Source: Phycisphaerae bacterium
GTDB lineage: Bacteria; Planctomycetota; Phycisphaerae; Phycisphaerales; SM1A02
Length of the DNA: 64,000 nt
Assembly (NCBI GenBank): GCA_002709295.1
Contig: PAQL01000029.1
Location: forward strand, 122,232 to 186,231
Direction of reading: 5' to 3'
Positions within the stretch are counted from its first letter, which is position 1. Each line of letters opens with the position of its first letter. The translations under genes were made by a program, and so were the position numbers. Positions 1 to 64,000 of this stretch are shown here, in pieces. Under the pieces are notes generated by a model. That model searched no databases, had not been told where the DNA came from, and saw only the letters and a list, made by a program, of their open reading frames with translations.

Positions 1-602
1 GAGGCCATCGCCTCGCAGGCGTTTCGCGTCACGTTCAGGATCGCCTGCTCCAGCAGGGCGGCGTCGACCTCCGCGACGACGTCCTCGTCGATGTCCAGAT
101 CGATGTCGATCCCGTGCCGGTCCACCAGGTCCTCGCTCGCCGCGACCGCGGCGAGGACCGGAGCGGCGACCGCGGAGGCCGCAGGCCGGACGCGGGTGTC
201 CCGGGCGAAGGCCAGCACGTCACCGACGATCGAGTCGAGCCGGGTGACCGCCCGGGTGACCCGTCCGCACAATTCGAGCTGCTCGGGCCGACCCGCCAGA
301 TCCTCGGTCAACGCCTCCAGCGTGAGCCCGATGGCCCCGAGGGGATTGCGGATCTCATGCGCGATGCCAGCGGCCATCTCCCCGAGGGCGGCGAGCTGGC
401 GAGAACGGCGAAGGCGCGACTGAGCCTCCGCCAGTTCGTCCTTCAGGGATGCCACCTCGCGCTGGAGGGATCCATGGGTGGACTCCAGCCGTGCGGTGAC
501 CTCGTTGAACGCCCGGACGAGTTCCGCGAACTCGTCGGCATCGATGCCGCCGGAAGCGCCGGCCAGCGTGGTCGCGGCGGCCATGGAGGGCAGTGAACTC
601 AT
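1..602 (-). CDS. Sensor histidine kinase, truncated by window start (cytoplasmic coiled-coil plus HisKA/N-box)
   Basis: Reverse-strand reading from ATG at 602: MSSLPSMAAATTLAGASGGIDADEFAEL...LAALGEMAAGIAHEIRNPLGAIGLTLEAL...NVTRNACEAMA; has the H-box (AHEIRNPL) and N-box. Runs off the window, so absent from the ORF track. Confidence 0.8.
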   Translation of the reverse strand, partial: MSSLPSMAAATTLAGASGGIDADEFAELVRAFNEVTARLESTHGSLQREVASLKDELAEAQSRLRRSRQLAALGEMAAGIAHEIRNPLGAIGLTLEALTEDLAGRPEQLELCGRVTRAVTRLDSIVGDVLAFARDTRVRPAASAVAAPVLAAVAASEDLVDRHGIDIDLDIDEDVVAEVDAALLEQAILNVTRNACEAMA

Positions 603-1060
603 GCCGTGTGCTCCGTTCGGTGCCCGCTGGACATCGCGGAAGTCGTCTTCGGCCCGTGGTAGGCCCGAGTCGCCCGATCCGCGATCGAGACCCGCTCGAT
701 CTCCTCCCGATGCCGCTGACTGTTCTTCCGAAGGATGTCCTCGTCCCGGCGGTCGGCCTCCTCGATCCTCCTCAGCAGCTCGGTCGCCTCCCCCACCAGC
801 CTGATCGCCTCCGGGGACGCGGAACCGGCGGCCTCCCGGGCCGCGGCCTCGAGATCGTCGGATGTCGCCACCAGACGGCGGACCACGCCGTCACGGGCGT
901 CATCCAGACGGCCGAGGGCGTCGAAACGCTCCTTGGCGATCGCGTCACCCCGTCGACGGGTCAGCGCCTCCAGCTCGTTGAGCAGGGCGACCCTGGCTTC
1001 GAGGCGACCGATGATCCGACCGATCGCCGGCTCCTCGCCCCTGTCCGGTTCGCCGGGCAT
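599..1060 (-). CDS. Small helical protein, possibly FlgN/FliT-like flagellar chaperone
   Basis: Start MPGEPDRGEEPAIGRIIGRLEARVALLNELEALTRRRGDAI; charged helical protein; 4-nt overlap with the downstream histidine kinase. Confidence 0.5.
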   Translation of the reverse strand: MPGEPDRGEEPAIGRIIGRLEARVALLNELEALTRRRGDAIAKERFDALGRLDDARDGVVRRLVATSDDLEAAAREAAGSASPEAIRLVGEATELLRRIEEADRRDEDILRKNSQRHREEIERVSIADRATRAYHGPKTTSAMSSGHRTEHTA

Positions 1061-1062
1061 GC

Positions 1063-3744
1063 TCAAGGCGCATCTCCTTCCCGACCGGTCGCGATCCCCA
1101 TTCCGGAAGGCACTCCGGGAGGGAAGGCCGAGATCCATCGACGCAGGGTCTCGTCGGTCGGTCCGAAGACCAGCTCCGGTCCGAGCCCCTCGATGCCGTC
1201 GATGATCGAATCGCCGTTGCGATGGAGGTGCTGGAGTCGCTTGCGGGCCCGGTCGGTCGCCGCCTCCGCGGTTCCCGCATCACCCGCGCGATCCGCGACG
1301 TCGGCCATCATGACCAGTGCGATGATCGCGACGGGCTCGCCTGCGAATCGACGCTCCGTCTCGCGATGCAGACGAATCGCCTCCACGAGATCGCCTCGCC
1401 GATCCGCGACGACCGCCCGGTCGACGTAGGCGGCTCGAAGCAGCCTCGATTCGAACGGATCGAGCCCTTCGACCGCTCGCCCACCAAGTCGTTCGACGGC
1501 TTCTCCAAGCCGGATCGAAGCCATCGCCAGGGCGCGGTTCCGTTCGATCTCCCGGGCCACCGCAAGGGCCGGATCGACCGATGACCCGGTCTCCGAAGCT
1601 CCGACCTCGTCGGCGTGCCTGAGGAAGCCGCGACCGGTGCGGACCGCGACCTCGCCCCAGCGGGGGTCGTCCTCGTATCGCTGCAGCCACTCGTCCCCCC
1701 GGCCGGCGACCTCGTTCCAGCGATCCGCCCTGGCCAGCAGTCTGACCAGCTGCAGCAACGCATCGCGATACTCCGGCACACTCGGCTCGATCGCATCCCC
1801 GGCCGTCCCCGAGAGGACGCCGTTGAGCAGCGACTCCGCTTCGGGGATCGCAGACTCGCCTCCCTGTTCCATCAGCACCCGGGCCAGACCGACCTTCGCA
1901 CGCGTGGTGAACTCGCTCACCTCGTCGCGGCCACCGGCCATGCCCTCGAGCAATCGTCGATAGGAAGCCTCGGCCTCCCCGAGGGCTCTCATCGAATGAT
2001 GAGCGGCCGCGATGCGGTACACCGCCTCCGGCCAGAGACTCGATTCGGCGGACTGGCTCTCCACGAACCGGAGGTAACGGGCCAGCGAGGGCTCGACCGC
2101 TCCAGCCTTGTCGTGCAGGGTCGCCGCGTGCCAGATCGCCCGGAATCGATCGGGATCGTCTCCCGCCATGTCGAGCTCGACCTCGTCCATGGCCGCGGCC
2201 GCGGCCGCGAAACGACGAGCGACTTCGAGCCGGACGTCGACCGGCACCACCGCCACCGCCCGCTCGACCCGGGGATCGTCGTCACCCAGATGAGGCAGCA
2301 GGATCAGCCCCGCCGACTTCTCCCTCGCTTCGGCGACGAGCTCGAGACCCCTTCGACGCGTCCCCGCGTCGTCTGAGAATCGAGCCACGAAGCCGGCGTA
2401 CTCCACGACCGAATCGCACAGCCCCACGGCCTCGATGCCCTGCCCCTGCAGGACCCCGGCATCGGCCCGCTCGGCTCCTTCCAGAGCAACGAGGACCAGC
2501 TCGTCGAGGATCGCGGCCCTGGTCGAGCCGAGGGAGGGACCGGAGGCGACGAGGGTCGCCCCCGCATTCTCCAGATACCCGATCGCAGAGAGGTGATCGT
2601 CGCGAAGCACCTCGACCAGTGCCATGCCGATTTCCGCCGACGCCCGCTGTCCGAGTCCGGATTCCTGAATCGACAATGCCTTCGTGTAGTGCGAGAACGC
2701 CGCATCCAGAGCCGCCGCATGCTCGACGGGCCTCAACTCCAGTCGGGCGTCGGCGATCTCGAGCCCGGCCAGCGAGAGCGACGCCTCCACGGCGACGCTG
2801 CCCTCGGCACCCAGCTGGCCGAGGGCGACCTGGTAGCACTCCATCGCCCGACCCGAGAGCAGCAGCTCGTCCCGGTAGGCGTGACCGAGCAACACCCAGA
2901 GGCCGGCCCAGTCGACCGAGATCATCGGGTCCTCGACGTCCGCGATCCGACCCTCGAGCCGTCTCATCTCGAAGACGAGGGCATTGGCCAGACCATGCAG
3001 ATCGCCGGTCTCGAGCCTCAGACGGGCATCGAGGCCCACGGCCCACGCATCGACCTCGACCCCGACATCCTCGGAGAGCAGCGACTGCAGAGCCGCCTGG
3101 ATCCGAGCGGCCGGGGCTCCCTCCCGGACCATCCGCTCGACGACCTCCTGCTGAAGTTCCTGCCGCAGATCCACCGCGGAAGCTCGGAACCTCGAATCAC
3201 TCGGAAGCTCGGCGACCAGTTCGTCCAGACCAGCCAGGGCTCCGGAGGCGTCTCCGGATGCCGCCAGGGATTCCGCCAGCACCAGACGCCGCTCGTGGCC
3301 CAGGGTGGCTCCATCCGCCACCGCCCGGGCGTAGGCGTCGGCGACCTGGGCCGCCAGTTCCGGCGGCGACGAGCGAACCGGCGACACCACTCTCGCCCGG
3401 TGGTCCGCCACCAGCAGGTGGTAGTCGGCGTAGAGGCCCGGGTGGTCGGGCAGATGGGACTCCGCCTTGACCAGCCACTCGGCGGCCTCGTCGAGCCCCC
3501 CCTGATCCAGAGCGACCCTGGCCGCGGCCAGGTGAGCCGCCGGATCGACCGGGACACTCTGCCTTTCACGGTGCAGATAGACGGCCACCGCGATGGCGGC
3601 TGCCGACAGCAGGATGACGGGGAACTGCCAGGCAGCTCCCGATCGCCCCACCGGGTACTGGACCGGCTGCTCGTTCACGACCTCCGAGGAGACATCCTCG
3701 GAGGGGGCGGATTCGGAACCATGATTCATACGATCGTCAGACAC
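1063..3744 (-). CDS. Large TPR-repeat protein with one N-terminal transmembrane helix
   Basis: 893-aa ORF; TM segment FPVILLSAAAIAVAVYLH then repeated Ala/Leu-rich helical TPR-like units. Confidence 0.7.
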   Translation of the reverse strand: MSDDRMNHGSESAPSEDVSSEVVNEQPVQYPVGRSGAAWQFPVILLSAAAIAVAVYLHRERQSVPVDPAAHLAAARVALDQGGLDEAAEWLVKAESHLPDHPGLYADYHLLVADHRARVVSPVRSSPPELAAQVADAYARAVADGATLGHERRLVLAESLAASGDASGALAGLDELVAELPSDSRFRASAVDLRQELQQEVVERMVREGAPAARIQAALQSLLSEDVGVEVDAWAVGLDARLRLETGDLHGLANALVFEMRRLEGRIADVEDPMISVDWAGLWVLLGHAYRDELLLSGRAMECYQVALGQLGAEGSVAVEASLSLAGLEIADARLELRPVEHAAALDAAFSHYTKALSIQESGLGQRASAEIGMALVEVLRDDHLSAIGYLENAGATLVASGPSLGSTRAAILDELVLVALEGAERADAGVLQGQGIEAVGLCDSVVEYAGFVARFSDDAGTRRRGLELVAEAREKSAGLILLPHLGDDDPRVERAVAVVPVDVRLEVARRFAAAAAAMDEVELDMAGDDPDRFRAIWHAATLHDKAGAVEPSLARYLRFVESQSAESSLWPEAVYRIAAAHHSMRALGEAEASYRRLLEGMAGGRDEVSEFTTRAKVGLARVLMEQGGESAIPEAESLLNGVLSGTAGDAIEPSVPEYRDALLQLVRLLARADRWNEVAGRGDEWLQRYEDDPRWGEVAVRTGRGFLRHADEVGASETGSSVDPALAVAREIERNRALAMASIRLGEAVERLGGRAVEGLDPFESRLLRAAYVDRAVVADRRGDLVEAIRLHRETERRFAGEPVAIIALVMMADVADRAGDAGTAEAATDRARKRLQHLHRNGDSIIDGIEGLGPELVFGPTDETLRRWISAFPPGVPSGMGIATGREGDAP

Positions 3745-3899
3745 GAGATCCTCTCAATTCGCCCTCCTGGCCCCCTGAGGGGCGGATGGACGAGACGATC
3801 ACGGCGACTCCATTCGCCGGCGCAAACATCATCGGTTGCAGGATCGAGAATCCTCCAAAGCTGCCGATCGTTCGCGCAGTTGGTGCGCCGGAGAGATTT

Positions 3900-5546
3900 T
3901 CAGTCCGAGGCCGGCGGAGAGCCGCTGGCGACCACCGTACGGGTCATCAGCTCTGGAATTCCCCGCCCTGCGGGATCCAGAAGCGGAAGCAGGGCGATCG
4001 GCCAGGCCAGAGGGATCAGCAGGAGAATCGACAACCTGAGGGCCGACCGAAGCCCACGCTGCAGGGCCGAAGCCGGGGAACCGTCGAGCCGGAGGATCCG
4101 GCCACCCACCAGCCACTTCCCGAGCGAGCGACCGGTGAGGACCTCCAGAACGCCGGCGAACAGGCCTGAAATGGCCATCAGCGCGAGGAGAGGAGGAATG
4201 GCCTGCATCTCTCCAGCCCGGAGCTGCTCCACATAGCCCAGTGGATCGAGGTTGAAGATCACCACCACCGCCATCGCTCCCGGTGCAAGATCGACGCAGA
4301 GCCCCGCGGCACGACGCGCGAATCCGAGCCCCTTCAGCTCCGGTGCCACGACCGATGGCGCCGAGGACAGCGCCGGCCTCAGCAGAAACACGACCACGAA
4401 CGAGGCGACCACGATGAACAACGCGATCTCGTAGGGAACCAGGGTTCCCTCGGCGGTCGCCTCCTCGGCGACGAGGGCATCCGATGTCCGCCCGTTCGAA
4501 CGGTCGAGGGTGGTCGTGACGACCTCGGAACCGGAGACGCCGATCACCCAGGGCCCCGCCTGAGTGAGGACCACGCCCACATGGGGCGCGGGATCACCCT
4601 CGGCCACGACCGCGAAAGGCCGTATCCGGTCCGAACCCGCCTCGCTCTCCGCCTGAAGAAGGTCTCCGATGGCCAGCCTGCCGTCCGACTCCCGGGCAGC
4701 CACCATGGTGCGACCGGACAACGACACCAGGGCGAGCGGAACCCCTTCCATCCCCTCGATCCCACTGGTGAGCGGAGGGGTTTCCGAGGCCGGATCGAAC
4801 ACCGACAGAGACCGACCGTCTCGATCCGCCACGGACCAGATCACCGCAGGCTGCAGTCCGGAGGCGCGGGCGACGAGTCCGGCACGGACGCCGGTCGCGG
4901 TTCCCCAGTCCTCGGGGCCGGGGACGAACTCCCATCGTTCGGACCCCGGAAGACCGAGTCGCATGAATCCCCCGTGATCCGGATCGAAGTCGGGGAAGAG
5001 ATCGGCCACCGAATCGGAGATCTGTTCGGCATCAGAAGGATCGTCACCCTCGGCAGACGGCCGATCGGGACGTTCGATCCCCCTTTGATGACGCTGGCTC
5101 GGGCCGAAGACGAGCAGCAGTTCACTGCCGGTGGCGGCGAGTCCGACGACTCGTCCCTCTCGAGGCACCGGCGGAAGCACCTGCGGAGGCCCCGGGGGAT
5201 CGGCGAACCAGACCCCGTTGATCGGATGCTGTCCGACCGCCAGTGAGATCACGACCCTGGAGACCCGCTCGGCGTCGCGGGGCGGAAGAACCGCCCAGCA
5301 TCGGTTCCCCGAGGCGGCGATCGCCTCCGGCCGCGACTTGAGGCGATGGACGGTGCGGATGAGCCCCGGCCCCTCCTCGGTGTCCAGGTGGGCGATGCTC
5401 CAGCCCTGCCCCTCGACATCGGCGCGAACCACGAAGACATGCCGGCCGGACGAAGCGGCGAGCACGCCGTCCTCCTCGGCCATCGCGAAGGACGCGGTCG
5501 CCAGGGACAGGAGCCAGCCCAGCAGGATCGGACCACAACCTCTCAT
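3900..5546 (-). CDS. Secreted/membrane protein with C-terminal RDD domain
   Basis: Signal peptide MRGCGPILLGWLLSLATASFAMA; C-terminal FARRAAGLCVDLAPG...LTGRSLGKWLVGGRILRLDG typical of RDD. Confidence 0.75.
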   Translation of the reverse strand: MRGCGPILLGWLLSLATASFAMAEEDGVLAASSGRHVFVVRADVEGQGWSIAHLDTEEGPGLIRTVHRLKSRPEAIAASGNRCWAVLPPRDAERVSRVVISLAVGQHPINGVWFADPPGPPQVLPPVPREGRVVGLAATGSELLLVFGPSQRHQRGIERPDRPSAEGDDPSDAEQISDSVADLFPDFDPDHGGFMRLGLPGSERWEFVPGPEDWGTATGVRAGLVARASGLQPAVIWSVADRDGRSLSVFDPASETPPLTSGIEGMEGVPLALVSLSGRTMVAARESDGRLAIGDLLQAESEAGSDRIRPFAVVAEGDPAPHVGVVLTQAGPWVIGVSGSEVVTTTLDRSNGRTSDALVAEEATAEGTLVPYEIALFIVVASFVVVFLLRPALSSAPSVVAPELKGLGFARRAAGLCVDLAPGAMAVVVIFNLDPLGYVEQLRAGEMQAIPPLLALMAISGLFAGVLEVLTGRSLGKWLVGGRILRLDGSPASALQRGLRSALRLSILLLIPLAWPIALLPLLDPAGRGIPELMTRTVVASGSPPASD

Positions 5547-6503
5547 CTCGGTTCACCTCCGACATCCAGAAGCTTCTGCGACGTGAATCCCCGATCGTCG
5601 AGCACGACAGGATCGACCCGTTCGATCAGCGACGGGAGGCTGAAGAGCCGTTCGGAGATCCGCCCTCTGGCCAGCGGGCCATCGAAGGTGATGACCAGTC
5701 GATCGAAGACCGCCCCCCTGGAGACCACCTCGACCCGGTGAGGGAGGTCGGGCCACGCCCCGGGGGGGCTGCCGAGCGTCTCCACCGGCTCGAATCGTCC
5801 GAGGGTGATGCTGGAGAGCGGTTCTTCGGCATCATCCAGCACCTCGATGCCGATCGGACCTCGGGCGGGCTGCCCGACCACGATGCGGTGTCGCTGCGCG
5901 GCGGTCAGCGCCCCGTCCCCGATCGGCCAGCGAATCGAATCGAGGGTGAAGCTCGCCCGGTCGCCGGCGACCATGAAGTCCACGGGCGGTTCGGCGGGAA
6001 ACGGGATGAGTCCGATGAGGAACAGCATGACCGGCGGCGACATCGTCTCCTCGGCTCGCGTCGAGACGACCGGCGAAGCCTCCATGTCCACCACCATGAG
6101 CTCGGGCGGGTCCGGATCCTCGTTCAGCATCCACCACTGCAGCCCGTTCCATCCCAGTCGTCCGATGGTGATGCCGCTCACCGACAGCCGGACCGCGGCC
6201 TTGTCCGGTGCGACTCTCCAGAGCCGGTGATTCAGTCGATTGGTGGTGGGGCGTCCCTCCTCGTCGCGGGAGTCCAGCACGAGCGAGCCATTGCTGCTGA
6301 AGGAGGACAGGGTGTCGAGTCGTCCGGCCTGGGCCTCGGCGAACACCGCCCATTCCGCGGCCGTCCCGGGGCGGACCTCTCGTCCGCGGGCCCAGTCCGC
6401 CTCGGCGGCATCATCGGTGCGACAGCCGGACGCCAGTCCGAGCGCGATGCCGGGAAGGCACCAGAGGAGCACCCGGCGGAATCGTCGTGATCCGCGTCTC
6501 ATC
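5543..6503 (-). CDS. Putative lipoprotein, function unknown
   Basis: Start MRRGSRRFRRVLLWCLPGIALGLASGCRTDD (lipobox-like LASGC); 4-nt overlap with the downstream RDD gene. Confidence 0.65.
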
Positions 6504-7056
6504 CCTCGTCCGACAGGATGGTCGAGAGCTGCTCCGCGATCGCCTCGGCGTCGTCCTCGGAGAGACGGGGATCCGCGACCGACCAGATCGGCGCATCGTC
6601 TCCACCGCCCACCTTCTTGAATCGCCAGACGTCGTCGTCCTCCTCGCGGGATCGATCCACGACCCGAAGCTTGCGACGTCGCAGGAGGATCAGCCCCAGC
6701 ACGAAGCGGAAGGCCAGACGGGATTCGTCGGTCTCCTCCTCGAGCCGGGCGAAGAGATCGACGAGGGTCTCGTCGTCGACGAACAGGTTCCTGCGCCCTC
6801 CGGGCTCGGGAACCTCGGTCCGCCACCAGCAGAGGAGGCGGTCCTCGAGATCCCCCGAGGTCCGGATCGATTCCCAGTGATCGGGATCGAAATCCAGCCG
6901 ATCGAAGACCGGACGATCGGAGGCGGGTGCCTCGGGATCGGGAACCGGCCTCACCAGGGCGGTGAAACAGGGTTCCCCGGGGACGAGCTCTCGATCCGTG
7001 GCGGCGCACCGGCCGGTCGAACGACCGATGACGAGGCCCTTGAGTGGTGTGGACAT
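6499..7056 (-). CDS. Conserved hypothetical protein
   Basis: 185-aa ORF, MSTPLKGLVIGRSTGRCAATDRELVPGEPCFTALV...; overlaps the downstream lipoprotein gene. Confidence 0.6.
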   Translation of the reverse strand: MSTPLKGLVIGRSTGRCAATDRELVPGEPCFTALVRPVPDPEAPASDRPVFDRLDFDPDHWESIRTSGDLEDRLLCWWRTEVPEPGGRRNLFVDDETLVDLFARLEEETDESRLAFRFVLGLILLRRRKLRVVDRSREEDDDVWRFKKVGGGDDAPIWSVADPRLSEDDAEAIAEQLSTILSDEG

Positions 7057-7125
7057 GACGTCATCCTAGCGGGGGTCGCGGCCGGCAAGGGTCCGGAGCG
7101 ACCGTCGATATACTGGTTGTTGATC

Positions 7126-7956
7126 ATGGAAGGAATCCGCTCCCTACTCGACGCTTTCCGAGGCTACGGCCCACTGGAGCTGGTCGTCGAGCTGTCGCTC
7201 ATCTGGCTGGTGGTGTGGACCATTCTCCGGTTCCTCCGGAGGTCCAGTGGCGCCGGCGTGATCCGCGGATTCGCGGTGCTGGTCATCGTCTTCGCGATCG
7301 TCCTCAGACTCACCGGGGACGAGAACGACACCCTCGCCAGAGTCCGCTTCCTCAGCGACCGGGTCATCAGTCTGGTGGCGATCATGCTGGTGGTCGTCTT
7401 CCAGCCCGAACTCCGCCAGGCCATGATCACCCTGGGACAGGCCAAGCTCTTCGGACGCCGGCCGACGGCGCGGAACGCCGTGGTCGAGGCGGTCGCCGAC
7501 GCGGTGGACTTCCTGGCCAAGAGTCAGTTCGGAGCGATCATCGTCTTCGAACGCCGACTGGGCCTCGAGAGCCTCATGAAGAACTGCGTCCGGATCGACG
7601 CCACCGTCGATTCGAGACTGCTCCAGGCGATCTTCTACCCCAACAACCCTCTTCACGATCTGGCGGTGGTGATTCGCGGCGAGCGGATCGTGGCCGCCAA
7701 GGTGCAGCTTCCCCTCGCTCCGCCGGGCATGGTGCCCAGCCAGCTCGGCAGCCGGCATCGAGCCGCGGTCGGCGTCACGCTCGATTCCGACTGCATCGTG
7801 GTGGTGGTCAGCGAGGAGAACGGTCGCATCAGACTCGCCGAGCAGGGTGAGCTGAGCCCGCCGATCGCCAAAGATCGCCTCGCCGAGGAACTCGCTCGAC
7901 GTCTGGGCGCCCCGCCGCAGAAGCCCGCCGAACCCCGCCTCGAGGAGACCGCATGA
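7126..7956 (+). CDS. cdaA: Diadenylate cyclase (CdaA/DisA_N family)
   Basis: MEGIRSLLDAFRGYGPLELVVELSLIWLVVWTILRFLRR...FQPELRQAM...GAIIVFERRLGLESLM...NNPLHDLAVVIRG...LGSRHRAAVGVT. RHR motif intact; DGA motif reads DLA. Confidence 0.9.
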   Translation: MEGIRSLLDAFRGYGPLELVVELSLIWLVVWTILRFLRRSSGAGVIRGFAVLVIVFAIVLRLTGDENDTLARVRFLSDRVISLVAIMLVVVFQPELRQAMITLGQAKLFGRRPTARNAVVEAVADAVDFLAKSQFGAIIVFERRLGLESLMKNCVRIDATVDSRLLQAIFYPNNPLHDLAVVIRGERIVAAKVQLPLAPPGMVPSQLGSRHRAAVGVTLDSDCIVVVVSEENGRIRLAEQGELSPPIAKDRLAEELARRLGAPPQKPAEPRLEETA

Positions 7957-9023
7957 CCGATCGAAGCGTGTCATCCCGGGAGCGGATCGTCACCATCCTG
8001 ACCGTGACCCTGGTCACCCTCCTGATCTGGATGTGGGCGGCCGGAGAGACCCGACGGACGGAGCGGGAGTTCGCATCCCTGTCCTTCATCCCGCCGACGG
8101 AGGGCAGTCTTCGCATCACCCCGTCCGAGATCGCCAACGTCGAGTTCGAGATCCGAGGGCCGCAGCGGGCGATCGCCAAGGCGACGGAGCGATTCCGGAC
8201 CCTGATCAGCATTCCGGTGGGCGCCTATGGGGTGCCCGCGGACCCCGGGGAGCACCGAATCAGGATGCAGGACCTCGCCGCGGCCCTGGTCGCGGAGTGG
8301 CGACTTCCGGTGACCGTGCTCTCCGCCGATCCTCCCTCCCTCGACGTCACCATCGAATCCCTGACCCGGAGGAATGTGCGGGTCGCCGCCCTGCTGCCCG
8401 ATTCGGTCCGGACGACCGGGAACACCGAGGTCTCCCCCGCATCGGCGGTGATCGAACTTCCCGGTGACCCGACCAGACTCGACAGCCTCGGAGAACTGGT
8501 CCTGGATGCCCGGGTCGAACGGAGCGACCTCGAGGGTCGGCTTCCCGGCGCTCTTCATCGCATCCAGGTGCCGCTGCAGGTCCCCGCGGAACTCGCGGAG
8601 CGACTGAAGGGCCTCGGCATCGACCCCGGGACGATCCGACCCGACCCCCTGAATGCCCAGGTGACCCTGACCCTGGATTCCAACGACGTCGAGTTCACCC
8701 TTCCGAATCCGGTTCCGGTGCAGATCGCAGGTCCCCCCACCGCTCTCGAGGACTGGGTGGTGACCATCGATCCCGGCAGCGCGTTCCTTCGCAATGTGGT
8801 GTTGCGCGGCCCCAGGGACGTGATCCGCCAACTCGAGCAGCGACAGGGGGGACTCGGCGTGATCGCGTTCGTGCATCTGACCAGCGACGACCTGCTGACC
8901 CGGGTCGAGGAGAAGCCGGTCACCCTCTGGAGCCTGCCCGAGAGTGTCGAGGTCACCTCGGTCGACAACGATGCGACCAGCAGCCCGCGGATCCGACTCG
9001 TGATCGGCGAACGCAAGGACTGA
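7953..9023 (+). CDS. YbbR/CdaR-like extracytoplasmic protein
   Basis: Single N-terminal TM (IVTILTVTLVTLLIWMWAAGE) plus beta-rich repeats; 4-nt overlap with cdaA, the usual CdaA-CdaR context. Confidence 0.6.
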   Translation: MTDRSVSSRERIVTILTVTLVTLLIWMWAAGETRRTEREFASLSFIPPTEGSLRITPSEIANVEFEIRGPQRAIAKATERFRTLISIPVGAYGVPADPGEHRIRMQDLAAALVAEWRLPVTVLSADPPSLDVTIESLTRRNVRVAALLPDSVRTTGNTEVSPASAVIELPGDPTRLDSLGELVLDARVERSDLEGRLPGALHRIQVPLQVPAELAERLKGLGIDPGTIRPDPLNAQVTLTLDSNDVEFTLPNPVPVQIAGPPTALEDWVVTIDPGSAFLRNVVLRGPRDVIRQLEQRQGGLGVIAFVHLTSDDLLTRVEEKPVTLWSLPESVEVTSVDNDATSSPRIRLVIGERKD

Positions 9024-9045
9024 GACCCCGACCTCGATCGGCCCT

Positions 9046-9080
9046 GCGGATCAGACCCAGCGGATCAGACCCAGCGGATC
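9046..9080. repeat. Short tandem repeat, 14-nt unit gcggatcagaccca, about 2.5 copies
   Basis: Read directly: gcggatcagaccca gcggatcagaccca gcggatc, spanning the tyrS stop codon. Confidence 0.95.
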
Positions 9081-10378
9081 GCGGCCCAGTTCTTCCGACC
9101 CCGACGCAGGAGGGTGAATCCACCCTCGAGCAGGTCGTCGGTGACCAGCGCCCGATCCTCGGTGACCTGATCACCGTTGATCCGCACCGCTCCCCCCCCG
9201 ATGAACTCCCGGACCTCCCGGTTGCTGGAGGCGAGCCCGAGGGCCTTGAGAAGCTGTCCGATGGTGGGAGGCTCTGCGGTCGCCAGTTCCTCACGAGGTC
9301 GTTCGACCACCCCGATGTCCTCGGCGATGGCCGAGAGACTCGCCGCGGCGAGTCCGCGGACTTCTCCGCTGAACAGGGCTTCGGCGGCCTGTCGGGCTGC
9401 CTCGACCTCCCGGGTGCCGTGGAGCATGGCGGTGACCTCGTCGGCCAGTCGCTTCTGGGCGGCGCGTTCCTGGGGCCGCTCCTCGGTCGCGGTCGCCAGC
9501 CCCTCGATCTCCTCCCGCTCGAGGTAGGTGAACCATCGAAGGTAGTTCACGACATCCGCGTCGGAGGAGTTCAGCCAGAACTGGTGGAATCGGTACGGAC
9601 TGGTCCGGGCCTCGGTCAGCCAGATCGCCCCGGACTCGGACTTGCCGAACTTGCCGCCGTCCGCCTTGGTGACCAGCGGCGTGGTGAGCCCGAAGGTCTC
9701 GGCCCCGACGGTGCCGTCGGCTCCATCGTCGACCCGTTCCAGACGTCGGACCAGATCGATGCCCGCGACGATGTTCCCGTACTGATCGCTCCCCCCCATC
9801 TGGAGGGTCACGCCCCGGGTGCGGAACAGGTGGAGGAAGTCGTAGGCCTGAAGGACCTGGTAGCTGAACTCGGTGTAGCTGATCCCCTGCTCACGTTCGT
9901 TGAGCCGGGCGGAGACGGACTCCTTCTGCATCATCACGTTCACCGAGAAGTGCTTCCCGATGTCCCGCAGCAGTTCGATGTAGCCGATCCGTCCCAGCCA
10001 GTCGATGTTGTCCACCAGCTCGGCGGAGTTCGCCGAGCCGCTGGAGAAGTCGAGGATGCGTTCGAAGATCGGCCGGATCGACTGCACGTTGGCCTCGACC
10101 TGTTCCATGGTCAGCAGAGGTCGTTCGGCGCTCTTGCCGCTCGGGTCCCCGATCATCCCCGTGCCCCCGCCCATGAGGGCCACCGGACGATGCCCGGCCC
10201 GCTGAAGACGTCCGAGCAGGATGATGCTCACGAGGTTGCCGATGGTCAGGCTGTCGGCGGTCGGGTCGTATCCGACGTACGCGGCACGACATCCCCCATC
10301 CAGGTGGGCTCCGAGATCATCGGAGGTGGCCTGATGGAGGAGTCCGCGCCAGCGAAGATCTTCGAGGAAGGCGTTCAT
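9065..10378 (-). CDS. tyrS: Tyrosyl-tRNA synthetase
   Basis: YVGYDPTADSLTIGNLVSI, GGSDQYGNIVAGIDLVRR, KFGKSESGAIWL, C-terminal S4 domain. Confidence 0.95.
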   Translation of the reverse strand: MNAFLEDLRWRGLLHQATSDDLGAHLDGGCRAAYVGYDPTADSLTIGNLVSIILLGRLQRAGHRPVALMGGGTGMIGDPSGKSAERPLLTMEQVEANVQSIRPIFERILDFSSGSANSAELVDNIDWLGRIGYIELLRDIGKHFSVNVMMQKESVSARLNEREQGISYTEFSYQVLQAYDFLHLFRTRGVTLQMGGSDQYGNIVAGIDLVRRLERVDDGADGTVGAETFGLTTPLVTKADGGKFGKSESGAIWLTEARTSPYRFHQFWLNSSDADVVNYLRWFTYLEREEIEGLATATEERPQERAAQKRLADEVTAMLHGTREVEAARQAAEALFSGEVRGLAAASLSAIAEDIGVVERPREELATAEPPTIGQLLKALGLASSNREVREFIGGGAVRINGDQVTEDRALVTDDLLEGGFTLLRRGRKNWAAIRWV

Positions 10379-10459
10379 CGTCTAGAGAGGTCCGGATGCG
10401 TGAGCGTGTCGGGGATCCTGCACTTCATCGGTTCCCCGCGGACCTTCGCTGGAGCCGGT

Positions 10460-11542
10460 TCAGGCACCCGCGAGCGAACGGGCCTTCTCCGCGATGTCCG
10501 CGATCATCGAGTTCCAGGAGTCGTTGAACGAATCCCGTCCGTCGATCTGGAGTCTGGCGGCCAGGGCGTCGAGATCGACTCCGGCGGCCGTGAACCTCTC
10601 CAGCATGGCCGGCGAGTCACCGCCGTCGAGCGGCAGGGGGTCGCCGGGATCGCCATGGTCATGGAAGGCGAGCAGGGTCTTCTCGGGCATGGTGTTGACG
10701 GTGTTCGGAGCGGCGAGCCCGTCGATGTACATGGTGTCGGGCAGGGAGGGATCCTTGGTGCCGGTGGAGGCGAACAGAAGCCTCTGCGGCGTCGCCCCCG
10801 CGGCGATCAGTCCCTTCCAGCGATCGGTGGAGCAGAAGTCGACGAACGCCTTGTAGCAGTCGCCGCCGATGGCCAGGCCGAGCCGGTCCTTGAGTTCCGC
10901 TCCGGCCGAATCTCCCACCGCTCGATCCCAGCGACTGATGAACAGGCTGGCGACCGAGCAGACCTTCGGATCCAGTCCCGCCTCGATCCGCCGCTCGATC
11001 CCCCGGGTGTACGCCTCGGCGGCCGCGAGGTAGTGATCCTTGCTGAACAGCAGCGTCACGTTGATCGGCACGCCCGCGAAGATCAACGCCTCGATCGCCG
11101 GCACGCCCTCGGGCGTGCCGGGGACCTTGATGTACAGATTGTCGCGGTCCGCCCGTGCATGAAGGTCACGAGCCTGGGCGACCGTGGAGTCGGTGTCGTT
11201 GGCGAGCAGCGGGGAGACTTCGAGGCTCACCCAGCCGTCGATGCCCGCGGTGTCCTTGTGGATCGGAGCGAAGAGGTCCGCGGCCCGGCGCAGATCGGCC
11301 ATCGCGAGCTCGAAGAAGAGCTGTTCGGTGTCGAGTCCCCTGCCCTCCAGCTCCCGGATCTGAGGCTCGTAGCTCGCCGACCCCGCGATCGCCTTCTGGA
11401 AGATGGAGGGATTCGAGGTCAGCCCGGTGACCGACAGATCGGCGATGTATCTCGCCAGGGTCCCGTCGTCGAGGAGATCTCGGGTGATGTTGTCGAGCCA
11501 GAGGCTCTGGCCGAGGGCGTGGAGATCAGCGGTGGCGGTCAT
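10460..11542 (-). CDS. tal: Transaldolase
   Basis: LWLDNITRDLL...GLTSNPSIFQKAI...DNLYIKVPGTPEGVPAIE...INVTLLFS. True start MTATADLHALGQS at 11542, not the 940-aa ORF start. Confidence 0.94.
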   Translation of the reverse strand: MTATADLHALGQSLWLDNITRDLLDDGTLARYIADLSVTGLTSNPSIFQKAIAGSASYEPQIRELEGRGLDTEQLFFELAMADLRRAADLFAPIHKDTAGIDGWVSLEVSPLLANDTDSTVAQARDLHARADRDNLYIKVPGTPEGVPAIEALIFAGVPINVTLLFSKDHYLAAAEAYTRGIERRIEAGLDPKVCSVASLFISRWDRAVGDSAGAELKDRLGLAIGGDCYKAFVDFCSTDRWKGLIAAGATPQRLLFASTGTKDPSLPDTMYIDGLAAPNTVNTMPEKTLLAFHDHGDPGDPLPLDGGDSPAMLERFTAAGVDLDALAARLQIDGRDSFNDSWNSMIADIAEKARSLAGA

Positions 11543-11665
11543 GGCTCGTTCCAGATCTGATTGGCGGGGGCGGTTGCATTTGCGGTCGGTCCTCCGGAAG
11601 GGTATCACGCACGACGGCGGTGGCGGACCGCCCATTCCCCCGACCCACCCCCGGCGACCGAAACC

Positions 11666-13339
11666 ATGCCTTCCAGGAAGATCCCCAGCGTCAGTGAACT
11701 CGTGAGCCGACCGGCCACCAACCGCCTTCCCGCCTGGAAGGCGCTTGCGGCCCGAAGTCGACGGTCGGGACGGACCGGCCTCCGGGATCTGTTCGCCGCC
11801 GACTCCCGCCGGGCGTCGCGATTCACCGTCGAGGCTCTGGGAATCACCTTCGACCACTCCAAGCATCTGATCGACACGAAGACCATGGACCTCCTCTTCG
11901 ACCTCGCCGAGGAGGCCGGCGTGACCGGTCACCGCGACGCGATGTTCGCGGGCGAGCGGATCAACGTCACCGAGGACCGGGCCGTGCTGCATGTCGCGCT
12001 GAGGGCGCCGAAGGGCGCGGTCATCGAGGTCGACGGCGAGAACGTGGTCCCCCACGTGCACGAGGTCCTCGGGAGGATGGGCCGGTTCGCGAACAAGGTC
12101 CGCGGGGGACGCTGGCTGGGCCATTCCGGACGCCCCGTCCGGAACGTGATCAACATCGGCATCGGCGGATCGGATCTCGGTCCGGCGATGGCCTACGACG
12201 CGATGCGCAAGTGGGCGAGCGACGACCTGACCGTCCGCTTCGTCTCCAACGTGGACGCCAACGACTTCGTCGAGAAGACCCGGGACCTGGATCCGGAGGA
12301 GACGCTCTTCATCGTCTCGAGCAAGACCTTCACCACCCTCGAGACGATGACCAACGCCCACACCGCCCGTCGCTGGGTGCTCAAGGCCTTCGACGGCGAC
12401 AAGGCCGCCGCCGCCCGTCACTTCGTCGCGGTCTCGACCAATGCCGCGGAAGTCGAGAAGTTCGGCATCGACACCGCCAACATGTTCGGCTTCTGGGACT
12501 GGGTGGGCGGCCGCTACTCCATGGACTCGGCGATCGGCCTCAGCACCATGATCGCGGTCGGCCCGAAGCGATTCCGCGAGCTGCTCGACGGCTTCCACGA
12601 CATGGACGAGCACTTCCGGACCGCTCCCCCACGTCGCAATCTCCCGATGATCCAGGCCCTGATCGGCATCTGGAACGCCTGTTTCCTCGACGCGGACACC
12701 GTCGCGGTGCTCCCCTACGACCAGTACCTGGATCGCTTCAGCGCCTATCTCCAGCAGCTGGAGATGGAATCCAACGGCAAGCACGTGACCCTGGCGGGCA
12801 AGCACGTCTCGTGGGGCACCTGCCCGGTGATCTGGGGCCAGCCCGGCACCAACGGGCAGCACGCCTTCTACCAGATGATCCATCAGGGAACCCGCATCGT
12901 CCCCTGCGACTTCCTGGTCTTCGCGGACCCGGTCAACAAGGTCGGCGACCATCACGACAAGCTGGTGGCGAACGTCTTCGCCCAGACCGAGGCCCTCGCC
13001 TTCGGGAAGACCCTCGAGGAGATCCTCGCCGAGGGCGTGGATCCGAAGGTGGCCCCGCACAAGGTGATGGAGGGCGACCGCCCGACCAGCACCTTCCTCT
13101 GCGACAAGCTCAGCCCGCGGATGCTCGGCCGTCTCATCGCGATGTACGAGCACAAGGTCTTCGTGCAGGGATCGATCTGGAGGGTGAACAGCTTCGATCA
13201 GTGGGGCGTCGAACTCGGCAAGAAGCTCGCCCAGGCGATCATCCCCGAGCTCCGGTCGAAGGACCGGCCCCGGCTGAAGCACGACGGTTCGACCAACGCC
13301 CTGATCCGGAAGTACCGCGGTCTTCGCGGACGATCCTGA
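11666..13339 (+). CDS. pgi: Glucose-6-phosphate isomerase
   Basis: [63 protein letters not shown]. Confidence 0.96.
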
Positions 13340-13351
13340 CCCCGGATCCGC

Positions 13352-14539
13352 TCAACCGGTGACCGAGGTGGCGATCGACTCCACCACCCGGTTCACGACC
13401 TCGATCGCGGCATCGATCTCCTCATCGGTGGTGAATCGCGAGTAGGAGAATCGGATCGATCCGTGGGCGAGCGGTTCCGGCACCCCCATCGCCAGCAGGA
13501 CCGGCGAGGGCTCGAGGGATCCGCTGGAGCAGGCCGCTCCGGCGCTGGCCATGAGGTCGCGCTCGCTCATCGCCATGAGCATTCCCTCCGCCGCGAGTCG
13601 CGGGAAGGCGACGCTCGAGGTGGTCCAGAGCCGGGGAGCGTCCTCCCCGTTGACCACCACTTCGGAGGTCCCCTCCAGCGCCGTTCGCACGCCGGTCTCG
13701 AAACGAGCTCGTCGAGCCTCGAGGGTCGTGATCGAATCCGGGGCGTCGGCATCGTCCGAGACCCGCTTCAGCCAGGCCGCGGCGTGTTCGGCGGCCATGC
13801 CCATGCCCACGATCGCCGGAACGTTCTCGGTGCCCCCGCGACGATCGCGTTCCTGGCCGCCGCCGGTGATCGAGGGCTCGAGCTTCACGCCACGACCGAC
13901 GAAGAGACCGCCGGCACCCTTGGTGCCGTGAAACTTGTGAGCCGCGAAGGAGAGGAGATCGACGTCGAGCGACGCGACGTCGACCGGCATCCGGCCCACC
14001 GCCTGCACCGCATCGGTGTGGAAGCGGACTCCGTGCTCCCGGCAGAGACGGCCGAGTTCCGCGACCGGCTGGATGACCCCGGTCTCGTTGTTGACCCACA
14101 TCACGCTCGCGATCGCGATCTCGTCGCCGTGATCGGTCAGCATCGATTCGAAGGCCTCGAGATCGACCACCCCGTCGGAACGATGGCGGATCCAGTGGAC
14201 CGATGCCCCTTCCTTCTCCAGGCGCTCGACGGTGTCGCGGACCGCGGAATGCTCGAGACGGCTGGTCGCGATCGCGGACCGGTCCCCGGTGGTGGCCAGG
14301 ACCCCCCGCAACGCGAGGTTGGCGGCTTCGGTGCCCCCGGAGCAGAGGAGGAGGTCCCGGGCCCGGCACCCGATCAGACGCGCGACCTGGTCCCGTGCGA
14401 GTTCGATGCGACGCCGGGCGGCGATGCCGGCCCGATGCGTGCTCGAGGGATTCGCCCAGTCCTCGCGAAGGCACGACTCGACGGCCTCGAGCACTTCGGG
14501 AAGCGGTGGCGTGGTGGCGTTGTGATCGAGGTAGGTCAT
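13352..14539 (-). CDS. Cysteine desulfurase (NifS/IscS family)
   Basis: MTYLDHNATTPPLPEVLEAV, SGGTEAANLALRG, FAAHKFHGTKGAGGL, SAGAACSSGSLEPSPVLLAMG. Confidence 0.92.
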   Translation of the reverse strand: MTYLDHNATTPPLPEVLEAVESCLREDWANPSSTHRAGIAARRRIELARDQVARLIGCRARDLLLCSGGTEAANLALRGVLATTGDRSAIATSRLEHSAVRDTVERLEKEGASVHWIRHRSDGVVDLEAFESMLTDHGDEIAIASVMWVNNETGVIQPVAELGRLCREHGVRFHTDAVQAVGRMPVDVASLDVDLLSFAAHKFHGTKGAGGLFVGRGVKLEPSITGGGQERDRRGGTENVPAIVGMGMAAEHAAAWLKRVSDDADAPDSITTLEARRARFETGVRTALEGTSEVVVNGEDAPRLWTTSSVAFPRLAAEGMLMAMSERDLMASAGAACSSGSLEPSPVLLAMGVPEPLAHGSIRFSYSRFTTDEEIDAAIEVVNRVVESIATSVTG

Positions 14540-14627
14540 GTCCTGCTCATCGGCTTCGACTCCGGTCCTGCACATCGAGGCGACCTCGGAAGCCGACTCC
14601 CAGACGGTACCCTAGGACCGAACTGGA

Positions 14628-16451
14628 GTGACCATGCGCATCCTTTCCAACGTCCCCCTTCGCGGACTCCTGCCCGGACTGCTGCTTCTGGCCATCCCGG
14701 CCTGCGAGACCCCCGGGCCCGGACCGGGGGCTCCCCCCGAAGCGGTGGTCGAAGGCAGGGTGCCCACGAATGCGGACGTCGCCGTCTCCCCGGTCTCCGG
14801 GGAGCGGTTCGCGAAGGCCGCCGTCGCCGCGGACTCCCGCATCGCGAGTCTCGCCGGCGTCGAGATCATGCAGGCCGGCGGCAACGCGGTCGACGCCGCG
14901 ATCGCGACCGCCCTGACCCTCTCGGTGACGAGGCCGTACTCCTGCGGACTCGGGGGTGGAGGATTCATGATCGTCTTCGATCCGGAGACCGGAGAGTCGA
15001 TCGCCCTGGACTACCGCGAGACGTGTCCCGCCGGGGTCGGACCGAGCTACTACGTCGATCAGGAACCGACCGCCAGCGGCTACGACCCGAGTCGGTACGG
15101 TGGACGCGCAGTCGGCGTCCCGGGCCAGATCCCCGGCATGGTCGCGGCCCATCGACGCTGGGGTTCGCTGCCCCTCGAGACCGTGGTGGGACCCGCGGTC
15201 CGGGCCGCCCGCGAGGGGTTCGCCGTCGACGAGGACTACCTGAGAGCCGTCGACGGGGTGCGCGGTGTGCGCCGGTCGCATCCCGACCTCCGCCCCATCA
15301 GCGACCGGGTCTGGATCGATCTCTGCAACGAGGGTCGGCTCGAGATCGGCGACGTGATTCGACAGCCGGCTCTCGGCGACTACCTCGAACGATTCGGTCG
15401 GGAGGGACTCGAATCCTGGAGCGGGCCCTCGGGTGTCGCGTCCGCGGTCGTCGGCGCGGATCGTGCCGCCGACGGCGACATGACGATCGCGGACATCAGG
15501 GAGTACCAGGTCGCCTGGCGCAGACCACTGGTCGTCGAGGACGCCATGGACGGCATCGACGCGATCCTGATGCCGCCTCCCAGCTCCGGCGGCATCGCCA
15601 TCGCCCAGATCCTCCGCATGACCGACCGACGACGGGAGGCCTTCGGCGACCCCTCTCCCGGCGACCCCGCCTACTCCGAGCTGCTCACCGGGGCGTTCCG
15701 CCACGCCTTCGCCGATCGCGCCCGCCATCTGGCGGATCCCGACTTCTCCCCGGTGCCGGTCGAGGCGCTTCTCGAGCCCGCGGCGGTCGATGCCGCCGCG
15801 GATCGACTCCGACCCGGAACCATCGTCCCCGCGGACGACTGCGGAGTGCTTCCCCCGGCCCCCGCCACCGCCCTCGACGACCACGGCACCAGCCACTTCA
15901 GCGTGATCGATCCCGACGGCATGACCGTCGCCTGCACCCAGACCATCAACGGCACCTTCGGTTCGCTGGTGTCCGTTCCGTCGATCGGGGTGATCCTCAA
16001 CAACGAGATGAACGACTTCACCACGGTGCCGGGGACCGCGAACATGTTCGGCCTCTCGCAATCGGACCGAAACCTTCCGGAACCCGGCAAGCGACCGTTG
16101 TCGAGCATGTCCCCGTCGATCATCGTGAAGGATGGAAGGACCCTCATGACCGCGGGAGCCAGCGGAGGCCCGCGGATCATCACCGGCACGGTCCAGGTCA
16201 TGCTCCGCGTGCTTCATGGCGGCGCGGGAACCGCGGATGCGGTGGGCGGGGGAAGGATCCATCACCAGTGGGCCCCCGACGTGGTCCGCGTGGAGCCGGG
16301 CCAGGAGGACTGCGACGAGCATCTGCGGTCGATCGGTCATCAGACCACCTCGACCGGCGGCGTCGGCGTGGTGCAGGCCATCGTGGTTCACGAGGACGGT
16401 CTCGAGCCGGCGAGTGATCCTCGCAAGGGCGGCCGGGCCGCCGGCTGGTGA
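14628..16451 (+). CDS. ggt: Gamma-glutamyltransferase, lipoprotein-like signal
   Basis: LLLLAIPACETP leader; GGNAVDAAIATALTLSVTRPYSCGLGGGGFM; processing site GTSHFSVIDPDGMTVACTQTINGTFGS. Confidence 0.92.
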   Translation: MTMRILSNVPLRGLLPGLLLLAIPACETPGPGPGAPPEAVVEGRVPTNADVAVSPVSGERFAKAAVAADSRIASLAGVEIMQAGGNAVDAAIATALTLSVTRPYSCGLGGGGFMIVFDPETGESIALDYRETCPAGVGPSYYVDQEPTASGYDPSRYGGRAVGVPGQIPGMVAAHRRWGSLPLETVVGPAVRAAREGFAVDEDYLRAVDGVRGVRRSHPDLRPISDRVWIDLCNEGRLEIGDVIRQPALGDYLERFGREGLESWSGPSGVASAVVGADRAADGDMTIADIREYQVAWRRPLVVEDAMDGIDAILMPPPSSGGIAIAQILRMTDRRREAFGDPSPGDPAYSELLTGAFRHAFADRARHLADPDFSPVPVEALLEPAAVDAAADRLRPGTIVPADDCGVLPPAPATALDDHGTSHFSVIDPDGMTVACTQTINGTFGSLVSVPSIGVILNNEMNDFTTVPGTANMFGLSQSDRNLPEPGKRPLSSMSPSIIVKDGRTLMTAGASGGPRIITGTVQVMLRVLHGGAGTADAVGGGRIHHQWAPDVVRVEPGQEDCDEHLRSIGHQTTSTGGVGVVQAIVVHEDGLEPASDPRKGGRAAGW

Positions 16452-16560
16452 GGGTGCCCGGCCCCCCGGGAGCCCGGCGGGAGGCCGCGCCCAATACCAT
16501 GGTCCGCATGCCGAACCTGCCGCATCCGGCTCGTTGCCATGTCCATCCGGAGGGAACGAG

Positions 16561-18888
16561 ATGATTCCAGGAACCGCACACTGCGCTCCGAACCGACTTC
16601 GCATTCGGACCACCCCGCTCCGGATCGTCGCGGTGGCCGTCGCCCTCCTCACGGTGGTTTCGGGAACCGCCCGGGCCCAGGACCAGAACGCCTACGACGC
16701 CTGGGCGACGATCTTCGACCAGCTGTCACCGAACTGGGACGATCCGGAGCAGGAGACCACCCGACTCTTCACCGATGAGGAATACGAGGCGATCCGGGAG
16801 TGGCAGCAGGCGCCGCTCGCACCTCCTACCGGGGCGGCCGCGTCCTACTTCGAAAAGGCGGAATCGCTCACGCCTCTGATCAAGAACCTTCGCAGCAACC
16901 CTCGATTCGATGCCGGGCTCGACTTCGAGCAGGGTTTCATGCTGCTCGTTCCTCACCTCGCGCCGATGCGCGAGGTCTCGAGAATCGGATCCAACCTCGC
17001 TCGCCGCGCGATCGTGACGGGTGATCGAGACGGTGTCGTCGAGTGGATCGGCACCATGAACGAGATCTCGTTCCATGCCGGCCAGGACGGAACCGCCATC
17101 GGCTCGCTGGTGGGATCCGCCATGTTCATGAAGGCCGACTCCGGGATGGAGATGGCGATCGGACACGGATTGATCGACGCCGCTGCCGCGAAGATGATTC
17201 TCGAGAGTCTCGACAGCCCGATGAATCCGGCCGATCCGTTCCAGTTCGGCGACTCGCTCTTCGGTGAGCGTCTGCTCTTCGATCAGTCGCTCGACGCGAT
17301 CTTCGGCCTGGCCGAAGTACCCGGGGTGACGCTCGAGGACTATCGCTCCGCCTTCGGGGACGAGGCGATCGACGACCTCCAGTCAATTTCCGGTGAAGAG
17401 GAGGAGATTCGTGGATCGGTCCACGAGCTGTTCGACCGCATGCAGATGGCCTTCGATGATCCCGACCGGGAAAGAGGCATCGACGAGCTCGCCGCGATCG
17501 AGGCGGAGATCCGGGCTTCGGACATGCCGGAACTGCTCCAGGCACTGCTTCCCACGATCTCCCAACTGGCCAGGGCCCGGTTGAGGGCGGAGACGATCCT
17601 GGCGGACCGGGTGCGTGGACTCGAGGCGGTCGCCTCCGGTCGCATCTCCCCGGAGGCGATCCGAAACGCGGCCGTCCTCTGGGAGGAGCTGGGGCAGTGG
17701 TTCGAACGTCTGCCCTCGGGAGTCCAGCTGGCCGGCCTGGAGATCCTGGGCGAGGCGCCCGACGACGACGATCTGGCCCGCAGACTCGCCGAGGCCGGCG
17801 AGGCGGCGATCTCCGATCTCCTGGCGGACCGCGATGGTGGACAATCGCTTCGAATCGATCCCGAGGCGGTGGCCGCCGTCCGGCGTGACTCGATGTCGAC
17901 CTGGATCACCGAGGTCGAGCCGGAGACCGACTTTCTGCTGAACCTCGCTGCCGACGCCGCGGCCATCGGACAGTGCGACTTCCCCGTCGGAACCGGAACC
18001 CGCGACCGTCTCCACCTCTCCGGCGGCTACCTGGATCGATTGCGTGGCGCCGGTCGTGGCCTGCTCGTCGACGCCACGGTCCGGCTCCGCCTCGCCGCCG
18101 AACTCCGGGCCGCTCGGGTTGCCGATGAATCCCCTTCGGATCCCGACGGGGGCCGGGGACTCGAGGACGTCGAATGGAATCGCGCCACGATCGAGATCGT
18201 CGCGGTCATCGCCCTGATCGAGGATCTCGTCGCGGATCCATCCATCGCCCACGTCCTCCTCGCCGGCGATCTCCTCGGTTCACTGCGTGATCTGCTTCAC
18301 TCCGAAGAGGGAGTCGCGCTGATCGACGACGACCGTCGCCGCGACCTCATCGCCAACGGCCTCGCCGGCATCGCTCGCCCCCCCGCTCTCGGCATTCGCG
18401 AGGCGGTCGATGGCGACCTCGGACGTTGGATCGACCAGACCTTTTCCGACCCCTCGGACGCCCCGGCCGTGGATGCCGTGCTCACGGCCCTCGATGCCCG
18501 AGGACCCGATCGAATCCACGGCTTGCTGGCTCGCTGCAACGGCATCCTCCTCGAGCGGGCGTCACCGGCCACCCCGGGTTCCGGCCTGGAGACACCGCTG
18601 GTCATCGACCCGACGGACACCCGTGGATTCGTCCCCGTGAAACTTCTCGCCAGCTGGGAGGGCGTGCACGGTCCGTTCTGGAGGGAGGGCAGGCTTTCCA
18701 AGGAGGACGACATCGTCAAGCGACAGCTGCTCGGTGCCATCCGGGAGGATCCCGCTTCCACCCGACAATCCCTGCAGCGGCTGGGAGTCCGAGATCCCTT
18801 CCCCCTCGCCGACCATGCCGACCGGGCTGACGCCCACCTCGTGGCGATCGAAATCCTGATGCGAGAGCGTCGCCGCAACGGACTCTGA
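16561..18888 (+). CDS. Exported hypothetical protein
   Basis: ATG preceded by ggagggaacgag; signal peptide IVAVAVALLTVVSGTARAQ; no domain recognised. Confidence 0.65.
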   Translation: MIPGTAHCAPNRLRIRTTPLRIVAVAVALLTVVSGTARAQDQNAYDAWATIFDQLSPNWDDPEQETTRLFTDEEYEAIREWQQAPLAPPTGAAASYFEKAESLTPLIKNLRSNPRFDAGLDFEQGFMLLVPHLAPMREVSRIGSNLARRAIVTGDRDGVVEWIGTMNEISFHAGQDGTAIGSLVGSAMFMKADSGMEMAIGHGLIDAAAAKMILESLDSPMNPADPFQFGDSLFGERLLFDQSLDAIFGLAEVPGVTLEDYRSAFGDEAIDDLQSISGEEEEIRGSVHELFDRMQMAFDDPDRERGIDELAAIEAEIRASDMPELLQALLPTISQLARARLRAETILADRVRGLEAVASGRISPEAIRNAAVLWEELGQWFERLPSGVQLAGLEILGEAPDDDDLARRLAEAGEAAISDLLADRDGGQSLRIDPEAVAAVRRDSMSTWITEVEPETDFLLNLAADAAAIGQCDFPVGTGTRDRLHLSGGYLDRLRGAGRGLLVDATVRLRLAAELRAARVADESPSDPDGGRGLEDVEWNRATIEIVAVIALIEDLVADPSIAHVLLAGDLLGSLRDLLHSEEGVALIDDDRRRDLIANGLAGIARPPALGIREAVDGDLGRWIDQTFSDPSDAPAVDAVLTALDARGPDRIHGLLARCNGILLERASPATPGSGLETPLVIDPTDTRGFVPVKLLASWEGVHGPFWREGRLSKEDDIVKRQLLGAIREDPASTRQSLQRLGVRDPFPLADHADRADAHLVAIEILMRERRRNGL

Positions 18889-19128
18889 ACCCCCTTCAGA
18901 GCCGAGGAGCCGGGGGGTTCCAACCAGTCAAGGCCCGAGAACCAGTATTGCGGCCGGATCCCGATGGAACCGCTCGGCGCCCCATCCGGACCGTTGATCG
19001 GCATCCCATGGTGCCGGATCGACCGTGCTCTCCGACCTCGGTGAATTCCAACGACCTCTCGACCGTCGAGAGGCGTACTTCCATGGAGACGTCCGCCTGA
19101 AGACATCCGACCAGAGAAAGGAACAGCC

Positions 19129-19560
19129 ATGCATGATCAGCATCCGGATCAGACTCGATCATCCCACCCCGGCGCTGCAGAGACCAACGGACTCGGGACC
19201 CCCCGGCTGGATCACACGTCGACCGAGGAGACCTTCGAGTTCGACCCCAATGCGCTGCGCATGGTGATGGTCGTCTGGAAGGATGCGGAGAGTCAGGGCG
19301 GCCCGACCTGGGAGGACACCGACGACATGCTCGAGTTCGCCCGACGTCCGCTGACCCCGGTCACCACCGTGGGCCTGCTGCTGCACCTCGACGACGAACA
19401 GATCGCCATCACCGACACCGTGGCGATGGACCAGACCGGCGGGGTGACCAAGATTCCGCGAGCCTGGGTCCAGCGGTTCGAGATCCTGACGCCCACTGAA
19501 TCGCTTCCGGTCCTCCCCGAGCACCGGGACGAGACGAACAGCACCCGAAGAGTCGGTTGA
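19129..19560 (+). CDS. Small conserved hypothetical protein
   Basis: Shine-Dalgarno-like aaggaa before ATG; MHDQHPDQTRSSHPG...ALRMVMVVWKDAESQGGPTW...; hairpin terminator downstream. Confidence 0.6.
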   Translation: MHDQHPDQTRSSHPGAAETNGLGTPRLDHTSTEETFEFDPNALRMVMVVWKDAESQGGPTWEDTDDMLEFARRPLTPVTTVGLLLHLDDEQIAITDTVAMDQTGGVTKIPRAWVQRFEILTPTESLPVLPEHRDETNSTRRVG

Positions 19561-19655
19561 GACGAACCTCCCCCGCACCGGGGGCGTAACGAGATGAACG
19601 CGTCGCCGATCGGTTCCCAGCGGCTTGATGCGACTTCCGGGGAGCCGGAAAGAGA

Positions 19656-19683
19656 CACGCCCCGGCCGAAAGGCCGGGGCGTG
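19656..19683. terminator. Strong hairpin terminator
   Basis: cacgccccggcc-gaaa-ggccggggcgtg perfect 12-bp stem with GAAA tetraloop followed by atttt; sits between a + gene and a - tRNA. Confidence 0.8.
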
Positions 19684-19690
19684 ATTTTGA

Positions 19691-19776
19691 TGCGGATGAG
19701 AGGGCTCGAACCTCCACGGGATTTTACTCCCACTAGAACCTGAATCTAGCGCGTCTGCCAATTCCGCCACATCCGC
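19691..19776 (-). tRNA. tRNA-Leu(CAG), 3' CCA not encoded
   Basis: Reverse complement GCGGATGTGGCGGAATTGGCAGACGCGCTAGATTCAGGTTCTAGTGGGAGTAAAATCCCGTGGAGGTTCGAGCCCTCTCATCCGCA; acceptor stem pairs, CTAGA-TTCAGGT-TCTAG anticodon arm, long variable arm. Confidence 0.95.
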
Positions 19777-19896
19777 GGGTCGGCACTGGAAGTGGACTTC
19801 CGGTGCGTCAAGGGGGGAAAGACTACCCGATCCCCGGGCCGACCGAAACCAGCGCCGAAATCAGCCTTCCCGGGCCACCCGCAAGGGCGGGCGCCG

Positions 19897-21054
19897 TCAC
19901 TCCGCCTGTGGCTCAGGCTGGGTTTCCGGAGCAGGCGTGCCCAGGTGGTGGGCGAGGACCTTCTGCTTGATCTCCTCGAAGAGATCCGGGTTCTCACGCA
20001 GGAACTGCTTGGAGTTCTCCCGGCCCTGCCCGAGACGGATGTCGCCGTAGCTGAACCAGGCCCCGGCCTTCTGGGCGATGCCGTCGTTGATGGCCAGGTC
20101 GAGGAGGTCTCCCGTTGCGCTGATGCCCTCGTTGAACATGATGTCGAACTCCGCGATCCGGAAGGGCGGAGCCACCTTGTTCTTGACGACCTTGGCGCGG
20201 ACGCGGTTGCCGACGTTGTTCTCGCCGTCCTTGATCGCCCCGATGCGACGGATGTCCACCCGGACCGAGGAGTAGAACTTCAGGGCCCGACCGCCGGTCG
20301 TGGTCTCGGGGCTGCCGAACATGACGCCGATCTTCTCGCGAAGCTGGTTGATGAAGATCACGATGACATCACTCTTGGCGATCGCGCCGGTGAGCTTGCG
20401 GAGGGCCTGACTCATCAGTCGGGCCTGAAGGCCGACATGGGAGTCGCCCATCTCACCCTCGATCTCGGCCCGGGGAATCAGGGCCGCGACGGAGTCGATG
20501 ACGATCACGTCGACCGCATTGGATCGAACCAGCAGCTCGCAGATCTCCAGAGCCTGCTCGCCGGTGTCCGGCTGGCTGACCAGCATCTCATCGATGTCGA
20601 CACCGAGGCGTCGGGCCCAGGTCGGGTCCAGAGCATGCTCGGCATCGATGAAGGCGGCCACGCCACCCTGCTTCTGGACATTCGCGGCCACGGTGAGGGC
20701 CAGGGTGGTCTTGCCGGAGGACTCCGGTCCGAACACCTCGACGACACGTCCCTTGGGAAGCCCGCGGCCTCCCAGGGCAAGGTCGAGACTGATGGCACCG
20801 GTCTGCACGCAGGGAATGCCCGCGAGCCGGTCGCCGTCCAACTTCATGATCGAACCCTTGCCGTACGCCTTCTCGATCTGACCCAGGGCACGGTCGAGGG
20901 CCTGCTTGCGGCCCGGATCCATCTCGATCCCACTCGTGGCATCCGTCTTCATGTCTTTGGTCTCCACGGTCTTGGTCGCCTTGCCGCGCCCCTTGGCCTT
21001 GGCCGGGGTCCTGGTCGGTGCGTCTTCGTTCACGATGGTGGCAGCCTTGGCCAT
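19897..21054 (-). CDS. recA: Recombinase RecA with Lys/Ala-rich N-terminal extension
   Basis: [62 protein letters not shown]. Likely start [34 protein letters not shown]. Confidence 0.96.
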
Positions 21055-21455
21055 GGTGTCTTCGCCTTCCGTTGCGAGGGGGTTTCGAGTTCGTTCGCTG
21101 GGTGATTCGGCCGAGGGTCGATCCGAATCGGTGATGGGATTCGATGAGGACTCGGGGTTGGAGTCCTCGGGGGGCATTTCACTTCTGATCACGGCTTCCG
21201 ACCCCCGCGAGCACTGGGGCGGGCGGTGGGCGGGGTGACCGTGAGGCGGGCCTCGACGCTGGTCGAACTGTACGAACCGGCCTGAGGGAAACCGGGCAAT
21301 CGGCGGTTTCTCCCGAGCGACGGCCTTCGTCGAGGACCATGGCCAGCCTCGCCGGCCGACGACCGGGAGCCTGCCCCGGGGTCGTTGGCGGGATGCCATG
21401 GAGAACGTTCGAGTGGTGTCTTGGTGTGGTTCATGACGGGGGGACGCGGCAGATA

Positions 21456-21514
21456 CCGAACGCTGACCGAACATCATCGGAAAGTCCGCCGAAATCCGTT
21501 CGGCTTTTGTTCGG
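21456..21514. promoter_or_regulatory. Candidate recA operator: two inverted CCGAAC-N5-CCGAAC direct-repeat boxes (contain GTTC-N7-GTTC)
   Basis: + strand 21456-21472 ccgaac gctga ccgaac; 21498-21514 gttcgg cttttg... read as gttcgg-ctttt-gttcgg, the reverse complement of ccgaac-aaaag-ccgaac. Confidence 0.65.
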
Positions 21515-21582
21515 AAACAGCAGCATCCCGGCTGGAGCCTCCCCCGTCAAGCCCCATTTCGGACCCGAGAGCGATGATTTTG

Positions 21583-21615
21583 ATCAAAAGAACCCCGGGA
21601 GGCAGAATCCCGGGG
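21583..21615 (-). terminator. Rho-independent-like terminator of the SDR gene
   Basis: Minus strand CCCCGGGA-TTCTGCC-TCCCGGGG followed by TTCTTTTGATC. Confidence 0.7.
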
Positions 21616-21677
21616 CTCACAGATCGTCGGATGTCTGTTCAGGCGGCCCGGACTCGGCCGGGCTCGCTCGACGGGGA

Positions 21678-22649
21678 TCAGTAGTTCGGAGTCGGCGGCC
21701 GGTACTGGCTCATGTCGGCGGACTTGAACCAGGCGATGGTCCGTTCCAGCCCCTCGCGAAGGGAGATCTTCGGCTCCCAGCCCAGCTGGCGACGAGCGAG
21801 GGAGATGTCGGGCTTTCGCTGCAGGGGATCGTCCGCGGGCAGGGGCCGGGCCTCGACCAGCTCCGATCCCCCACCTGCGATGTCCACCACCAACTCACCG
21901 AGCTCGCGGATCGTGAACTCACCGGGGTTGCCGATGTTGACCGGCCCGTGGAAGTCGTCGGGGCCGTTCATCATCGCCATCATCGCGTCGAGCAGATCGT
22001 CGCAGTAGCAGAACGACCGGGTCTGCGACCCGTCGCCGTAGATCGTGATCGGTTCGCCCTGCACCGCCTGGCGGATGAAGTTGCTGACCACGCGTCCGTC
22101 GTAGGGATGCATGCGGGGGCCGTAGGTGTTGAAGATGCGGACCACCCGCACGTCCACCGAATGCTGCCGGTGATAGTCGAACATCAGGGTCTCGGCCGCC
22201 CGCTTGCCTTCGTCGTAGCACGCACGAATGCCGATCGGATTCACGCAACCCCGGTAGTCCTCGGTCTGCGGGTGCACCTCGGGATCGCCGTAGACCTCGC
22301 TGGTGGAGGCGTGGAGCACCCGGGCCCCGACCCGCTTGGCGAGCCCGAGCATGTTCATCGCCCCCATGACCGACGTCTTGATCGTCTTGATGGGGTTGTA
22401 CTGGTAGTGGCCGGGCGCCGCGGGGCACGCGAAGTTGTAGATCTGGTCGACCTCGGCCTTGTAGGGATCGATCACGTCGTGCCGGATGAACTCGAAGTTG
22501 TGGTGATCGAGCAGGTGCACGATGTTGGACTTCTGGCTCGTGAACAGATTGTCCAGGCAGAGGACGTCGTGCCCCTGGGCGACCAGACGGTCGCAGAGGT
22601 GGGAGCCGAGGAAACCGGCACCGCCGGTGACGAGGATTCGCATGGCCAT
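21678..22649 (-). CDS. NAD-dependent SDR epimerase, UDP-glucuronate decarboxylase-like
   Basis: [40 protein letters not shown]...[16 protein letters not shown]...[17 protein letters not shown]...[22 protein letters not shown]. Confidence 0.9.
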
Positions 22650-22748
22650 CGGTCGAGCTCCAGTCGTCCCGGGGGCGAACAAACGGGACGGGACGAGTAC
22701 CGTATCGGCTCGACCGTCCTCCACCCCCTGCGAATCCCCCCCGAAGCC

Positions 22749-23930
22749 ATGAAGGATCACCGACACGCGATCGGATTCATGTCCGGAACGAGCCTCGACG
22801 GGCTCGATGCCGCGGCCATTCGTGCCTCGGGGTCCGGCTCCGACCTCGAGGTCGAGATTCTGACCCATGTGGAGACCACCTTCGACGGGGACGACCCCCT
22901 GATCGCGGACCTGAGGGCCTTCGCCAGGGGTGGCGCGGCGACGGCCGCTCGCATCGCCGAGATCACCCACGAACTCGGTCGGCGGCATGCCTCCCTCCTC
23001 CGGAAGGTCGCGGAGGAGTCCGGACTGGACCTCCGAAGGGATCTCGACCTGATCGCCCTGCATGGCCAGACCATCACCCACCGCCCTCCGATCTCCTGGC
23101 AACTGGTCGATCCCTGGCCGGTGACCCTCGAGGCGGCCTGCCCGGTGGTCTGTGATCTGCGGGGGGCCGACCTGGCGTCCGGAGGACGCGGCGCGCCGAT
23201 CACCCCTCTCGCCGACGCCGTCCTGTTTCGAGATCACCGGACCGCCGACCGAACGTCCCTGATCCTCAACCTCGGTGGCTTCGCCAACGCGACCCTCCTT
23301 CCCGGCAGGGATGGGGAACCGATCGGATTCGACTGCTGTCCGTGCAACCACCTCCTCGACGCCGCCAGTCGGGTCGCCCTGGACTCCCCTTTCGATCTCG
23401 ATGGCCGAGCCACCGCCTCGGGTCGGGTCGACGAGAGGATCGTGACGCCGCTGGTCGATCTGATCGCCACCCTCGCCCGGGAAGCGAGATCGGGCGGCGA
23501 CGGCGATGAACACGCCGAAGCGGCTCGAAGCATCGCCGCCGAGACGCTGGCGGCGGGCCACCCCGAAAACGGCCTGGCCTCGATCGGAGCCGCCGTCGCC
23601 CGCAGCGTCTCGACCATCGTCCAGCAACGACTCGACACCCATGGATGTCCACCGCTGGGCAGGACGTTCGTCGCCGGCGGTGGCGTCCGCAATCAGGGTC
23701 TGTTCGCGGCGATCGATGAGGCCCTGAAGGCGTCCTCCCCGGTCCCTCCGGGTCCGGTCGAATCGTCCTCGACCGCCGGCATCCCCGCTCAGGCTCGGGA
23801 GGCCGCGGCGATGGCGGTGCTCGGTCTCCTGGCCGCGGACGACGATTCGATCACCACACCGAGCAGCACCGGCCGACGACCCTCGGGGATTCCCGACGGC
23901 TTGTGGACCCGATCGTCAAGCTTGCGCTGA
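22749..23930 (+). CDS. anmK: Anhydro-N-acetylmuramic acid kinase
   Basis: [54 protein letters not shown]. Confidence 0.9.
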
Positions 23931-24260
23931 TCTCGATGGAATCGGCGACCTCTCGACCTCGATGGCGGAACAGGTCATCTACCTCGTCGAAGGCCGCACC
24001 GTCCGACACGGCCGGGACTCAATCGACCAGCGGAACGCCTCACCCGTTCCAGCCCCTACAAAGCGAATCCGCGGGGTCCGAAAAACCACTCCATCGTGGA
24101 TTTCCGTTCGTTGCGCTGGGATGGACGAGGTCCGCGGCTAGATTCGAGTCACGGCGAACGGTGACCCACTTCGTTTCGTACGAGCCGGAGGCACCACGCC
24201 CATTTCGGGGTCCATCCAGAGGATGAACCGCAGACGACGAGCCTCAGAGGACGAGCAGCC

Positions 24261-24737
24261 GTGTCACGCATCGACACCAGCCTGAAACTGGAGAACGACC
24301 ACGTCGATGACGACTGGCCGTTGACCCGGGCGATCAGGCAGCTCGACCGGACCCGCCGACGGGTCGCGATGGAGAATGGGGATGCCTCGGGTGTTCGTGA
24401 GCTTCGACCGGCTTCCCCTCATCTGGCCCTGGTCACGCACGTCGCCTCTCGACTCCAGGGAACGGTGCTGGCACCGGAAGACCGCGAGATCCTCGTCGAG
24501 GAAGCACGCCGGATGGGGATCAGGGAGTTCGATGCTCATCTGGTGATGGCCGTGGTCCAGGATCGCGCTCGCCGGGGCGAAGGCCTCGACGATCTCACCG
24601 GCCCGCTGGCGATGTTCACCAGCCCCGGACGCACCTGGCTCGCCCGTCATCTTCGGTTGACCGTGGGTGCCGCCGGCCTCGGGTTGGCGATCGGAACCGC
24701 GATCCTCCTCGTCCAGTGGCTGACCACCGGGAACTGA
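24261..24737 (+). CDS. Hypothetical protein with one C-terminal TM helix
   Basis: 158-aa ORF with GTG start; TM segment LTVGAAGLGLAIGTAILLVQWL. Confidence 0.55.
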   Translation: MSRIDTSLKLENDHVDDDWPLTRAIRQLDRTRRRVAMENGDASGVRELRPASPHLALVTHVASRLQGTVLAPEDREILVEEARRMGIREFDAHLVMAVVQDRARRGEGLDDLTGPLAMFTSPGRTWLARHLRLTVGAAGLGLAIGTAILLVQWLTTGN

Positions 24738-25044
24738 AGAACATCCGTTCCAACAGATGTCGCCCGATGCCCGGGTCGGGGTGAATCCCCGATCACTGGA
24801 CGCGGTCGTCCCTCGACCTGACGTTCGCCGGCCGGAAGGTCGCCCCGGAGGCGTCGATCCGACACGCCTCCCGTCATGGCCGACCGCTTCTTCCCCGGCC
24901 GCGGGAAACACCCAGCGCAGGCTCCGGATCCTTGCGTCGTGGACAACCTGCCAGTGGGTCGGATCCCCGTCACCAAACACTCGTGTGGAACGATTCTGGC
25001 GACCAGAAAAACGGTGTGATCGCTGACTGGGAAAGCCTCAACTA

Positions 25045-25073
25045 TTGAAACTTCTCGTGAGCTCTGGGATACT
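25045..25073 (+). promoter_or_regulatory. Sigma70-like promoter TTGAAA-N17-GATACT upstream of the Na/Pi symporter
   Basis: ttgaaa (25045-25050), 17-nt spacer, gatact (25068-25073), about 47 nt before ATG 25120. Confidence 0.5.
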
Positions 25074-25089
25074 CCCGCGCCCCAGCCGA

Positions 25090-25100
25090 CCCCCCCCCCC
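25090..25100. repeat. C11 homopolymer in the 5' leader of the Na/Pi symporter gene
   Basis: Read directly: gccga-ccccccccccc-agcgag. Confidence 0.9.
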
Positions 25101-25119
25101 AGCGAGATGCCGGGAACTC

Positions 25120-26289
25120 ATGAGCTCACCACCCACGCTGAATCACGAACGTCGCTCCCTGCCGTGGCTCAATGGAGTCCTTGCCGCGTTGTTCCTCTAT
25201 CTCTTCCTCTGCGCCATCAACGTGATGGGCAGCGGGCTCAAGGGGATCGGGAATCAGTCCGACTGGCTCGAAACGATCATCGCCCACGGCGACAACCCGC
25301 TGGTGGCGCTCTTCGGAGCGGTGCTGGTGACCTCGATCGTGCAAAGCTCCTCGTTCACCACCTCGCTGATCATCACGCTGGTGGCCGCGAACCAGATGCC
25401 CATCGAAACCGCGGTCTTCGCGGTCATGGGAGCCAACATCGGAACCAGCGTCACGGGACTGATCGTGAGCCTCGGAACGATCCGAATCCGGAAGCAGTTC
25501 CGTCGCGCGTATGCCGCAGCCCTGCTCCATGCCGTCCCGAACATCATGACGGTGCTGATCCTCTTCCCCCTGGAGTGGATCACCAGCACGATGTTCAGCA
25601 ACGGCCGAGGCATCCTGGCCAACATCGCCGGCTACCTGGCCGGCTTGCTGGGGTTCCAGGAAGTCAGCAAGCCAACGAACCCGATCAAGCTGATCACCAA
25701 GCCGGTCGTGTCGGCCTTGAACTCCCTCACCGAAGCGGTTGCCGGAGCCGGCCTCGGCGCCTCCAGCTTCATGGCGATCCTGGGACTGCTGCTGCTCTTC
25801 ATCGCCCTCGTCTTCCTGGTGAAGAATCTCAAGGGGGCGGTACTGACCCGACTGGAAGGACTGTTCTCGACCGTCTTCTTCCGAAACGACTTCGTCGCCT
25901 GGCTCTCGGGGATCTTCTCCACGATCTCGGTGCAGTCGAGTTCGGTGACCACCAGCCTGATGGTTCCGCTCACCGGGGCCGGAGCGATCAAGCTCAAGCG
26001 AGCCTTCCCCTTCATGCTCGGGGCGAACATCGGCACGACGGTTACAGGACTGATCGCGGCTCTGGCCAATCCGACCATGGCGGCGGTGACGGTCGCCCTG
26101 GCCCACATCATCTTCAACAGCTGTGACAACCTGATCTGGTACCCGCTGAGAAGCATTCCAATCAGGACTTCCAAGGCGTACAGTGCCTTGGCGAGCCGAT
26201 CGAAGAAGTGGGCGTTCATCTTCCTCACCACCGTCTTCGTGGTCGTCCCGGCGATCGGCATCTTCATCACCGAAGTATTCATCTACTGA
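25120..26289 (+). CDS. Na+/phosphate symporter (NptA/PNaS family)
   Basis: Duplicated QSSS motifs: SIVQSSSFTTSLIITLVAANQMPIETAVFAVMGANIGTSVTG and SVQSSSVTTSLMVPLTGAGAIKLKRAFPFMLGANIGTTVTG. Confidence 0.9.
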   Translation: MSSPPTLNHERRSLPWLNGVLAALFLYLFLCAINVMGSGLKGIGNQSDWLETIIAHGDNPLVALFGAVLVTSIVQSSSFTTSLIITLVAANQMPIETAVFAVMGANIGTSVTGLIVSLGTIRIRKQFRRAYAAALLHAVPNIMTVLILFPLEWITSTMFSNGRGILANIAGYLAGLLGFQEVSKPTNPIKLITKPVVSALNSLTEAVAGAGLGASSFMAILGLLLLFIALVFLVKNLKGAVLTRLEGLFSTVFFRNDFVAWLSGIFSTISVQSSSVTTSLMVPLTGAGAIKLKRAFPFMLGANIGTTVTGLIAALANPTMAAVTVALAHIIFNSCDNLIWYPLRSIPIRTSKAYSALASRSKKWAFIFLTTVFVVVPAIGIFITEVFIY

Positions 26290-26322
26290 ATCGAACCGAT
26301 TCCAAGTCCGGAGTCAACACTC

Positions 26323-27021
26323 ATGCTCGGAACCCTATTGGCTGCCCTTCGATCCGGCGACGCCCTCGACCAGGCGTTCAAGGAGTTCGACGAGATGCTC
26401 TCCGCTGGTCAATGGATGTACGGAACGGTGAAAGGCGTCATGGAGGGTCGTGTCCCGCCCAGCGAATGCCGGGAGGAACTCTACACCCGGGACCAGGACA
26501 TCAACGAGCTCCTGCGGTCCCTGAGACTGAACCTGGTGACCCATCTGAGCGTGAACAGCAATGCGGACATCCCCGCATGCCTCGCCCTGATGTCGATCGC
26601 CAAGGACGCCGAACGGATCGGCGACTACTGCAAGAACCTCTTCGAAGTCACCGAACACGGCATCCTCGCCAAGGGCGAGGGGAAGTACCGGGAGAGGATC
26701 GCCTCCCTTCCCGGCGACGTGGAGGAGATCTTCGGACTCGTCCGAAACGCGTTCGGTGAATCCAGCTCCAAGCAGGCCAAGGTCGCGATCAAGGCCGCGG
26801 ACGCGGTCCGTGCGACCTGCGACCAGATCGGTCAGGAGCTCCTGGACGACCACCAGGAGATCAGCACCCAGGATGCTGTCGCCCTCTCGCTCCAGACCCG
26901 CTACTCCAAGCGGATCGCCTCCCACCTGGCGAACATCGCCACCGCGGTGTTCGGGAAGATCGAGGAGCTGGACTTCCGCAAGCCGCCCAAGCCTCCCGAA
27001 TCCGACGCGGTGGCGACATAG
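26323..27021 (+). CDS. PhoU-domain protein
   Basis: PhoU-like helical protein (DIPACLALMSIAKDAERIGDYCKNLFE, SLQTRYSKRIASHLANIATAVFGK); adjacent to the Na/Pi symporter. Confidence 0.8.
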   Translation: MLGTLLAALRSGDALDQAFKEFDEMLSAGQWMYGTVKGVMEGRVPPSECREELYTRDQDINELLRSLRLNLVTHLSVNSNADIPACLALMSIAKDAERIGDYCKNLFEVTEHGILAKGEGKYRERIASLPGDVEEIFGLVRNAFGESSSKQAKVAIKAADAVRATCDQIGQELLDDHQEISTQDAVALSLQTRYSKRIASHLANIATAVFGKIEELDFRKPPKPPESDAVAT

Positions 27022-27112
27022 GCGATGCCGGGCCGCCGGGTCCCGGTGGCGTGCGTCCTCTGAAGACGAACGACCCGGTTGGGCCGGGAGACGTTCCACC
27101 CGCAGGCGGTGT

Positions 27113-27973
27113 TCAATTCACCTCGGGCTCGGACTCGAGGTCCGGCGCGGGGTCGGCCGCCTCGGCCTCCGGGGCTCCGGCCTGACTGGCGACCTTCAGG
27201 GTGCTGATGCGATCGAGAAGCTCCTCGGCGACCGGTTCCTCGGTCCAGCACTCGTCCTCGAGCTGGATGTCGCCCGAATCGTCGGTGCGTGCGAACTCCA
27301 GATCGATGAGCGCCGAGAGCGCCGCCTGCTGCTCGGCCTGCTTCTTGTTGGGACCCCAGCACTCCGAGAATCGACGGTCCCCCGCCCCCACGCAGACCGC
27401 GAAGCACTTGGCATGGTCTGGACCGCGTTCCTCCAGCACGTGGTACGACGGCGGCCCCAGCCCCTTCCTCTGGAAGACCTGCTGAAGCACCGACTTGAAG
27501 TTGTGCTGATGGCCGAGCTTCGCCGCATGATCGATTCGCGGCTCCAGATGCTCCAGAACGAACTGGCGGGCCCGCTCGAACCCGGCGTCCTCGTGCAGGG
27601 CGCCGATGACCGACTCCAGCACCGCGGCGAGCAACGACGACGGCATCTCACCCCGGCCGTTCATGCCCTTGCCCAGCTCGAGCAGCGGTCCCAGCTCGAG
27701 TTCCTCCGCGATCTCGGCGCAGACCCGCCGACTGACCACGTTGGACTTGATCTTGGTCAGCTCGCCCTCGAGGAGATCGGGGAATCGATCGAAGAGCTCG
27801 CGGCACACGATGACCCCGAGCACGGCATCGCCGAGAAACTCGAGGCGTTCGTTCGATTCCAGGCGATCGTCCGCCGAGGACGCGTGCCTCAGGGCCTGGG
27901 CAAGCAGTCCACGGTCGGTGAATCGGTGGCCGATCCTTCGCTCGGCCTCCGCCAGTCTGTCCACGAGTTCCAT
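27113..27973 (-). CDS. rnc: Ribonuclease III
   Basis: NERLEFLGDAVLGVIVCRELF, dsRBD GPNKKQAEQQAALSALIDL; acidic C-terminal extension. Confidence 0.93.
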   Translation of the reverse strand: MELVDRLAEAERRIGHRFTDRGLLAQALRHASSADDRLESNERLEFLGDAVLGVIVCRELFDRFPDLLEGELTKIKSNVVSRRVCAEIAEELELGPLLELGKGMNGRGEMPSSLLAAVLESVIGALHEDAGFERARQFVLEHLEPRIDHAAKLGHQHNFKSVLQQVFQRKGLGPPSYHVLEERGPDHAKCFAVCVGAGDRRFSECWGPNKKQAEQQAALSALIDLEFARTDDSGDIQLEDECWTEEPVAEELLDRISTLKVASQAGAPEAEAADPAPDLESEPEVN

Positions 27974-28377
27974 GAGTCACCACGATCCGGATGGAGTTCC
28001 ACCCCGCGATCGCCGGATCGCGGGTAGAACGTCAAGGCTTGAATCCGGACGAGCAGCTGCTCCGGAAGTCGGCCGGGATCGTGTCTGGTCGGCGGCCGGA
28101 GAAGATGCGAGTCCAGGTCGAGAATAGCGGCCGAATGGAGACGAGGCGTGTGAAGAGGGTCACGGGACCCGGAATCCCCTTCGAAACGCTCGTATTGATC
28201 CATCAAAGGCCTTTTTTCCGTGTGATCGGACCTTCTCGATGACGTCCTCCCGGGGGAACCCGATGAATCGGGACGGCCGGGGGATGGACCGTCGGATCGG
28301 GTTCTGATAGATTTCTCGATCCGGATCGGCGAGGGTCGATCCCGCGCCGCCCACTCAGATCGAGACCGAGCACCGCC

Positions 28378-28521
28378 ATGGCCCTCCACTACCCACGCAA
28401 GACGAGCCGCATCAAGAAGGTCCGCAAGATGGGCTTTCGCGCCCGGATGGCCACCAAGGCCGGCCGGAAGATCATCAACGGCCGACGCCGTGCGGGTCGC
28501 AAGCGACTGACCACCATCTGA
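28378..28521 (+). CDS. rpmH: 50S ribosomal protein bL34 (47 aa)
   Basis: Translated by eye: MALHYPRKTSRIKKVRKMGFRARMATKAGRKIINGRRRAGRKRLTTI*; GFRARMATKAGRKII...RRRAGRKRLT is the L34 signature. Below the ORF-track size cutoff. Confidence 0.93.
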   Translation: MALHYPRKTSRIKKVRKMGFRARMATKAGRKIINGRRRAGRKRLTTI

Positions 28522-28547
28522 TCCGGTCGCCCCGACCAAGCGGCACC

Positions 28548-29072
28548 ATGAACACGATCCTGATCGGGCTTCGCGGCTGCGGCAAGACGACCGCGGGCCG
28601 TGTGGCCGCGTCGCTCCTGAACCGGGCCTTCATCGATCTCGACGACCGCACCACCGCGATCGTCGGACTGTCCGCGTCGGAGTGCTTCGCACGTCGAGGC
28701 GAGGCGGCGTGGCGCGAGGCGGAGAGCCGCGCCCTTCGGGAAGCCCTCGATCGGAACACCGCCTCGATCATGGCTCTGGGAGGAGGCACCCCCACCGCAC
28801 CGGAGGCGGAGCTCATGCTTCGCATCGCCCGGGAGGAACGGGGCGATGCGATCGGATGGCTCGACGCCCCGGCCGGGATCCTGGCCGCCCGCATCGCCGG
28901 GGACGGGGATCGACCCGCCCTCACCGAGCTCCCTCCCCTGGAGGAGATGACCGAGATCGATCGACGACGTCGCCCGATCTTCGAACGCCTCGCGGACCGC
29001 AGGATCGACGTGGGGGAAGAGACGATCGCGACCACGGCCGGTGCCGTCATCGCCCTCGCGACCCGGGGTTGA
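28548..29072 (+). CDS. aroK: Shikimate kinase
   Basis: TILIGLRGCGKTTAGRVAA, FIDLDDR, MALGGGTPT, YxR-equivalent RRRPIFERLAD. Confidence 0.85.
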   Translation: MNTILIGLRGCGKTTAGRVAASLLNRAFIDLDDRTTAIVGLSASECFARRGEAAWREAESRALREALDRNTASIMALGGGTPTAPEAELMLRIAREERGDAIGWLDAPAGILAARIAGDGDRPALTELPPLEEMTEIDRRRRPIFERLADRRIDVGEETIATTAGAVIALATRG

Positions 29073-29103
29073 ACCCCGCCTTGATGGTGGATGAACCGGT
29101 GAC

Positions 29104-29568
29104 TCAGGCGGCTCGAATCAGGCAGCCCTGTTCGAGGTATCGCGTGAGCGTCGCCCCGTCGATGCGGGTCTCGAACCGCTCGAACTCCACGGCCACCAGC
29201 ATGTCGGGCAGGGCCTCGTGCTCGGGAACCTGTCGGACCACTCTGGCGATGCCACGAAGGGTGGCGGCGCCTCCGGGCAGTTCGATCTCGAAACGAAGCC
29301 GTTCGTCGGCCTCGAAGGGCCGATCCGACTCGAAGCGGGCTCCTGCGATCGAGATGTCGAGCAGATGACCGTCGACGATCCGATCCTCGGAATCCCGGAC
29401 CCGGACCGGGGCGTACATCGGACGCACCGCGTAGCGACGGTGACGACGTCGTTCACGGCCGTTGGGGGCCAGCTTGACGCCGGGAACGGTCTCGACGATC
29501 GAGATGGGATCGTGAGCCTGATCATCGACCGGGGTTTCGAGAAGATCGCGTTCGAGAAGGGTCGGCAT
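29104..29568 (-). CDS. PilZ-domain protein (putative c-di-GMP receptor)
   Basis: ERRRHRRYAVRPMYAPVRVRD...GHLLDISIAGARFESDRPF matches the PilZ RxxxR...(D/N)xSxxG pattern. Confidence 0.85.
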   Translation of the reverse strand: MPTLLERDLLETPVDDQAHDPISIVETVPGVKLAPNGRERRRHRRYAVRPMYAPVRVRDSEDRIVDGHLLDISIAGARFESDRPFEADERLRFEIELPGGAATLRGIARVVRQVPEHEALPDMLVAVEFERFETRIDGATLTRYLEQGCLIRAA

Positions 29569-29717
29569 CCGTGGCTTCCGAGGCAAGGTGCGAAACGGGG
29601 CCGATCGGAGGGACCGCCCGCCAACGGGGTCTTCGACCCGCCGAACCCCCGACTTCAGTGAGATCCCGAGAGTCGGAAAAACCCGCACGACCCTCCCTGG
29701 CCGCTATCCTCGCCTCC

Positions 29718-30830
29718 ATGCCCCTGCCACCCCGAGGAACCGTCATCAAGGCCTCAGAGGCCCCCTTCCAGCCACTGGAGCAGGCTTCCGGTCGTCTCGT
29801 CTCGATCCTCGGGTACGGCAACCAGGGCCGGGCCCATGCCCTGAACCTGCGGGACTCCGGAGCCGCGGTGCTCGTGGGCGGCCGCCCCGGCTCGGACGCC
29901 CGGGCCCGAGCGGAGGCCGAAGGCTTCGAGACCTTCGATCTCGAGGACGCCGCCCGGAAGGCGGATCTGGTGGTGATCGCCCTGCCCGACGAAGTGCACG
30001 GTCCGGTGTGGACCTCGACCCTCGCGTCGGTGATCCGGCCGGGCCAGGTGCTGGGCGTGGTGCACGGGTTCAGCCTTCATCACGGAGACATCGATCCCCC
30101 CGACGGGGTCGGCGCCGTCCTCGTGGCCCCGAAGGGACCGGGACGAACCGTCCGGGAGCGGTACCTCATGGGCCAGGGGATTCCCGCGATCATCGCGGTC
30201 CACCGCGAGATCGAGATGCCTGCGACCGAAGACGCACCGGCGACCGATGCCACGGATCTCGCCCTGGCCTGGGCGACCGGACTCGGCTGCACCCGCGGGG
30301 GATCGATCGTGGGCAGCGTGGCCGACGAGACCGAGACCGATCTCTTCGGAGAGCAGGCGGTTCTCTGCGGCGGGATGACCGCCCTGTTCCTCGCCGCGTT
30401 CGAGATCCTGGTCGAAGCGGGGTATCCCCCCGAGATCGCGTACATCGAATGCTGTCACGAAGCCAAGCAGATCGGCGACCTCGTCTACAACCGGGGGATC
30501 GAGGGCATGCGGGCCGCGATCAGCAACACCGCGGAGTTCGGCATCGATCACGCCGGGCCGCGACTGGTCGACGAGAAGACCCGGGCCACGATGCGGGCGC
30601 TGCTGCAGGAGATCCGCGACGGCGGCTTCGCGGAACGACTCCGCCGGGACGCCCGCGACGGGTTCCGCGATCTGCACGCCCATCGGGACGCCCAGCGAGA
30701 TCATCCCATCGAAGCCGCGGGCGAGACGGTTCGGAATCTGATGCCCTGGCTCGCCGAGGAAGACGCGAGATTGCAGGCCCCGGGCCCGGATACAGCCGAT
30801 GAGGGAGGCAACGGAGCCACCCCCGGATGA
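29718..30830 (+). CDS. ilvC: Ketol-acid reductoisomerase (class I-like)
   Basis: SILGYGNQGRAHALNLRDSG, GVVHGFSLHHGD, LVAPKGPGRTVRERY, DETETDLFGEQAVLCGG, IECCHEAKQIGDLVYNRGIEGM, ISNTAEFG. Confidence 0.9.
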   Translation: MPLPPRGTVIKASEAPFQPLEQASGRLVSILGYGNQGRAHALNLRDSGAAVLVGGRPGSDARARAEAEGFETFDLEDAARKADLVVIALPDEVHGPVWTSTLASVIRPGQVLGVVHGFSLHHGDIDPPDGVGAVLVAPKGPGRTVRERYLMGQGIPAIIAVHREIEMPATEDAPATDATDLALAWATGLGCTRGGSIVGSVADETETDLFGEQAVLCGGMTALFLAAFEILVEAGYPPEIAYIECCHEAKQIGDLVYNRGIEGMRAAISNTAEFGIDHAGPRLVDEKTRATMRALLQEIRDGGFAERLRRDARDGFRDLHAHRDAQRDHPIEAAGETVRNLMPWLAEEDARLQAPGPDTADEGGNGATPG

Positions 30831-31753
30831 CCATCCTCGACGCCATCATCCTCGGCCTGGTCGAGGGCATCACCGAGTATCTGCCGGTCTCCTCGACCGG
30901 CCACCTGATCATCACCTCGAGCCTGCTGGGCCTCGATCGCGACGAGACCGTGAAGTCCGCGGTCGACGCCTTCAACATCGTGATCCAGGGAGGGGCGATC
31001 CTCGCGGTGCTCGGGCTGTACCGGGTGCGGGTGCTCTCGATGATCCGCGGGATTCTCGGCAAGGACGCGGACGGGCGCCGACTCTTCACGAACCTGGTGA
31101 TCGCGTTCCTGCCCGCGGCGGTCTTCGGAGTGATGCTCGACGATCTCATCGAGTCGGTGCTCTTCAAGCCCTGGCCGGTCATCACCGCGCTCGCCCTCGG
31201 CGGCCTGCTGCTGATCGGCATGAAGCGATGGCAGGATCGCGTGTTCGCGGCCGCGGACGATGATGATCCCGAGGGGACCCAGTCCCGCTTCACCGAGATC
31301 GAGCACCTCTCCTGGAGACAGGCCCTGATCGTCGGGCTGCTTCAATGCGTCGCGATGATCCCCGGGACCAGTCGATCGATGATGACGATCGTGGGCGGCA
31401 TGCTCGTCGGCCTGCGACCGAAGCAGGCCGCGGAGTTCTCGTTCCTCCTCGGACTGCCGACCCTCGGCGGGGCGTGCATCTACAAGGCGTTCAAGAGCGG
31501 CGACGAGATCGCCGCCCTTGGCGCCGCGCCGATCATCGTGGGCATCGCGGTCGCGACCGTCTCCGCCGCCTTCGCGGTCAAGTGGCTGGTCGGCTACCTC
31601 GCCAGCCACGGCCTCGCCGCATTCGGGTGGTATCGGATCGCCCTCGCGATCGTGCTGGCGGCCTTGTGGTTGGGCGGCGTGGTCGGCTTCGGGCCGGATC
31701 AACCGGCGGACGAGGCGTCACCGGTGGCATCGACCTCGGTGCCGGTCGACTGA
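30827..31753 (+). CDS. uppP: Undecaprenyl-diphosphatase
   Basis: ILDAIILGLVEGITEYLPVSSTGHLII; PGTSRSMMTIVGGMLVGL; 4-nt overlap with ilvC. Confidence 0.95.
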   Translation: MTILDAIILGLVEGITEYLPVSSTGHLIITSSLLGLDRDETVKSAVDAFNIVIQGGAILAVLGLYRVRVLSMIRGILGKDADGRRLFTNLVIAFLPAAVFGVMLDDLIESVLFKPWPVITALALGGLLLIGMKRWQDRVFAAADDDDPEGTQSRFTEIEHLSWRQALIVGLLQCVAMIPGTSRSMMTIVGGMLVGLRPKQAAEFSFLLGLPTLGGACIYKAFKSGDEIAALGAAPIIVGIAVATVSAAFAVKWLVGYLASHGLAAFGWYRIALAIVLAALWLGGVVGFGPDQPADEASPVASTSVPVD

Positions 31754-32298
31754 TCCGTCGATGAACTCGACTCGATCGACCGCCCCTGCCTGAACTCGTC
31801 GAGGATCCGGGCGGCTTCCAGTCGGCTGTCGACTTCAAGGTGGAACGCCAGGTCATCGTTGCCGGGAGGCCAGGATGCCGGGGACCGGCCGACACCATCG
31901 GTGGCCATGATCCTCTCGAATCGCAACACCACCCATCCCGAGTCTCGCCGATACGCGACCGCCGCCGCCTCGCCCCGGGGATCCGAGACCGGAGCGAGAG
32001 CCTCGAGCCAGACCTCCGAAGCCGGATCGGTCACCGATGGGGCCACACTTCCGATCTCTCCGTCCGAATCGAGGATGGCCAGGCCGTAGCTGGAACGGTC
32101 GCCGCCGATCTGGTCCACCAGCACCACCGAACCACCCATGACCGGGTCCCCGACCGTCCGCATCGCGACCCGCGGCCAGAGCGTGCCGCCGAGAGCCCAT
32201 GCGAGGAGGGCGGCCATCACCACGAACACCGCGATCTTGAAGAGCAGACTGCGGAAGCCGAGATAGACCTGTCCCATCGGACTCGCGTTCGGGGCCAT
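31699..32298 (-). CDS. Hypothetical membrane-anchored protein
   Basis: 199-aa ORF with one TM segment (LFKIAVFVVMAALLAWALGG); TAGACT -10-like box 6 nt upstream of ATG; 3' end overlaps uppP by 55 nt. Confidence 0.65.
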   Translation of the reverse strand: MAPNASPMGQVYLGFRSLLFKIAVFVVMAALLAWALGGTLWPRVAMRTVGDPVMGGSVVLVDQIGGDRSSYGLAILDSDGEIGSVAPSVTDPASEVWLEALAPVSDPRGEAAAVAYRRDSGWVVLRFERIMATDGVGRSPASWPPGNDDLAFHLEVDSRLEAARILDEFRQGRSIESSSSTDQSTGTEVDATGDASSAG

Positions 32299-32327
32299 GC
32301 GAGCAGTCTAGTCGACCCCGGAACCAG

Positions 32328-32358
32328 CGAACGGCGGCCCCGTGGGGACCGCCGTTCG
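32328..32358. terminator. Hairpin between two minus-strand genes, possible terminator
   Basis: cgaacggcggccccgtggggaccgccgttcg imperfect inverted repeat; no T-tract follows. Confidence 0.4.
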
Positions 32359-32400
32359 ACCGTTTCGATGGCTTCTGGATCGGTATCGACCTTCTCGAGA

Positions 32401-33393
32401 TCAGGTCCACCAGGGTTCGGCCGGCGGCTCGAAGATGATCGACTCGGTGAGGAATTCGATGGCTCGCTGAAGCCCCTCCTCGATCGACATGAGGGCGTCC
32501 TCGTGCTCGATCGAGAGCACGTGGTCGTAGCCCTGGACCCGGAGCATGGAGACGAAGGGCTTCCAGAAATCGTGGCCGTGACCCCAGCCGCAGGTCCGGA
32601 AGCTCCAGGAGCGCTGGGCGAGATCGGTGTAGGGCCGGGCGTCGTTGTAGCCGTTGATCCGGCCCTGATGCGGGTTGAGCTCGGTGTCCTTGGCGTGGAC
32701 GTAGAAGAGCAGCCCGGCCTCGCCGAGCACCCGGGCGGCTTCGACGGGGTCGATGCCCTGCCAGAAGAAGTGGGATGGGTCGAGGTTCGCGCCGAGCACC
32801 GGCTTGCCCTTGAGGCCGGAGGCCTTCATCGACCGCTCGCTGAGGCGGATCAGGGTGTCGGGGTTGTAGGCGCAGAACCCGGGATGGGCCTCCCAGGCGA
32901 CCCGCACGCCGTGCTTCCTGCAGAGCTTCGCCTGCTTCGCCCAGTAGGGGACGAGGACCTCGTCCCACTGGTACTTCAGGATGTCGGCGAAGTCGGGCGG
33001 CCAGGCGCAGGTCACCCAGTTCGGAGTGCGGTCGGCCTTGGAGCCGCCCGGGCAGCCGCTGAAGGTGATGACCACGTCGGTGCCGAGCTTCGGAGCGAGC
33101 TTGACCGCCCGTTCGAAGGCGGCGTGGTCGGCCTTGGCGTGCCGGGCGACGGGATGGACGGGGTTCCCGTGCACCGCAAGTCCCGAGATCTCCAGACCGT
33201 GATCGGCCACCAGGCTCTTGATCCGATTCTGCTCCCGGGTGGAACCGAGGACCTTCGCCGGATCGAAGAAGGGGGCACCGGGATACGACCCGACGGGCAG
33301 TTCGATCGCATCGAGGCCGCTTTCGGCGCAATAGGCGAGCGTATCCTCGAGAGTTCGGCCTGCGAAAAGCGCCGCCATGACACCCAGTTTCAT
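32401..33393 (-). CDS. Xylose isomerase-like TIM-barrel sugar phosphate isomerase/epimerase
   Basis: MKLGVMAALFAGRTLEDTLAYCAESGLDAIELPVG...FSGCPGG...WEAHPGFCAYN...LGANLDPSHFFWQGIDP. Confidence 0.88.
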   Translation of the reverse strand: MKLGVMAALFAGRTLEDTLAYCAESGLDAIELPVGSYPGAPFFDPAKVLGSTREQNRIKSLVADHGLEISGLAVHGNPVHPVARHAKADHAAFERAVKLAPKLGTDVVITFSGCPGGSKADRTPNWVTCAWPPDFADILKYQWDEVLVPYWAKQAKLCRKHGVRVAWEAHPGFCAYNPDTLIRLSERSMKASGLKGKPVLGANLDPSHFFWQGIDPVEAARVLGEAGLLFYVHAKDTELNPHQGRINGYNDARPYTDLAQRSWSFRTCGWGHGHDFWKPFVSMLRVQGYDHVLSIEHEDALMSIEEGLQRAIEFLTESIIFEPPAEPWWT

Positions 33394-33523
33394 GATGCAT
33401 CTCCAGACGAGTGATTTCGGACCAGGGCGAGGCCCGGGAAACGTCCCCTGCGGGCTGCCGGGGGGGGAGCCTACCGCGCCATCGGTCCTTGCCCCGAGGG
33501 CCCGGTTGGGAGAGACTGCGGGA

Positions 33524-35035
33524 ATGCACGCCTCCGCGTCCAACCGCCCCCGGCTTCTCCCCCGCCTGGGGGTCTGCCTGACGGGCACGATGGTGGCTCT
33601 GATCCTCGGGGGTCAGGCCGCCCCCGCCGAGGAACCCCCCGAGCCCCCCTCGCCATCGCCGGTCGAGGCCGACGACGCCGCCCCCTCGTCGACACCCCCC
33701 GCGGCGGAGGCCCCCCCTCGACGCGTCCACATCTGGGTGGATCGCTACGAGGAGATCGGCGGCGAGGTGGTCGAGGAGGACGACGTCCTCCTGAGCATCC
33801 GGACTCCCGACGACCAGATCAGGACGTTCACCAAGTCCCGGCTCATCTACGTCATCCCTCTGCTCGAGCTGCCCGAACCCCGTTCGGGTCTGGTCGAACT
33901 CCGGGACGGCTCCGTGCTCTCGGGTGAACTGATCGAGGACGGCTACGAGACGGTCGTGCTCCGGATCGAGGGCGTGCTCACCACGCTTCCCCGTGAATCG
34001 GTGGTGAGGACCCGCTTCGATCTCTCGCTCGAGGAGAAGTACCGGCGTTTCCGGGAGAGCATCGAGCCCGATCAGTATCTCCGTCGCCTCGACCTGGCCA
34101 GGTGGCTCTGCGATGAGAAGGCCTACAAGCTTTCCGAGCGGGAACTGGTCGAGATCGTCGCCGAATCACAGCTGCCCGAGGCGATCGAGCTTCTGCGCAT
34201 GGTGAAGGCACAGATCGCCCTCGAAGAGGGGACCCGGCCCGAAGGCCGCTCGATCGAACGCCCCCCATCCATGCGGGATTCGGGAACGGTCGACCTGAAG
34301 GACATGCTGCCGAGCGAGGTGATCTCCGGAGACGACGTCAATCTCATGCGGGTGTACGAGATCGACTTCCGATCACCACCGCCCCGGGTCCACGTCGCTC
34401 CCCAGGTCATCCGCGATCTCCTGGAGACCTACGGCGCCAGTCCCCTGATCCCGGGCGACAGCTCCGGACGGACCAGGCTGTTCCGGGCCGACCCGATGGA
34501 GATCGTCGATCTCATGTTCAAGCTCAAGGCCCGGGAGTTCTATCCCCGCATCGAGGTCAAGAGCGAACCCCCCTCCCTGAACCTCTTCCGGCAGCGGGTT
34601 CACGACGCCTGGATCATCCCCAACTGCGCCACCAGCCGGTGCCACGGAGGCCTCGACGGTGGGCGTCTGTTCCTCCACCGTCGAGGTTCCAAGAGCGAGC
34701 GGGTCCGCTACACCAATCTCCTGATCCTCGAACGCTGGAACGAGCTCGGGCAGCCTCTCATCGACTGGGAGGATCCGGAACGCTCGCTCATCATCCAGTA
34801 CGGGCTCCCCCGGAATGACGCCAGATTCCCCCATCCCGACGTCAAGGGCTGGAGGCCGGTGTTCACGCCGGGCAACCACCGGGTCCTCAGAGACTCGCTT
34901 CGGTGGATCGAATCCATGTACAGGCCCCGTCCCGGCTACCCGGTCGAGTACGAGGCTCCCGTGCTGGAAATCCCGGTGGTCCCCGCTTCCGAGGACGGGG
35001 AGAACACATCCGAGGACGGCCGGCGGGATCGCTGA
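33524..35035 (+). CDS. Exported protein with C-terminal CX4CH cytochrome-like motif
   Basis: Signal peptide then RVHIWVDRYEEIGGEVVEEDD...; C-terminal AWIIPNCATSRCHGGLDGGRLFL. Confidence 0.7.
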   Translation: MHASASNRPRLLPRLGVCLTGTMVALILGGQAAPAEEPPEPPSPSPVEADDAAPSSTPPAAEAPPRRVHIWVDRYEEIGGEVVEEDDVLLSIRTPDDQIRTFTKSRLIYVIPLLELPEPRSGLVELRDGSVLSGELIEDGYETVVLRIEGVLTTLPRESVVRTRFDLSLEEKYRRFRESIEPDQYLRRLDLARWLCDEKAYKLSERELVEIVAESQLPEAIELLRMVKAQIALEEGTRPEGRSIERPPSMRDSGTVDLKDMLPSEVISGDDVNLMRVYEIDFRSPPPRVHVAPQVIRDLLETYGASPLIPGDSSGRTRLFRADPMEIVDLMFKLKAREFYPRIEVKSEPPSLNLFRQRVHDAWIIPNCATSRCHGGLDGGRLFLHRRGSKSERVRYTNLLILERWNELGQPLIDWEDPERSLIIQYGLPRNDARFPHPDVKGWRPVFTPGNHRVLRDSLRWIESMYRPRPGYPVEYEAPVLEIPVVPASEDGENTSEDGRRDR

Positions 35036-35171
35036 GCCGCTCTGACGGCCCCGGAGCCCCTCTTCAGACCCTCACTGGGGTATATTCGTCGCTTCGGCCC
35101 GCCACGGGCCCCCTCGCCCAGGATCCTCTTCGACCCCCCCGGGGGGTCGATGACCGCCAGACTCGGAGAGC

Positions 35172-37163
35172 ATGAGCACCATGCACCATCGGACGCGCTT
35201 CATCACCTCGCTGCTCACCCTGTCCTCCGCCACCCTCGTGGTCGGCTGCAGCGAACACTCGGATCAGCCCGATCAGATCGCCACGATCTCCGCCGACTTC
35301 GCGGAGACCCTCCGATCTCGTCCGGCGGTGCGGGAGAACTCCAGCACCCCCGACGACTCCGCCAGCACCCTGAGAAAGCTCGCCGGCCAGGCCCGATCCT
35401 CGGATGCCGCGGGCAGCGACCTGCTCGCCAACCGCATCTACACCTCCGCAGGCACCTTCGACCTCGACGAGGCCATGCGACTGGAGTCCATGGCCGCCCG
35501 GCTCAGGAACCTGGCCCGCAAGCTCGCCGCCAACGCCGATCTCCTGGCCGATGCCGCTTCGAGTGCCGAGAACCTCGACATCTCCGATGCGAATCGCATG
35601 ATCGAGAACTGGCGTGCCGAAGCCAGCTCCGAACTCAACGGAGCCGAGGAGAAGCTGCAGGAGATCCAGGGCAAGATCGATCAAGCCCGAGGCCAGCGTG
35701 AGGCCCACCTCGCCCAGGCCGCCGAGTACGAGGCGATCGCGGTGGAACTTGCCGAGGAGGGCGTGGATCTCGGTCCGAAGGACGGCGAGGATGCGATCAA
35801 CGAATCGATCTACTTCCGTCAGCAGGCCGACGAGCTCCGCATCAAGGCCGCCCGGGACGACACCACCATCCTGACCCTCGAGCCGACCCAGTCGCTCGCG
35901 GGTGTCGAACGTGACGCCCAGCGTGCCAAGGCCGATCACGCCCGTGAATCCGGCCGCATGGCGGAGAGCCGGGTCCAGGAGGCGAGGGCCTTCGCCACCA
36001 CGATTCGTGGCGAGCTCGATCGACTCTCCACCACGGTCGGACAGCTGATGGATGAATCCGTGCAGCTCGAACAGGATCAGATCATGCCCCGCCTCGAAGC
36101 CGCGATCGGCGACTTCGAAGCGGCCGCCAACGCGGCCAAGGGGCTGTCCCGCGGCGGCTCCAAGGCAGAATCCGACAATGCATGGACGTCCGTGGCCAAC
36201 GCCCAGTTCAGCATGGGTCGCTGTCACTGGGAGACCGGCTCGATCCTCGGCCGACGGGCCGACGCCCTGGCCCGCATCGCCTCGGGCGGCGCCCTGGTCG
36301 ATCCCGCCGCGATCCGCGGAGACATCGAAGAGGCCGAAGCCGGCCGCAAGCAGTCCTTCGAGGCCGCAAGGAAGGCCTTCAACGACAGCATCGAGTCGAT
36401 CGGCAGGATCTCCGCCAACGACGCCCGGACCGCGCGACTCCGACAGTCGGTCGAGGAGGCGATCGCGACCCTCGACGGCACCCCGCCGACCGCCGTGGCT
36501 CCGACCCGCAGTGCGGGCGCCGATCGTGCCCGAGGCGGCGGTTCCTCGGCCCGATCCACCGGCGGTGGAAGCGCGACCGGCGGCTTCGGCACGCCCGCCG
36601 AGGCCGCGAAGTTCCTCAGCGATCCCGTCAACCAGATGAACCCCGCCGCGTTGAAGCGCATCAAGGATGCGATGCGGGCGGAGACCCCCCAGGGGCAGGC
36701 CGCCGAGAAGCTTCTCACCGCGGCGTCGGTGATGATGCCGCTCTTCGAGGCGATGAGCGCGAAGTTCGGGACCGACAAGGTCATGGCCGCGATGGGTGAC
36801 GCAAGCATCGGCGGGGCCCCGACCCCGACCTTCAGCGTCGACGAGGTGGACGGCGACGTCGCGACCCTGAAGTCCTCCGATGGCCGACAGACGATCCAGC
36901 TCGTCAAGACCCCGAATGGATGGGTCTACGACCTGGACAAGACCATCAAGGACGACCCGCAGGCCGCCATGATGATCGAGTTCATGGGCCCGATGCTGGA
37001 TGCGATGCTCAAGCCCCTCGGCACGGTCGTCGAGGAGATCAGTGCCAAGGTCAAGGCCGGGGACTACTCGTCTCCCGAGGAGGCCATGGAAGCACTCGAT
37101 GCCGCGATGTCCGACATGATGCCCGGTGGCGGCGGTGGCCGCGGTGGCGGCTTCGGCCGCTGA
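35172..37163 (+). CDS. Putative coiled-coil lipoprotein with Gly/Arg-rich tail
   Basis: SSATLVVGCSEHSDQ lipobox; long Ala/Glu-rich helices; C-terminus MPGGGGGRGGGFGR. TATATT box at 35081. Confidence 0.7.
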   Translation: MSTMHHRTRFITSLLTLSSATLVVGCSEHSDQPDQIATISADFAETLRSRPAVRENSSTPDDSASTLRKLAGQARSSDAAGSDLLANRIYTSAGTFDLDEAMRLESMAARLRNLARKLAANADLLADAASSAENLDISDANRMIENWRAEASSELNGAEEKLQEIQGKIDQARGQREAHLAQAAEYEAIAVELAEEGVDLGPKDGEDAINESIYFRQQADELRIKAARDDTTILTLEPTQSLAGVERDAQRAKADHARESGRMAESRVQEARAFATTIRGELDRLSTTVGQLMDESVQLEQDQIMPRLEAAIGDFEAAANAAKGLSRGGSKAESDNAWTSVANAQFSMGRCHWETGSILGRRADALARIASGGALVDPAAIRGDIEEAEAGRKQSFEAARKAFNDSIESIGRISANDARTARLRQSVEEAIATLDGTPPTAVAPTRSAGADRARGGGSSARSTGGGSATGGFGTPAEAAKFLSDPVNQMNPAALKRIKDAMRAETPQGQAAEKLLTAASVMMPLFEAMSAKFGTDKVMAAMGDASIGGAPTPTFSVDEVDGDVATLKSSDGRQTIQLVKTPNGWVYDLDKTIKDDPQAAMMIEFMGPMLDAMLKPLGTVVEEISAKVKAGDYSSPEEAMEALDAAMSDMMPGGGGGRGGGFGR

Positions 37164-37168
37164 GCCGA

Positions 37169-38299
37169 TCACTCCAGCGAAGTCTGACCAGGCCCCGACA
37201 TCCCAAGACCTTCCATCGTCCGCCGAGCCGCTCGGCGGACGATGTCGTCTTCGGCCTCGTCGGTCGAGATCGCGATGATCCGTCGTCGCAACGCCTCGGC
37301 CCCCGGTCCCTCCGGCCGCTCGTTCAGGGCATCGGCCGCGCATACCAGGGCGTTCCTCTTCCACATCGCGAGCGTGGCTCGACGGGCCGGTGTCCCGGCC
37401 AGGAGTTCGAGGGACCGTTCCTCGGTCCAGCCCAGGACCTCCAGCAGATCGAAGGACCGGTGGCGGGACTCGTAGGCGGGATTCACCGAGGGAAGTCCCC
37501 GTCGTGGATTTCGATTCCCATGCGGGCACGCCTCCTGACAGACGTCGCACCCGAAGAGCCACGGTCCGGTTCGATCCGCCAGCTCGGGATCGACCTCTCC
37601 TCGGTGCTCGATGGTGGTGTAGGCGATGCAACGGCTGGCATCGACCGAGAAGGGCGAGATCGCGTCGGTCGGGCAGGCGTCGATGCAGCGGGTGCACGAT
37701 CCGCAGGGATCCGATCGATCGATCCGGGGCGGGGTCGGAGCGAGTGGCAGCGTCGTCACGATCGCGCCCAGCAGCATCCATGAACCCACCCCGGGCTCGA
37801 TGAGCAGGGTGTTCTTGCCCACCAGTCCGAGCCCTGCACGCATCGCATGCTCGCGTTCCAGCAGTGGCGAGGTGTCGACGCAGGGGCGGAAGTCGTGATC
37901 GGGATGATCCTCCTGAAGCACCTTGACGATGGTGACGAGCCGCTTCTTGATCACCTTGTGATAGTCGCGACCCTGGGCGTACCTGGCCACCCGACCTCGC
38001 GGCGGCGCCTCCGGATCGCGGGGCTCACGGGTTCCGTCGTGATATCGGTCCGCGACGCAGATGATCGAGCGGGCTCCGGGCAGATAGACCTCCGGATCCA
38101 GCCGCTCGTCGATCCTCGCCTCCAACCAGGCCATCGAGCCGTGGGCTCCGCGGGCGATCCACTCCCGGACCTCCTCCACGTGCCGGGAAGGCGCGGCGTC
38201 GCAGACTCCGGCGAGGGCGAAGCCGTGCTGTCGACAGCGCTCGACGACCTCGGCGGTCATCGAGCTCGGGGAGTCGTCGACGGTTCTCTGGTCGCTCAT
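37169..38299 (-). CDS. queG: Epoxyqueuosine reductase
   Basis: GKNTLLIEPGVGSWMLLGAIVTTLPL; CGSCTRCIDACPTDAI and CDVCQEACPHN-like CDVCQEACPHGN 4Fe-4S motifs; HEAT-like C-terminus. Confidence 0.93.
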   Translation of the reverse strand: MSDQRTVDDSPSSMTAEVVERCRQHGFALAGVCDAAPSRHVEEVREWIARGAHGSMAWLEARIDERLDPEVYLPGARSIICVADRYHDGTREPRDPEAPPRGRVARYAQGRDYHKVIKKRLVTIVKVLQEDHPDHDFRPCVDTSPLLEREHAMRAGLGLVGKNTLLIEPGVGSWMLLGAIVTTLPLAPTPPRIDRSDPCGSCTRCIDACPTDAISPFSVDASRCIAYTTIEHRGEVDPELADRTGPWLFGCDVCQEACPHGNRNPRRGLPSVNPAYESRHRSFDLLEVLGWTEERSLELLAGTPARRATLAMWKRNALVCAADALNERPEGPGAEALRRRIIAISTDEAEDDIVRRAARRTMEGLGMSGPGQTSLE

Positions 38300-39702
38300 C
38301 GGAGACCCAGGGCGGACACCAGACGTCCCGGAGGGACGTCGGGAACGACCCCGCCACTGCCGGTCGCGGCGGCGGCGGCGGCGTAGCCGCTCCGGGTCGC
38401 TCCCTCCATGGTCGCGGGCCAGCCGGTGTCGGTCCAGTCCCCGGCCAGAAAGAGGTTGGAGATTCCCAGTCCTCCCGGACGGCTCGAGGGGCGACGGGCA
38501 TCCACCCCGGGCTCGGCCCGGAAGGTGGCCCGCTTCTCCTTGACCGCCCTCACCATCACCGGCTCGAGACCTCGCGAGGCCGGCAGCGCCCAGTGAAGAT
38601 CCGCGACCACTCGTCGACCGATCTCCGATTCGGTGAGGGTCAGCCACTCGTCGGCGGCGCTGATCACCGCGTTGACGTGATGAAGGGTTCGCCCGTCGAG
38701 CTCGACCTCCCCCTTGTCGAAGAACCAGTGGGTGTCCCGACCGGGAAGGGCCAGATGGGGGTATCGACGTCGATCGTCCCGAAGCACCGGCTGCTCGAAC
38801 AGCAGGTGGACGCCGAGGATGGAACTCGTCCCGAGGGTCTCGAGCTCCCTCAGACGAGGATCCGCCGCCATCATCGGTCGGGACACCAGCTTCAGCAGGC
38901 GGTCCGCGGGCACGGTGCTGACGATCGCAGCCCCGTGCTCGAGACCGCGATCGGTGACGACTCCGTTGGCCCTGATGCCATCGAAGGCGATGCCTCGGAC
39001 CCTGGCGGCATGTCGGATCGTCCCCCCCGCGGCCTCGACGATGTCGATCGCGGGTTGCAGCAGGGATTCAAGATCGCAGCGGGCCACGCCCACGTTGGAG
39101 TGCCAGGCTCCGGCCAGGAAGCCCTCCTGGAGGACCTGCATCGCATGATTCGCAGCGACCTCGTCGCTTGGCAGGTTGCAGGCTCCCAGGACCACCGGCT
39201 CCCAGAAGTTCATCCGGGCCCCGACAGGCTGTCCGGTCGCCTCGAGAAACTCGCTGAAGCTCCGGTCCCGCCATTCGTGACGACCCGAAAGACCCATTCG
39301 GACGAGCTTGAACATCGCCTGACCGATGGCCAGCTTGTCGTCGGTGCCGAGGAAGCGGAGACGGAGGAACGACGGCGCGAAGTGCAGCGGGGGCGGAAGC
39401 ATCGTCGACCTCAGCACGGAGGGACGCCCCGGAGGCGCCGCCCACCAGGTCTCGCGGTGCCAGTCGATCCGGTCGAGCACGCCGAGCCTGCCGTAGAGAT
39501 CGAGGATGTTCGAACAACATCCCATCACCACGTGCTGACAATTGTCGAACCGAAGCCCGGTCCGGGGATCCTCGAAGCTCGTCGCCCGTCCCCCGAGCCT
39601 CGGACGTGTCTCGAGCACCAGCGGGGACCAGCCGGCTTCCGCGAAACGGACCGCCGCGGCGATTCCCGAGACTCCGGCCCCGATGATCACCGCTCGCTTC
39701 AT
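38296..39702 (-). CDS. hpnE: Hydroxysqualene dehydroxylase (squalene-associated FAD-dependent desaturase)
   Basis: MKRAVIIGAGVSGIAAAVRFAEAGWSPLVLETRPRLGGRATSF...FDNCQHVVMGCC...LFLAGDWTDTGWPATMEGATRSGY. Confidence 0.93.
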   Translation of the reverse strand: MKRAVIIGAGVSGIAAAVRFAEAGWSPLVLETRPRLGGRATSFEDPRTGLRFDNCQHVVMGCCSNILDLYGRLGVLDRIDWHRETWWAAPPGRPSVLRSTMLPPPLHFAPSFLRLRFLGTDDKLAIGQAMFKLVRMGLSGRHEWRDRSFSEFLEATGQPVGARMNFWEPVVLGACNLPSDEVAANHAMQVLQEGFLAGAWHSNVGVARCDLESLLQPAIDIVEAAGGTIRHAARVRGIAFDGIRANGVVTDRGLEHGAAIVSTVPADRLLKLVSRPMMAADPRLRELETLGTSSILGVHLLFEQPVLRDDRRRYPHLALPGRDTHWFFDKGEVELDGRTLHHVNAVISAADEWLTLTESEIGRRVVADLHWALPASRGLEPVMVRAVKEKRATFRAEPGVDARRPSSRPGGLGISNLFLAGDWTDTGWPATMEGATRSGYAAAAAATGSGGVVPDVPPGRLVSALGLR

Positions 39703-40640
39703 CCTCGGGACTCCGAGGGCACGGTCCGGGATGACTTCGCCATGCGTCTGGCCTTCCACGCGATGCCTGCCTTGCGAAGGGAGCCGAGACCGACACGCTC
39801 CCGAACCGCCCTTGCAGGATCATCGTCGATTCGATCCAGGATCCCCCGATAGATCTCGCACATCGCCCAGCTGGTGCCTCGACACGAGGGGTCCAGGTGC
39901 GACTCGAGCCCCTCCGAGGCCTCGTAGTGGGCTCGTGCCCGGACCACCTGGTCACGCATGAATCGCCCGCATCGATCGGGGTCGCGCCACCCCAGAAGAT
40001 CGTCCATCTCCAGTCCCGCCCGCTCGAGCTCGTCCGACGGAAGGTAGACCCGCCCCCGCTCAAGATCCTCACGGAGATCCCGCAGGACGTTGGTCAGCTG
40101 CAGGGCGATGCCCCGGGCCTCCGCCTGAACGAGCACCTCGGGATCATCGTCATGGCCCCAGATCCGGATGCAGATCGTCCCCACCGTGGATGCGACCAGA
40201 CGACAGAAGTGCTCCAGCGATCGGCGATCCCGACACGTGGTCCATTCGAGATCCAGAAGCTGGCCCTGGATCATCTCCTCGAAGGGCTCCGGCTCGATCG
40301 GATAGCCGTCGACGACGTCGCGGAACGCCGGCCACCACTCGCAACCCGAGGAATCGGAACCTCCATCGCCCTCGAAGACGCGACGGGTCCGATCCCGGAA
40401 CGCCTCGAGTGATGCGCGTCGATCGGAGACCGTCGGTCCTGGTGCGTCGGCCAGATCGTCGACCTCGCGCATCCAGGCGTAGATCGCGTAGAGGGCGGAA
40501 CGCTTCGGTTCCGGCGTGAGCCTGAGTCCGTACCAGAAGTTCCTCGCCCTCGACCGGACGATCTCACAGCTCGCCTCGTACGCGCGGCGCAGGGCGTTCG
40601 GGTCCTGCCCGGGACCGGAGTTGGAAACCGGTCCGGTCAT
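39699..40640 (-). CDS. hpnD: Presqualene diphosphate synthase
   Basis: SRARNFWYGLRLTPEPKRSALYAIYAWMREVDDLAD; ALQLTNVLRDLREDLERGRVYLP. Confidence 0.9.
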   Translation of the reverse strand: MTGPVSNSGPGQDPNALRRAYEASCEIVRSRARNFWYGLRLTPEPKRSALYAIYAWMREVDDLADAPGPTVSDRRASLEAFRDRTRRVFEGDGGSDSSGCEWWPAFRDVVDGYPIEPEPFEEMIQGQLLDLEWTTCRDRRSLEHFCRLVASTVGTICIRIWGHDDDPEVLVQAEARGIALQLTNVLRDLREDLERGRVYLPSDELERAGLEMDDLLGWRDPDRCGRFMRDQVVRARAHYEASEGLESHLDPSCRGTSWAMCEIYRGILDRIDDDPARAVRERVGLGSLRKAGIAWKARRMAKSSRTVPSESRG

Positions 40641-41620
40641 GAGGTGGATCCCGAAGTGGACGGAGCACGACGGGAACTCCGCGTCCTCCACCAGGCCTGC
40701 AACAGGATGAGGACCTTCGCCGAGTTCGGCAGCGAGGGGCGATGAAGCACGGTCTCGTAGTCCCAGTCCTCCACCAGTCGGAGCACCCTCGCACCGCCCG
40801 AGGCGAGAGTCCGGATCACCGGTGCCGCCCGGTCGTCGAGCATGCCCGGAAGCGACGCGCCGAGCTCGTAGAGCGGCCAGGTCCTCTCCACGCAGGTTCG
40901 GATCAGTTCACGAGACTCGTCGAGGAAGGTCGCATCGACGGCCCAGCCCTGTTCGGCGCTGATCCGGAACCGACGCTCGAAGTCGGAGATCGAATTCATC
41001 TCCTCGGGAATGTAGATGCGGTCGCGTTCCAGCAGGTCCCGACGGACGTCCTGCCAGTGGTTCGTCAGCTGAAGCGCAGTGCAGATCGCATCCGACCGTC
41101 GAGCCACCTCGTCATCCACGGGCTGCTCGAGGAGGGCGAGCACCAGTCGGCCCACCGGATCTGCACTGCGCCGGCAGTAGTCCAGAAGCTGATCCCAGGT
41201 CCGGTACCTCGTCGTCTCCTGATCCTGCTCGAACGCCGAGACCAGATCGAGGAAAGGTCCGGGCTGCAGATCGAATCGCTCGATGGTCGGTCCGAGGGCG
41301 ATGAACACCCAGTGCCCGGGATCCCCTTTCCATGCCCGGTCGATCTCCTCACGCCACCAGGCCAGCAGCGATCGAGCCCGCTCGGGATCCCCGATCTCGT
41401 CACCGAGGTCGTCCGCGGTCCGGCAGAAGGCGTAGACCGAGGCGAAATCATCCCGGACGTCGGCAGGCACCAGACGGGTCAGAACCGAGAAATTCTCTCG
41501 ATGGGATCGGGCGAGGCGGGCCGCCCGGTCCCTCGCCTCTGCAACCGACATCCGGACCCCGGAGTCGGGGGCATCGGGGCCGAAGCGGGCGAGGTCTTCG
41601 AGAATGCGGCTATGGGACAT
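40637..41620 (-). CDS. hpnC: Squalene synthase HpnC (presqualene-PP to hydroxysqualene)
   Basis: SHRENFSVLTRLVPADVRDDFASVYAFCRTADDLGDE; ALQLTNHWQDVRRDLLERDRIYIPEE. True start MSHSRILEDLARFG at 41620. Confidence 0.9.
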   Translation of the reverse strand: MSHSRILEDLARFGPDAPDSGVRMSVAEARDRAARLARSHRENFSVLTRLVPADVRDDFASVYAFCRTADDLGDEIGDPERARSLLAWWREEIDRAWKGDPGHWVFIALGPTIERFDLQPGPFLDLVSAFEQDQETTRYRTWDQLLDYCRRSADPVGRLVLALLEQPVDDEVARRSDAICTALQLTNHWQDVRRDLLERDRIYIPEEMNSISDFERRFRISAEQGWAVDATFLDESRELIRTCVERTWPLYELGASLPGMLDDRAAPVIRTLASGGARVLRLVEDWDYETVLHRPSLPNSAKVLILLQAWWRTRSSRRAPSTSGSTS

Positions 41621-41821
41621 GGTTCGGGTATCGCCGAAAGAGTCCGAGAGTGTATCCCGGTGGGAATCATGCGCGGGAGTCCCGATGATGCGGCCCGCTT
41701 CGGTGCTACCATTGGAATTCAAGCCTGGACACGGCTTCGGACGAGGTCCTCCTCGACCCGACCGTCTCCTCCGCAGGTACGGGCTCTCTGATCCCCCACC
41801 CACTCGGGACCCTCGATCGAG

Positions 41822-42880
41822 ATGAAGGTCATCCTCGCCAATCCCCGTGGATTCTGCGCCGGCGTGAACATGGCGATCGATGTGGTCGATCAGCTCCTCG
41901 ACATCTGTCCCGACGAGACGATCCACGTCTTTCACGAGATCGTCCACAATCGTCACGTGGTCCAGCGCTTCAAGGATCAGGGAGTCGTCTTCGTCGAGTC
42001 CCTCGAGGAGGTCCCCGACGGCGGGATCGCGGTCTTCAGCGCTCATGGCGTGAGCCCCGCCATCCGGGAGGAGGCCAGGCAGCGGAATCTCGTCGCCGTC
42101 GATGCGACCTGCCCCCTGGTCACCAAGGTCCACGTGCAGGCCCTGCGGTACTCCAAGCACGGCTGGCAGATCCTGCTCATCGGCCATGCCGATCACCAGG
42201 AGGTCATCGGGACCAGAGGCGAGGCGCCGGATTCCATCCAGATCGTCGAGACCCCGGCCGACATCCCCGGACTGAGGATCGACGATCCGGAGAAGGTGGT
42301 CTACCTCACCCAGACCACCCTCTCGACCGACGATGCGAACGTCATCATCAAGGAGCTCGAGAAGGCGATACCCAGCATCCAGGCGCCGCCGACCGACACC
42401 ATCTGCTACGCCACGACCAATCGGCAGCACGCGGTCCGGGAGATCGCCCCCCACTGCGACATGGTGCTCGTGGTCGGAAGTCGCAACAGCTCCAACAGCG
42501 TCCGACTCACCGAGATCTCGCAGAACGTCGGCACCCCTGCAAAGCTCATCGACGACCTCGGCGAGGTCGACAAATCCTGGTTCGGTGAGGACAGCACCGT
42601 CATGGTCACTGCCGGAGCGAGTGCCCCGGACGACCTGGTGAACGACCTCGTGGTGTTCCTCGTCGAGCAGTATGGCGGCAGCGTCGAGCAGTGGGACATC
42701 GATCGGGAGCGGATCGAGTTCGGCCTTCCCGGTTCACTCAAGAAGGTGATGCGGGACCGTGGTGTGAATCCCGTCGGCCGGCGGATCGTGCTGGACCGGG
42801 CCGGCGACCTGGAGGAACTGCTTCAGGAGCGGGGCATCGAGCATCAGACCATCGACCTCACCATCGGCAAGTCCGGGTGA
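41822..42880 (+). CDS. ispH: 4-hydroxy-3-methylbut-2-enyl diphosphate reductase
   Basis: MKVILANPRGFCAGVNMAIDVV; FSAHGVSPAIREEA; DATCPLVTKVH; GSRNSSNSVRL. Confidence 0.95.
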   Translation: MKVILANPRGFCAGVNMAIDVVDQLLDICPDETIHVFHEIVHNRHVVQRFKDQGVVFVESLEEVPDGGIAVFSAHGVSPAIREEARQRNLVAVDATCPLVTKVHVQALRYSKHGWQILLIGHADHQEVIGTRGEAPDSIQIVETPADIPGLRIDDPEKVVYLTQTTLSTDDANVIIKELEKAIPSIQAPPTDTICYATTNRQHAVREIAPHCDMVLVVGSRNSSNSVRLTEISQNVGTPAKLIDDLGEVDKSWFGEDSTVMVTAGASAPDDLVNDLVVFLVEQYGGSVEQWDIDRERIEFGLPGSLKKVMRDRGVNPVGRRIVLDRAGDLEELLQERGIEHQTIDLTIGKSG

Positions 42881-43989
42881 ACGGCGGGATCGCCATCGGC
42901 TTCTTCGACCTCGATCCGGAATCCTTCGGGGCATGGGCGAAGGAACACGACCTGCCCCGGTACCTCGGTGACCAGGTGCTGCGCTGGGTCTACCAGCGCG
43001 GTGTGACCGATCCCGAACTGATGACCGATGTCTCCAGGCGGGCCAGATCGATTCTCGCCGAGGAGATCCGCTTCGGTGATGCGATCCCGATCACCGATCG
43101 CCTCGCGTCGGATGGAACCCGCAAGCTCCTGCTCGGCTGGCCGGAGTCCGAGCGGACCCGGCGGATCGAGCCGGAAGTCGGAACCGCGCTTCCCGTCATG
43201 CCGGAGGAACCGTCCAGGCAGACCGAATGCGTCATGATCCCCAGCGACCAGAGACGCACCGCATGCATCTCGAGCCAGGTCGGCTGCCCGGTCGGATGTC
43301 GGTTCTGCGCCAGCGGCCTCGAGGGGCTCGAGGGGAATCTCACCCGGGGACGAATCGTCGAGCAGGCGTGGAGGCTCGGCCGGCTCCCCGGCGTCGACCG
43401 CATCACCAACGTCGTGTTCATGGGCATGGGCGAACCGCTCGCCAACTACAAGGCGGTGACCAATGCGGTCCGGACCCTGAACGCCCCATGGGGCATGGGC
43501 ATCTCCGCCCGCCGGATCACCGTGTCCACGGTCGGGGTTCCCGCCGCGATCCGACGGTTCGCCGGCTTCGATGTCCCGGTCACCCTGGCCCTCAGCCTGC
43601 ACGCTCCCAACGACGAGCTTCGCCGCGAGATCATCCCCTGGGCGGAGTATTCCACGGTCGAGGAGCTTGTCGACGCCTGCCGCGCCTACTTCGACTCGTG
43701 CGGACGGGAGATCACCCTCGAATACATCCTGCTCGGCGGACTGAACGACCGGATCTCCCATGCACGGGAGCTCTCGCAGCACGCGAAGAGGCTTCGCTGC
43801 AACATCAACCTCATTCGTTACAACGAAGTGGCGGGGCTCCCCTTCAAGCGACCGGAATCCGACGACGTCCACCGCTTCCAGGCCGAACTCCGTCGCCGGG
43901 GTGTGAACGTCCACATCCGAGCGAGCCGGGGCCGTGACATCGCCGCGGCCTGCGGACAACTGCGACACGAACGACGCAACGCGAGCTGA
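42877..43989 (+). CDS. rlmN: 23S rRNA (adenine2503-C2) methyltransferase
   Basis: CISSQVGCPVGCRFCASGLEGLEGNLTRGRIVEQ radical SAM motif; MGMGEPLANYKAV; GTG start overlapping the ispH stop (GTGA). Confidence 0.92.
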   Translation: MNGGIAIGFFDLDPESFGAWAKEHDLPRYLGDQVLRWVYQRGVTDPELMTDVSRRARSILAEEIRFGDAIPITDRLASDGTRKLLLGWPESERTRRIEPEVGTALPVMPEEPSRQTECVMIPSDQRRTACISSQVGCPVGCRFCASGLEGLEGNLTRGRIVEQAWRLGRLPGVDRITNVVFMGMGEPLANYKAVTNAVRTLNAPWGMGISARRITVSTVGVPAAIRRFAGFDVPVTLALSLHAPNDELRREIIPWAEYSTVEELVDACRAYFDSCGREITLEYILLGGLNDRISHARELSQHAKRLRCNINLIRYNEVAGLPFKRPESDDVHRFQAELRRRGVNVHIRASRGRDIAAACGQLRHERRNAS

Positions 43990-44016
43990 AGCCGATCTCC
44001 GCCACGCGGGATCGGT

Positions 44017-47000
44017 TCACTCGAAGAGCGACACCGGAGCGTCCTGCAGTCGTCCGTCGATCGCCAGAGCCTCCCATTCCCGCAGACGCTCCGCCCAGAA
44101 CCGATAGCCCTCGGGATCGGAGGCGGAGGTGATCGCATCCTCCACCGCCTTCTGGATCGCCGCACGCCGACGTCGGGAGACCGCATCCCCGGATCGCAGA
44201 GCCGGCACCAGTCGGCCGATGCGGGCCACCAGCGCCAGCATCGAGACCGGCACCGGAATCTCCATCCGCAGGTGCCGCTCGAAGCCGATCAGATCGATCC
44301 GGGTGAGAAGGGCCCGATCGACCCGGTCTCCCCGGGCTCGACGAATCCCGAATCGACGATGCTTCCGGCGACGATGATCCAGCGAGGTCGCCGCGATGGC
44401 GTAGGCGACCATGTCTCGCGGGAGCATCGCCTCTCCGAGCACCAGGACCGCCCGACGGGTGAGCTCCCGACCGGTGTCCCCCCGGTCGGCGGCGTGAAGC
44501 TTCGCCAGCCGCTCGAGATAGTCGTCGACGAGACCGAGTCCCCCCCGGCGATGCAGTCTTCCGATCGCCATGAGCAGATCATCGAGGGCCTTCCGTCCCG
44601 AGTTGGTCTCCGCGAGACCGGGAAGGCGGGCGAGCGCCCTGCCGATCCGTTCATCGAGGGATCGAGCCGAAGCCCGACCGCGTCGCATCCTCCCGGCAAG
44701 AACGAGCTCGCGTCGCCGCCGGTCGATGGCGGTGAGACCGTCGGTCGCGGGCCGGGCCACGTGACTCCGGATCGAGATCATCCGGCCGAAGCGGAACGCC
44801 TGTCCGGTCCTTCCGAACCCGCCCTGCTCGGTCTCCACGATCGCCTGCTCGATCGCCTCGGTGGTGACCGGAACCAGCCCCAGCTGGAAGGCGACACCGA
44901 GCAGGACCACGTCGAGCAGACGGGTGTTCCCGAACTGGCCCTGAACCCGATCCACGAAGGAATCGACCCGATCGTCGCTGGTGCCACACGCCTCGGCCGC
45001 GAGCTGCGTCAGGCGTTCGACCAGATCGTCGTCGGCCGCTTCCGATTCCTCGGTGCTTCCCTTCTGATCGGCGATGATCGTGGTGCGGCCCGGAGTGGCC
45101 ACGCGCAGCTTCTCATCGGAGGCGAGGGCCCGGGCCGTCTCCCCGGGATCGACCCCGAGAACGAGATCGGCCTCGCCGTACGGCGTTCCGGGCACCAGGG
45201 TGTCGGTGCCTCCCGCCCGCGCGGGCCTCGTGAAGAGGATCTGGGCCCAGGCCCCCATGCCGGGCGACAGACGATCCGGCTGGTGGACCAGTCTCGCGTC
45301 GAAACCCATCACCCGTCCGGCCCGGATCAGCAGGGTCGCGGCCGCCCCGGGAGCCAGCCCGCGCATGCCCGCGATGTGGGCTCGCCATCTTCCATGCTCG
45401 CGATGACGTGGCGGAGGCGGTGGAGGAATCGGCTCGAGATACAGCGGGGTCGCGGGCAGCGGTTCACGCTGCCTCACGATCTCCGAGATCTCGAGCAGCC
45501 GGGCCACCCGCGCGACCCAGCGTCCTCGGAGACGTCCACGCGACGATTCCAGCGTGAACTCGCTGCGAACCGCGTCGGGACGCGGCAGACTGGAATCGAT
45601 CCGGAACTCGTTCCTCGCTCTGACGCCGCAGGCGTCATCGAGCCTCGAACGCACTCGGAGGATCGGTGCGTACCCGAGACGATCCAGCTCCTCGATGTTC
45701 GTCACCTCGCGTGATTCACGCCGGTGGACCACGAGCACCTCCGGGGCCGCCGACCTCGCTGCGAGCATGATGGCATCACGGACATCGGCCTCACCGACCG
45801 CCTCCACCCGGCGCACCCGGGCCACCTTGTCGCCCCCCACCGGAACCGCGCCTTCGAGTACCCGCACCGCATCAAGGCCGTCGGACCAGCCCTCCTCCGC
45901 GACCAGGATCACCCGGGCCGCGTGTGGGTCACGTCCGGCCAGCAGGGGCACCGCCTCCTCGAGGAGCCTGCGTCGCTCCACGATCTCGGTCGCGACGACC
46001 CGTCCGTTGAAGGAGGTGGGAGGACGTCCGTTGATGGCGAGGGCGATGGGCTCCGCGTCCTCCCCCTGTTCCCGACGAAGCGCCCGATCGGCGGCCACCG
46101 CGGCGCGACGCACCAGCTGAAGCAGACGATGATTCGTTCCACTGGGTCGATCCGGAACCGCGGCCACCGGCTCGGTGAATGGACGGGCCAGTCGATCCCC
46201 CATCGCCAGACCGGATCGGATCCGCTGCAGTCCGGGAAGGATCCTCCGGACCAGGGTGGAGGGCCGGGAGGCCTCCCCGACCTCGATCGGATCCGATTCG
46301 ACCCCCGGAACCGATCGCCAGCCGATGGTGGCCACCGTCTCCCCGGATGCCCGGAGTCGCTCGCCGATCTCGATCACCGCCGGAGCGAGGAGTCCGGGGC
46401 GGGTCTCGATGACCACCACGGTCCGGCACCGGGTCAGCAGCCGCTCCACCGGTGCGGGATCGAGGGGATGCACCAGTCGCAGCAGGACCGACGGAACACG
46501 TCCGGTCAGACGAAACTCCTCGAGGATGTGACGGACGGAGGTCGCCGCGAGCCCCGTCGCGATGATCCCCAGTTCCTCCGTCTCCCCCGGACTCGGCATC
46601 GCCAGCGAGGTGTCCAGTTCGAGACGACGGGCGAATCGATCGAACTGCTCGTCCTTGCCGGAGCGCGGGATCCTCGATCGCCGAAGCGCAGCGGCGGTGT
46701 CGCGGGTCGAGACCACCCGGTCGGGTCTTAGCTCGAGGGTCGCGGCGCTCCGAAGGATCGATTCATCGACCACGATCGCGGCCGGACCACCGGCGGCATC
46801 CGAGAGGGTCGCGGCCTGCTCGATCGCCATTCGAAGTCCGTCGAGATCACCGGGCTCGACCACCGGCATGCCGAGATCCGCGAAGTGCCGACGGGGCGCC
46901 ACTCCCGGTTGGCCTTCGGGATCGTCGATGGCCAGCGCCACGAGACCTCGCCGAGCGGAGTCGCCTCCCCGTGCGATCGCCGCCGCCGCCCGAGGCACCT

Positions 47001-47316
47001 CGCTTCCCATGACCATGGCGATCGCCGATCCCCGCGCCGCCAGTCGGCCGGCCTCGACGAGCCGCCGTTCCGCGGTGGTCCGACCGGCGAAGACGAAGCG
47101 GTGTCGCTGAAGGACCGGTCCCACATCGGGATCCTCGCGACAATCGAGCAGTCTCTGGAACAGTCCCTCATGATCGACGATCAGGCCCGCACAATCGATG
47201 TCGGACTCCAGCGCCCCCTTCAGGACCGCTGCGGGACCGTCGACGAGGGCGCGTCCTTCGGCCCGATCGAACAGGTCGGCGTCCACGATCGGACTTCGTC
47301 TTCGAGCATCCGTCAC
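44017..47316 (-). CDS. Divergent indolepyruvate/2-oxoacid:acceptor oxidoreductase-like fusion protein
   Basis: 1099 aa, GTG start. TFD-II-like ELGIIATGLAATSVRHILEEFRLTGRVPSVLLRLVHPLDPAPVERLLTRCRTVVVIETRPGLL; gamma-like MGAWAQILFTRP...YGEADLVLGVDPGETARAL...NTRLLDVVLLGVAFQLGLVPVTTEAIEQAIVE. No CxxCxxC motif seen. Confidence 0.65.
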   Translation of the reverse strand: MTDARRRSPIVDADLFDRAEGRALVDGPAAVLKGALESDIDCAGLIVDHEGLFQRLLDCREDPDVGPVLQRHRFVFAGRTTAERRLVEAGRLAARGSAIAMVMGSEVPRAAAAIARGGDSARRGLVALAIDDPEGQPGVAPRRHFADLGMPVVEPGDLDGLRMAIEQAATLSDAAGGPAAIVVDESILRSAATLELRPDRVVSTRDTAAALRRSRIPRSGKDEQFDRFARRLELDTSLAMPSPGETEELGIIATGLAATSVRHILEEFRLTGRVPSVLLRLVHPLDPAPVERLLTRCRTVVVIETRPGLLAPAVIEIGERLRASGETVATIGWRSVPGVESDPIEVGEASRPSTLVRRILPGLQRIRSGLAMGDRLARPFTEPVAAVPDRPSGTNHRLLQLVRRAAVAADRALRREQGEDAEPIALAINGRPPTSFNGRVVATEIVERRRLLEEAVPLLAGRDPHAARVILVAEEGWSDGLDAVRVLEGAVPVGGDKVARVRRVEAVGEADVRDAIMLAARSAAPEVLVVHRRESREVTNIEELDRLGYAPILRVRSRLDDACGVRARNEFRIDSSLPRPDAVRSEFTLESSRGRLRGRWVARVARLLEISEIVRQREPLPATPLYLEPIPPPPPPRHREHGRWRAHIAGMRGLAPGAAATLLIRAGRVMGFDARLVHQPDRLSPGMGAWAQILFTRPARAGGTDTLVPGTPYGEADLVLGVDPGETARALASDEKLRVATPGRTTIIADQKGSTEESEAADDDLVERLTQLAAEACGTSDDRVDSFVDRVQGQFGNTRLLDVVLLGVAFQLGLVPVTTEAIEQAIVETEQGGFGRTGQAFRFGRMISIRSHVARPATDGLTAIDRRRRELVLAGRMRRGRASARSLDERIGRALARLPGLAETNSGRKALDDLLMAIGRLHRRGGLGLVDDYLERLAKLHAADRGDTGRELTRRAVLVLGEAMLPRDMVAYAIAATSLDHRRRKHRRFGIRRARGDRVDRALLTRIDLIGFERHLRMEIPVPVSMLALVARIGRLVPALRSGDAVSRRRRAAIQKAVEDAITSASDPEGYRFWAERLREWEALAIDGRLQDAPVSLFE

Positions 47317-47397
47317 GTGCGTGATTGTACGAGGCCGGGGCCATGATGACGCGTGAGGACCGCATCCACCGCCGTAGGGAGCTCCGGAACGGGACGA

Positions 47398-48927
47398 CTA
47401 CTCGTCTTCTCGAGGCCAGGCTCGCTCTCCGAGGATCCAGGTCTCCTCGACGGTTCGATTGTCGGACATCGCCATGACCGCGAGAAGGCATTCGGCACAT
47501 TCCTCGATCGTGGTCGGAAAGGCGACCTCATCGGTCGACTCGGGGGTCGGTCCGGCGCCCTGCTTCGGCGGATCCCCTTCCGTGACCCGACTCACCACCC
47601 AGTCGATCTCGCCGGGACCGTCCTTGACATCCAGCACGATGAAGTCCGCTTCCTTGCCCGGCTCGAAATTCCCCAGCCAACCATCGAGACGAAGGGCCCG
47701 TGCTCCGCCAAGGGTCGCCAGATAGAAGGCCCGGTACGGGGACATCTTGTTCCGCTCCGCCCGGGCGGGTTCCTTCTCGCTGGGGACGAAGTCGCCGTTC
47801 CAGCGGGTGTTGTTGAGCATGCCGACCTTGTAGGCGTTGTTGAGCACGCGAAAGAGACTGAAGGTGTTGCCGGCTCCGATGTCGGTGCCCACCGCGACCA
47901 GCACCGGCCGCTCGGGGTTCATGGCGTTTCCGATCTCGAACAGTCCGCTTCCCAGCCAGAGGTTCGAACAGGGACAGAACACCGTGCAGGCCCCCGAGTC
48001 GTGCATTCGCTGGAACGCCGATTCGGACATCCAGATGGAATGGCCACCGGAGAATTTCGGCCCGACCAGGTCGTACTTCTCGTACACCCCGAGATAGTCC
48101 TCGGTGTCGGGGAAGTAGGCCGCCACCGCACGACACTCGTTGAGGGTCTCCGCAAGATGCGTGTTGACCCAGCAGTCCGGGTGCTCCATCTTCAACCTCC
48201 GGCACATCTCGAGCTGTTCGGGGGTGCTTCCGAAGGCGAAACGCGGAGTGATCGCGTAGAGCAGGCGATTCCTGCCGTGATACTTCTCGATCATCGCCTT
48301 GCTGTTGGCATAGAAGGATTCAGGGGTGTCCCTGTAGTAGTCGGGCGCATTCCTGTCGATGCCCGTGACCCCGGCGATGATCCGCATGTTCCTCCTGTCG
48401 GCCTCCTCGAAGATCGCGATCGTCGTGGCAGGACGGGTGGTGGTGAAGGTCTGGAACGTGGTGGTTCCGGACTGCAGGCAGTTGTCGATGAACTTCACCG
48501 CCCCGGCCGCGGCGTACTCCGGATCGAAATACCTGGCCTCCTCCGGGAAGATGTACTCCTGGAGCCATTGAAGAAGCTGTTTTCCGTAGGCCCCGATCAC
48601 CCGGACCTGGGGGAAGTGCGTGTGGCCATCGATCATGCCCGGCATGATCAGGCGATCCTTGAAAACGGTGACTTCAATTCCGGGATGATTCGCGGAGACC
48701 TTCTCGTACTCGCCGAACTCCACGATCCTGCCGTCCTCGATCACCATGAGGCCGTCCTTGATGAACCGGGCACTCTCCGATTCATCCATACCCTTCGCGG
48801 TCATTTCCCAGGGATCGCCCACGAAGTCGAGGAACGACCCTCGAACACCCTTCGACTGGGCCTGAGCCGCACTCGTGCAGATCGCCAGCAGGACGAGGGA
48901 CCTGATCATGGAAATGGGAGTCTTCAT
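47398..48927 (-). CDS. Guanine deaminase-like amidohydrolase with N-terminal signal peptide
   Basis: MIRSLVLLAICTSAAQAQSK leader; MPGMIDGHTHFPQ; NTHLAET; GGHSIWM; CPCSNLWLGSGLF; VGTDIGAGNTFSL. Confidence 0.87.
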   Translation of the reverse strand: MKTPISMIRSLVLLAICTSAAQAQSKGVRGSFLDFVGDPWEMTAKGMDESESARFIKDGLMVIEDGRIVEFGEYEKVSANHPGIEVTVFKDRLIMPGMIDGHTHFPQVRVIGAYGKQLLQWLQEYIFPEEARYFDPEYAAAGAVKFIDNCLQSGTTTFQTFTTTRPATTIAIFEEADRRNMRIIAGVTGIDRNAPDYYRDTPESFYANSKAMIEKYHGRNRLLYAITPRFAFGSTPEQLEMCRRLKMEHPDCWVNTHLAETLNECRAVAAYFPDTEDYLGVYEKYDLVGPKFSGGHSIWMSESAFQRMHDSGACTVFCPCSNLWLGSGLFEIGNAMNPERPVLVAVGTDIGAGNTFSLFRVLNNAYKVGMLNNTRWNGDFVPSEKEPARAERNKMSPYRAFYLATLGGARALRLDGWLGNFEPGKEADFIVLDVKDGPGEIDWVVSRVTEGDPPKQGAGPTPESTDEVAFPTTIEECAECLLAVMAMSDNRTVEETWILGERAWPREDE

Positions 48928-49238
48928 CACGCGTCCTCCTCGGGGCCGGGTCGGGTGAGCATGGATCGAGGCGTCATCATATCCACGACTCCAGTGGTGC
49001 CCGGACCGACCGGTGCGTGGCAGGGGCGAAGTCACGGTTCGATCTCATCAGGATCCGCGAGGATCTCTGGTGCTCGATCTCCGCAGACGAACCGGCATCA
49101 GGGAGGTCCCGCGTCCTCGTCGGTGGAATCGTGCGGATGCAGTCCGGTGCCTCCATCGTCCCGGCGGCGTTCGTCCTCGGGAGAGACCGACCGACCCGAC
49201 ACCATGGAGTCCGGCATCGACCGGCGAGCCCGTGCCGC

Positions 49239-50087
49239 TCAGTCGATGATTCTCCGGATCGCGTCCCCGACTCCCCGTCCGGGGGCGGAGGTCTCCCGAT
49301 CGGCCACCCCCCTCACCCGATCATCGGCCCCACCCATCGCGATGCCCAGGCCGGCTCTCTCGACCATCCCGATGTCGTTGAGTCCGTCACCGATCGCCGC
49401 GATCTCCGACACCTCGATTCCACGGGCGCGGGCATGTCGCTCCAGCATGTTCCACTTGTCGACCTCGCGGTCGAAGGCCTCGAGCAGGTGGATCGTCCGG
49501 GCCGGCGAATCCGCCGCGACCACCGCGGGCCAGGCCTGCAGCACCACACGATCCCCGAGCTCCTCGCGCAATTCGGCGGCGAGTCCCGCGAGATGGTCGC
49601 CGTCCGCGGTCGTTCCGACCCGCACGGTGTGAGCGAGATCGCCGACCTGGTCCATGGTCGCCACCCAGCGGGCGGTGACTCCATGCCGTTGAAACCACCA
49701 CCGGCTCGCCTCGTGCAGGGGATCCCACCCGATCATCCAGTAGTCGAAGCCGGCTCCGTCGGGATCCTGAAGCAGGTGGACCACGTGTCCGTCACGCAGC
49801 AGCCCCTCGGACACCCGGCGAACGACGTCCTCGTCGACGATGAAGCGATCGAGCGTCCGGCCCGTGGCGGCATCGTGGAGCAACGCCCCTCCCGCCCCGA
49901 TCATCACCCCTTGCCGACCGATCCGATCCAGAGCCTCCCCGCTCTCCAGCCACGATCGTCCGGTGGCCACCACGATCTCGATCCCCGCCCCTCGAGCATC
50001 CTCGATCGCCGCGAGATCGTGCTCACTGACCCCGTCGGGCCCCAGCAGCGTGCCGTCGAGATCGATCGCCAGGAGACGGATGGACAT
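49239..50087 (-). CDS. HAD-superfamily (Cof-type) hydrolase
   Basis: MSIRLLAIDLDGTLLGPDG; VVATGRSW; EIAAIGDGLNDIGMVERAGLGIAMGGA. Confidence 0.9.
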   Translation of the reverse strand: MSIRLLAIDLDGTLLGPDGVSEHDLAAIEDARGAGIEIVVATGRSWLESGEALDRIGRQGVMIGAGGALLHDAATGRTLDRFIVDEDVVRRVSEGLLRDGHVVHLLQDPDGAGFDYWMIGWDPLHEASRWWFQRHGVTARWVATMDQVGDLAHTVRVGTTADGDHLAGLAAELREELGDRVVLQAWPAVVAADSPARTIHLLEAFDREVDKWNMLERHARARGIEVSEIAAIGDGLNDIGMVERAGLGIAMGGADDRVRGVADRETSAPGRGVGDAIRRIID

Positions 50088-50226
50088 GATCGAGGCCTGC
50101 CGGGAGAGGTGCATCGGGGCCGAATCCGCGATTCGGCCCCGGGAGCGTAGTGGCTGGGCCCGGATCGGGTCTTGGTACACTCCCGGACTCGATCCACCGA
50201 CCCCTCGGGGTCAACCGGAGCCAGTG

Positions 50227-50994
50227 ATGGACGATCGCCTCAAGGAGGTCCAGACCACGGACCTCACCGACAGCCGCGTCAACCACGATTTCGTCGACTG
50301 GTTGAAGACCAAGGGCATGAACTGGCTCCTTGCGATCCTCCTGATCGCCTGCGCCTTCCTTGGATGGGACTGGTACAAGCGGAAGCAGATCGCCGAGAAG
50401 GACCAGGCATGGGCCGAACTCGAGGCTGCGACCAGCCCCGCCGCCTATCAGGGCGTCGCCACCACCCACAAGGACACCGGCGCGATCGCGGAGATCGCCA
50501 TGCTCCAGGCCGGAGACTCGCTTCTGCGATCCGTGCTCACCGGTCTCAAGCCCGGCATGACCGCCGACGCGGAAGGCTCCGCCCTGACCCCGGAGGAACG
50601 AACCACCTACCTCGAGGACGCAGACGGCTTCTACGAGCAGGCCGGAACGATGGCCGCCCGTCGCGGTGGACTGCCCGCCAAGCCGATCGGGATGGCCTCC
50701 CTCTTCGGACGAGCCGCGATCGCCGAGGCTTCGGGAAGGATCGGTGACGCCCGGACCCACCTCGAGGCCGTGATCACGATGTCGGAACCCGAGTTCCCCG
50801 TCTTCGCCGATCAGGCCCGGGCCAGACTCGCCAACATCGACGCGGTCGTGGCCTCCAGCGAGCTCCCGTCCACCACCATGATCCATCGACCGAGCGAGGA
50901 GGGCGAGGCCTACACCGCGCCGACCGCCGAAGGTCTCCTCGAACTGTTCGACGATCCCGCGAACGACGCCGGCGAAGAACCCGCCGCCCCGTGA
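50227..50994 (+). CDS. Membrane-anchored TPR/YfgM-like protein
   Basis: MNWLLAILLIACAFLGWDWYKRKQIAEKDQAWAELEAA plus helical repeats; TACACT -10-like box upstream. Confidence 0.6.
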   Translation: MDDRLKEVQTTDLTDSRVNHDFVDWLKTKGMNWLLAILLIACAFLGWDWYKRKQIAEKDQAWAELEAATSPAAYQGVATTHKDTGAIAEIAMLQAGDSLLRSVLTGLKPGMTADAEGSALTPEERTTYLEDADGFYEQAGTMAARRGGLPAKPIGMASLFGRAAIAEASGRIGDARTHLEAVITMSEPEFPVFADQARARLANIDAVVASSELPSTTMIHRPSEEGEAYTAPTAEGLLELFDDPANDAGEEPAAP

Positions 50995-52169
50995 CCGACG
51001 AGTCGGCCAGCGAGAACGAGGCCGGTGCCGCCGGCGGGTTCGAGGAACTCCTCGGCTCCGGCGGCAAGGTGGATCGAGACGCCCTCTACCGTCTGCACGA
51101 GGCCCGCGAGGAAGACGATGCGCCGGTGACCGTGTGGTTCGAGCTGAACCGGGATCTTCAGAAGAGACTCGATCGATATCTCGTCGATCGCATCCCCTTC
51201 ATGAGTCGGACCGCCCTCCAGCGACTCATCGACGAGGACGCGGTCCGGGTCAACGATCGACTCCCCAAGGCGAGCACCCGACTTCGACAGGGTGACGTGG
51301 TCCGGGTCGTCCTCCCACCCCCGCCGTCCAACGAGATCCCCCCCGAGGACATCCCCCTCGACGTGATCTTCGAGGACGACGATCTGATCGTGCTCAACAA
51401 GCAGCCGGACATCATCGTCCATCCCGCGAGGGCCATGAAGTCGGGCACGATCGTGAACGCCCTGAGCTGGCGCTTCCGACACCAGACCTCGGGTTCGCTG
51501 TCCACCGTCGGGGAGGAGTTCGCGCGTCCCGGCATCGTGCATCGACTCGATCGGTTCACCACCGGCGTGATGGTCGCGGCCAAGAGCGACACCGCCCACT
51601 GGCGTCTGGGACATCAGTTCCAGAATCGAACCGTCGACAAGCGCTACCTGGCGGTCGTTCACGGCGAGGTCCGGCTCGACGAGGACCTCGTCGATCTCCC
51701 CCTCGGCAGGCATCCGAGGATCTTCGATCGGTACGCGGTCCGTCACGACGAATCGGGAAAGCAGGCGAGGACGATCTACCGGGTCCGGGAGCGCTACGAG
51801 GGCTACACCCTCGTCGAACTCGAGCTGCTCACCGGCAGAACCCACCAGATCAGGATCCATCTGGCGGAGACCGGGCATCCGATCGTGGGCGACGACTACT
51901 ACGGAGGCCGTCGGATCAGCCGCGGCAACGTGATCCCAAGGGGTGGGGATCGCCCGGATCGGACCCGCGACGAGCCACTCATGGCCCGTCAGGCGCTGCA
52001 TGCGGCGAGACTGGAGTTCGACCACCCCATCTCCGGCGAACGGGTGGTCTTCGACGCGCCCCCGTGGAGCGACATGGGCGAACTGATCCGGGTGCTCCGC
52101 GATCACCGTTCACCGGTGAGCGTCGATGTCCCGAACACCCTGGTTCCGATCGATCCCCCCCCGGCCTGA
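50991..52169 (+). CDS. RluA-family pseudouridine synthase with N-terminal S4 domain
   Basis: RLDRYLVDRIPFMSRTALQRLIDEDAVRVN (S4); GIVHRLDRFTTGVMVAAKSD; LLTGRTHQIRIHLAETGHPIVGDDYYGG. Confidence 0.93.
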   Translation: MTDESASENEAGAAGGFEELLGSGGKVDRDALYRLHEAREEDDAPVTVWFELNRDLQKRLDRYLVDRIPFMSRTALQRLIDEDAVRVNDRLPKASTRLRQGDVVRVVLPPPPSNEIPPEDIPLDVIFEDDDLIVLNKQPDIIVHPARAMKSGTIVNALSWRFRHQTSGSLSTVGEEFARPGIVHRLDRFTTGVMVAAKSDTAHWRLGHQFQNRTVDKRYLAVVHGEVRLDEDLVDLPLGRHPRIFDRYAVRHDESGKQARTIYRVRERYEGYTLVELELLTGRTHQIRIHLAETGHPIVGDDYYGGRRISRGNVIPRGGDRPDRTRDEPLMARQALHAARLEFDHPISGERVVFDAPPWSDMGELIRVLRDHRSPVSVDVPNTLVPIDPPPA

Positions 52170-52172
52170 CGC

Positions 52173-53390
52173 TCAGCGGAGCTTGACCAGGGCGAAGGCG
52201 GCCATCGAGAGCACGATGGTGATCAGCCAGAACCGGGTCACCACCTGCTGCTCGCTCCAGCCCCCCAGATGGAAGTGATGATGGATCGGACTGCAGCGGA
52301 GCAGCCGCCGTCCGGTGCCGGTCCGGATGCGGGTGAACTTGAACCACCCGACCTGGACCACCACGCTTCCGATCTCGAGGAAGAAGATCCCCCCGATCAG
52401 GATGAGCATGATCTCCTGCCTCATCGCCACCGCCAGGTAGCCGAGGAGACCGCCGAGGGCCAGACTGCCGGTGTCGCCCATGAAGACCTTCGCCGGACTG
52501 GAGTTGAACCAGAGGAAGCCGAGACACGCCCCCGCCATCGCACCGGCGACCACCATCAGGTCCCCCCCCCCCTCGACGTAGGGGATGCTCAGCATGATGG
52601 CGGATTCGCGGAAGGCGCCCAGCCTCGCCACGATCATGAACGCGATGGCCGCGATGGTCATGACGCCCGCGGCGAGACCGTCCATGCCGTCGGAGATGTT
52701 CACCGCGTTGCTGGTGCCGGCGATCACGAGGGTTCCCAGCAGAACGAACATGCCGACGCCGAGGACGATGACCCCGGTCTCCATCCGCGGCTGGTCGAGC
52801 ATCGAATCCGGCGCCACCGGCACGAAGGTCCTCTGGAAGGGCAGGTTCAGCACGCGGGCCGCCTCCGACCCCAGCTCCGCGCTCTCGACCGTGCCCTGCG
52901 AGAAGAGGACCCATGAGAAGAGGGCCGCCAGTCCGACCTGGAACAACAGCTTCTCCCACGGCCGCAGACCGTCACGGGATCCGGGACTCCGGCGGGCGGT
53001 CGTGAGCTTGAGCCAGTCGTCCGCCATCCCGATCAGGCCGAAGGAGAGGACCACGGCGATCGCGATGTGGACGTAGCGGCCGCTGAGGTCCGCGAGCAGA
53101 AGCGTGGTGGCGATGATCGAACCACAGATCAGGATCCCGCCCATGGTCGGGGTTCCCGCCCGGGATCGCATCAACTCGTTCACATCCGTGTTGTGGAACT
53201 CCGGAGCGTCCCCGACCTTCTGCCGCACCAGCCAGCGGATCGTCCTCGGTCCGAAGGCGAGCACCAGACCGAAGGAGACCAGAACGGCGAGGAAGGCGCG
53301 GAACTCGACCTGGTAGAAGACCTGCAGCACGCGGATGAGACCGGTGCTCTCGAGCGTCTCCTGGAACTGAAGGACGAGAAAGTAGATCAA
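52173..53390 (-). CDS. mraY: Phospho-N-acetylmuramoyl-pentapeptide-transferase
   Basis: RAGTPTMGGILI; GMADDWLKL; NISDGMDGLAAGV; FLWFNSSPAKVFMGDTGSLALGG; IHHHFHLGGWSEQQVVTRFW. Confidence 0.95.
   Translation of the reverse strand: MIYFLVLQFQETLESTGLIRVLQVFYQVEFRAFLAVLVSFGLVLAFGPRTIRWLVRQKVGDAPEFHNTDVNELMRSRAGTPTMGGILICGSIIATTLLLADLSGRYVHIAIAVVLSFGLIGMADDWLKLTTARRSPGSRDGLRPWEKLLFQVGLAALFSWVLFSQGTVESAELGSEAARVLNLPFQRTFVPVAPDSMLDQPRMETGVIVLGVGMFVLLGTLVIAGTSNAVNISDGMDGLAAGVMTIAAIAFMIVARLGAFRESAIMLSIPYVEGGGDLMVVAGAMAGACLGFLWFNSSPAKVFMGDTGSLALGGLLGYLAVAMRQEIMLILIGGIFFLEIGSVVVQVGWFKFTRIRTGTGRRLLRCSPIHHHFHLGGWSEQQVVTRFWLITIVLSMAAFALVKLR
52562..52572. repeat. C11 (G11 on coding strand) homopolymer inside mraY
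   Basis: Read directly: caggt-ccccccccccc-tcgacg; coding strand GAG GGG GGG GGG GAC (E-G-G-G-D). Confidence 0.9.
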
Positions 53391-54796
53391 CCGTTGTTCT
53401 CCAGACTTCGGGTCAGTGCCTCGACCACCACTTCCAATCCGATCCCCCTCGAGCCCTTGACCAGCACCATGTCACCGGGCTCGACGAGTTCGACCGCCCT
53501 GCGTCCGGCTTCGGCCGCATCCTCGACGAGAAGGATTCCACCGGAAAACCCCGCGTCGGCAGCCGACCGGGCCAGAACGTCGCCACCTCGGGCCCGGACC
53601 ACGATCAAGTGCGTGAGATCGGTACGCCCCGCGCATTCCCCGACCTCGACATGCAGGTCCTCGGATCGCTCGCCCAGCTCGAGCATCGCCCCGAGAATCG
53701 CGACCCGTCGAGGCGGTGCCTGATCGGAGGCGCCGGTGATCTCCGCGAAGGCTTCCAGGGAGGCCTTCACCGATTCCGGGTTGGCGTTGTAGGCGTCGTC
53801 GATGACCACCACGCCGCCGAGATCGCGACGAACGAATCGCATCGCGGGCGGCTCCACCGACCTCAGGGCCGCGGCGATCCGATCGTCGGGAACCCCGAGG
53901 TGCCGTGCGACCTCGATGGCGGCGATCGCGTTCACCGCATTGTGCCCGCCGTCGAGAGCGAGTTCGCAGGCCATTCCCTCGAGCTCGATCGACTGACCGC
54001 CGCCGGCGAGGGGTGTCCGGTCCAGCAGTCGGCGATCGGCATGATCGACCGTGCCGTAGGTCACGATCCGGTCACCCCGCCGGCGTCTCGGCTCGAGCTC
54101 CGACTCGATCGCCGGTCGATCGACGTTCACCAGGCCGAGGGCCGCCCCGTCGAGGATCGTGGCCTTCTCGGCGGCCACCGCGGCCTCGTCGACGAGTCCC
54201 TCCAGATGGGCGCGACCGGTTCCGGTCACCACCGCGATGGTCGGCGCCGCGATCTCGACCAGCTTCGCGATCTCGCCGCGTCCGCTGGTTCCCATCTCGA
54301 GCACCACCCAGGCGTCTTCCCCGGAGGCACCGAGAACGGTGAGGGGCACCCCGATGTGATTGTTGAACGACCGGATGCTCGCGGTCCCGGGTCCAAGCGG
54401 GGCCAGGACCGCCTCGAGGATGCCCCGGGTGGTGGTCTTGCCGGCCGAACCGGTGACTCCGATCACCGGTGCATCGAGCCCGCGGCGATGGTGCCGGGCC
54501 AGCATCGCCATGCCGGCGATGGTGTCGTCGACGATCAGGAGCGGTAGATCGAAGGCCTCCCCGCCGCCCCGGGCCTCGACCTCGTCGGCGGCGACCATGG
54601 CCGCCACGGCACCGGCCTCCCGAGCCGCCGAGACGTGGTCGTGCCCGTCGTGCCGATCGCCGCGGATCGCGATGAAGAGCCGACCCCGGAGATCCTCGCG
54701 GGTGTCGATCCCGACCCCCGCGACCTCGATCGTCGAGTCACCGGACACCACGCCTCCGGCGGCGGTCGCCAGCGTTCCGAGGTCCCCGCGGATCAT
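53387..54796 (-). CDS. murF: UDP-N-acetylmuramoyl-tripeptide--D-alanyl-D-alanine ligase
   Basis: VIGVTGSAGKTTTRGILEAVL; DDAYNANPESVKASLEAF; VLVKGSRGIGLEVVVEAL. Confidence 0.94.
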   Translation of the reverse strand: MIRGDLGTLATAAGGVVSGDSTIEVAGVGIDTREDLRGRLFIAIRGDRHDGHDHVSAAREAGAVAAMVAADEVEARGGGEAFDLPLLIVDDTIAGMAMLARHHRRGLDAPVIGVTGSAGKTTTRGILEAVLAPLGPGTASIRSFNNHIGVPLTVLGASGEDAWVVLEMGTSGRGEIAKLVEIAAPTIAVVTGTGRAHLEGLVDEAAVAAEKATILDGAALGLVNVDRPAIESELEPRRRRGDRIVTYGTVDHADRRLLDRTPLAGGGQSIELEGMACELALDGGHNAVNAIAAIEVARHLGVPDDRIAAALRSVEPPAMRFVRRDLGGVVVIDDAYNANPESVKASLEAFAEITGASDQAPPRRVAILGAMLELGERSEDLHVEVGECAGRTDLTHLIVVRARGGDVLARSAADAGFSGGILLVEDAAEAGRRAVELVEPGDMVLVKGSRGIGLEVVVEALTRSLENNG

Positions 54797-56361
54797 CGTC
54801 CACCCTCCCGGCGATCCGAAAGCGCCTCACGAGCCACCGCACGATCATCGAAGGGTCGTCGTTCGGTGCCGACGATCTGATGGGCCTCGTGTCCCTTCCC
54901 CGCGATCACGATCACGTCTCCGGGCGAGGCCTCCTCGATCGCTCGCGCGATGCCTCGCCGACGATCCACCTCCTGCCGGAACCGGGACGCCTCCCCGGCG
55001 GTCGCGCCCCCGACGACCTCGGCCACGATCGCCGCCGGATCCTCGGTTCGGGGATTGTCGCTGGTGACCACCACCCGATCCGCGTTCTCCAGAGCGGCCC
55101 GCATCATTCGCGGTCGCTTGGTTCGATCCCGATCCCCTCCCGCGCCGATGACCGCCACCAGGGCCGCGTCCTCGGGAACGAACGGTCGGACCGCGGAGAG
55201 CACGGTGCGGATCGCATCATCGGTGTGGGCGTAGTCGATGTAGACGCGGATCGAGTCCCCCTCCTCGTGAACCGGCTCGAGCCGGCCGCGGGGAGCCGAG
55301 ATCCCTCGGATCGCCTCCACGGCATCGGACACCTCCGCGCCCATCTCGATCGCGACCAGGAGTGATGCGGTGGCGTTGAACGCGTTGTGAACGCCGATCA
55401 GAGGGACGTCGATCTCCAGCGGACGGTCGAGGATGCCCGTCCATCGGAGTCGCATCCCGTCGGCATCGTTCCGCAGGATCTCGATCCCCACGACGCGATC
55501 GACCTTCGCGGGCGCCACCCGGTCCTCGACATCGAGCCGCGTCACCCCGATGGTCCCGGCCACGCACGATTCGAGCATCGAGGCCGACGCGGCATCGTCG
55601 AGATTGACGATCGCCACCGCATCCTCGCCGAGTGACCGGAAGAGCCGGGCCTTCGCCGCGGCGTAGGCCTCCATCGTCCCGTGATAGTCGAGGTGATCGC
55701 CGGAGAGGTTGGTGAACACCCCCACCGCGAAATCGAGATCCTCGACCCTCCCCTGATCCAGGGCATGACTCGAGACCTCCATGGCCAGAAGTTCACAGCC
55801 GTTGTCCACCATGTCTCCGAGGATCTCGACGATCTCCAGCCTTCCGGGCGTGGTCACCCGGGCGGGAACCGCCTGAACCCCGTCGTGAATCTCGATCGTG
55901 CCGATCGAACCGCACCGGGCCACCCCCGCCTCCAGCACCTGTCGCACGAGGCTCGCCACCGTGGTCTTGCCGTTGGGGCCCGTGATGCCTGCGATCCTCA
56001 GACCGGACCGAGGATCGCCCCGGCGGATGTTCGCGAGGGTCGTGCCGAGCTCCAGGGGTCCCGGACAGGCCAGAGCCACGATCCCCTTCATCGAACCGGG
56101 ATCGATCCCGTCCCAGGCCGAGGGCTCGGCGATGACCAGGGTCGCCCCTCGTTCGATGGCATCGAGGATGTGAAGGCGACCGTCCGAGACCGTCCCCGGC
56201 CTGGCCACGAACCCCGCTCCGGGGATCACCTGCCGGCTGTCATCGACGAGGCGACCCACGCGAGCCGCCCCCACGCTCCCGGCCACGACCTCGACCGGGA
56301 GGTCGGGGCGGAGACGGGCCGCGGTCCCCAGAAGCGTTTCGAGGGATTCGTCGGGCGACAT
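54793..56361 (-). CDS. murE: UDP-N-acetylmuramoyl-tripeptide synthetase, meso-DAP type predicted
   Basis: IAGITGPNGKTTVASLV; MEVSSHALDQGRVEDLDF; YIDYAHTDDAI; DNPRTEDP (DAP-specificity motif). Confidence 0.93.
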   Translation of the reverse strand: MSPDESLETLLGTAARLRPDLPVEVVAGSVGAARVGRLVDDSRQVIPGAGFVARPGTVSDGRLHILDAIERGATLVIAEPSAWDGIDPGSMKGIVALACPGPLELGTTLANIRRGDPRSGLRIAGITGPNGKTTVASLVRQVLEAGVARCGSIGTIEIHDGVQAVPARVTTPGRLEIVEILGDMVDNGCELLAMEVSSHALDQGRVEDLDFAVGVFTNLSGDHLDYHGTMEAYAAAKARLFRSLGEDAVAIVNLDDAASASMLESCVAGTIGVTRLDVEDRVAPAKVDRVVGIEILRNDADGMRLRWTGILDRPLEIDVPLIGVHNAFNATASLLVAIEMGAEVSDAVEAIRGISAPRGRLEPVHEEGDSIRVYIDYAHTDDAIRTVLSAVRPFVPEDAALVAVIGAGGDRDRTKRPRMMRAALENADRVVVTSDNPRTEDPAAIVAEVVGGATAGEASRFRQEVDRRRGIARAIEEASPGDVIVIAGKGHEAHQIVGTERRPFDDRAVAREALSDRREGGR

Positions 56362-56384
56362 GCGGGTTCCAGGAGTCGATCTGC

Positions 56385-57599
56385 TCAGGGTTGAATCGAC
56401 GAATCGCGTGCCTCGGCTCCAATCCCGGCCGCGTCCGACCTCGGTCGGTGAATGAACATCGCGTCGCCGTAGCTGAAGAACCGGTACCGGCGGCGGATGG
56501 CCTCCTCGTAGACGTGCCGGATCCGGTCGAGACCGGTCATCGCGCCCACCAGGGCGAGCAGGGTCGATCGGGGCAGGTGGAAGTTGGTGAGGAGCGAATC
56601 GACCCTTCGAAACCGGTGCCCGGGCTGGATGAGCAGATCCGTGGACCAGGCCAGCGGTTCTCCGGCCGCGAAGCCGGGTGATGACGGGTCCGGCATCGAC
56701 TCAAGGGTTCGCACGCTGGTGGTCCCGATCGCGACGATCCGCCCCGAGGAGGCTCGCCTGGCCTCGTCGGCCTCGCGGATCCGTTCGATGGCCTCGGCAT
56801 CGACGAAGCACCGCTCCGAGTGCATCACATGCCCGTCGAGATCATCCGACTCGACCGGTTTGAAGGTCCCGGCTCCGACCTCGAGCGAGACCTTCACCAG
56901 GGTGCAGCCCCGCTCCTCCATGCGCTGCAGAAGCTCGGGCGTGAGGTGCAGCCCCGCGGTCGGAGCGGCGACCGAGGCGGTGACCCCCCCATCACCGGCG
57001 AAGGTGGTCTGATACCAGCCGCGATCCTCCGGACGATCCTCGGACGCCCCGTGCTCGCGTCTGGCTCGCAGGATGTACGGCGGAAGCGGGACGAGTCCGG
57101 CCTCGGCGAAAAGCCGGGCGACCAGATCCGCGGGGACCGCATCCGGACGATCGGGATCGCCCAGTCGGACCCGGACCCTTCCTTCCTCATCGACCTCCTC
57201 CACGGTCAGCAGAAGATCCAGAGGGTTCCCGGCATGATCGAGGGGCACCAGCGTGTGGCCGACCCGGAGCCGACGACTCCGCCGCAGCATCGCCCACCAG
57301 CACCCCGGCTCCACCGGCTCGGCGAGAAGACCGTCCAGACGGCCCCCGGTGTCGCTCCGAAGACAGGAGATCCGCGCGGGAACCACCCGGGTCCGATTGA
57401 GAACGATCCGGTCCCCGGGATGCAGCAGTCCGGGGAGGTCCGAGACCACGCGGTCCCGGAGCTCCACCGAGCCGTCGTCCCGATCCTCGGGAGGCAGCCG
57501 GACCTCGAGCAGACGCGCCGAATCCCGCGGCTCCGCGGGATCGGTGGCGATCAGCTCGGGGTCGAGATCGAAGTCGAGGTCGGTGAGGCGGGTTCCCAT
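56385..57599 (-). CDS. queA: tRNA preQ1(34) S-adenosylmethionine ribosyltransferase-isomerase
   Basis: DFDLDPELIATDPAEPRDSARLL; VAAPTAGLHLTPELLQRM; LEVGAGTFKPV; TNFHLPRSTLLALVGAM. Confidence 0.95.
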   Translation of the reverse strand: MGTRLTDLDFDLDPELIATDPAEPRDSARLLEVRLPPEDRDDGSVELRDRVVSDLPGLLHPGDRIVLNRTRVVPARISCLRSDTGGRLDGLLAEPVEPGCWWAMLRRSRRLRVGHTLVPLDHAGNPLDLLLTVEEVDEEGRVRVRLGDPDRPDAVPADLVARLFAEAGLVPLPPYILRARREHGASEDRPEDRGWYQTTFAGDGGVTASVAAPTAGLHLTPELLQRMEERGCTLVKVSLEVGAGTFKPVESDDLDGHVMHSERCFVDAEAIERIREADEARRASSGRIVAIGTTSVRTLESMPDPSSPGFAAGEPLAWSTDLLIQPGHRFRRVDSLLTNFHLPRSTLLALVGAMTGLDRIRHVYEEAIRRRYRFFSYGDAMFIHRPRSDAAGIGAEARDSSIQP

Positions 57600-57645
57600 C
57601 GGGAACCGATCCTAGTCGGACGACCGACACCCGGTCGGGATCGAT

Positions 57646-58134
57646 TCAGGCGGCGTCGCGGGAGACGAATCCCCCACGGTCGATCCGACCGGCCCACCAG
57701 GTCGAACCGCATTCGCTGCAGGTCCATCCCCGGATCGCCCGGTCGTGGGCCCCGGCGCAGTCGTCCACCTTCTTGTGAGCGCAGCAGCCGCATCGGTCGA
57801 GCCGAAGCAGGAACTGGACGAGCTCCTTGCGAACCAGCTTGATCCAGCCATGCAACCCGATCGAGAGCAGCACCGCTCCGACGACCGTCACCCCCGCGGC
57901 GAACCCTATGGGAACGGGGAGCTCGGTTCCGCCCGCGATGCAGAAGATGATCCCGAGAAGGAACAGCGATCCACCCAGCAGGGCGATGCCGCCGATCCTC
58001 CGATCATGGAACAGCTCGTGAACGATGGACCGCAGAAGCCATCGTCGCTCCCGGGGCCCGAGCCTCGGAAACACCTCCCCGAGCATGAGCTGCGGGGAAT
58101 GGCTTCGATAGGTCTCCGATCGACGAGCGAACAT
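57646..58134 (-). CDS. Hypothetical membrane protein with C-terminal Cys-rich (Zn-ribbon-like) domain
   Basis: Two TM segments, then RCGCCAHKKVDDCAGAHDRAIRGWTCSECGSTWW. Confidence 0.65.
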   Translation of the reverse strand: MFARRSETYRSHSPQLMLGEVFPRLGPRERRWLLRSIVHELFHDRRIGGIALLGGSLFLLGIIFCIAGGTELPVPIGFAAGVTVVGAVLLSIGLHGWIKLVRKELVQFLLRLDRCGCCAHKKVDDCAGAHDRAIRGWTCSECGSTWWAGRIDRGGFVSRDAA

Positions 58135-58189
58135 GTCCGGGAGATCGGCTCGATCCCCTCCCGACTGAAGACCCCGTGGGCTCCGGGCC

Positions 58190-58849
58190 TCAGGACGCGT
58201 CCGATACGACGGCGGAATCCTCGAAGGCTCGATCCCCGGCCGGGGGGACGTCCAGAAGAGCGGGCAACGGCGGACGATCGCGTCCCGGAGGATCGAGGAA
58301 TGGAAGGAGTTCGGCGGGCAGACGCTTCAATCCCCGCCGGACGGCCTTGCGGATGGCGTGATGCAACGCCTCGTCACGGCGGCGTCGGACCGCCTCGGTG
58401 ACGTTGAAGTCCATCTCGATCATGCTCTCGAAGGACCACCTCCATGCGTGATACTCCTCGAGACATCGGGGGCGGTAGGTCGCGAAACCGATCGCATGGT
58501 GACCGACCTCGTGGAGGAACACGGCGCAACTCATCGGACCCCGCGGATAGGGCGACTCGATCAGACGAGCGACGGTCCCATCCTTGTAGAACACCTGCCA
58601 GGCGCATCCGCTGGTGCTGGAACGCCATCGGACCACCCGGATCCCGTGCACCTTCTTCATCTCGAGCACGAGGTCGTCGTACCTCGCCTTCATCCCTCGG
58701 GAACGAACCGGCACCGACCGGGACGCCGCGGTCGCGGTGGTCTCCGGGGTCGAGGGCCCGTCGGGTCGCTCGGGTTCGGATCCGCGGATCAGATCCCAGA
58801 GCGTCCGTGGAAAGCAGTCGCGGAGCAGTCCGGCCGGACGGATGCTCAT
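58190..58849 (-). CDS. Small putative zincin-like protein (HExxH)
   Basis: Start MSIRPAGLLRDCF, coupled to the fmt stop by a 4-nt overlap; CAVFLHEVGHHAIGFATYRPRCLEEYHAWRW. Confidence 0.6.
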   Translation of the reverse strand: MSIRPAGLLRDCFPRTLWDLIRGSEPERPDGPSTPETTATAASRSVPVRSRGMKARYDDLVLEMKKVHGIRVVRWRSSTSGCAWQVFYKDGTVARLIESPYPRGPMSCAVFLHEVGHHAIGFATYRPRCLEEYHAWRWSFESMIEMDFNVTEAVRRRRDEALHHAIRKAVRRGLKRLPAELLPFLDPPGRDRPPLPALLDVPPAGDRAFEDSAVVSDAS

Positions 58850-59832
58850 CGAGCCACCGGCCCCGAGTTGGGACGAAGGACCGCATCCTCCGGAAGAGGT
58901 CTCCCGCGTCGAAAGTCCTTCCAGTCCATGACGCGGCCGCCGGGAACCTGCACCTCCAGAAGCCGGACCATCCCCCGACCGCAGGCGACGACGCCCTCCG
59001 CATCGACGCCGCCGACCGGCCGATCGGAGATCCCGGTCTCGTCGACCACCGCGACGCGATGCAGGCGCAGGCGGTCCGGCACCTTCTCTCCGGAAGCCGC
59101 CGAGACGACGACCTCGCATCCCGGCCAGGGCACCAGACCGTGGACCATCGATCTCACGGTCGTGGCGGGCACCGAGAAGTCCACGGTGGCATCCCGGCGA
59201 CCCAGCTTCGCGGCATGGGTGACCAGCGACTCGTCCTGGGCCTCCTTGCGGACCTCTCCCCGTTCCAGTCGCTCCAGGACCTCCAGCACCGCCTCAGGCC
59301 CGAGAGCCGCCAGACGATCATGGAGTTCACCCGCGGTCTCCCCGGGATCGATCGGCGTCTCGCGCATCGCATGGACCTCGCCGGCGTCCATGCGTCCGGC
59401 CAGGGAGATGACGCTGATGCCGGAGACCGTGTCCCCCGCCATCACCGCCCGATTGATCGGCGCCGCACCCCGCCAGCGAGGAAGCAGGGAGGCGTGAAGG
59501 TTGATCGCGAAACGGTCCTCGAGCAGCTCCGGTCCGAGCTTCTGACCGAACGCGATGATCACCATCGCATCCGGTCGGGCATCCGCGATCGAATCGAGGG
59601 CATCGTCGGCGTTCACATTCCCGGTTCGAAGCAGAAGGGCGCCGTGGAGCGGATCCTCGGCATCCCCGGAGGCCTCGAGGACCCGGGCCGCGATCGGAGC
59701 GGGCGTCTCACGCCGGCCCCGACCCGCGGGTCGATCGGGCTGCGAGACGACCAGCGGGACCTCGTGGCGGCGAGCGATCGCATCCAGGGTCGGCAGACCG
59801 AACTCACCAGCACCGAGAAACACCACTCGCAT
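58846..59832 (-). CDS. fmt: Methionyl-tRNA formyltransferase
   Basis: MRVVFLGAGEFGLPTLDAI; INLHASLLPRWRGAAPINRAVMAGDTVSGIS. Confidence 0.95.
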   Translation of the reverse strand: MRVVFLGAGEFGLPTLDAIARRHEVPLVVSQPDRPAGRGRRETPAPIAARVLEASGDAEDPLHGALLLRTGNVNADDALDSIADARPDAMVIIAFGQKLGPELLEDRFAINLHASLLPRWRGAAPINRAVMAGDTVSGISVISLAGRMDAGEVHAMRETPIDPGETAGELHDRLAALGPEAVLEVLERLERGEVRKEAQDESLVTHAAKLGRRDATVDFSVPATTVRSMVHGLVPWPGCEVVVSAASGEKVPDRLRLHRVAVVDETGISDRPVGGVDAEGVVACGRGMVRLLEVQVPGGRVMDWKDFRRGRPLPEDAVLRPNSGPVAR

Positions 59833-59857
59833 CGTCGATCACTTCCCTTCGCAGGGC

Positions 59858-60385
59858 TCAGAGTCCACCCATCGTCTCGAAATCGGCCCGCATCTCCTTG
59901 AGTGCCCGCCGATGCACCAGCCGATCGCGGGGACTCATGCGATCGGTGATCAGCCGTCCCTCGAGATGATCGAATTCGTGCTGCCACACCCGGGCGGCGA
60001 AGCCGTCGCTCTCGAGGGCGAACTCCTCCCCGTCGAGGTCGGTGGCGAGGATCCGGGCGGCCCCTGGACGCCTGACGTCGACCCGGATATCCGGAATGCT
60101 CAGGCAGCCCTCCTCGAAGATCTCGAGATCCCCCTCGAGCTCCAGTCGCGGGTTCACGAAGACCACGGGATCGGGTTCGGGTGAATCGCGCGGATCCGCG
60201 ACGAAGAGCCGGATGGAACGACCCACCTGCGGAGCGGCCAGCCCAACGCCTTCCGCGGCGTACATCGTCTCGATCATCCGGGCCGCCAGCTGCCGGAGTT
60301 CGTCATCGACGGCATCCACCTCCGCGGCCCTGGTCGCCAGCACCGGATGGGGATATCGGATGATCTGGAGGGGAGTCTCGGTCAC
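59858..60385 (-). CDS. def: Peptide deformylase (GTG start)
   Basis: GVGLAAPQVG, EEGCLSIPD, QHEFDHLEGRL; all three PDF motifs. Confidence 0.95.
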   Translation of the reverse strand: MTETPLQIIRYPHPVLATRAAEVDAVDDELRQLAARMIETMYAAEGVGLAAPQVGRSIRLFVADPRDSPEPDPVVFVNPRLELEGDLEIFEEGCLSIPDIRVDVRRPGAARILATDLDGEEFALESDGFAARVWQHEFDHLEGRLITDRMSPRDRLVHRRALKEMRADFETMGGL

Positions 60386-60433
60386 AGCGGTTGGATGGTA
60401 GCGAGGCGGGCCCTGTCCCGGGTTCCCGGTCCA

Positions 60434-60463
60434 TTGACCCGATTCGGGTCGGGGCGGTACTCT
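60434..60463 (+). promoter_or_regulatory. Sigma70-like promoter TTGACC-N18-TACTCT
   Basis: TTGACC 60434-60439, 18-nt spacer, TACTCT 60458-60463, upstream of the TPR gene. Confidence 0.6.
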
Positions 60464-60548
60464 TTGAGGACTGCAGGCCTGCTGAGCGATGAATCTCCGG
60501 GGTCGATCGGACCCGGCAGGCACCTCAACATCCGCGAAGGAGCGACGC

Positions 60549-62003
60549 GTGGCGCTGTTCGGCAAGAAGAAGAAGGACGACGCTGGCGAGGGCGGAAGCT
60601 CCGTCTGGCAGCCCCAGCCCCAGAAGGCCGCGAAGTTCTTCGAGCATGCCAGGACCGTTGCCCAGACCGGCAACTTCTCCTACGCGATCGATCTCTACGC
60701 TCGCGGCATCCGATTCGACCCCGGCAACATGGCCGCTCATGAGGCGATCTACGAGGCCGGCATCCGACATCTCCAGTCCGGAGGAAAGGCGGCCTCCAAC
60801 AAGGAGATCAAGGCCATCGACGGCCCGAATCCCGCGGATCGGATGGCCGCCTACGAGTTCGCCTGGTCCCGGGACGTCAACAACCTCGCGGTGGCCATGA
60901 AACTGATCCTTGCGGTCGGCAAGGCCGGGGAGATCGAGTACGGCCAGTGGCTGGCCCCCCGGGTCTTCGCGATGATGTGCAAGGCGAAGAAGCAGAACAA
61001 GAACCTCTGGGTCCAGGGCAAGACCGCCTTCTCCGGAGTGGACGCCTGGAAGGAGGCCTTCGCGGCCGCCGAGAAGGCGATCGAGATCGATCCCAGCGAC
61101 AGCGACCTGATCTCCGAACTGAACGAGTTGAGCGCCCAGCGGGCGATCACCGAGGGCGGCTTCAACCAGTCGCGTGAAGGCGACACCGGCGACTTCCGGA
61201 AGATGATCCGGGATGCCGACAAGCAGGCGGAGCTCGCCGACGCCGACAGCCTCTCCGGCGGAGCGAGCGCCGAGCGGGCCATCGATCGGGCGAAGGCGGA
61301 GTTCGAGGAGCAACCCGACAGCCCGGAGGCGGTCAACAAGTACGCCCAGCTTCTTCGTCGCCGCGACACCGAGGAGGAGGACGCCCGGGCGATCGAGGTC
61401 TACATGAAGGGCTTCGAGACCACCGGGCAGTACCGGTTCCGGATGAACGCCGGCGACGTCCGCATGGGACGGATGAACAAGAAGCTTCGCAAGCTCACGG
61501 AGACCGATCCCGAAGGCGAGGCCACGCTCGCTCTCAAGAACGACTTCCTCGAGCTTCGTGCCGCCGAATACGGCGAGCGGGTCGAGAAGTACCCGACGGA
61601 TCGCGGCATCAAGTTCGAACTGGGCCTCATCGAGTACGAGCGAGGCCGGTACGAGGATGCCATGGCCATGTTCCAGCAGTGCAAGGACGAGGCCAAGTAC
61701 CGCACCCGTTCGACCCACATGCTGGGCAAGTGCTTCTCGCACGAGGGCTGGCACCAGGAGGCGGTCGGGGAGTTCCGCGAGGCGCTCGATCGGATCGAGG
61801 GCACCGAGCAGGAACGGGAGCTTCCGATCCGCTACGACCTGATGCTGAGCCTGATCGATCTCGCTCGGGACAACAAGTCCATGGAGGAGGCCCGCGAGGC
61901 CGCCGAGATCTGCTCGGCCATCGTCCGCAAGGACATCGGCTACCGCGACATCCGCGTCAAGCGGAAGGAAGTCGACACCCTCATCAAGGAGATCGACGCC
62001 TGA
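60549..62003 (+). CDS. TPR-repeat protein, N-terminal Lys patch
   Basis: GTG start with aaggag Shine-Dalgarno 6 nt upstream; MALFGKKKKDDAGEGGSS...; TPR-like AKFFEHARTVAQTGNFSYAIDLYARGIRFDPGN. Confidence 0.75.
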   Translation: MALFGKKKKDDAGEGGSSVWQPQPQKAAKFFEHARTVAQTGNFSYAIDLYARGIRFDPGNMAAHEAIYEAGIRHLQSGGKAASNKEIKAIDGPNPADRMAAYEFAWSRDVNNLAVAMKLILAVGKAGEIEYGQWLAPRVFAMMCKAKKQNKNLWVQGKTAFSGVDAWKEAFAAAEKAIEIDPSDSDLISELNELSAQRAITEGGFNQSREGDTGDFRKMIRDADKQAELADADSLSGGASAERAIDRAKAEFEEQPDSPEAVNKYAQLLRRRDTEEEDARAIEVYMKGFETTGQYRFRMNAGDVRMGRMNKKLRKLTETDPEGEATLALKNDFLELRAAEYGERVEKYPTDRGIKFELGLIEYERGRYEDAMAMFQQCKDEAKYRTRSTHMLGKCFSHEGWHQEAVGEFREALDRIEGTEQERELPIRYDLMLSLIDLARDNKSMEEAREAAEICSAIVRKDIGYRDIRVKRKEVDTLIKEIDA

Positions 62004-62773
62004 GCGTCGAGACCCCGGCGATCGCGGTCATCCCCGCCCGGATGGCATCCACCCGCTTCCCCGGCAAGCCCCTCGCGGCGGACACCGGAAGAGCGATGGT
62101 CCTCCACGTCGTGGACCGGGCCCGGGCGGCGAGCCTGATCGACCGGGTGGTGGTCGCCGCCCCGGATCCGGAGATCATCGACGTGGTGGTCGAGGACGGT
62201 GGCGAGGCGATGCTCACCGGCGACGAACACCCCAACGGCACCAGTCGACTCGCCGAGGTCTTGACCAGGCTCGGGGAGGAGGTCGCCCCCGATTCGATCG
62301 TGGTCAACGTCCAGGGGGATGAACCCGAGCTCGATCCCGGGGCGATCGACGCCGTGATCACCGCCCTGCGGGAGGATCCGGAGGCGGACATGGCCACCAT
62401 CGCCGCCCCGTGGGATCCCGGGGACGACCCCGAGGACCCCTCGATCGTCAAGGTCGTGTGCTCCGCCCGCGGTCGGGCCCTCTACTTCAGTCGCAGCCGG
62501 ATCCCCCACGTGCGGGATGCCGCGGAGCGGACCGCCACCGCCTCCGCCCCGCTTCGCCACGTCGGGCTCTACGCCTACCGGCGGGATTTCCTCGCTCGAT
62601 TCGCCGCATGGCCCGAGTCCCCCCTCGAACGACTGGAGAGCCTGGAACAACTCCGGGTCCTCGAGAACGGAGGCTCGATCGCCGTGGCCGTCCACCCCGC
62701 AAGCGGCTCGGGCATCGACACCCCCGAGCAGTACGCGGCCTTCGTGGCCCGCTGGTCGGCCGACCGGCCCTGA
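62000..62773 (+). CDS. kdsB: 3-deoxy-manno-octulosonate cytidylyltransferase (apparent CTG start)
   Basis: IAVIPARMASTRFPGKPLA; GDEHPNGTSRLAEV; VNVQGDEPELDP; YFSRSRIP; HVGLYAYRRDFL. Confidence 0.92.
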   Translation: MSVETPAIAVIPARMASTRFPGKPLAADTGRAMVLHVVDRARAASLIDRVVVAAPDPEIIDVVVEDGGEAMLTGDEHPNGTSRLAEVLTRLGEEVAPDSIVVNVQGDEPELDPGAIDAVITALREDPEADMATIAAPWDPGDDPEDPSIVKVVCSARGRALYFSRSRIPHVRDAAERTATASAPLRHVGLYAYRRDFLARFAAWPESPLERLESLEQLRVLENGGSIAVAVHPASGSGIDTPEQYAAFVARWSADRP

Positions 62774-62811
62774 GTTTCGATGGGGACGGACGGTCGAATC
62801 ACCGATCGGGC

Positions 62812-62841
62812 TTGAGCGGAAGCCACCCGGCGCGGTACATT
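62812..62841 (+). promoter_or_regulatory. Sigma70-like promoter TTGAGC-N18-TACATT, implies leaderless pyrG
   Basis: TTGAGC 62812-62817, TACATT 62836-62841, ATG at 62847 (5 nt after the -10 box). Confidence 0.6.
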
Positions 62842-62846
62842 CGACT

Positions 62847-64000
62847 ATGCCCCTCTCCCCGCGCCACCACCATCCAGATTCAGATTCCACCCCCTCCTCC
62901 TCGTCGGGCTCGACGCCGGAAGAGGTCGATTCCGACGCGCACTCCGAACTCGAGGACGCCGAGTTCCTCTCCAGTTTCGGCAAGGGCGGAGGCATCGGCA
63001 CCGAGTGGTACAGCCCCGAACCGGAGGGATACCAGAGAGGCCGGACCCGGTTCGTGGTCGTGATCGGCACGGTCATGAGCGGTCTCGGGAAGGGCATCTT
63101 CTCGAGTTCCCTGGCCAAGCTCCTCCAGGACAAGGGGCTCACGGTGGCCCCCATCAAGATGGAGGGCTACCTCAACATCGACAGCGGAACCCTGAATCCG
63201 TATCGCCACGGCGAGGTCTTCGTCCTCGACGACGGTCTCGAGACCGACATGGATCTGGGCACCTACGAACGCCTGCTGCACCAGGATCTGACCCGTCGCA
63301 ACTACATCACGGCCGGCCAGATCTACACCGAGGTCCTCGATCGGGAACGCCGGGGCGGCTACCTGGGCCGCGACGTGCAGATGATCCCGCATGTCACCGG
63401 TTCCGTGAAGTACAAGCTTCGTGAACTCGCGATGCACGGTGGACGGGACGGCGGGCCCGCGGACGTGGTCTTCGTCGAGGTTGGAGGCACGGCGGGCGAC
63501 TACGAGAACGGCTTCTACATCGAGGCTCTTCGTGAACTGGCCTTCGAGGAGGGGCCCGGTTCCACCTGCTTCGTCGCGCTCACCTACATCATCGAACCAC
63601 AGATCCTCGGCGAGCAGAAGTCCAAGGCCGCCCAGCTCGGCATCAAGAGGCTCATGGAGGCCGGGATCCAGCCGAACCTCGTCGCCTGCCGGGCCAAGAG
63701 TCCGGTGACCGAGACGGTGATGGAGAAGATCGGGATGTTCTCCAACGTCCCGATGACCCGGATCTTCTCGATGCACGACCGGAGTTCGGTGTATCTGATC
63801 CCCGAGGAGATGCGAAAGGCCGGTCTCGATCGGGAGATCCTCTCGATGCTGAACCTCCACGACCGGGTGGACCCCGTCCACGAGGACGAGGCCAGACATC
63901 GATGGTCGGACTTCGCGGTCCGGCTCCAGTCGGATCGGAAACGCCGGATCGTCCTGGGAATTCCCGGCAAGTACGCCGCGCTTCGCGACGCGTACGCCTC
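62847..64000 (+). CDS. pyrG: CTP synthase, N-terminal synthetase domain, truncated by window end; divergent motifs and about 70-aa N-terminal extension
   Basis: FVVVIGTVMSGLGKGIFSSSLAKLLQDKGLTVAPIKMEGYLNIDSGTLNPYRHGEVFVLDDGLETDMDLGTYER...VFVEVGGTAGDYE. Runs off the window, so absent from the ORF track. Confidence 0.88.
   Translation, partial: MPLSPRHHHPDSDSTPSSSSGSTPEEVDSDAHSELEDAEFLSSFGKGGGIGTEWYSPEPEGYQRGRTRFVVVIGTVMSGLGKGIFSSSLAKLLQDKGLTVAPIKMEGYLNIDSGTLNPYRHGEVFVLDDGLETDMDLGTYERLLHQDLTRRNYITAGQIYTEVLDRERRGGYLGRDVQMIPHVTGSVKYKLRELAMHGGRDGGPADVVFVEVGGTAGDYENGFYIEALRELAFEEGPGSTCFVALTYIIEPQILGEQKSKAAQLGIKRLMEAGIQPNLVACRAKSPVTETVMEKIGMFSNVPMTRIFSMHDRSSVYLIPEEMRKAGLDREILSMLNLHDRVDPVHEDEARHRWSDFAVRLQSDRKRRIVLGIPGKYAALRDAYA

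Follow-up and report, generated by a model that had tools for sequence, protein, structure and literature searches.

The LexA box of Gram-positive bacteria, CGAAC-N4-GTTCG, is an inverted repeat, and the motif of Verrucomicrobia is said to be the palindrome TGTTC-N4-GAACA. In Alphaproteobacteria the LexA motif is GTTC-N7-GTTC (PMC8565304; PMC3323433), and a LexA of this type also appears outside that class in Acidobacterium capsulatum, for which a title cited in two later papers (PMC3323433; PMC7739468) announces lateral acquisition of the alphaproteobacterial lexA gene. The LexA motif of Balneolaeota is the direct repeat TTACACATATTTTWTACATA, with binding shown experimentally, and LexA proteins are stated to have come to recognize direct repeats on several independent occasions (PMC7739468). 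LexA of Planctomycetes has been stated not to recognize the E. coli motif (PMC3108266); in the open-licence literature, at full text, no LexA motif was found reported for Planctomycetes, Phycisphaerae or Rhodopirellula, an absence that is itself no proof.

The DNA analyzed here, a 64,000-nucleotide stretch from a Phycisphaerae bacterium ("the window"), carries upstream of recA two elements that we predict, with high confidence, to be LexA operators of the recA promoter, of the direct-repeat type. The recA gene (19897..21054, minus strand) is identified with certainty by its product, which matches RecA (2.9e-134) and RecA_C of Pfam as well as TIGR02012; just 3' of it is a tRNA gene (window 19691-19776, minus strand; Rfam tRNA, 51.6 bits). 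Upstream, and on the same strand as recA, lies a sugar-nucleotide epimerase/decarboxylase gene (21678..22649, minus strand; Epimerase PF01370, 1.3e-53), whose intrinsic terminator (21590..21618, minus strand) consists of an 11-pair stem followed by TTTTGATC. Reading in the direction of recA, this terminator (21618-21590) precedes a putative -35 hexamer TTGACG (21550-21545), 17 bases, a putative -10 hexamer GATGCT (21527-21522), 7 bases, box 1 (21514-21498), 25 bases, box 2 (21472-21456), about 400 bases, and finally the recA ATG at 21054, all on the minus strand. Box 1 reads CCGAACAAAAGCCGAAC and box 2 reads GTTCGGTCAGCGTTCGG in the recA direction. Both match GTTCGG-N5-GTTCGG with zero mismatches, are mutually inverted and lie 42 bp apart, start to start, exactly as the first-pass annotation had described them; the terminator that it placed near the boxes is likewise present. 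In each box the half-site CCKAAC (GTTMGG) is directly repeated at an 11-bp period, the half-sites lying on the same strand and not forming a palindrome. With this topology, LexA would place its two winged-helix domains on the DNA in one orientation, as it does in Alphaproteobacteria.

The boxes are approximately 400-460 nucleotides 5' of the recA start codon, a distance that had been raised as a caveat; the long leader appears to be real, with a conserved promoter immediately 5' of the boxes. In an alignment of 12 genomes CTTGACR is invariant at the putative -35 hexamer, and CTTGACA-type -35 sequences are common in more distant relatives too, while the putative -10 hexamer occupies an aligned position, with a 17-base spacer, and ends 7 nucleotides before box 1. 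The promoter assignment is alignment-based; a strict sigma-70 consensus scan gave no promoter hit at recA. The predicted transcription start is near 21515, which would give recA mRNA a 5' leader of about 460 nucleotides and would place box 1, a LexA-type 11-bp direct repeat, at +1 to about +17, and box 2, inverted relative to it, at about +43 to +59.

Farther along the leader there is a second conserved block, GGGAGAAACCGCCGATTGCC (21295..21314, minus strand), which is kept in the 12-genome alignment. A GTTC-rich sequence nearby, cgaactgtacgaac (21264-21277), had been proposed as the relic of a further box; it lacks box conservation, and it overlaps a -10-like hexamer belonging to the second block, TACAGT (21267..21272, minus strand), which is so designated from its apparent alignment with TAGGAT/TACGAT in relatives. 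The block (GGGAGAAACCGCCGRTTG / GGGAGAAWCMGCCGRTT) and the TANNNT hexamer that follows it (window 21314-21267) are conserved in the 12 recA leaders of two genera and, by hand count in the sequences inspected, lie 42 nucleotides apart. The block and hexamer may comprise a second, damage-independent recA promoter with an upstream site. A search of the recA leader against Rfam gave no match.

The exact motif is rare in this genome, but its count alone proves nothing. In the whole genome (3,678,879 bases in 43 contigs), GTTCGG-N5-GTTCGG is present in only four copies: two at recA, a third between genes on contig 12, in a divergent promoter, and a fourth inside rpoA, the latter being discarded as an operator since it is common to genome G092 and looks coding. 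Summed over the 31 spacings between 0 and 30, exact GTTCGG pairs number 88, or about 2.8 per spacing, and the exact motif is not numerically enriched relative to other spacings. A reversed-pattern control is unfair in that it destroys CG dinucleotides, and because the raw count is also unenriched, reliance is placed on conservation and on the offset and period tests. The evidence beyond chance is the pairing of two copies within one intergenic region, together with its conservation. That the boxes are chance repeats without function would fit the raw count, the four exact copies in 3.68 Mb being close to the number for other spacings, but the explanation is already refuted by conservation with fixed spacing in 12 of 12 genomes, and it has class-wide enrichment at the same promoters against it as well; its probability is negligible.

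Footprinting of recA upstream regions in relatives, as had been suggested, revealed the box pair in all 12 genomes of two genera, that of the window (g1) and its sister genus (g34). The pair is exact in most and variant in G033, G148, G149 and G038. Eleven genomes have a start-to-start distance between boxes of 42 bp (4.0 helical turns), and G038 has one of 53 bp (5.05 turns), one turn more; this phasing is no more than suggestive, and a looped operator pair is a plausible hypothesis. All 17 columns of box 2 are identical in at least 11 of the 12 genomes, a degree of conservation reached by 76 of the 394 columns in the rest of the recA leader. The spacer of box 1 is variable (AAAAG, AAAGT, AAAGA, AAAAA or AAATA), and in G033, G148 and G149 box 1 has become CCAAAC-N5-CCTAAC.

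These variants bear on the idea that the inverted pair is conserved as RNA, with box 1 and box 2 forming a hairpin at the 5' end of recA mRNA that controls transcription or stability. The two boxes can pair in two 6-bp helices in 9 of the 12 genomes, and the minimum-free-energy fold does contain the box 1-box 2 hairpin, but its energy is ordinary relative to shuffled sequences (z -0.84), and G033, G148 and G149 lose one pair in both helices through the box 1 changes to CCAAAC/CCTAAC, for which box 2 does not compensate. CCTAAC is exactly the change that the DNA motif tolerates, and the umuDC and contig-12 promoters discussed below have single boxes. We consider a hairpin function very improbable. 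Box 2 might alternatively be conserved as the start of a leader peptide or of an N-terminal extension of RecA. An open reading frame beginning at the box 2 ATG runs into recA in the window's own genome and in G092; in the other ten genomes it spans 52-115 codons and stops before recA. Beyond the box, third codon positions hold no excess of the differences, many gaps are frame-breaking, and the same box occurs at another promoter without the ATG. By the codon-position test the leader does not evolve like coding sequence, and we reject an extension or leader peptide as having scarcely any probability. The conserved pair is better read as DNA sites, and most probably as LexA operators.

The box 2 pattern GTTCGGTCAGNGTTCGG, searched among 183 family genomes, is found in g1, in g34, and once each in three g39 genomes. 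Genomes of g1/g34 typically have two matches, one with TCAGCG (at recA) and one with TCAGTG; the box 2 core with the TCAGTG spacer is at a second promoter in several g1/g34 genomes, and one TCAGTG-GTTAGG variant was also seen. Matches to GTTCGGTCAGTGTTCGG in g39 were rejected as second-locus sites, their flanks being unlike the second locus of g1/g34. On contig 12 of the window's own genome, a gene of about 210 amino acids (L007:3334-3972) is preceded by GTTCGGTCAGTGTTCGG, and in the g1/g34 relatives examined (L119, L124-L126, L129, L130, L133, L137 and L179) the same gene is preceded by GTTCGGTCAGTGTTCGG or its GTTAGG variant. G033 has CCTAACACTGACCGAAC at this locus where relatives have CCGAACACTGACCGAAC, so that CCGAAC and CCTAAC half-sites are interchangeable at this orthologous site. 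The approximately 210-residue product has no Pfam match; from its promoter, the gene is a candidate SOS gene.

Further evidence comes from recA upstream regions of the family (47 genomes, with three g1/g34 genomes left out) and of the rest of the class (29 genomes), and from a lexA set composed of the family plus 80 named records, mostly labelled Phycisphaerales, Phycisphaerae or other planctomycete MAGs. At recA, screening of k-mers yielded TACCGAAC. By eye, a recurring recA layout has CCGAAN-N5-CCGAACA just 5' of a CTTGACA -35 sequence and CCTANC-N5-CCGAACA over the -10 and start, the two being 46-48 bp apart. In an offset test that assumed no spacing, the similarity to CCKAAC was scored for each CCGAAC at offsets from -60 to +60 on both strands. 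For recA (47 genomes) there is one outstanding position, -11 on the same strand (z 6.6), where 52% score at least 5/6 compared with an average of 1.9%, and for lexA (80 loci) the same-strand -11 position is likewise on top (z 6.3). At -11 the controls are flat, with z -0.4 for far-upstream DNA and z -1.0 for recA coding sequence.

A period test, in which near-perfect sites (at least 11 of 12 positions) were compared with the mean of other periods, gives the same answer. At period 11, recA regions of the family have 61 sites in 39 of 47 genomes versus a mean of 4.3; those of the rest of the class have 18 sites in 16 of 29 genomes versus 0.9; and lexA regions have 67 sites in 51 of 80 versus 6.1, with coding controls at background. 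Part of the family data had already been seen when G or T was allowed in CCKAAC, which gives the class-level set more independence as a test. In the phylum's other classes the period-11 signal is weak (5 versus 0.4 sites at threshold 11, in 3 of 25 genomes), and the motif is therefore claimed for Phycisphaerae only. The combined consensus is CCKAAC-ATATA-CCGAACA, in which the A-T-A-T-A spacer is conserved although it was absent from the selection criteria. Some relatives (L067, L073, L020, L022, L041 and L055) also have CCGAAC-N4-GTTCGG beside direct repeats, at recA or lexA; such arrangements are possible intermediates in motif evolution.

Upstream of lexA in the window's own genome are GGTAAC-ATATA-CCGAAC and CCTACC-ATGTT-CCGAACA, 34 bp apart. 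Part of the family has an additional inverted GTTCGG 16 bp upstream in the lexA promoter, which may make the arrangement of dimers there more complicated. An open reading frame (L006:3626-4603) with an LGPGGDF motif separates the lexA promoter sites from the gene itself, its stop overlapping the lexA start; the frame tested has no Pfam match. Motifs similar to it can be read before lexA in several relatives, and lexA may thus be the second gene of an SOS operon. The umuDC operon has GTTAGGGGCATGTTAGG directly before umuD; its UmuD is well matched (NCBIfam, 1.1e-46) and its UmuC (2.3e-123) falls just below the curated cut-off. The umuD 5' region has GTTCGK-N5-GTTAGG in G006, G049, G013 and G051, and all ten further relatives have CCTAAC-N5 repeats, matching at least 10 of 12 positions, just 5' of umuD.

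A strict search with CCKAACANNNNCCGAACA found 52 sites in the 183 family genomes versus 9 for a reversed control, whose dinucleotide make-up differs. At the loci that were read, genes 3' of these sites are imuA-like followed by Y-family-like open reading frames, umuDC, recA, a uvrD helicase, and an unnamed protein of 260 amino acids; the imuA-like genes have a single ImuA match, a weak one (9.4e-7) that does not reach the curated cut-off. In two genomes (L330 and L335) a LexA-type box is directly before the gene for a protein of about 260 amino acids (METLDHRALK...), which is unmatched in Pfam and, in the copy at L335, in NCBIfam as well; part of a similar protein is found 3' of umuC in the window's own genome (L154:1-474). 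A contig 31 match, CCTAACCAAACCCTAAC (C31), was set aside as it is among further CCTAAC copies. That region (L178:2568-2584) has several CCTAACC copies between open reading frames and resembles a mobile element, and these may be other repeats and not SOS boxes. The motif appears, then, at both recA and lexA, in a pattern indicative of autoregulation, and at translesion polymerase operons as well (umuDC, and imuA-like plus Y-family-like open reading frames).

LexA is the natural candidate for the protein that binds the boxes. The genome encodes one canonical LexA, without which the first-pass reading could not have stood, with LexA_DNA_bind and Peptidase_S24 (self-cleavage) domains and a match to the TIGR00498 equivalog above cut-off (8e-48). 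In alignment it retains the Ala-Gly cleavage site and the Ser and Lys residues, and its nearest PDB structures are those of LexA repressors. In every precedent known to us, a repressor that has its motif in the promoters of its own gene, of recA and of umuDC is LexA. It is conceivable that the boxes are bound by another damage-responsive regulator, such as an activator of the WYL type (PafBC, for example) or an Xre-type repressor, with LexA using another motif; the second conserved block in the recA leader may belong to another regulator. Yet at lexA's own promoter, and again at that of umuDC, the prevailing element is this 11-bp direct repeat, which is the pattern expected of an autoregulated LexA, and GTTC-N7-GTTC is the known alphaproteobacterial LexA motif (PMC8565304; PMC3323433). 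We consider another regulator improbable, though less so than the RNA or coding explanations, and infer that LexA is the binder. The first-pass proposal of a LexA operator with direct-repeat topology like that of Alphaproteobacteria is thereby supported by the comparative tests that it called for, with LexA present, the recA motif conserved, and the repeat recurring at lexA, umuDC and imuAB-like promoters.

Resemblance of the box to that of Alphaproteobacteria raises the matter of origin. Identity of the LexA DNA-binding domain is 33.8% to Sinorhizobium, 33.3% to E. coli and 39.4% to Geobacter, and ahead of the recognition helix the protein is shorter by one residue than the aligned non-planctomycete sequences. 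By these pairwise identities the domain is no closer to alphaproteobacterial LexA than to others, which makes a recent lateral transfer unlikely and lends no support to the recruitment of a lexA gene from that class; an old transfer is conceivable. The comparison thus does not point to the route announced, in the title noted above, for Acidobacterium capsulatum. Phycisphaerae would be a further independent case of direct-repeat recognition, as the Balneolaeota are in their own phylum, with a different half-site; the Balneolaeota motif has experimental binding, whereas that of Phycisphaerae has been deduced by comparing genomes.

Taken as an operator, the Phycisphaerae box shares with the alphaproteobacterial one its direct repeat, 11-bp period and GTTC half-site, and its location at recA, lexA and translesion polymerase promoters. 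It differs in the half-site GTTMGG, where A often replaces C (GTTAGG), in a preferred AT-rich spacer, and in the paired inverted copies at recA of two genera. The Gram-positive box has the same GAAC/GTTC core, and the CCGAAC-N4-GTTCGG of some relatives recalls it, but it is inverted and not direct, and the inverted form is not a class-wide rule in Phycisphaerae. Verrucomicrobia, of a related superphylum, share the GTTC half-site but reportedly in a palindrome and not a direct repeat. What is new is a lineage and a variant of the known direct-repeat LexA operators.

In the mechanism that we propose, a sigma-70-like promoter, TTGACG-N17-GATGCT, immediately 5' of the boxes would drive recA, and LexA would repress it through the boxes. 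LexA bound at box 1 would occlude the start site (+1 to +17) and prevent initiation at recA. A second dimer would sit on that same face of the helix at box 2, which is inverted and lies four helical turns downstream. Dimers on the two boxes may touch, cooperate, loop or act as a roadblock. Following DNA damage, RecA filaments would promote LexA self-cleavage, and recA would be derepressed. A more ambitious proposal, which we regard as possible but doubtful, is that the LexA of Phycisphaerae acquired its recognition of direct repeats independently of that of Alphaproteobacteria, and that recA of the two genera came to have two opposed operators, four to five turns apart and downstream of the start, where two asymmetrically bound dimers cooperate or loop.

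The family exhibits direct, inverted and mixed arrangements of one half-site, with CCGAAC and CCTAAC substitutable at orthologous promoters, and so offers one more example for understanding how LexA changes between binding palindromes and binding direct repeats. The boxes give a usable LexA recognition sequence for the whole class Phycisphaerae, and with a defined consensus (CCKAACATATACCGAACA / CCTAACATATACCGAACA) the SOS regulon of this large, mostly uncultured class becomes predictable.
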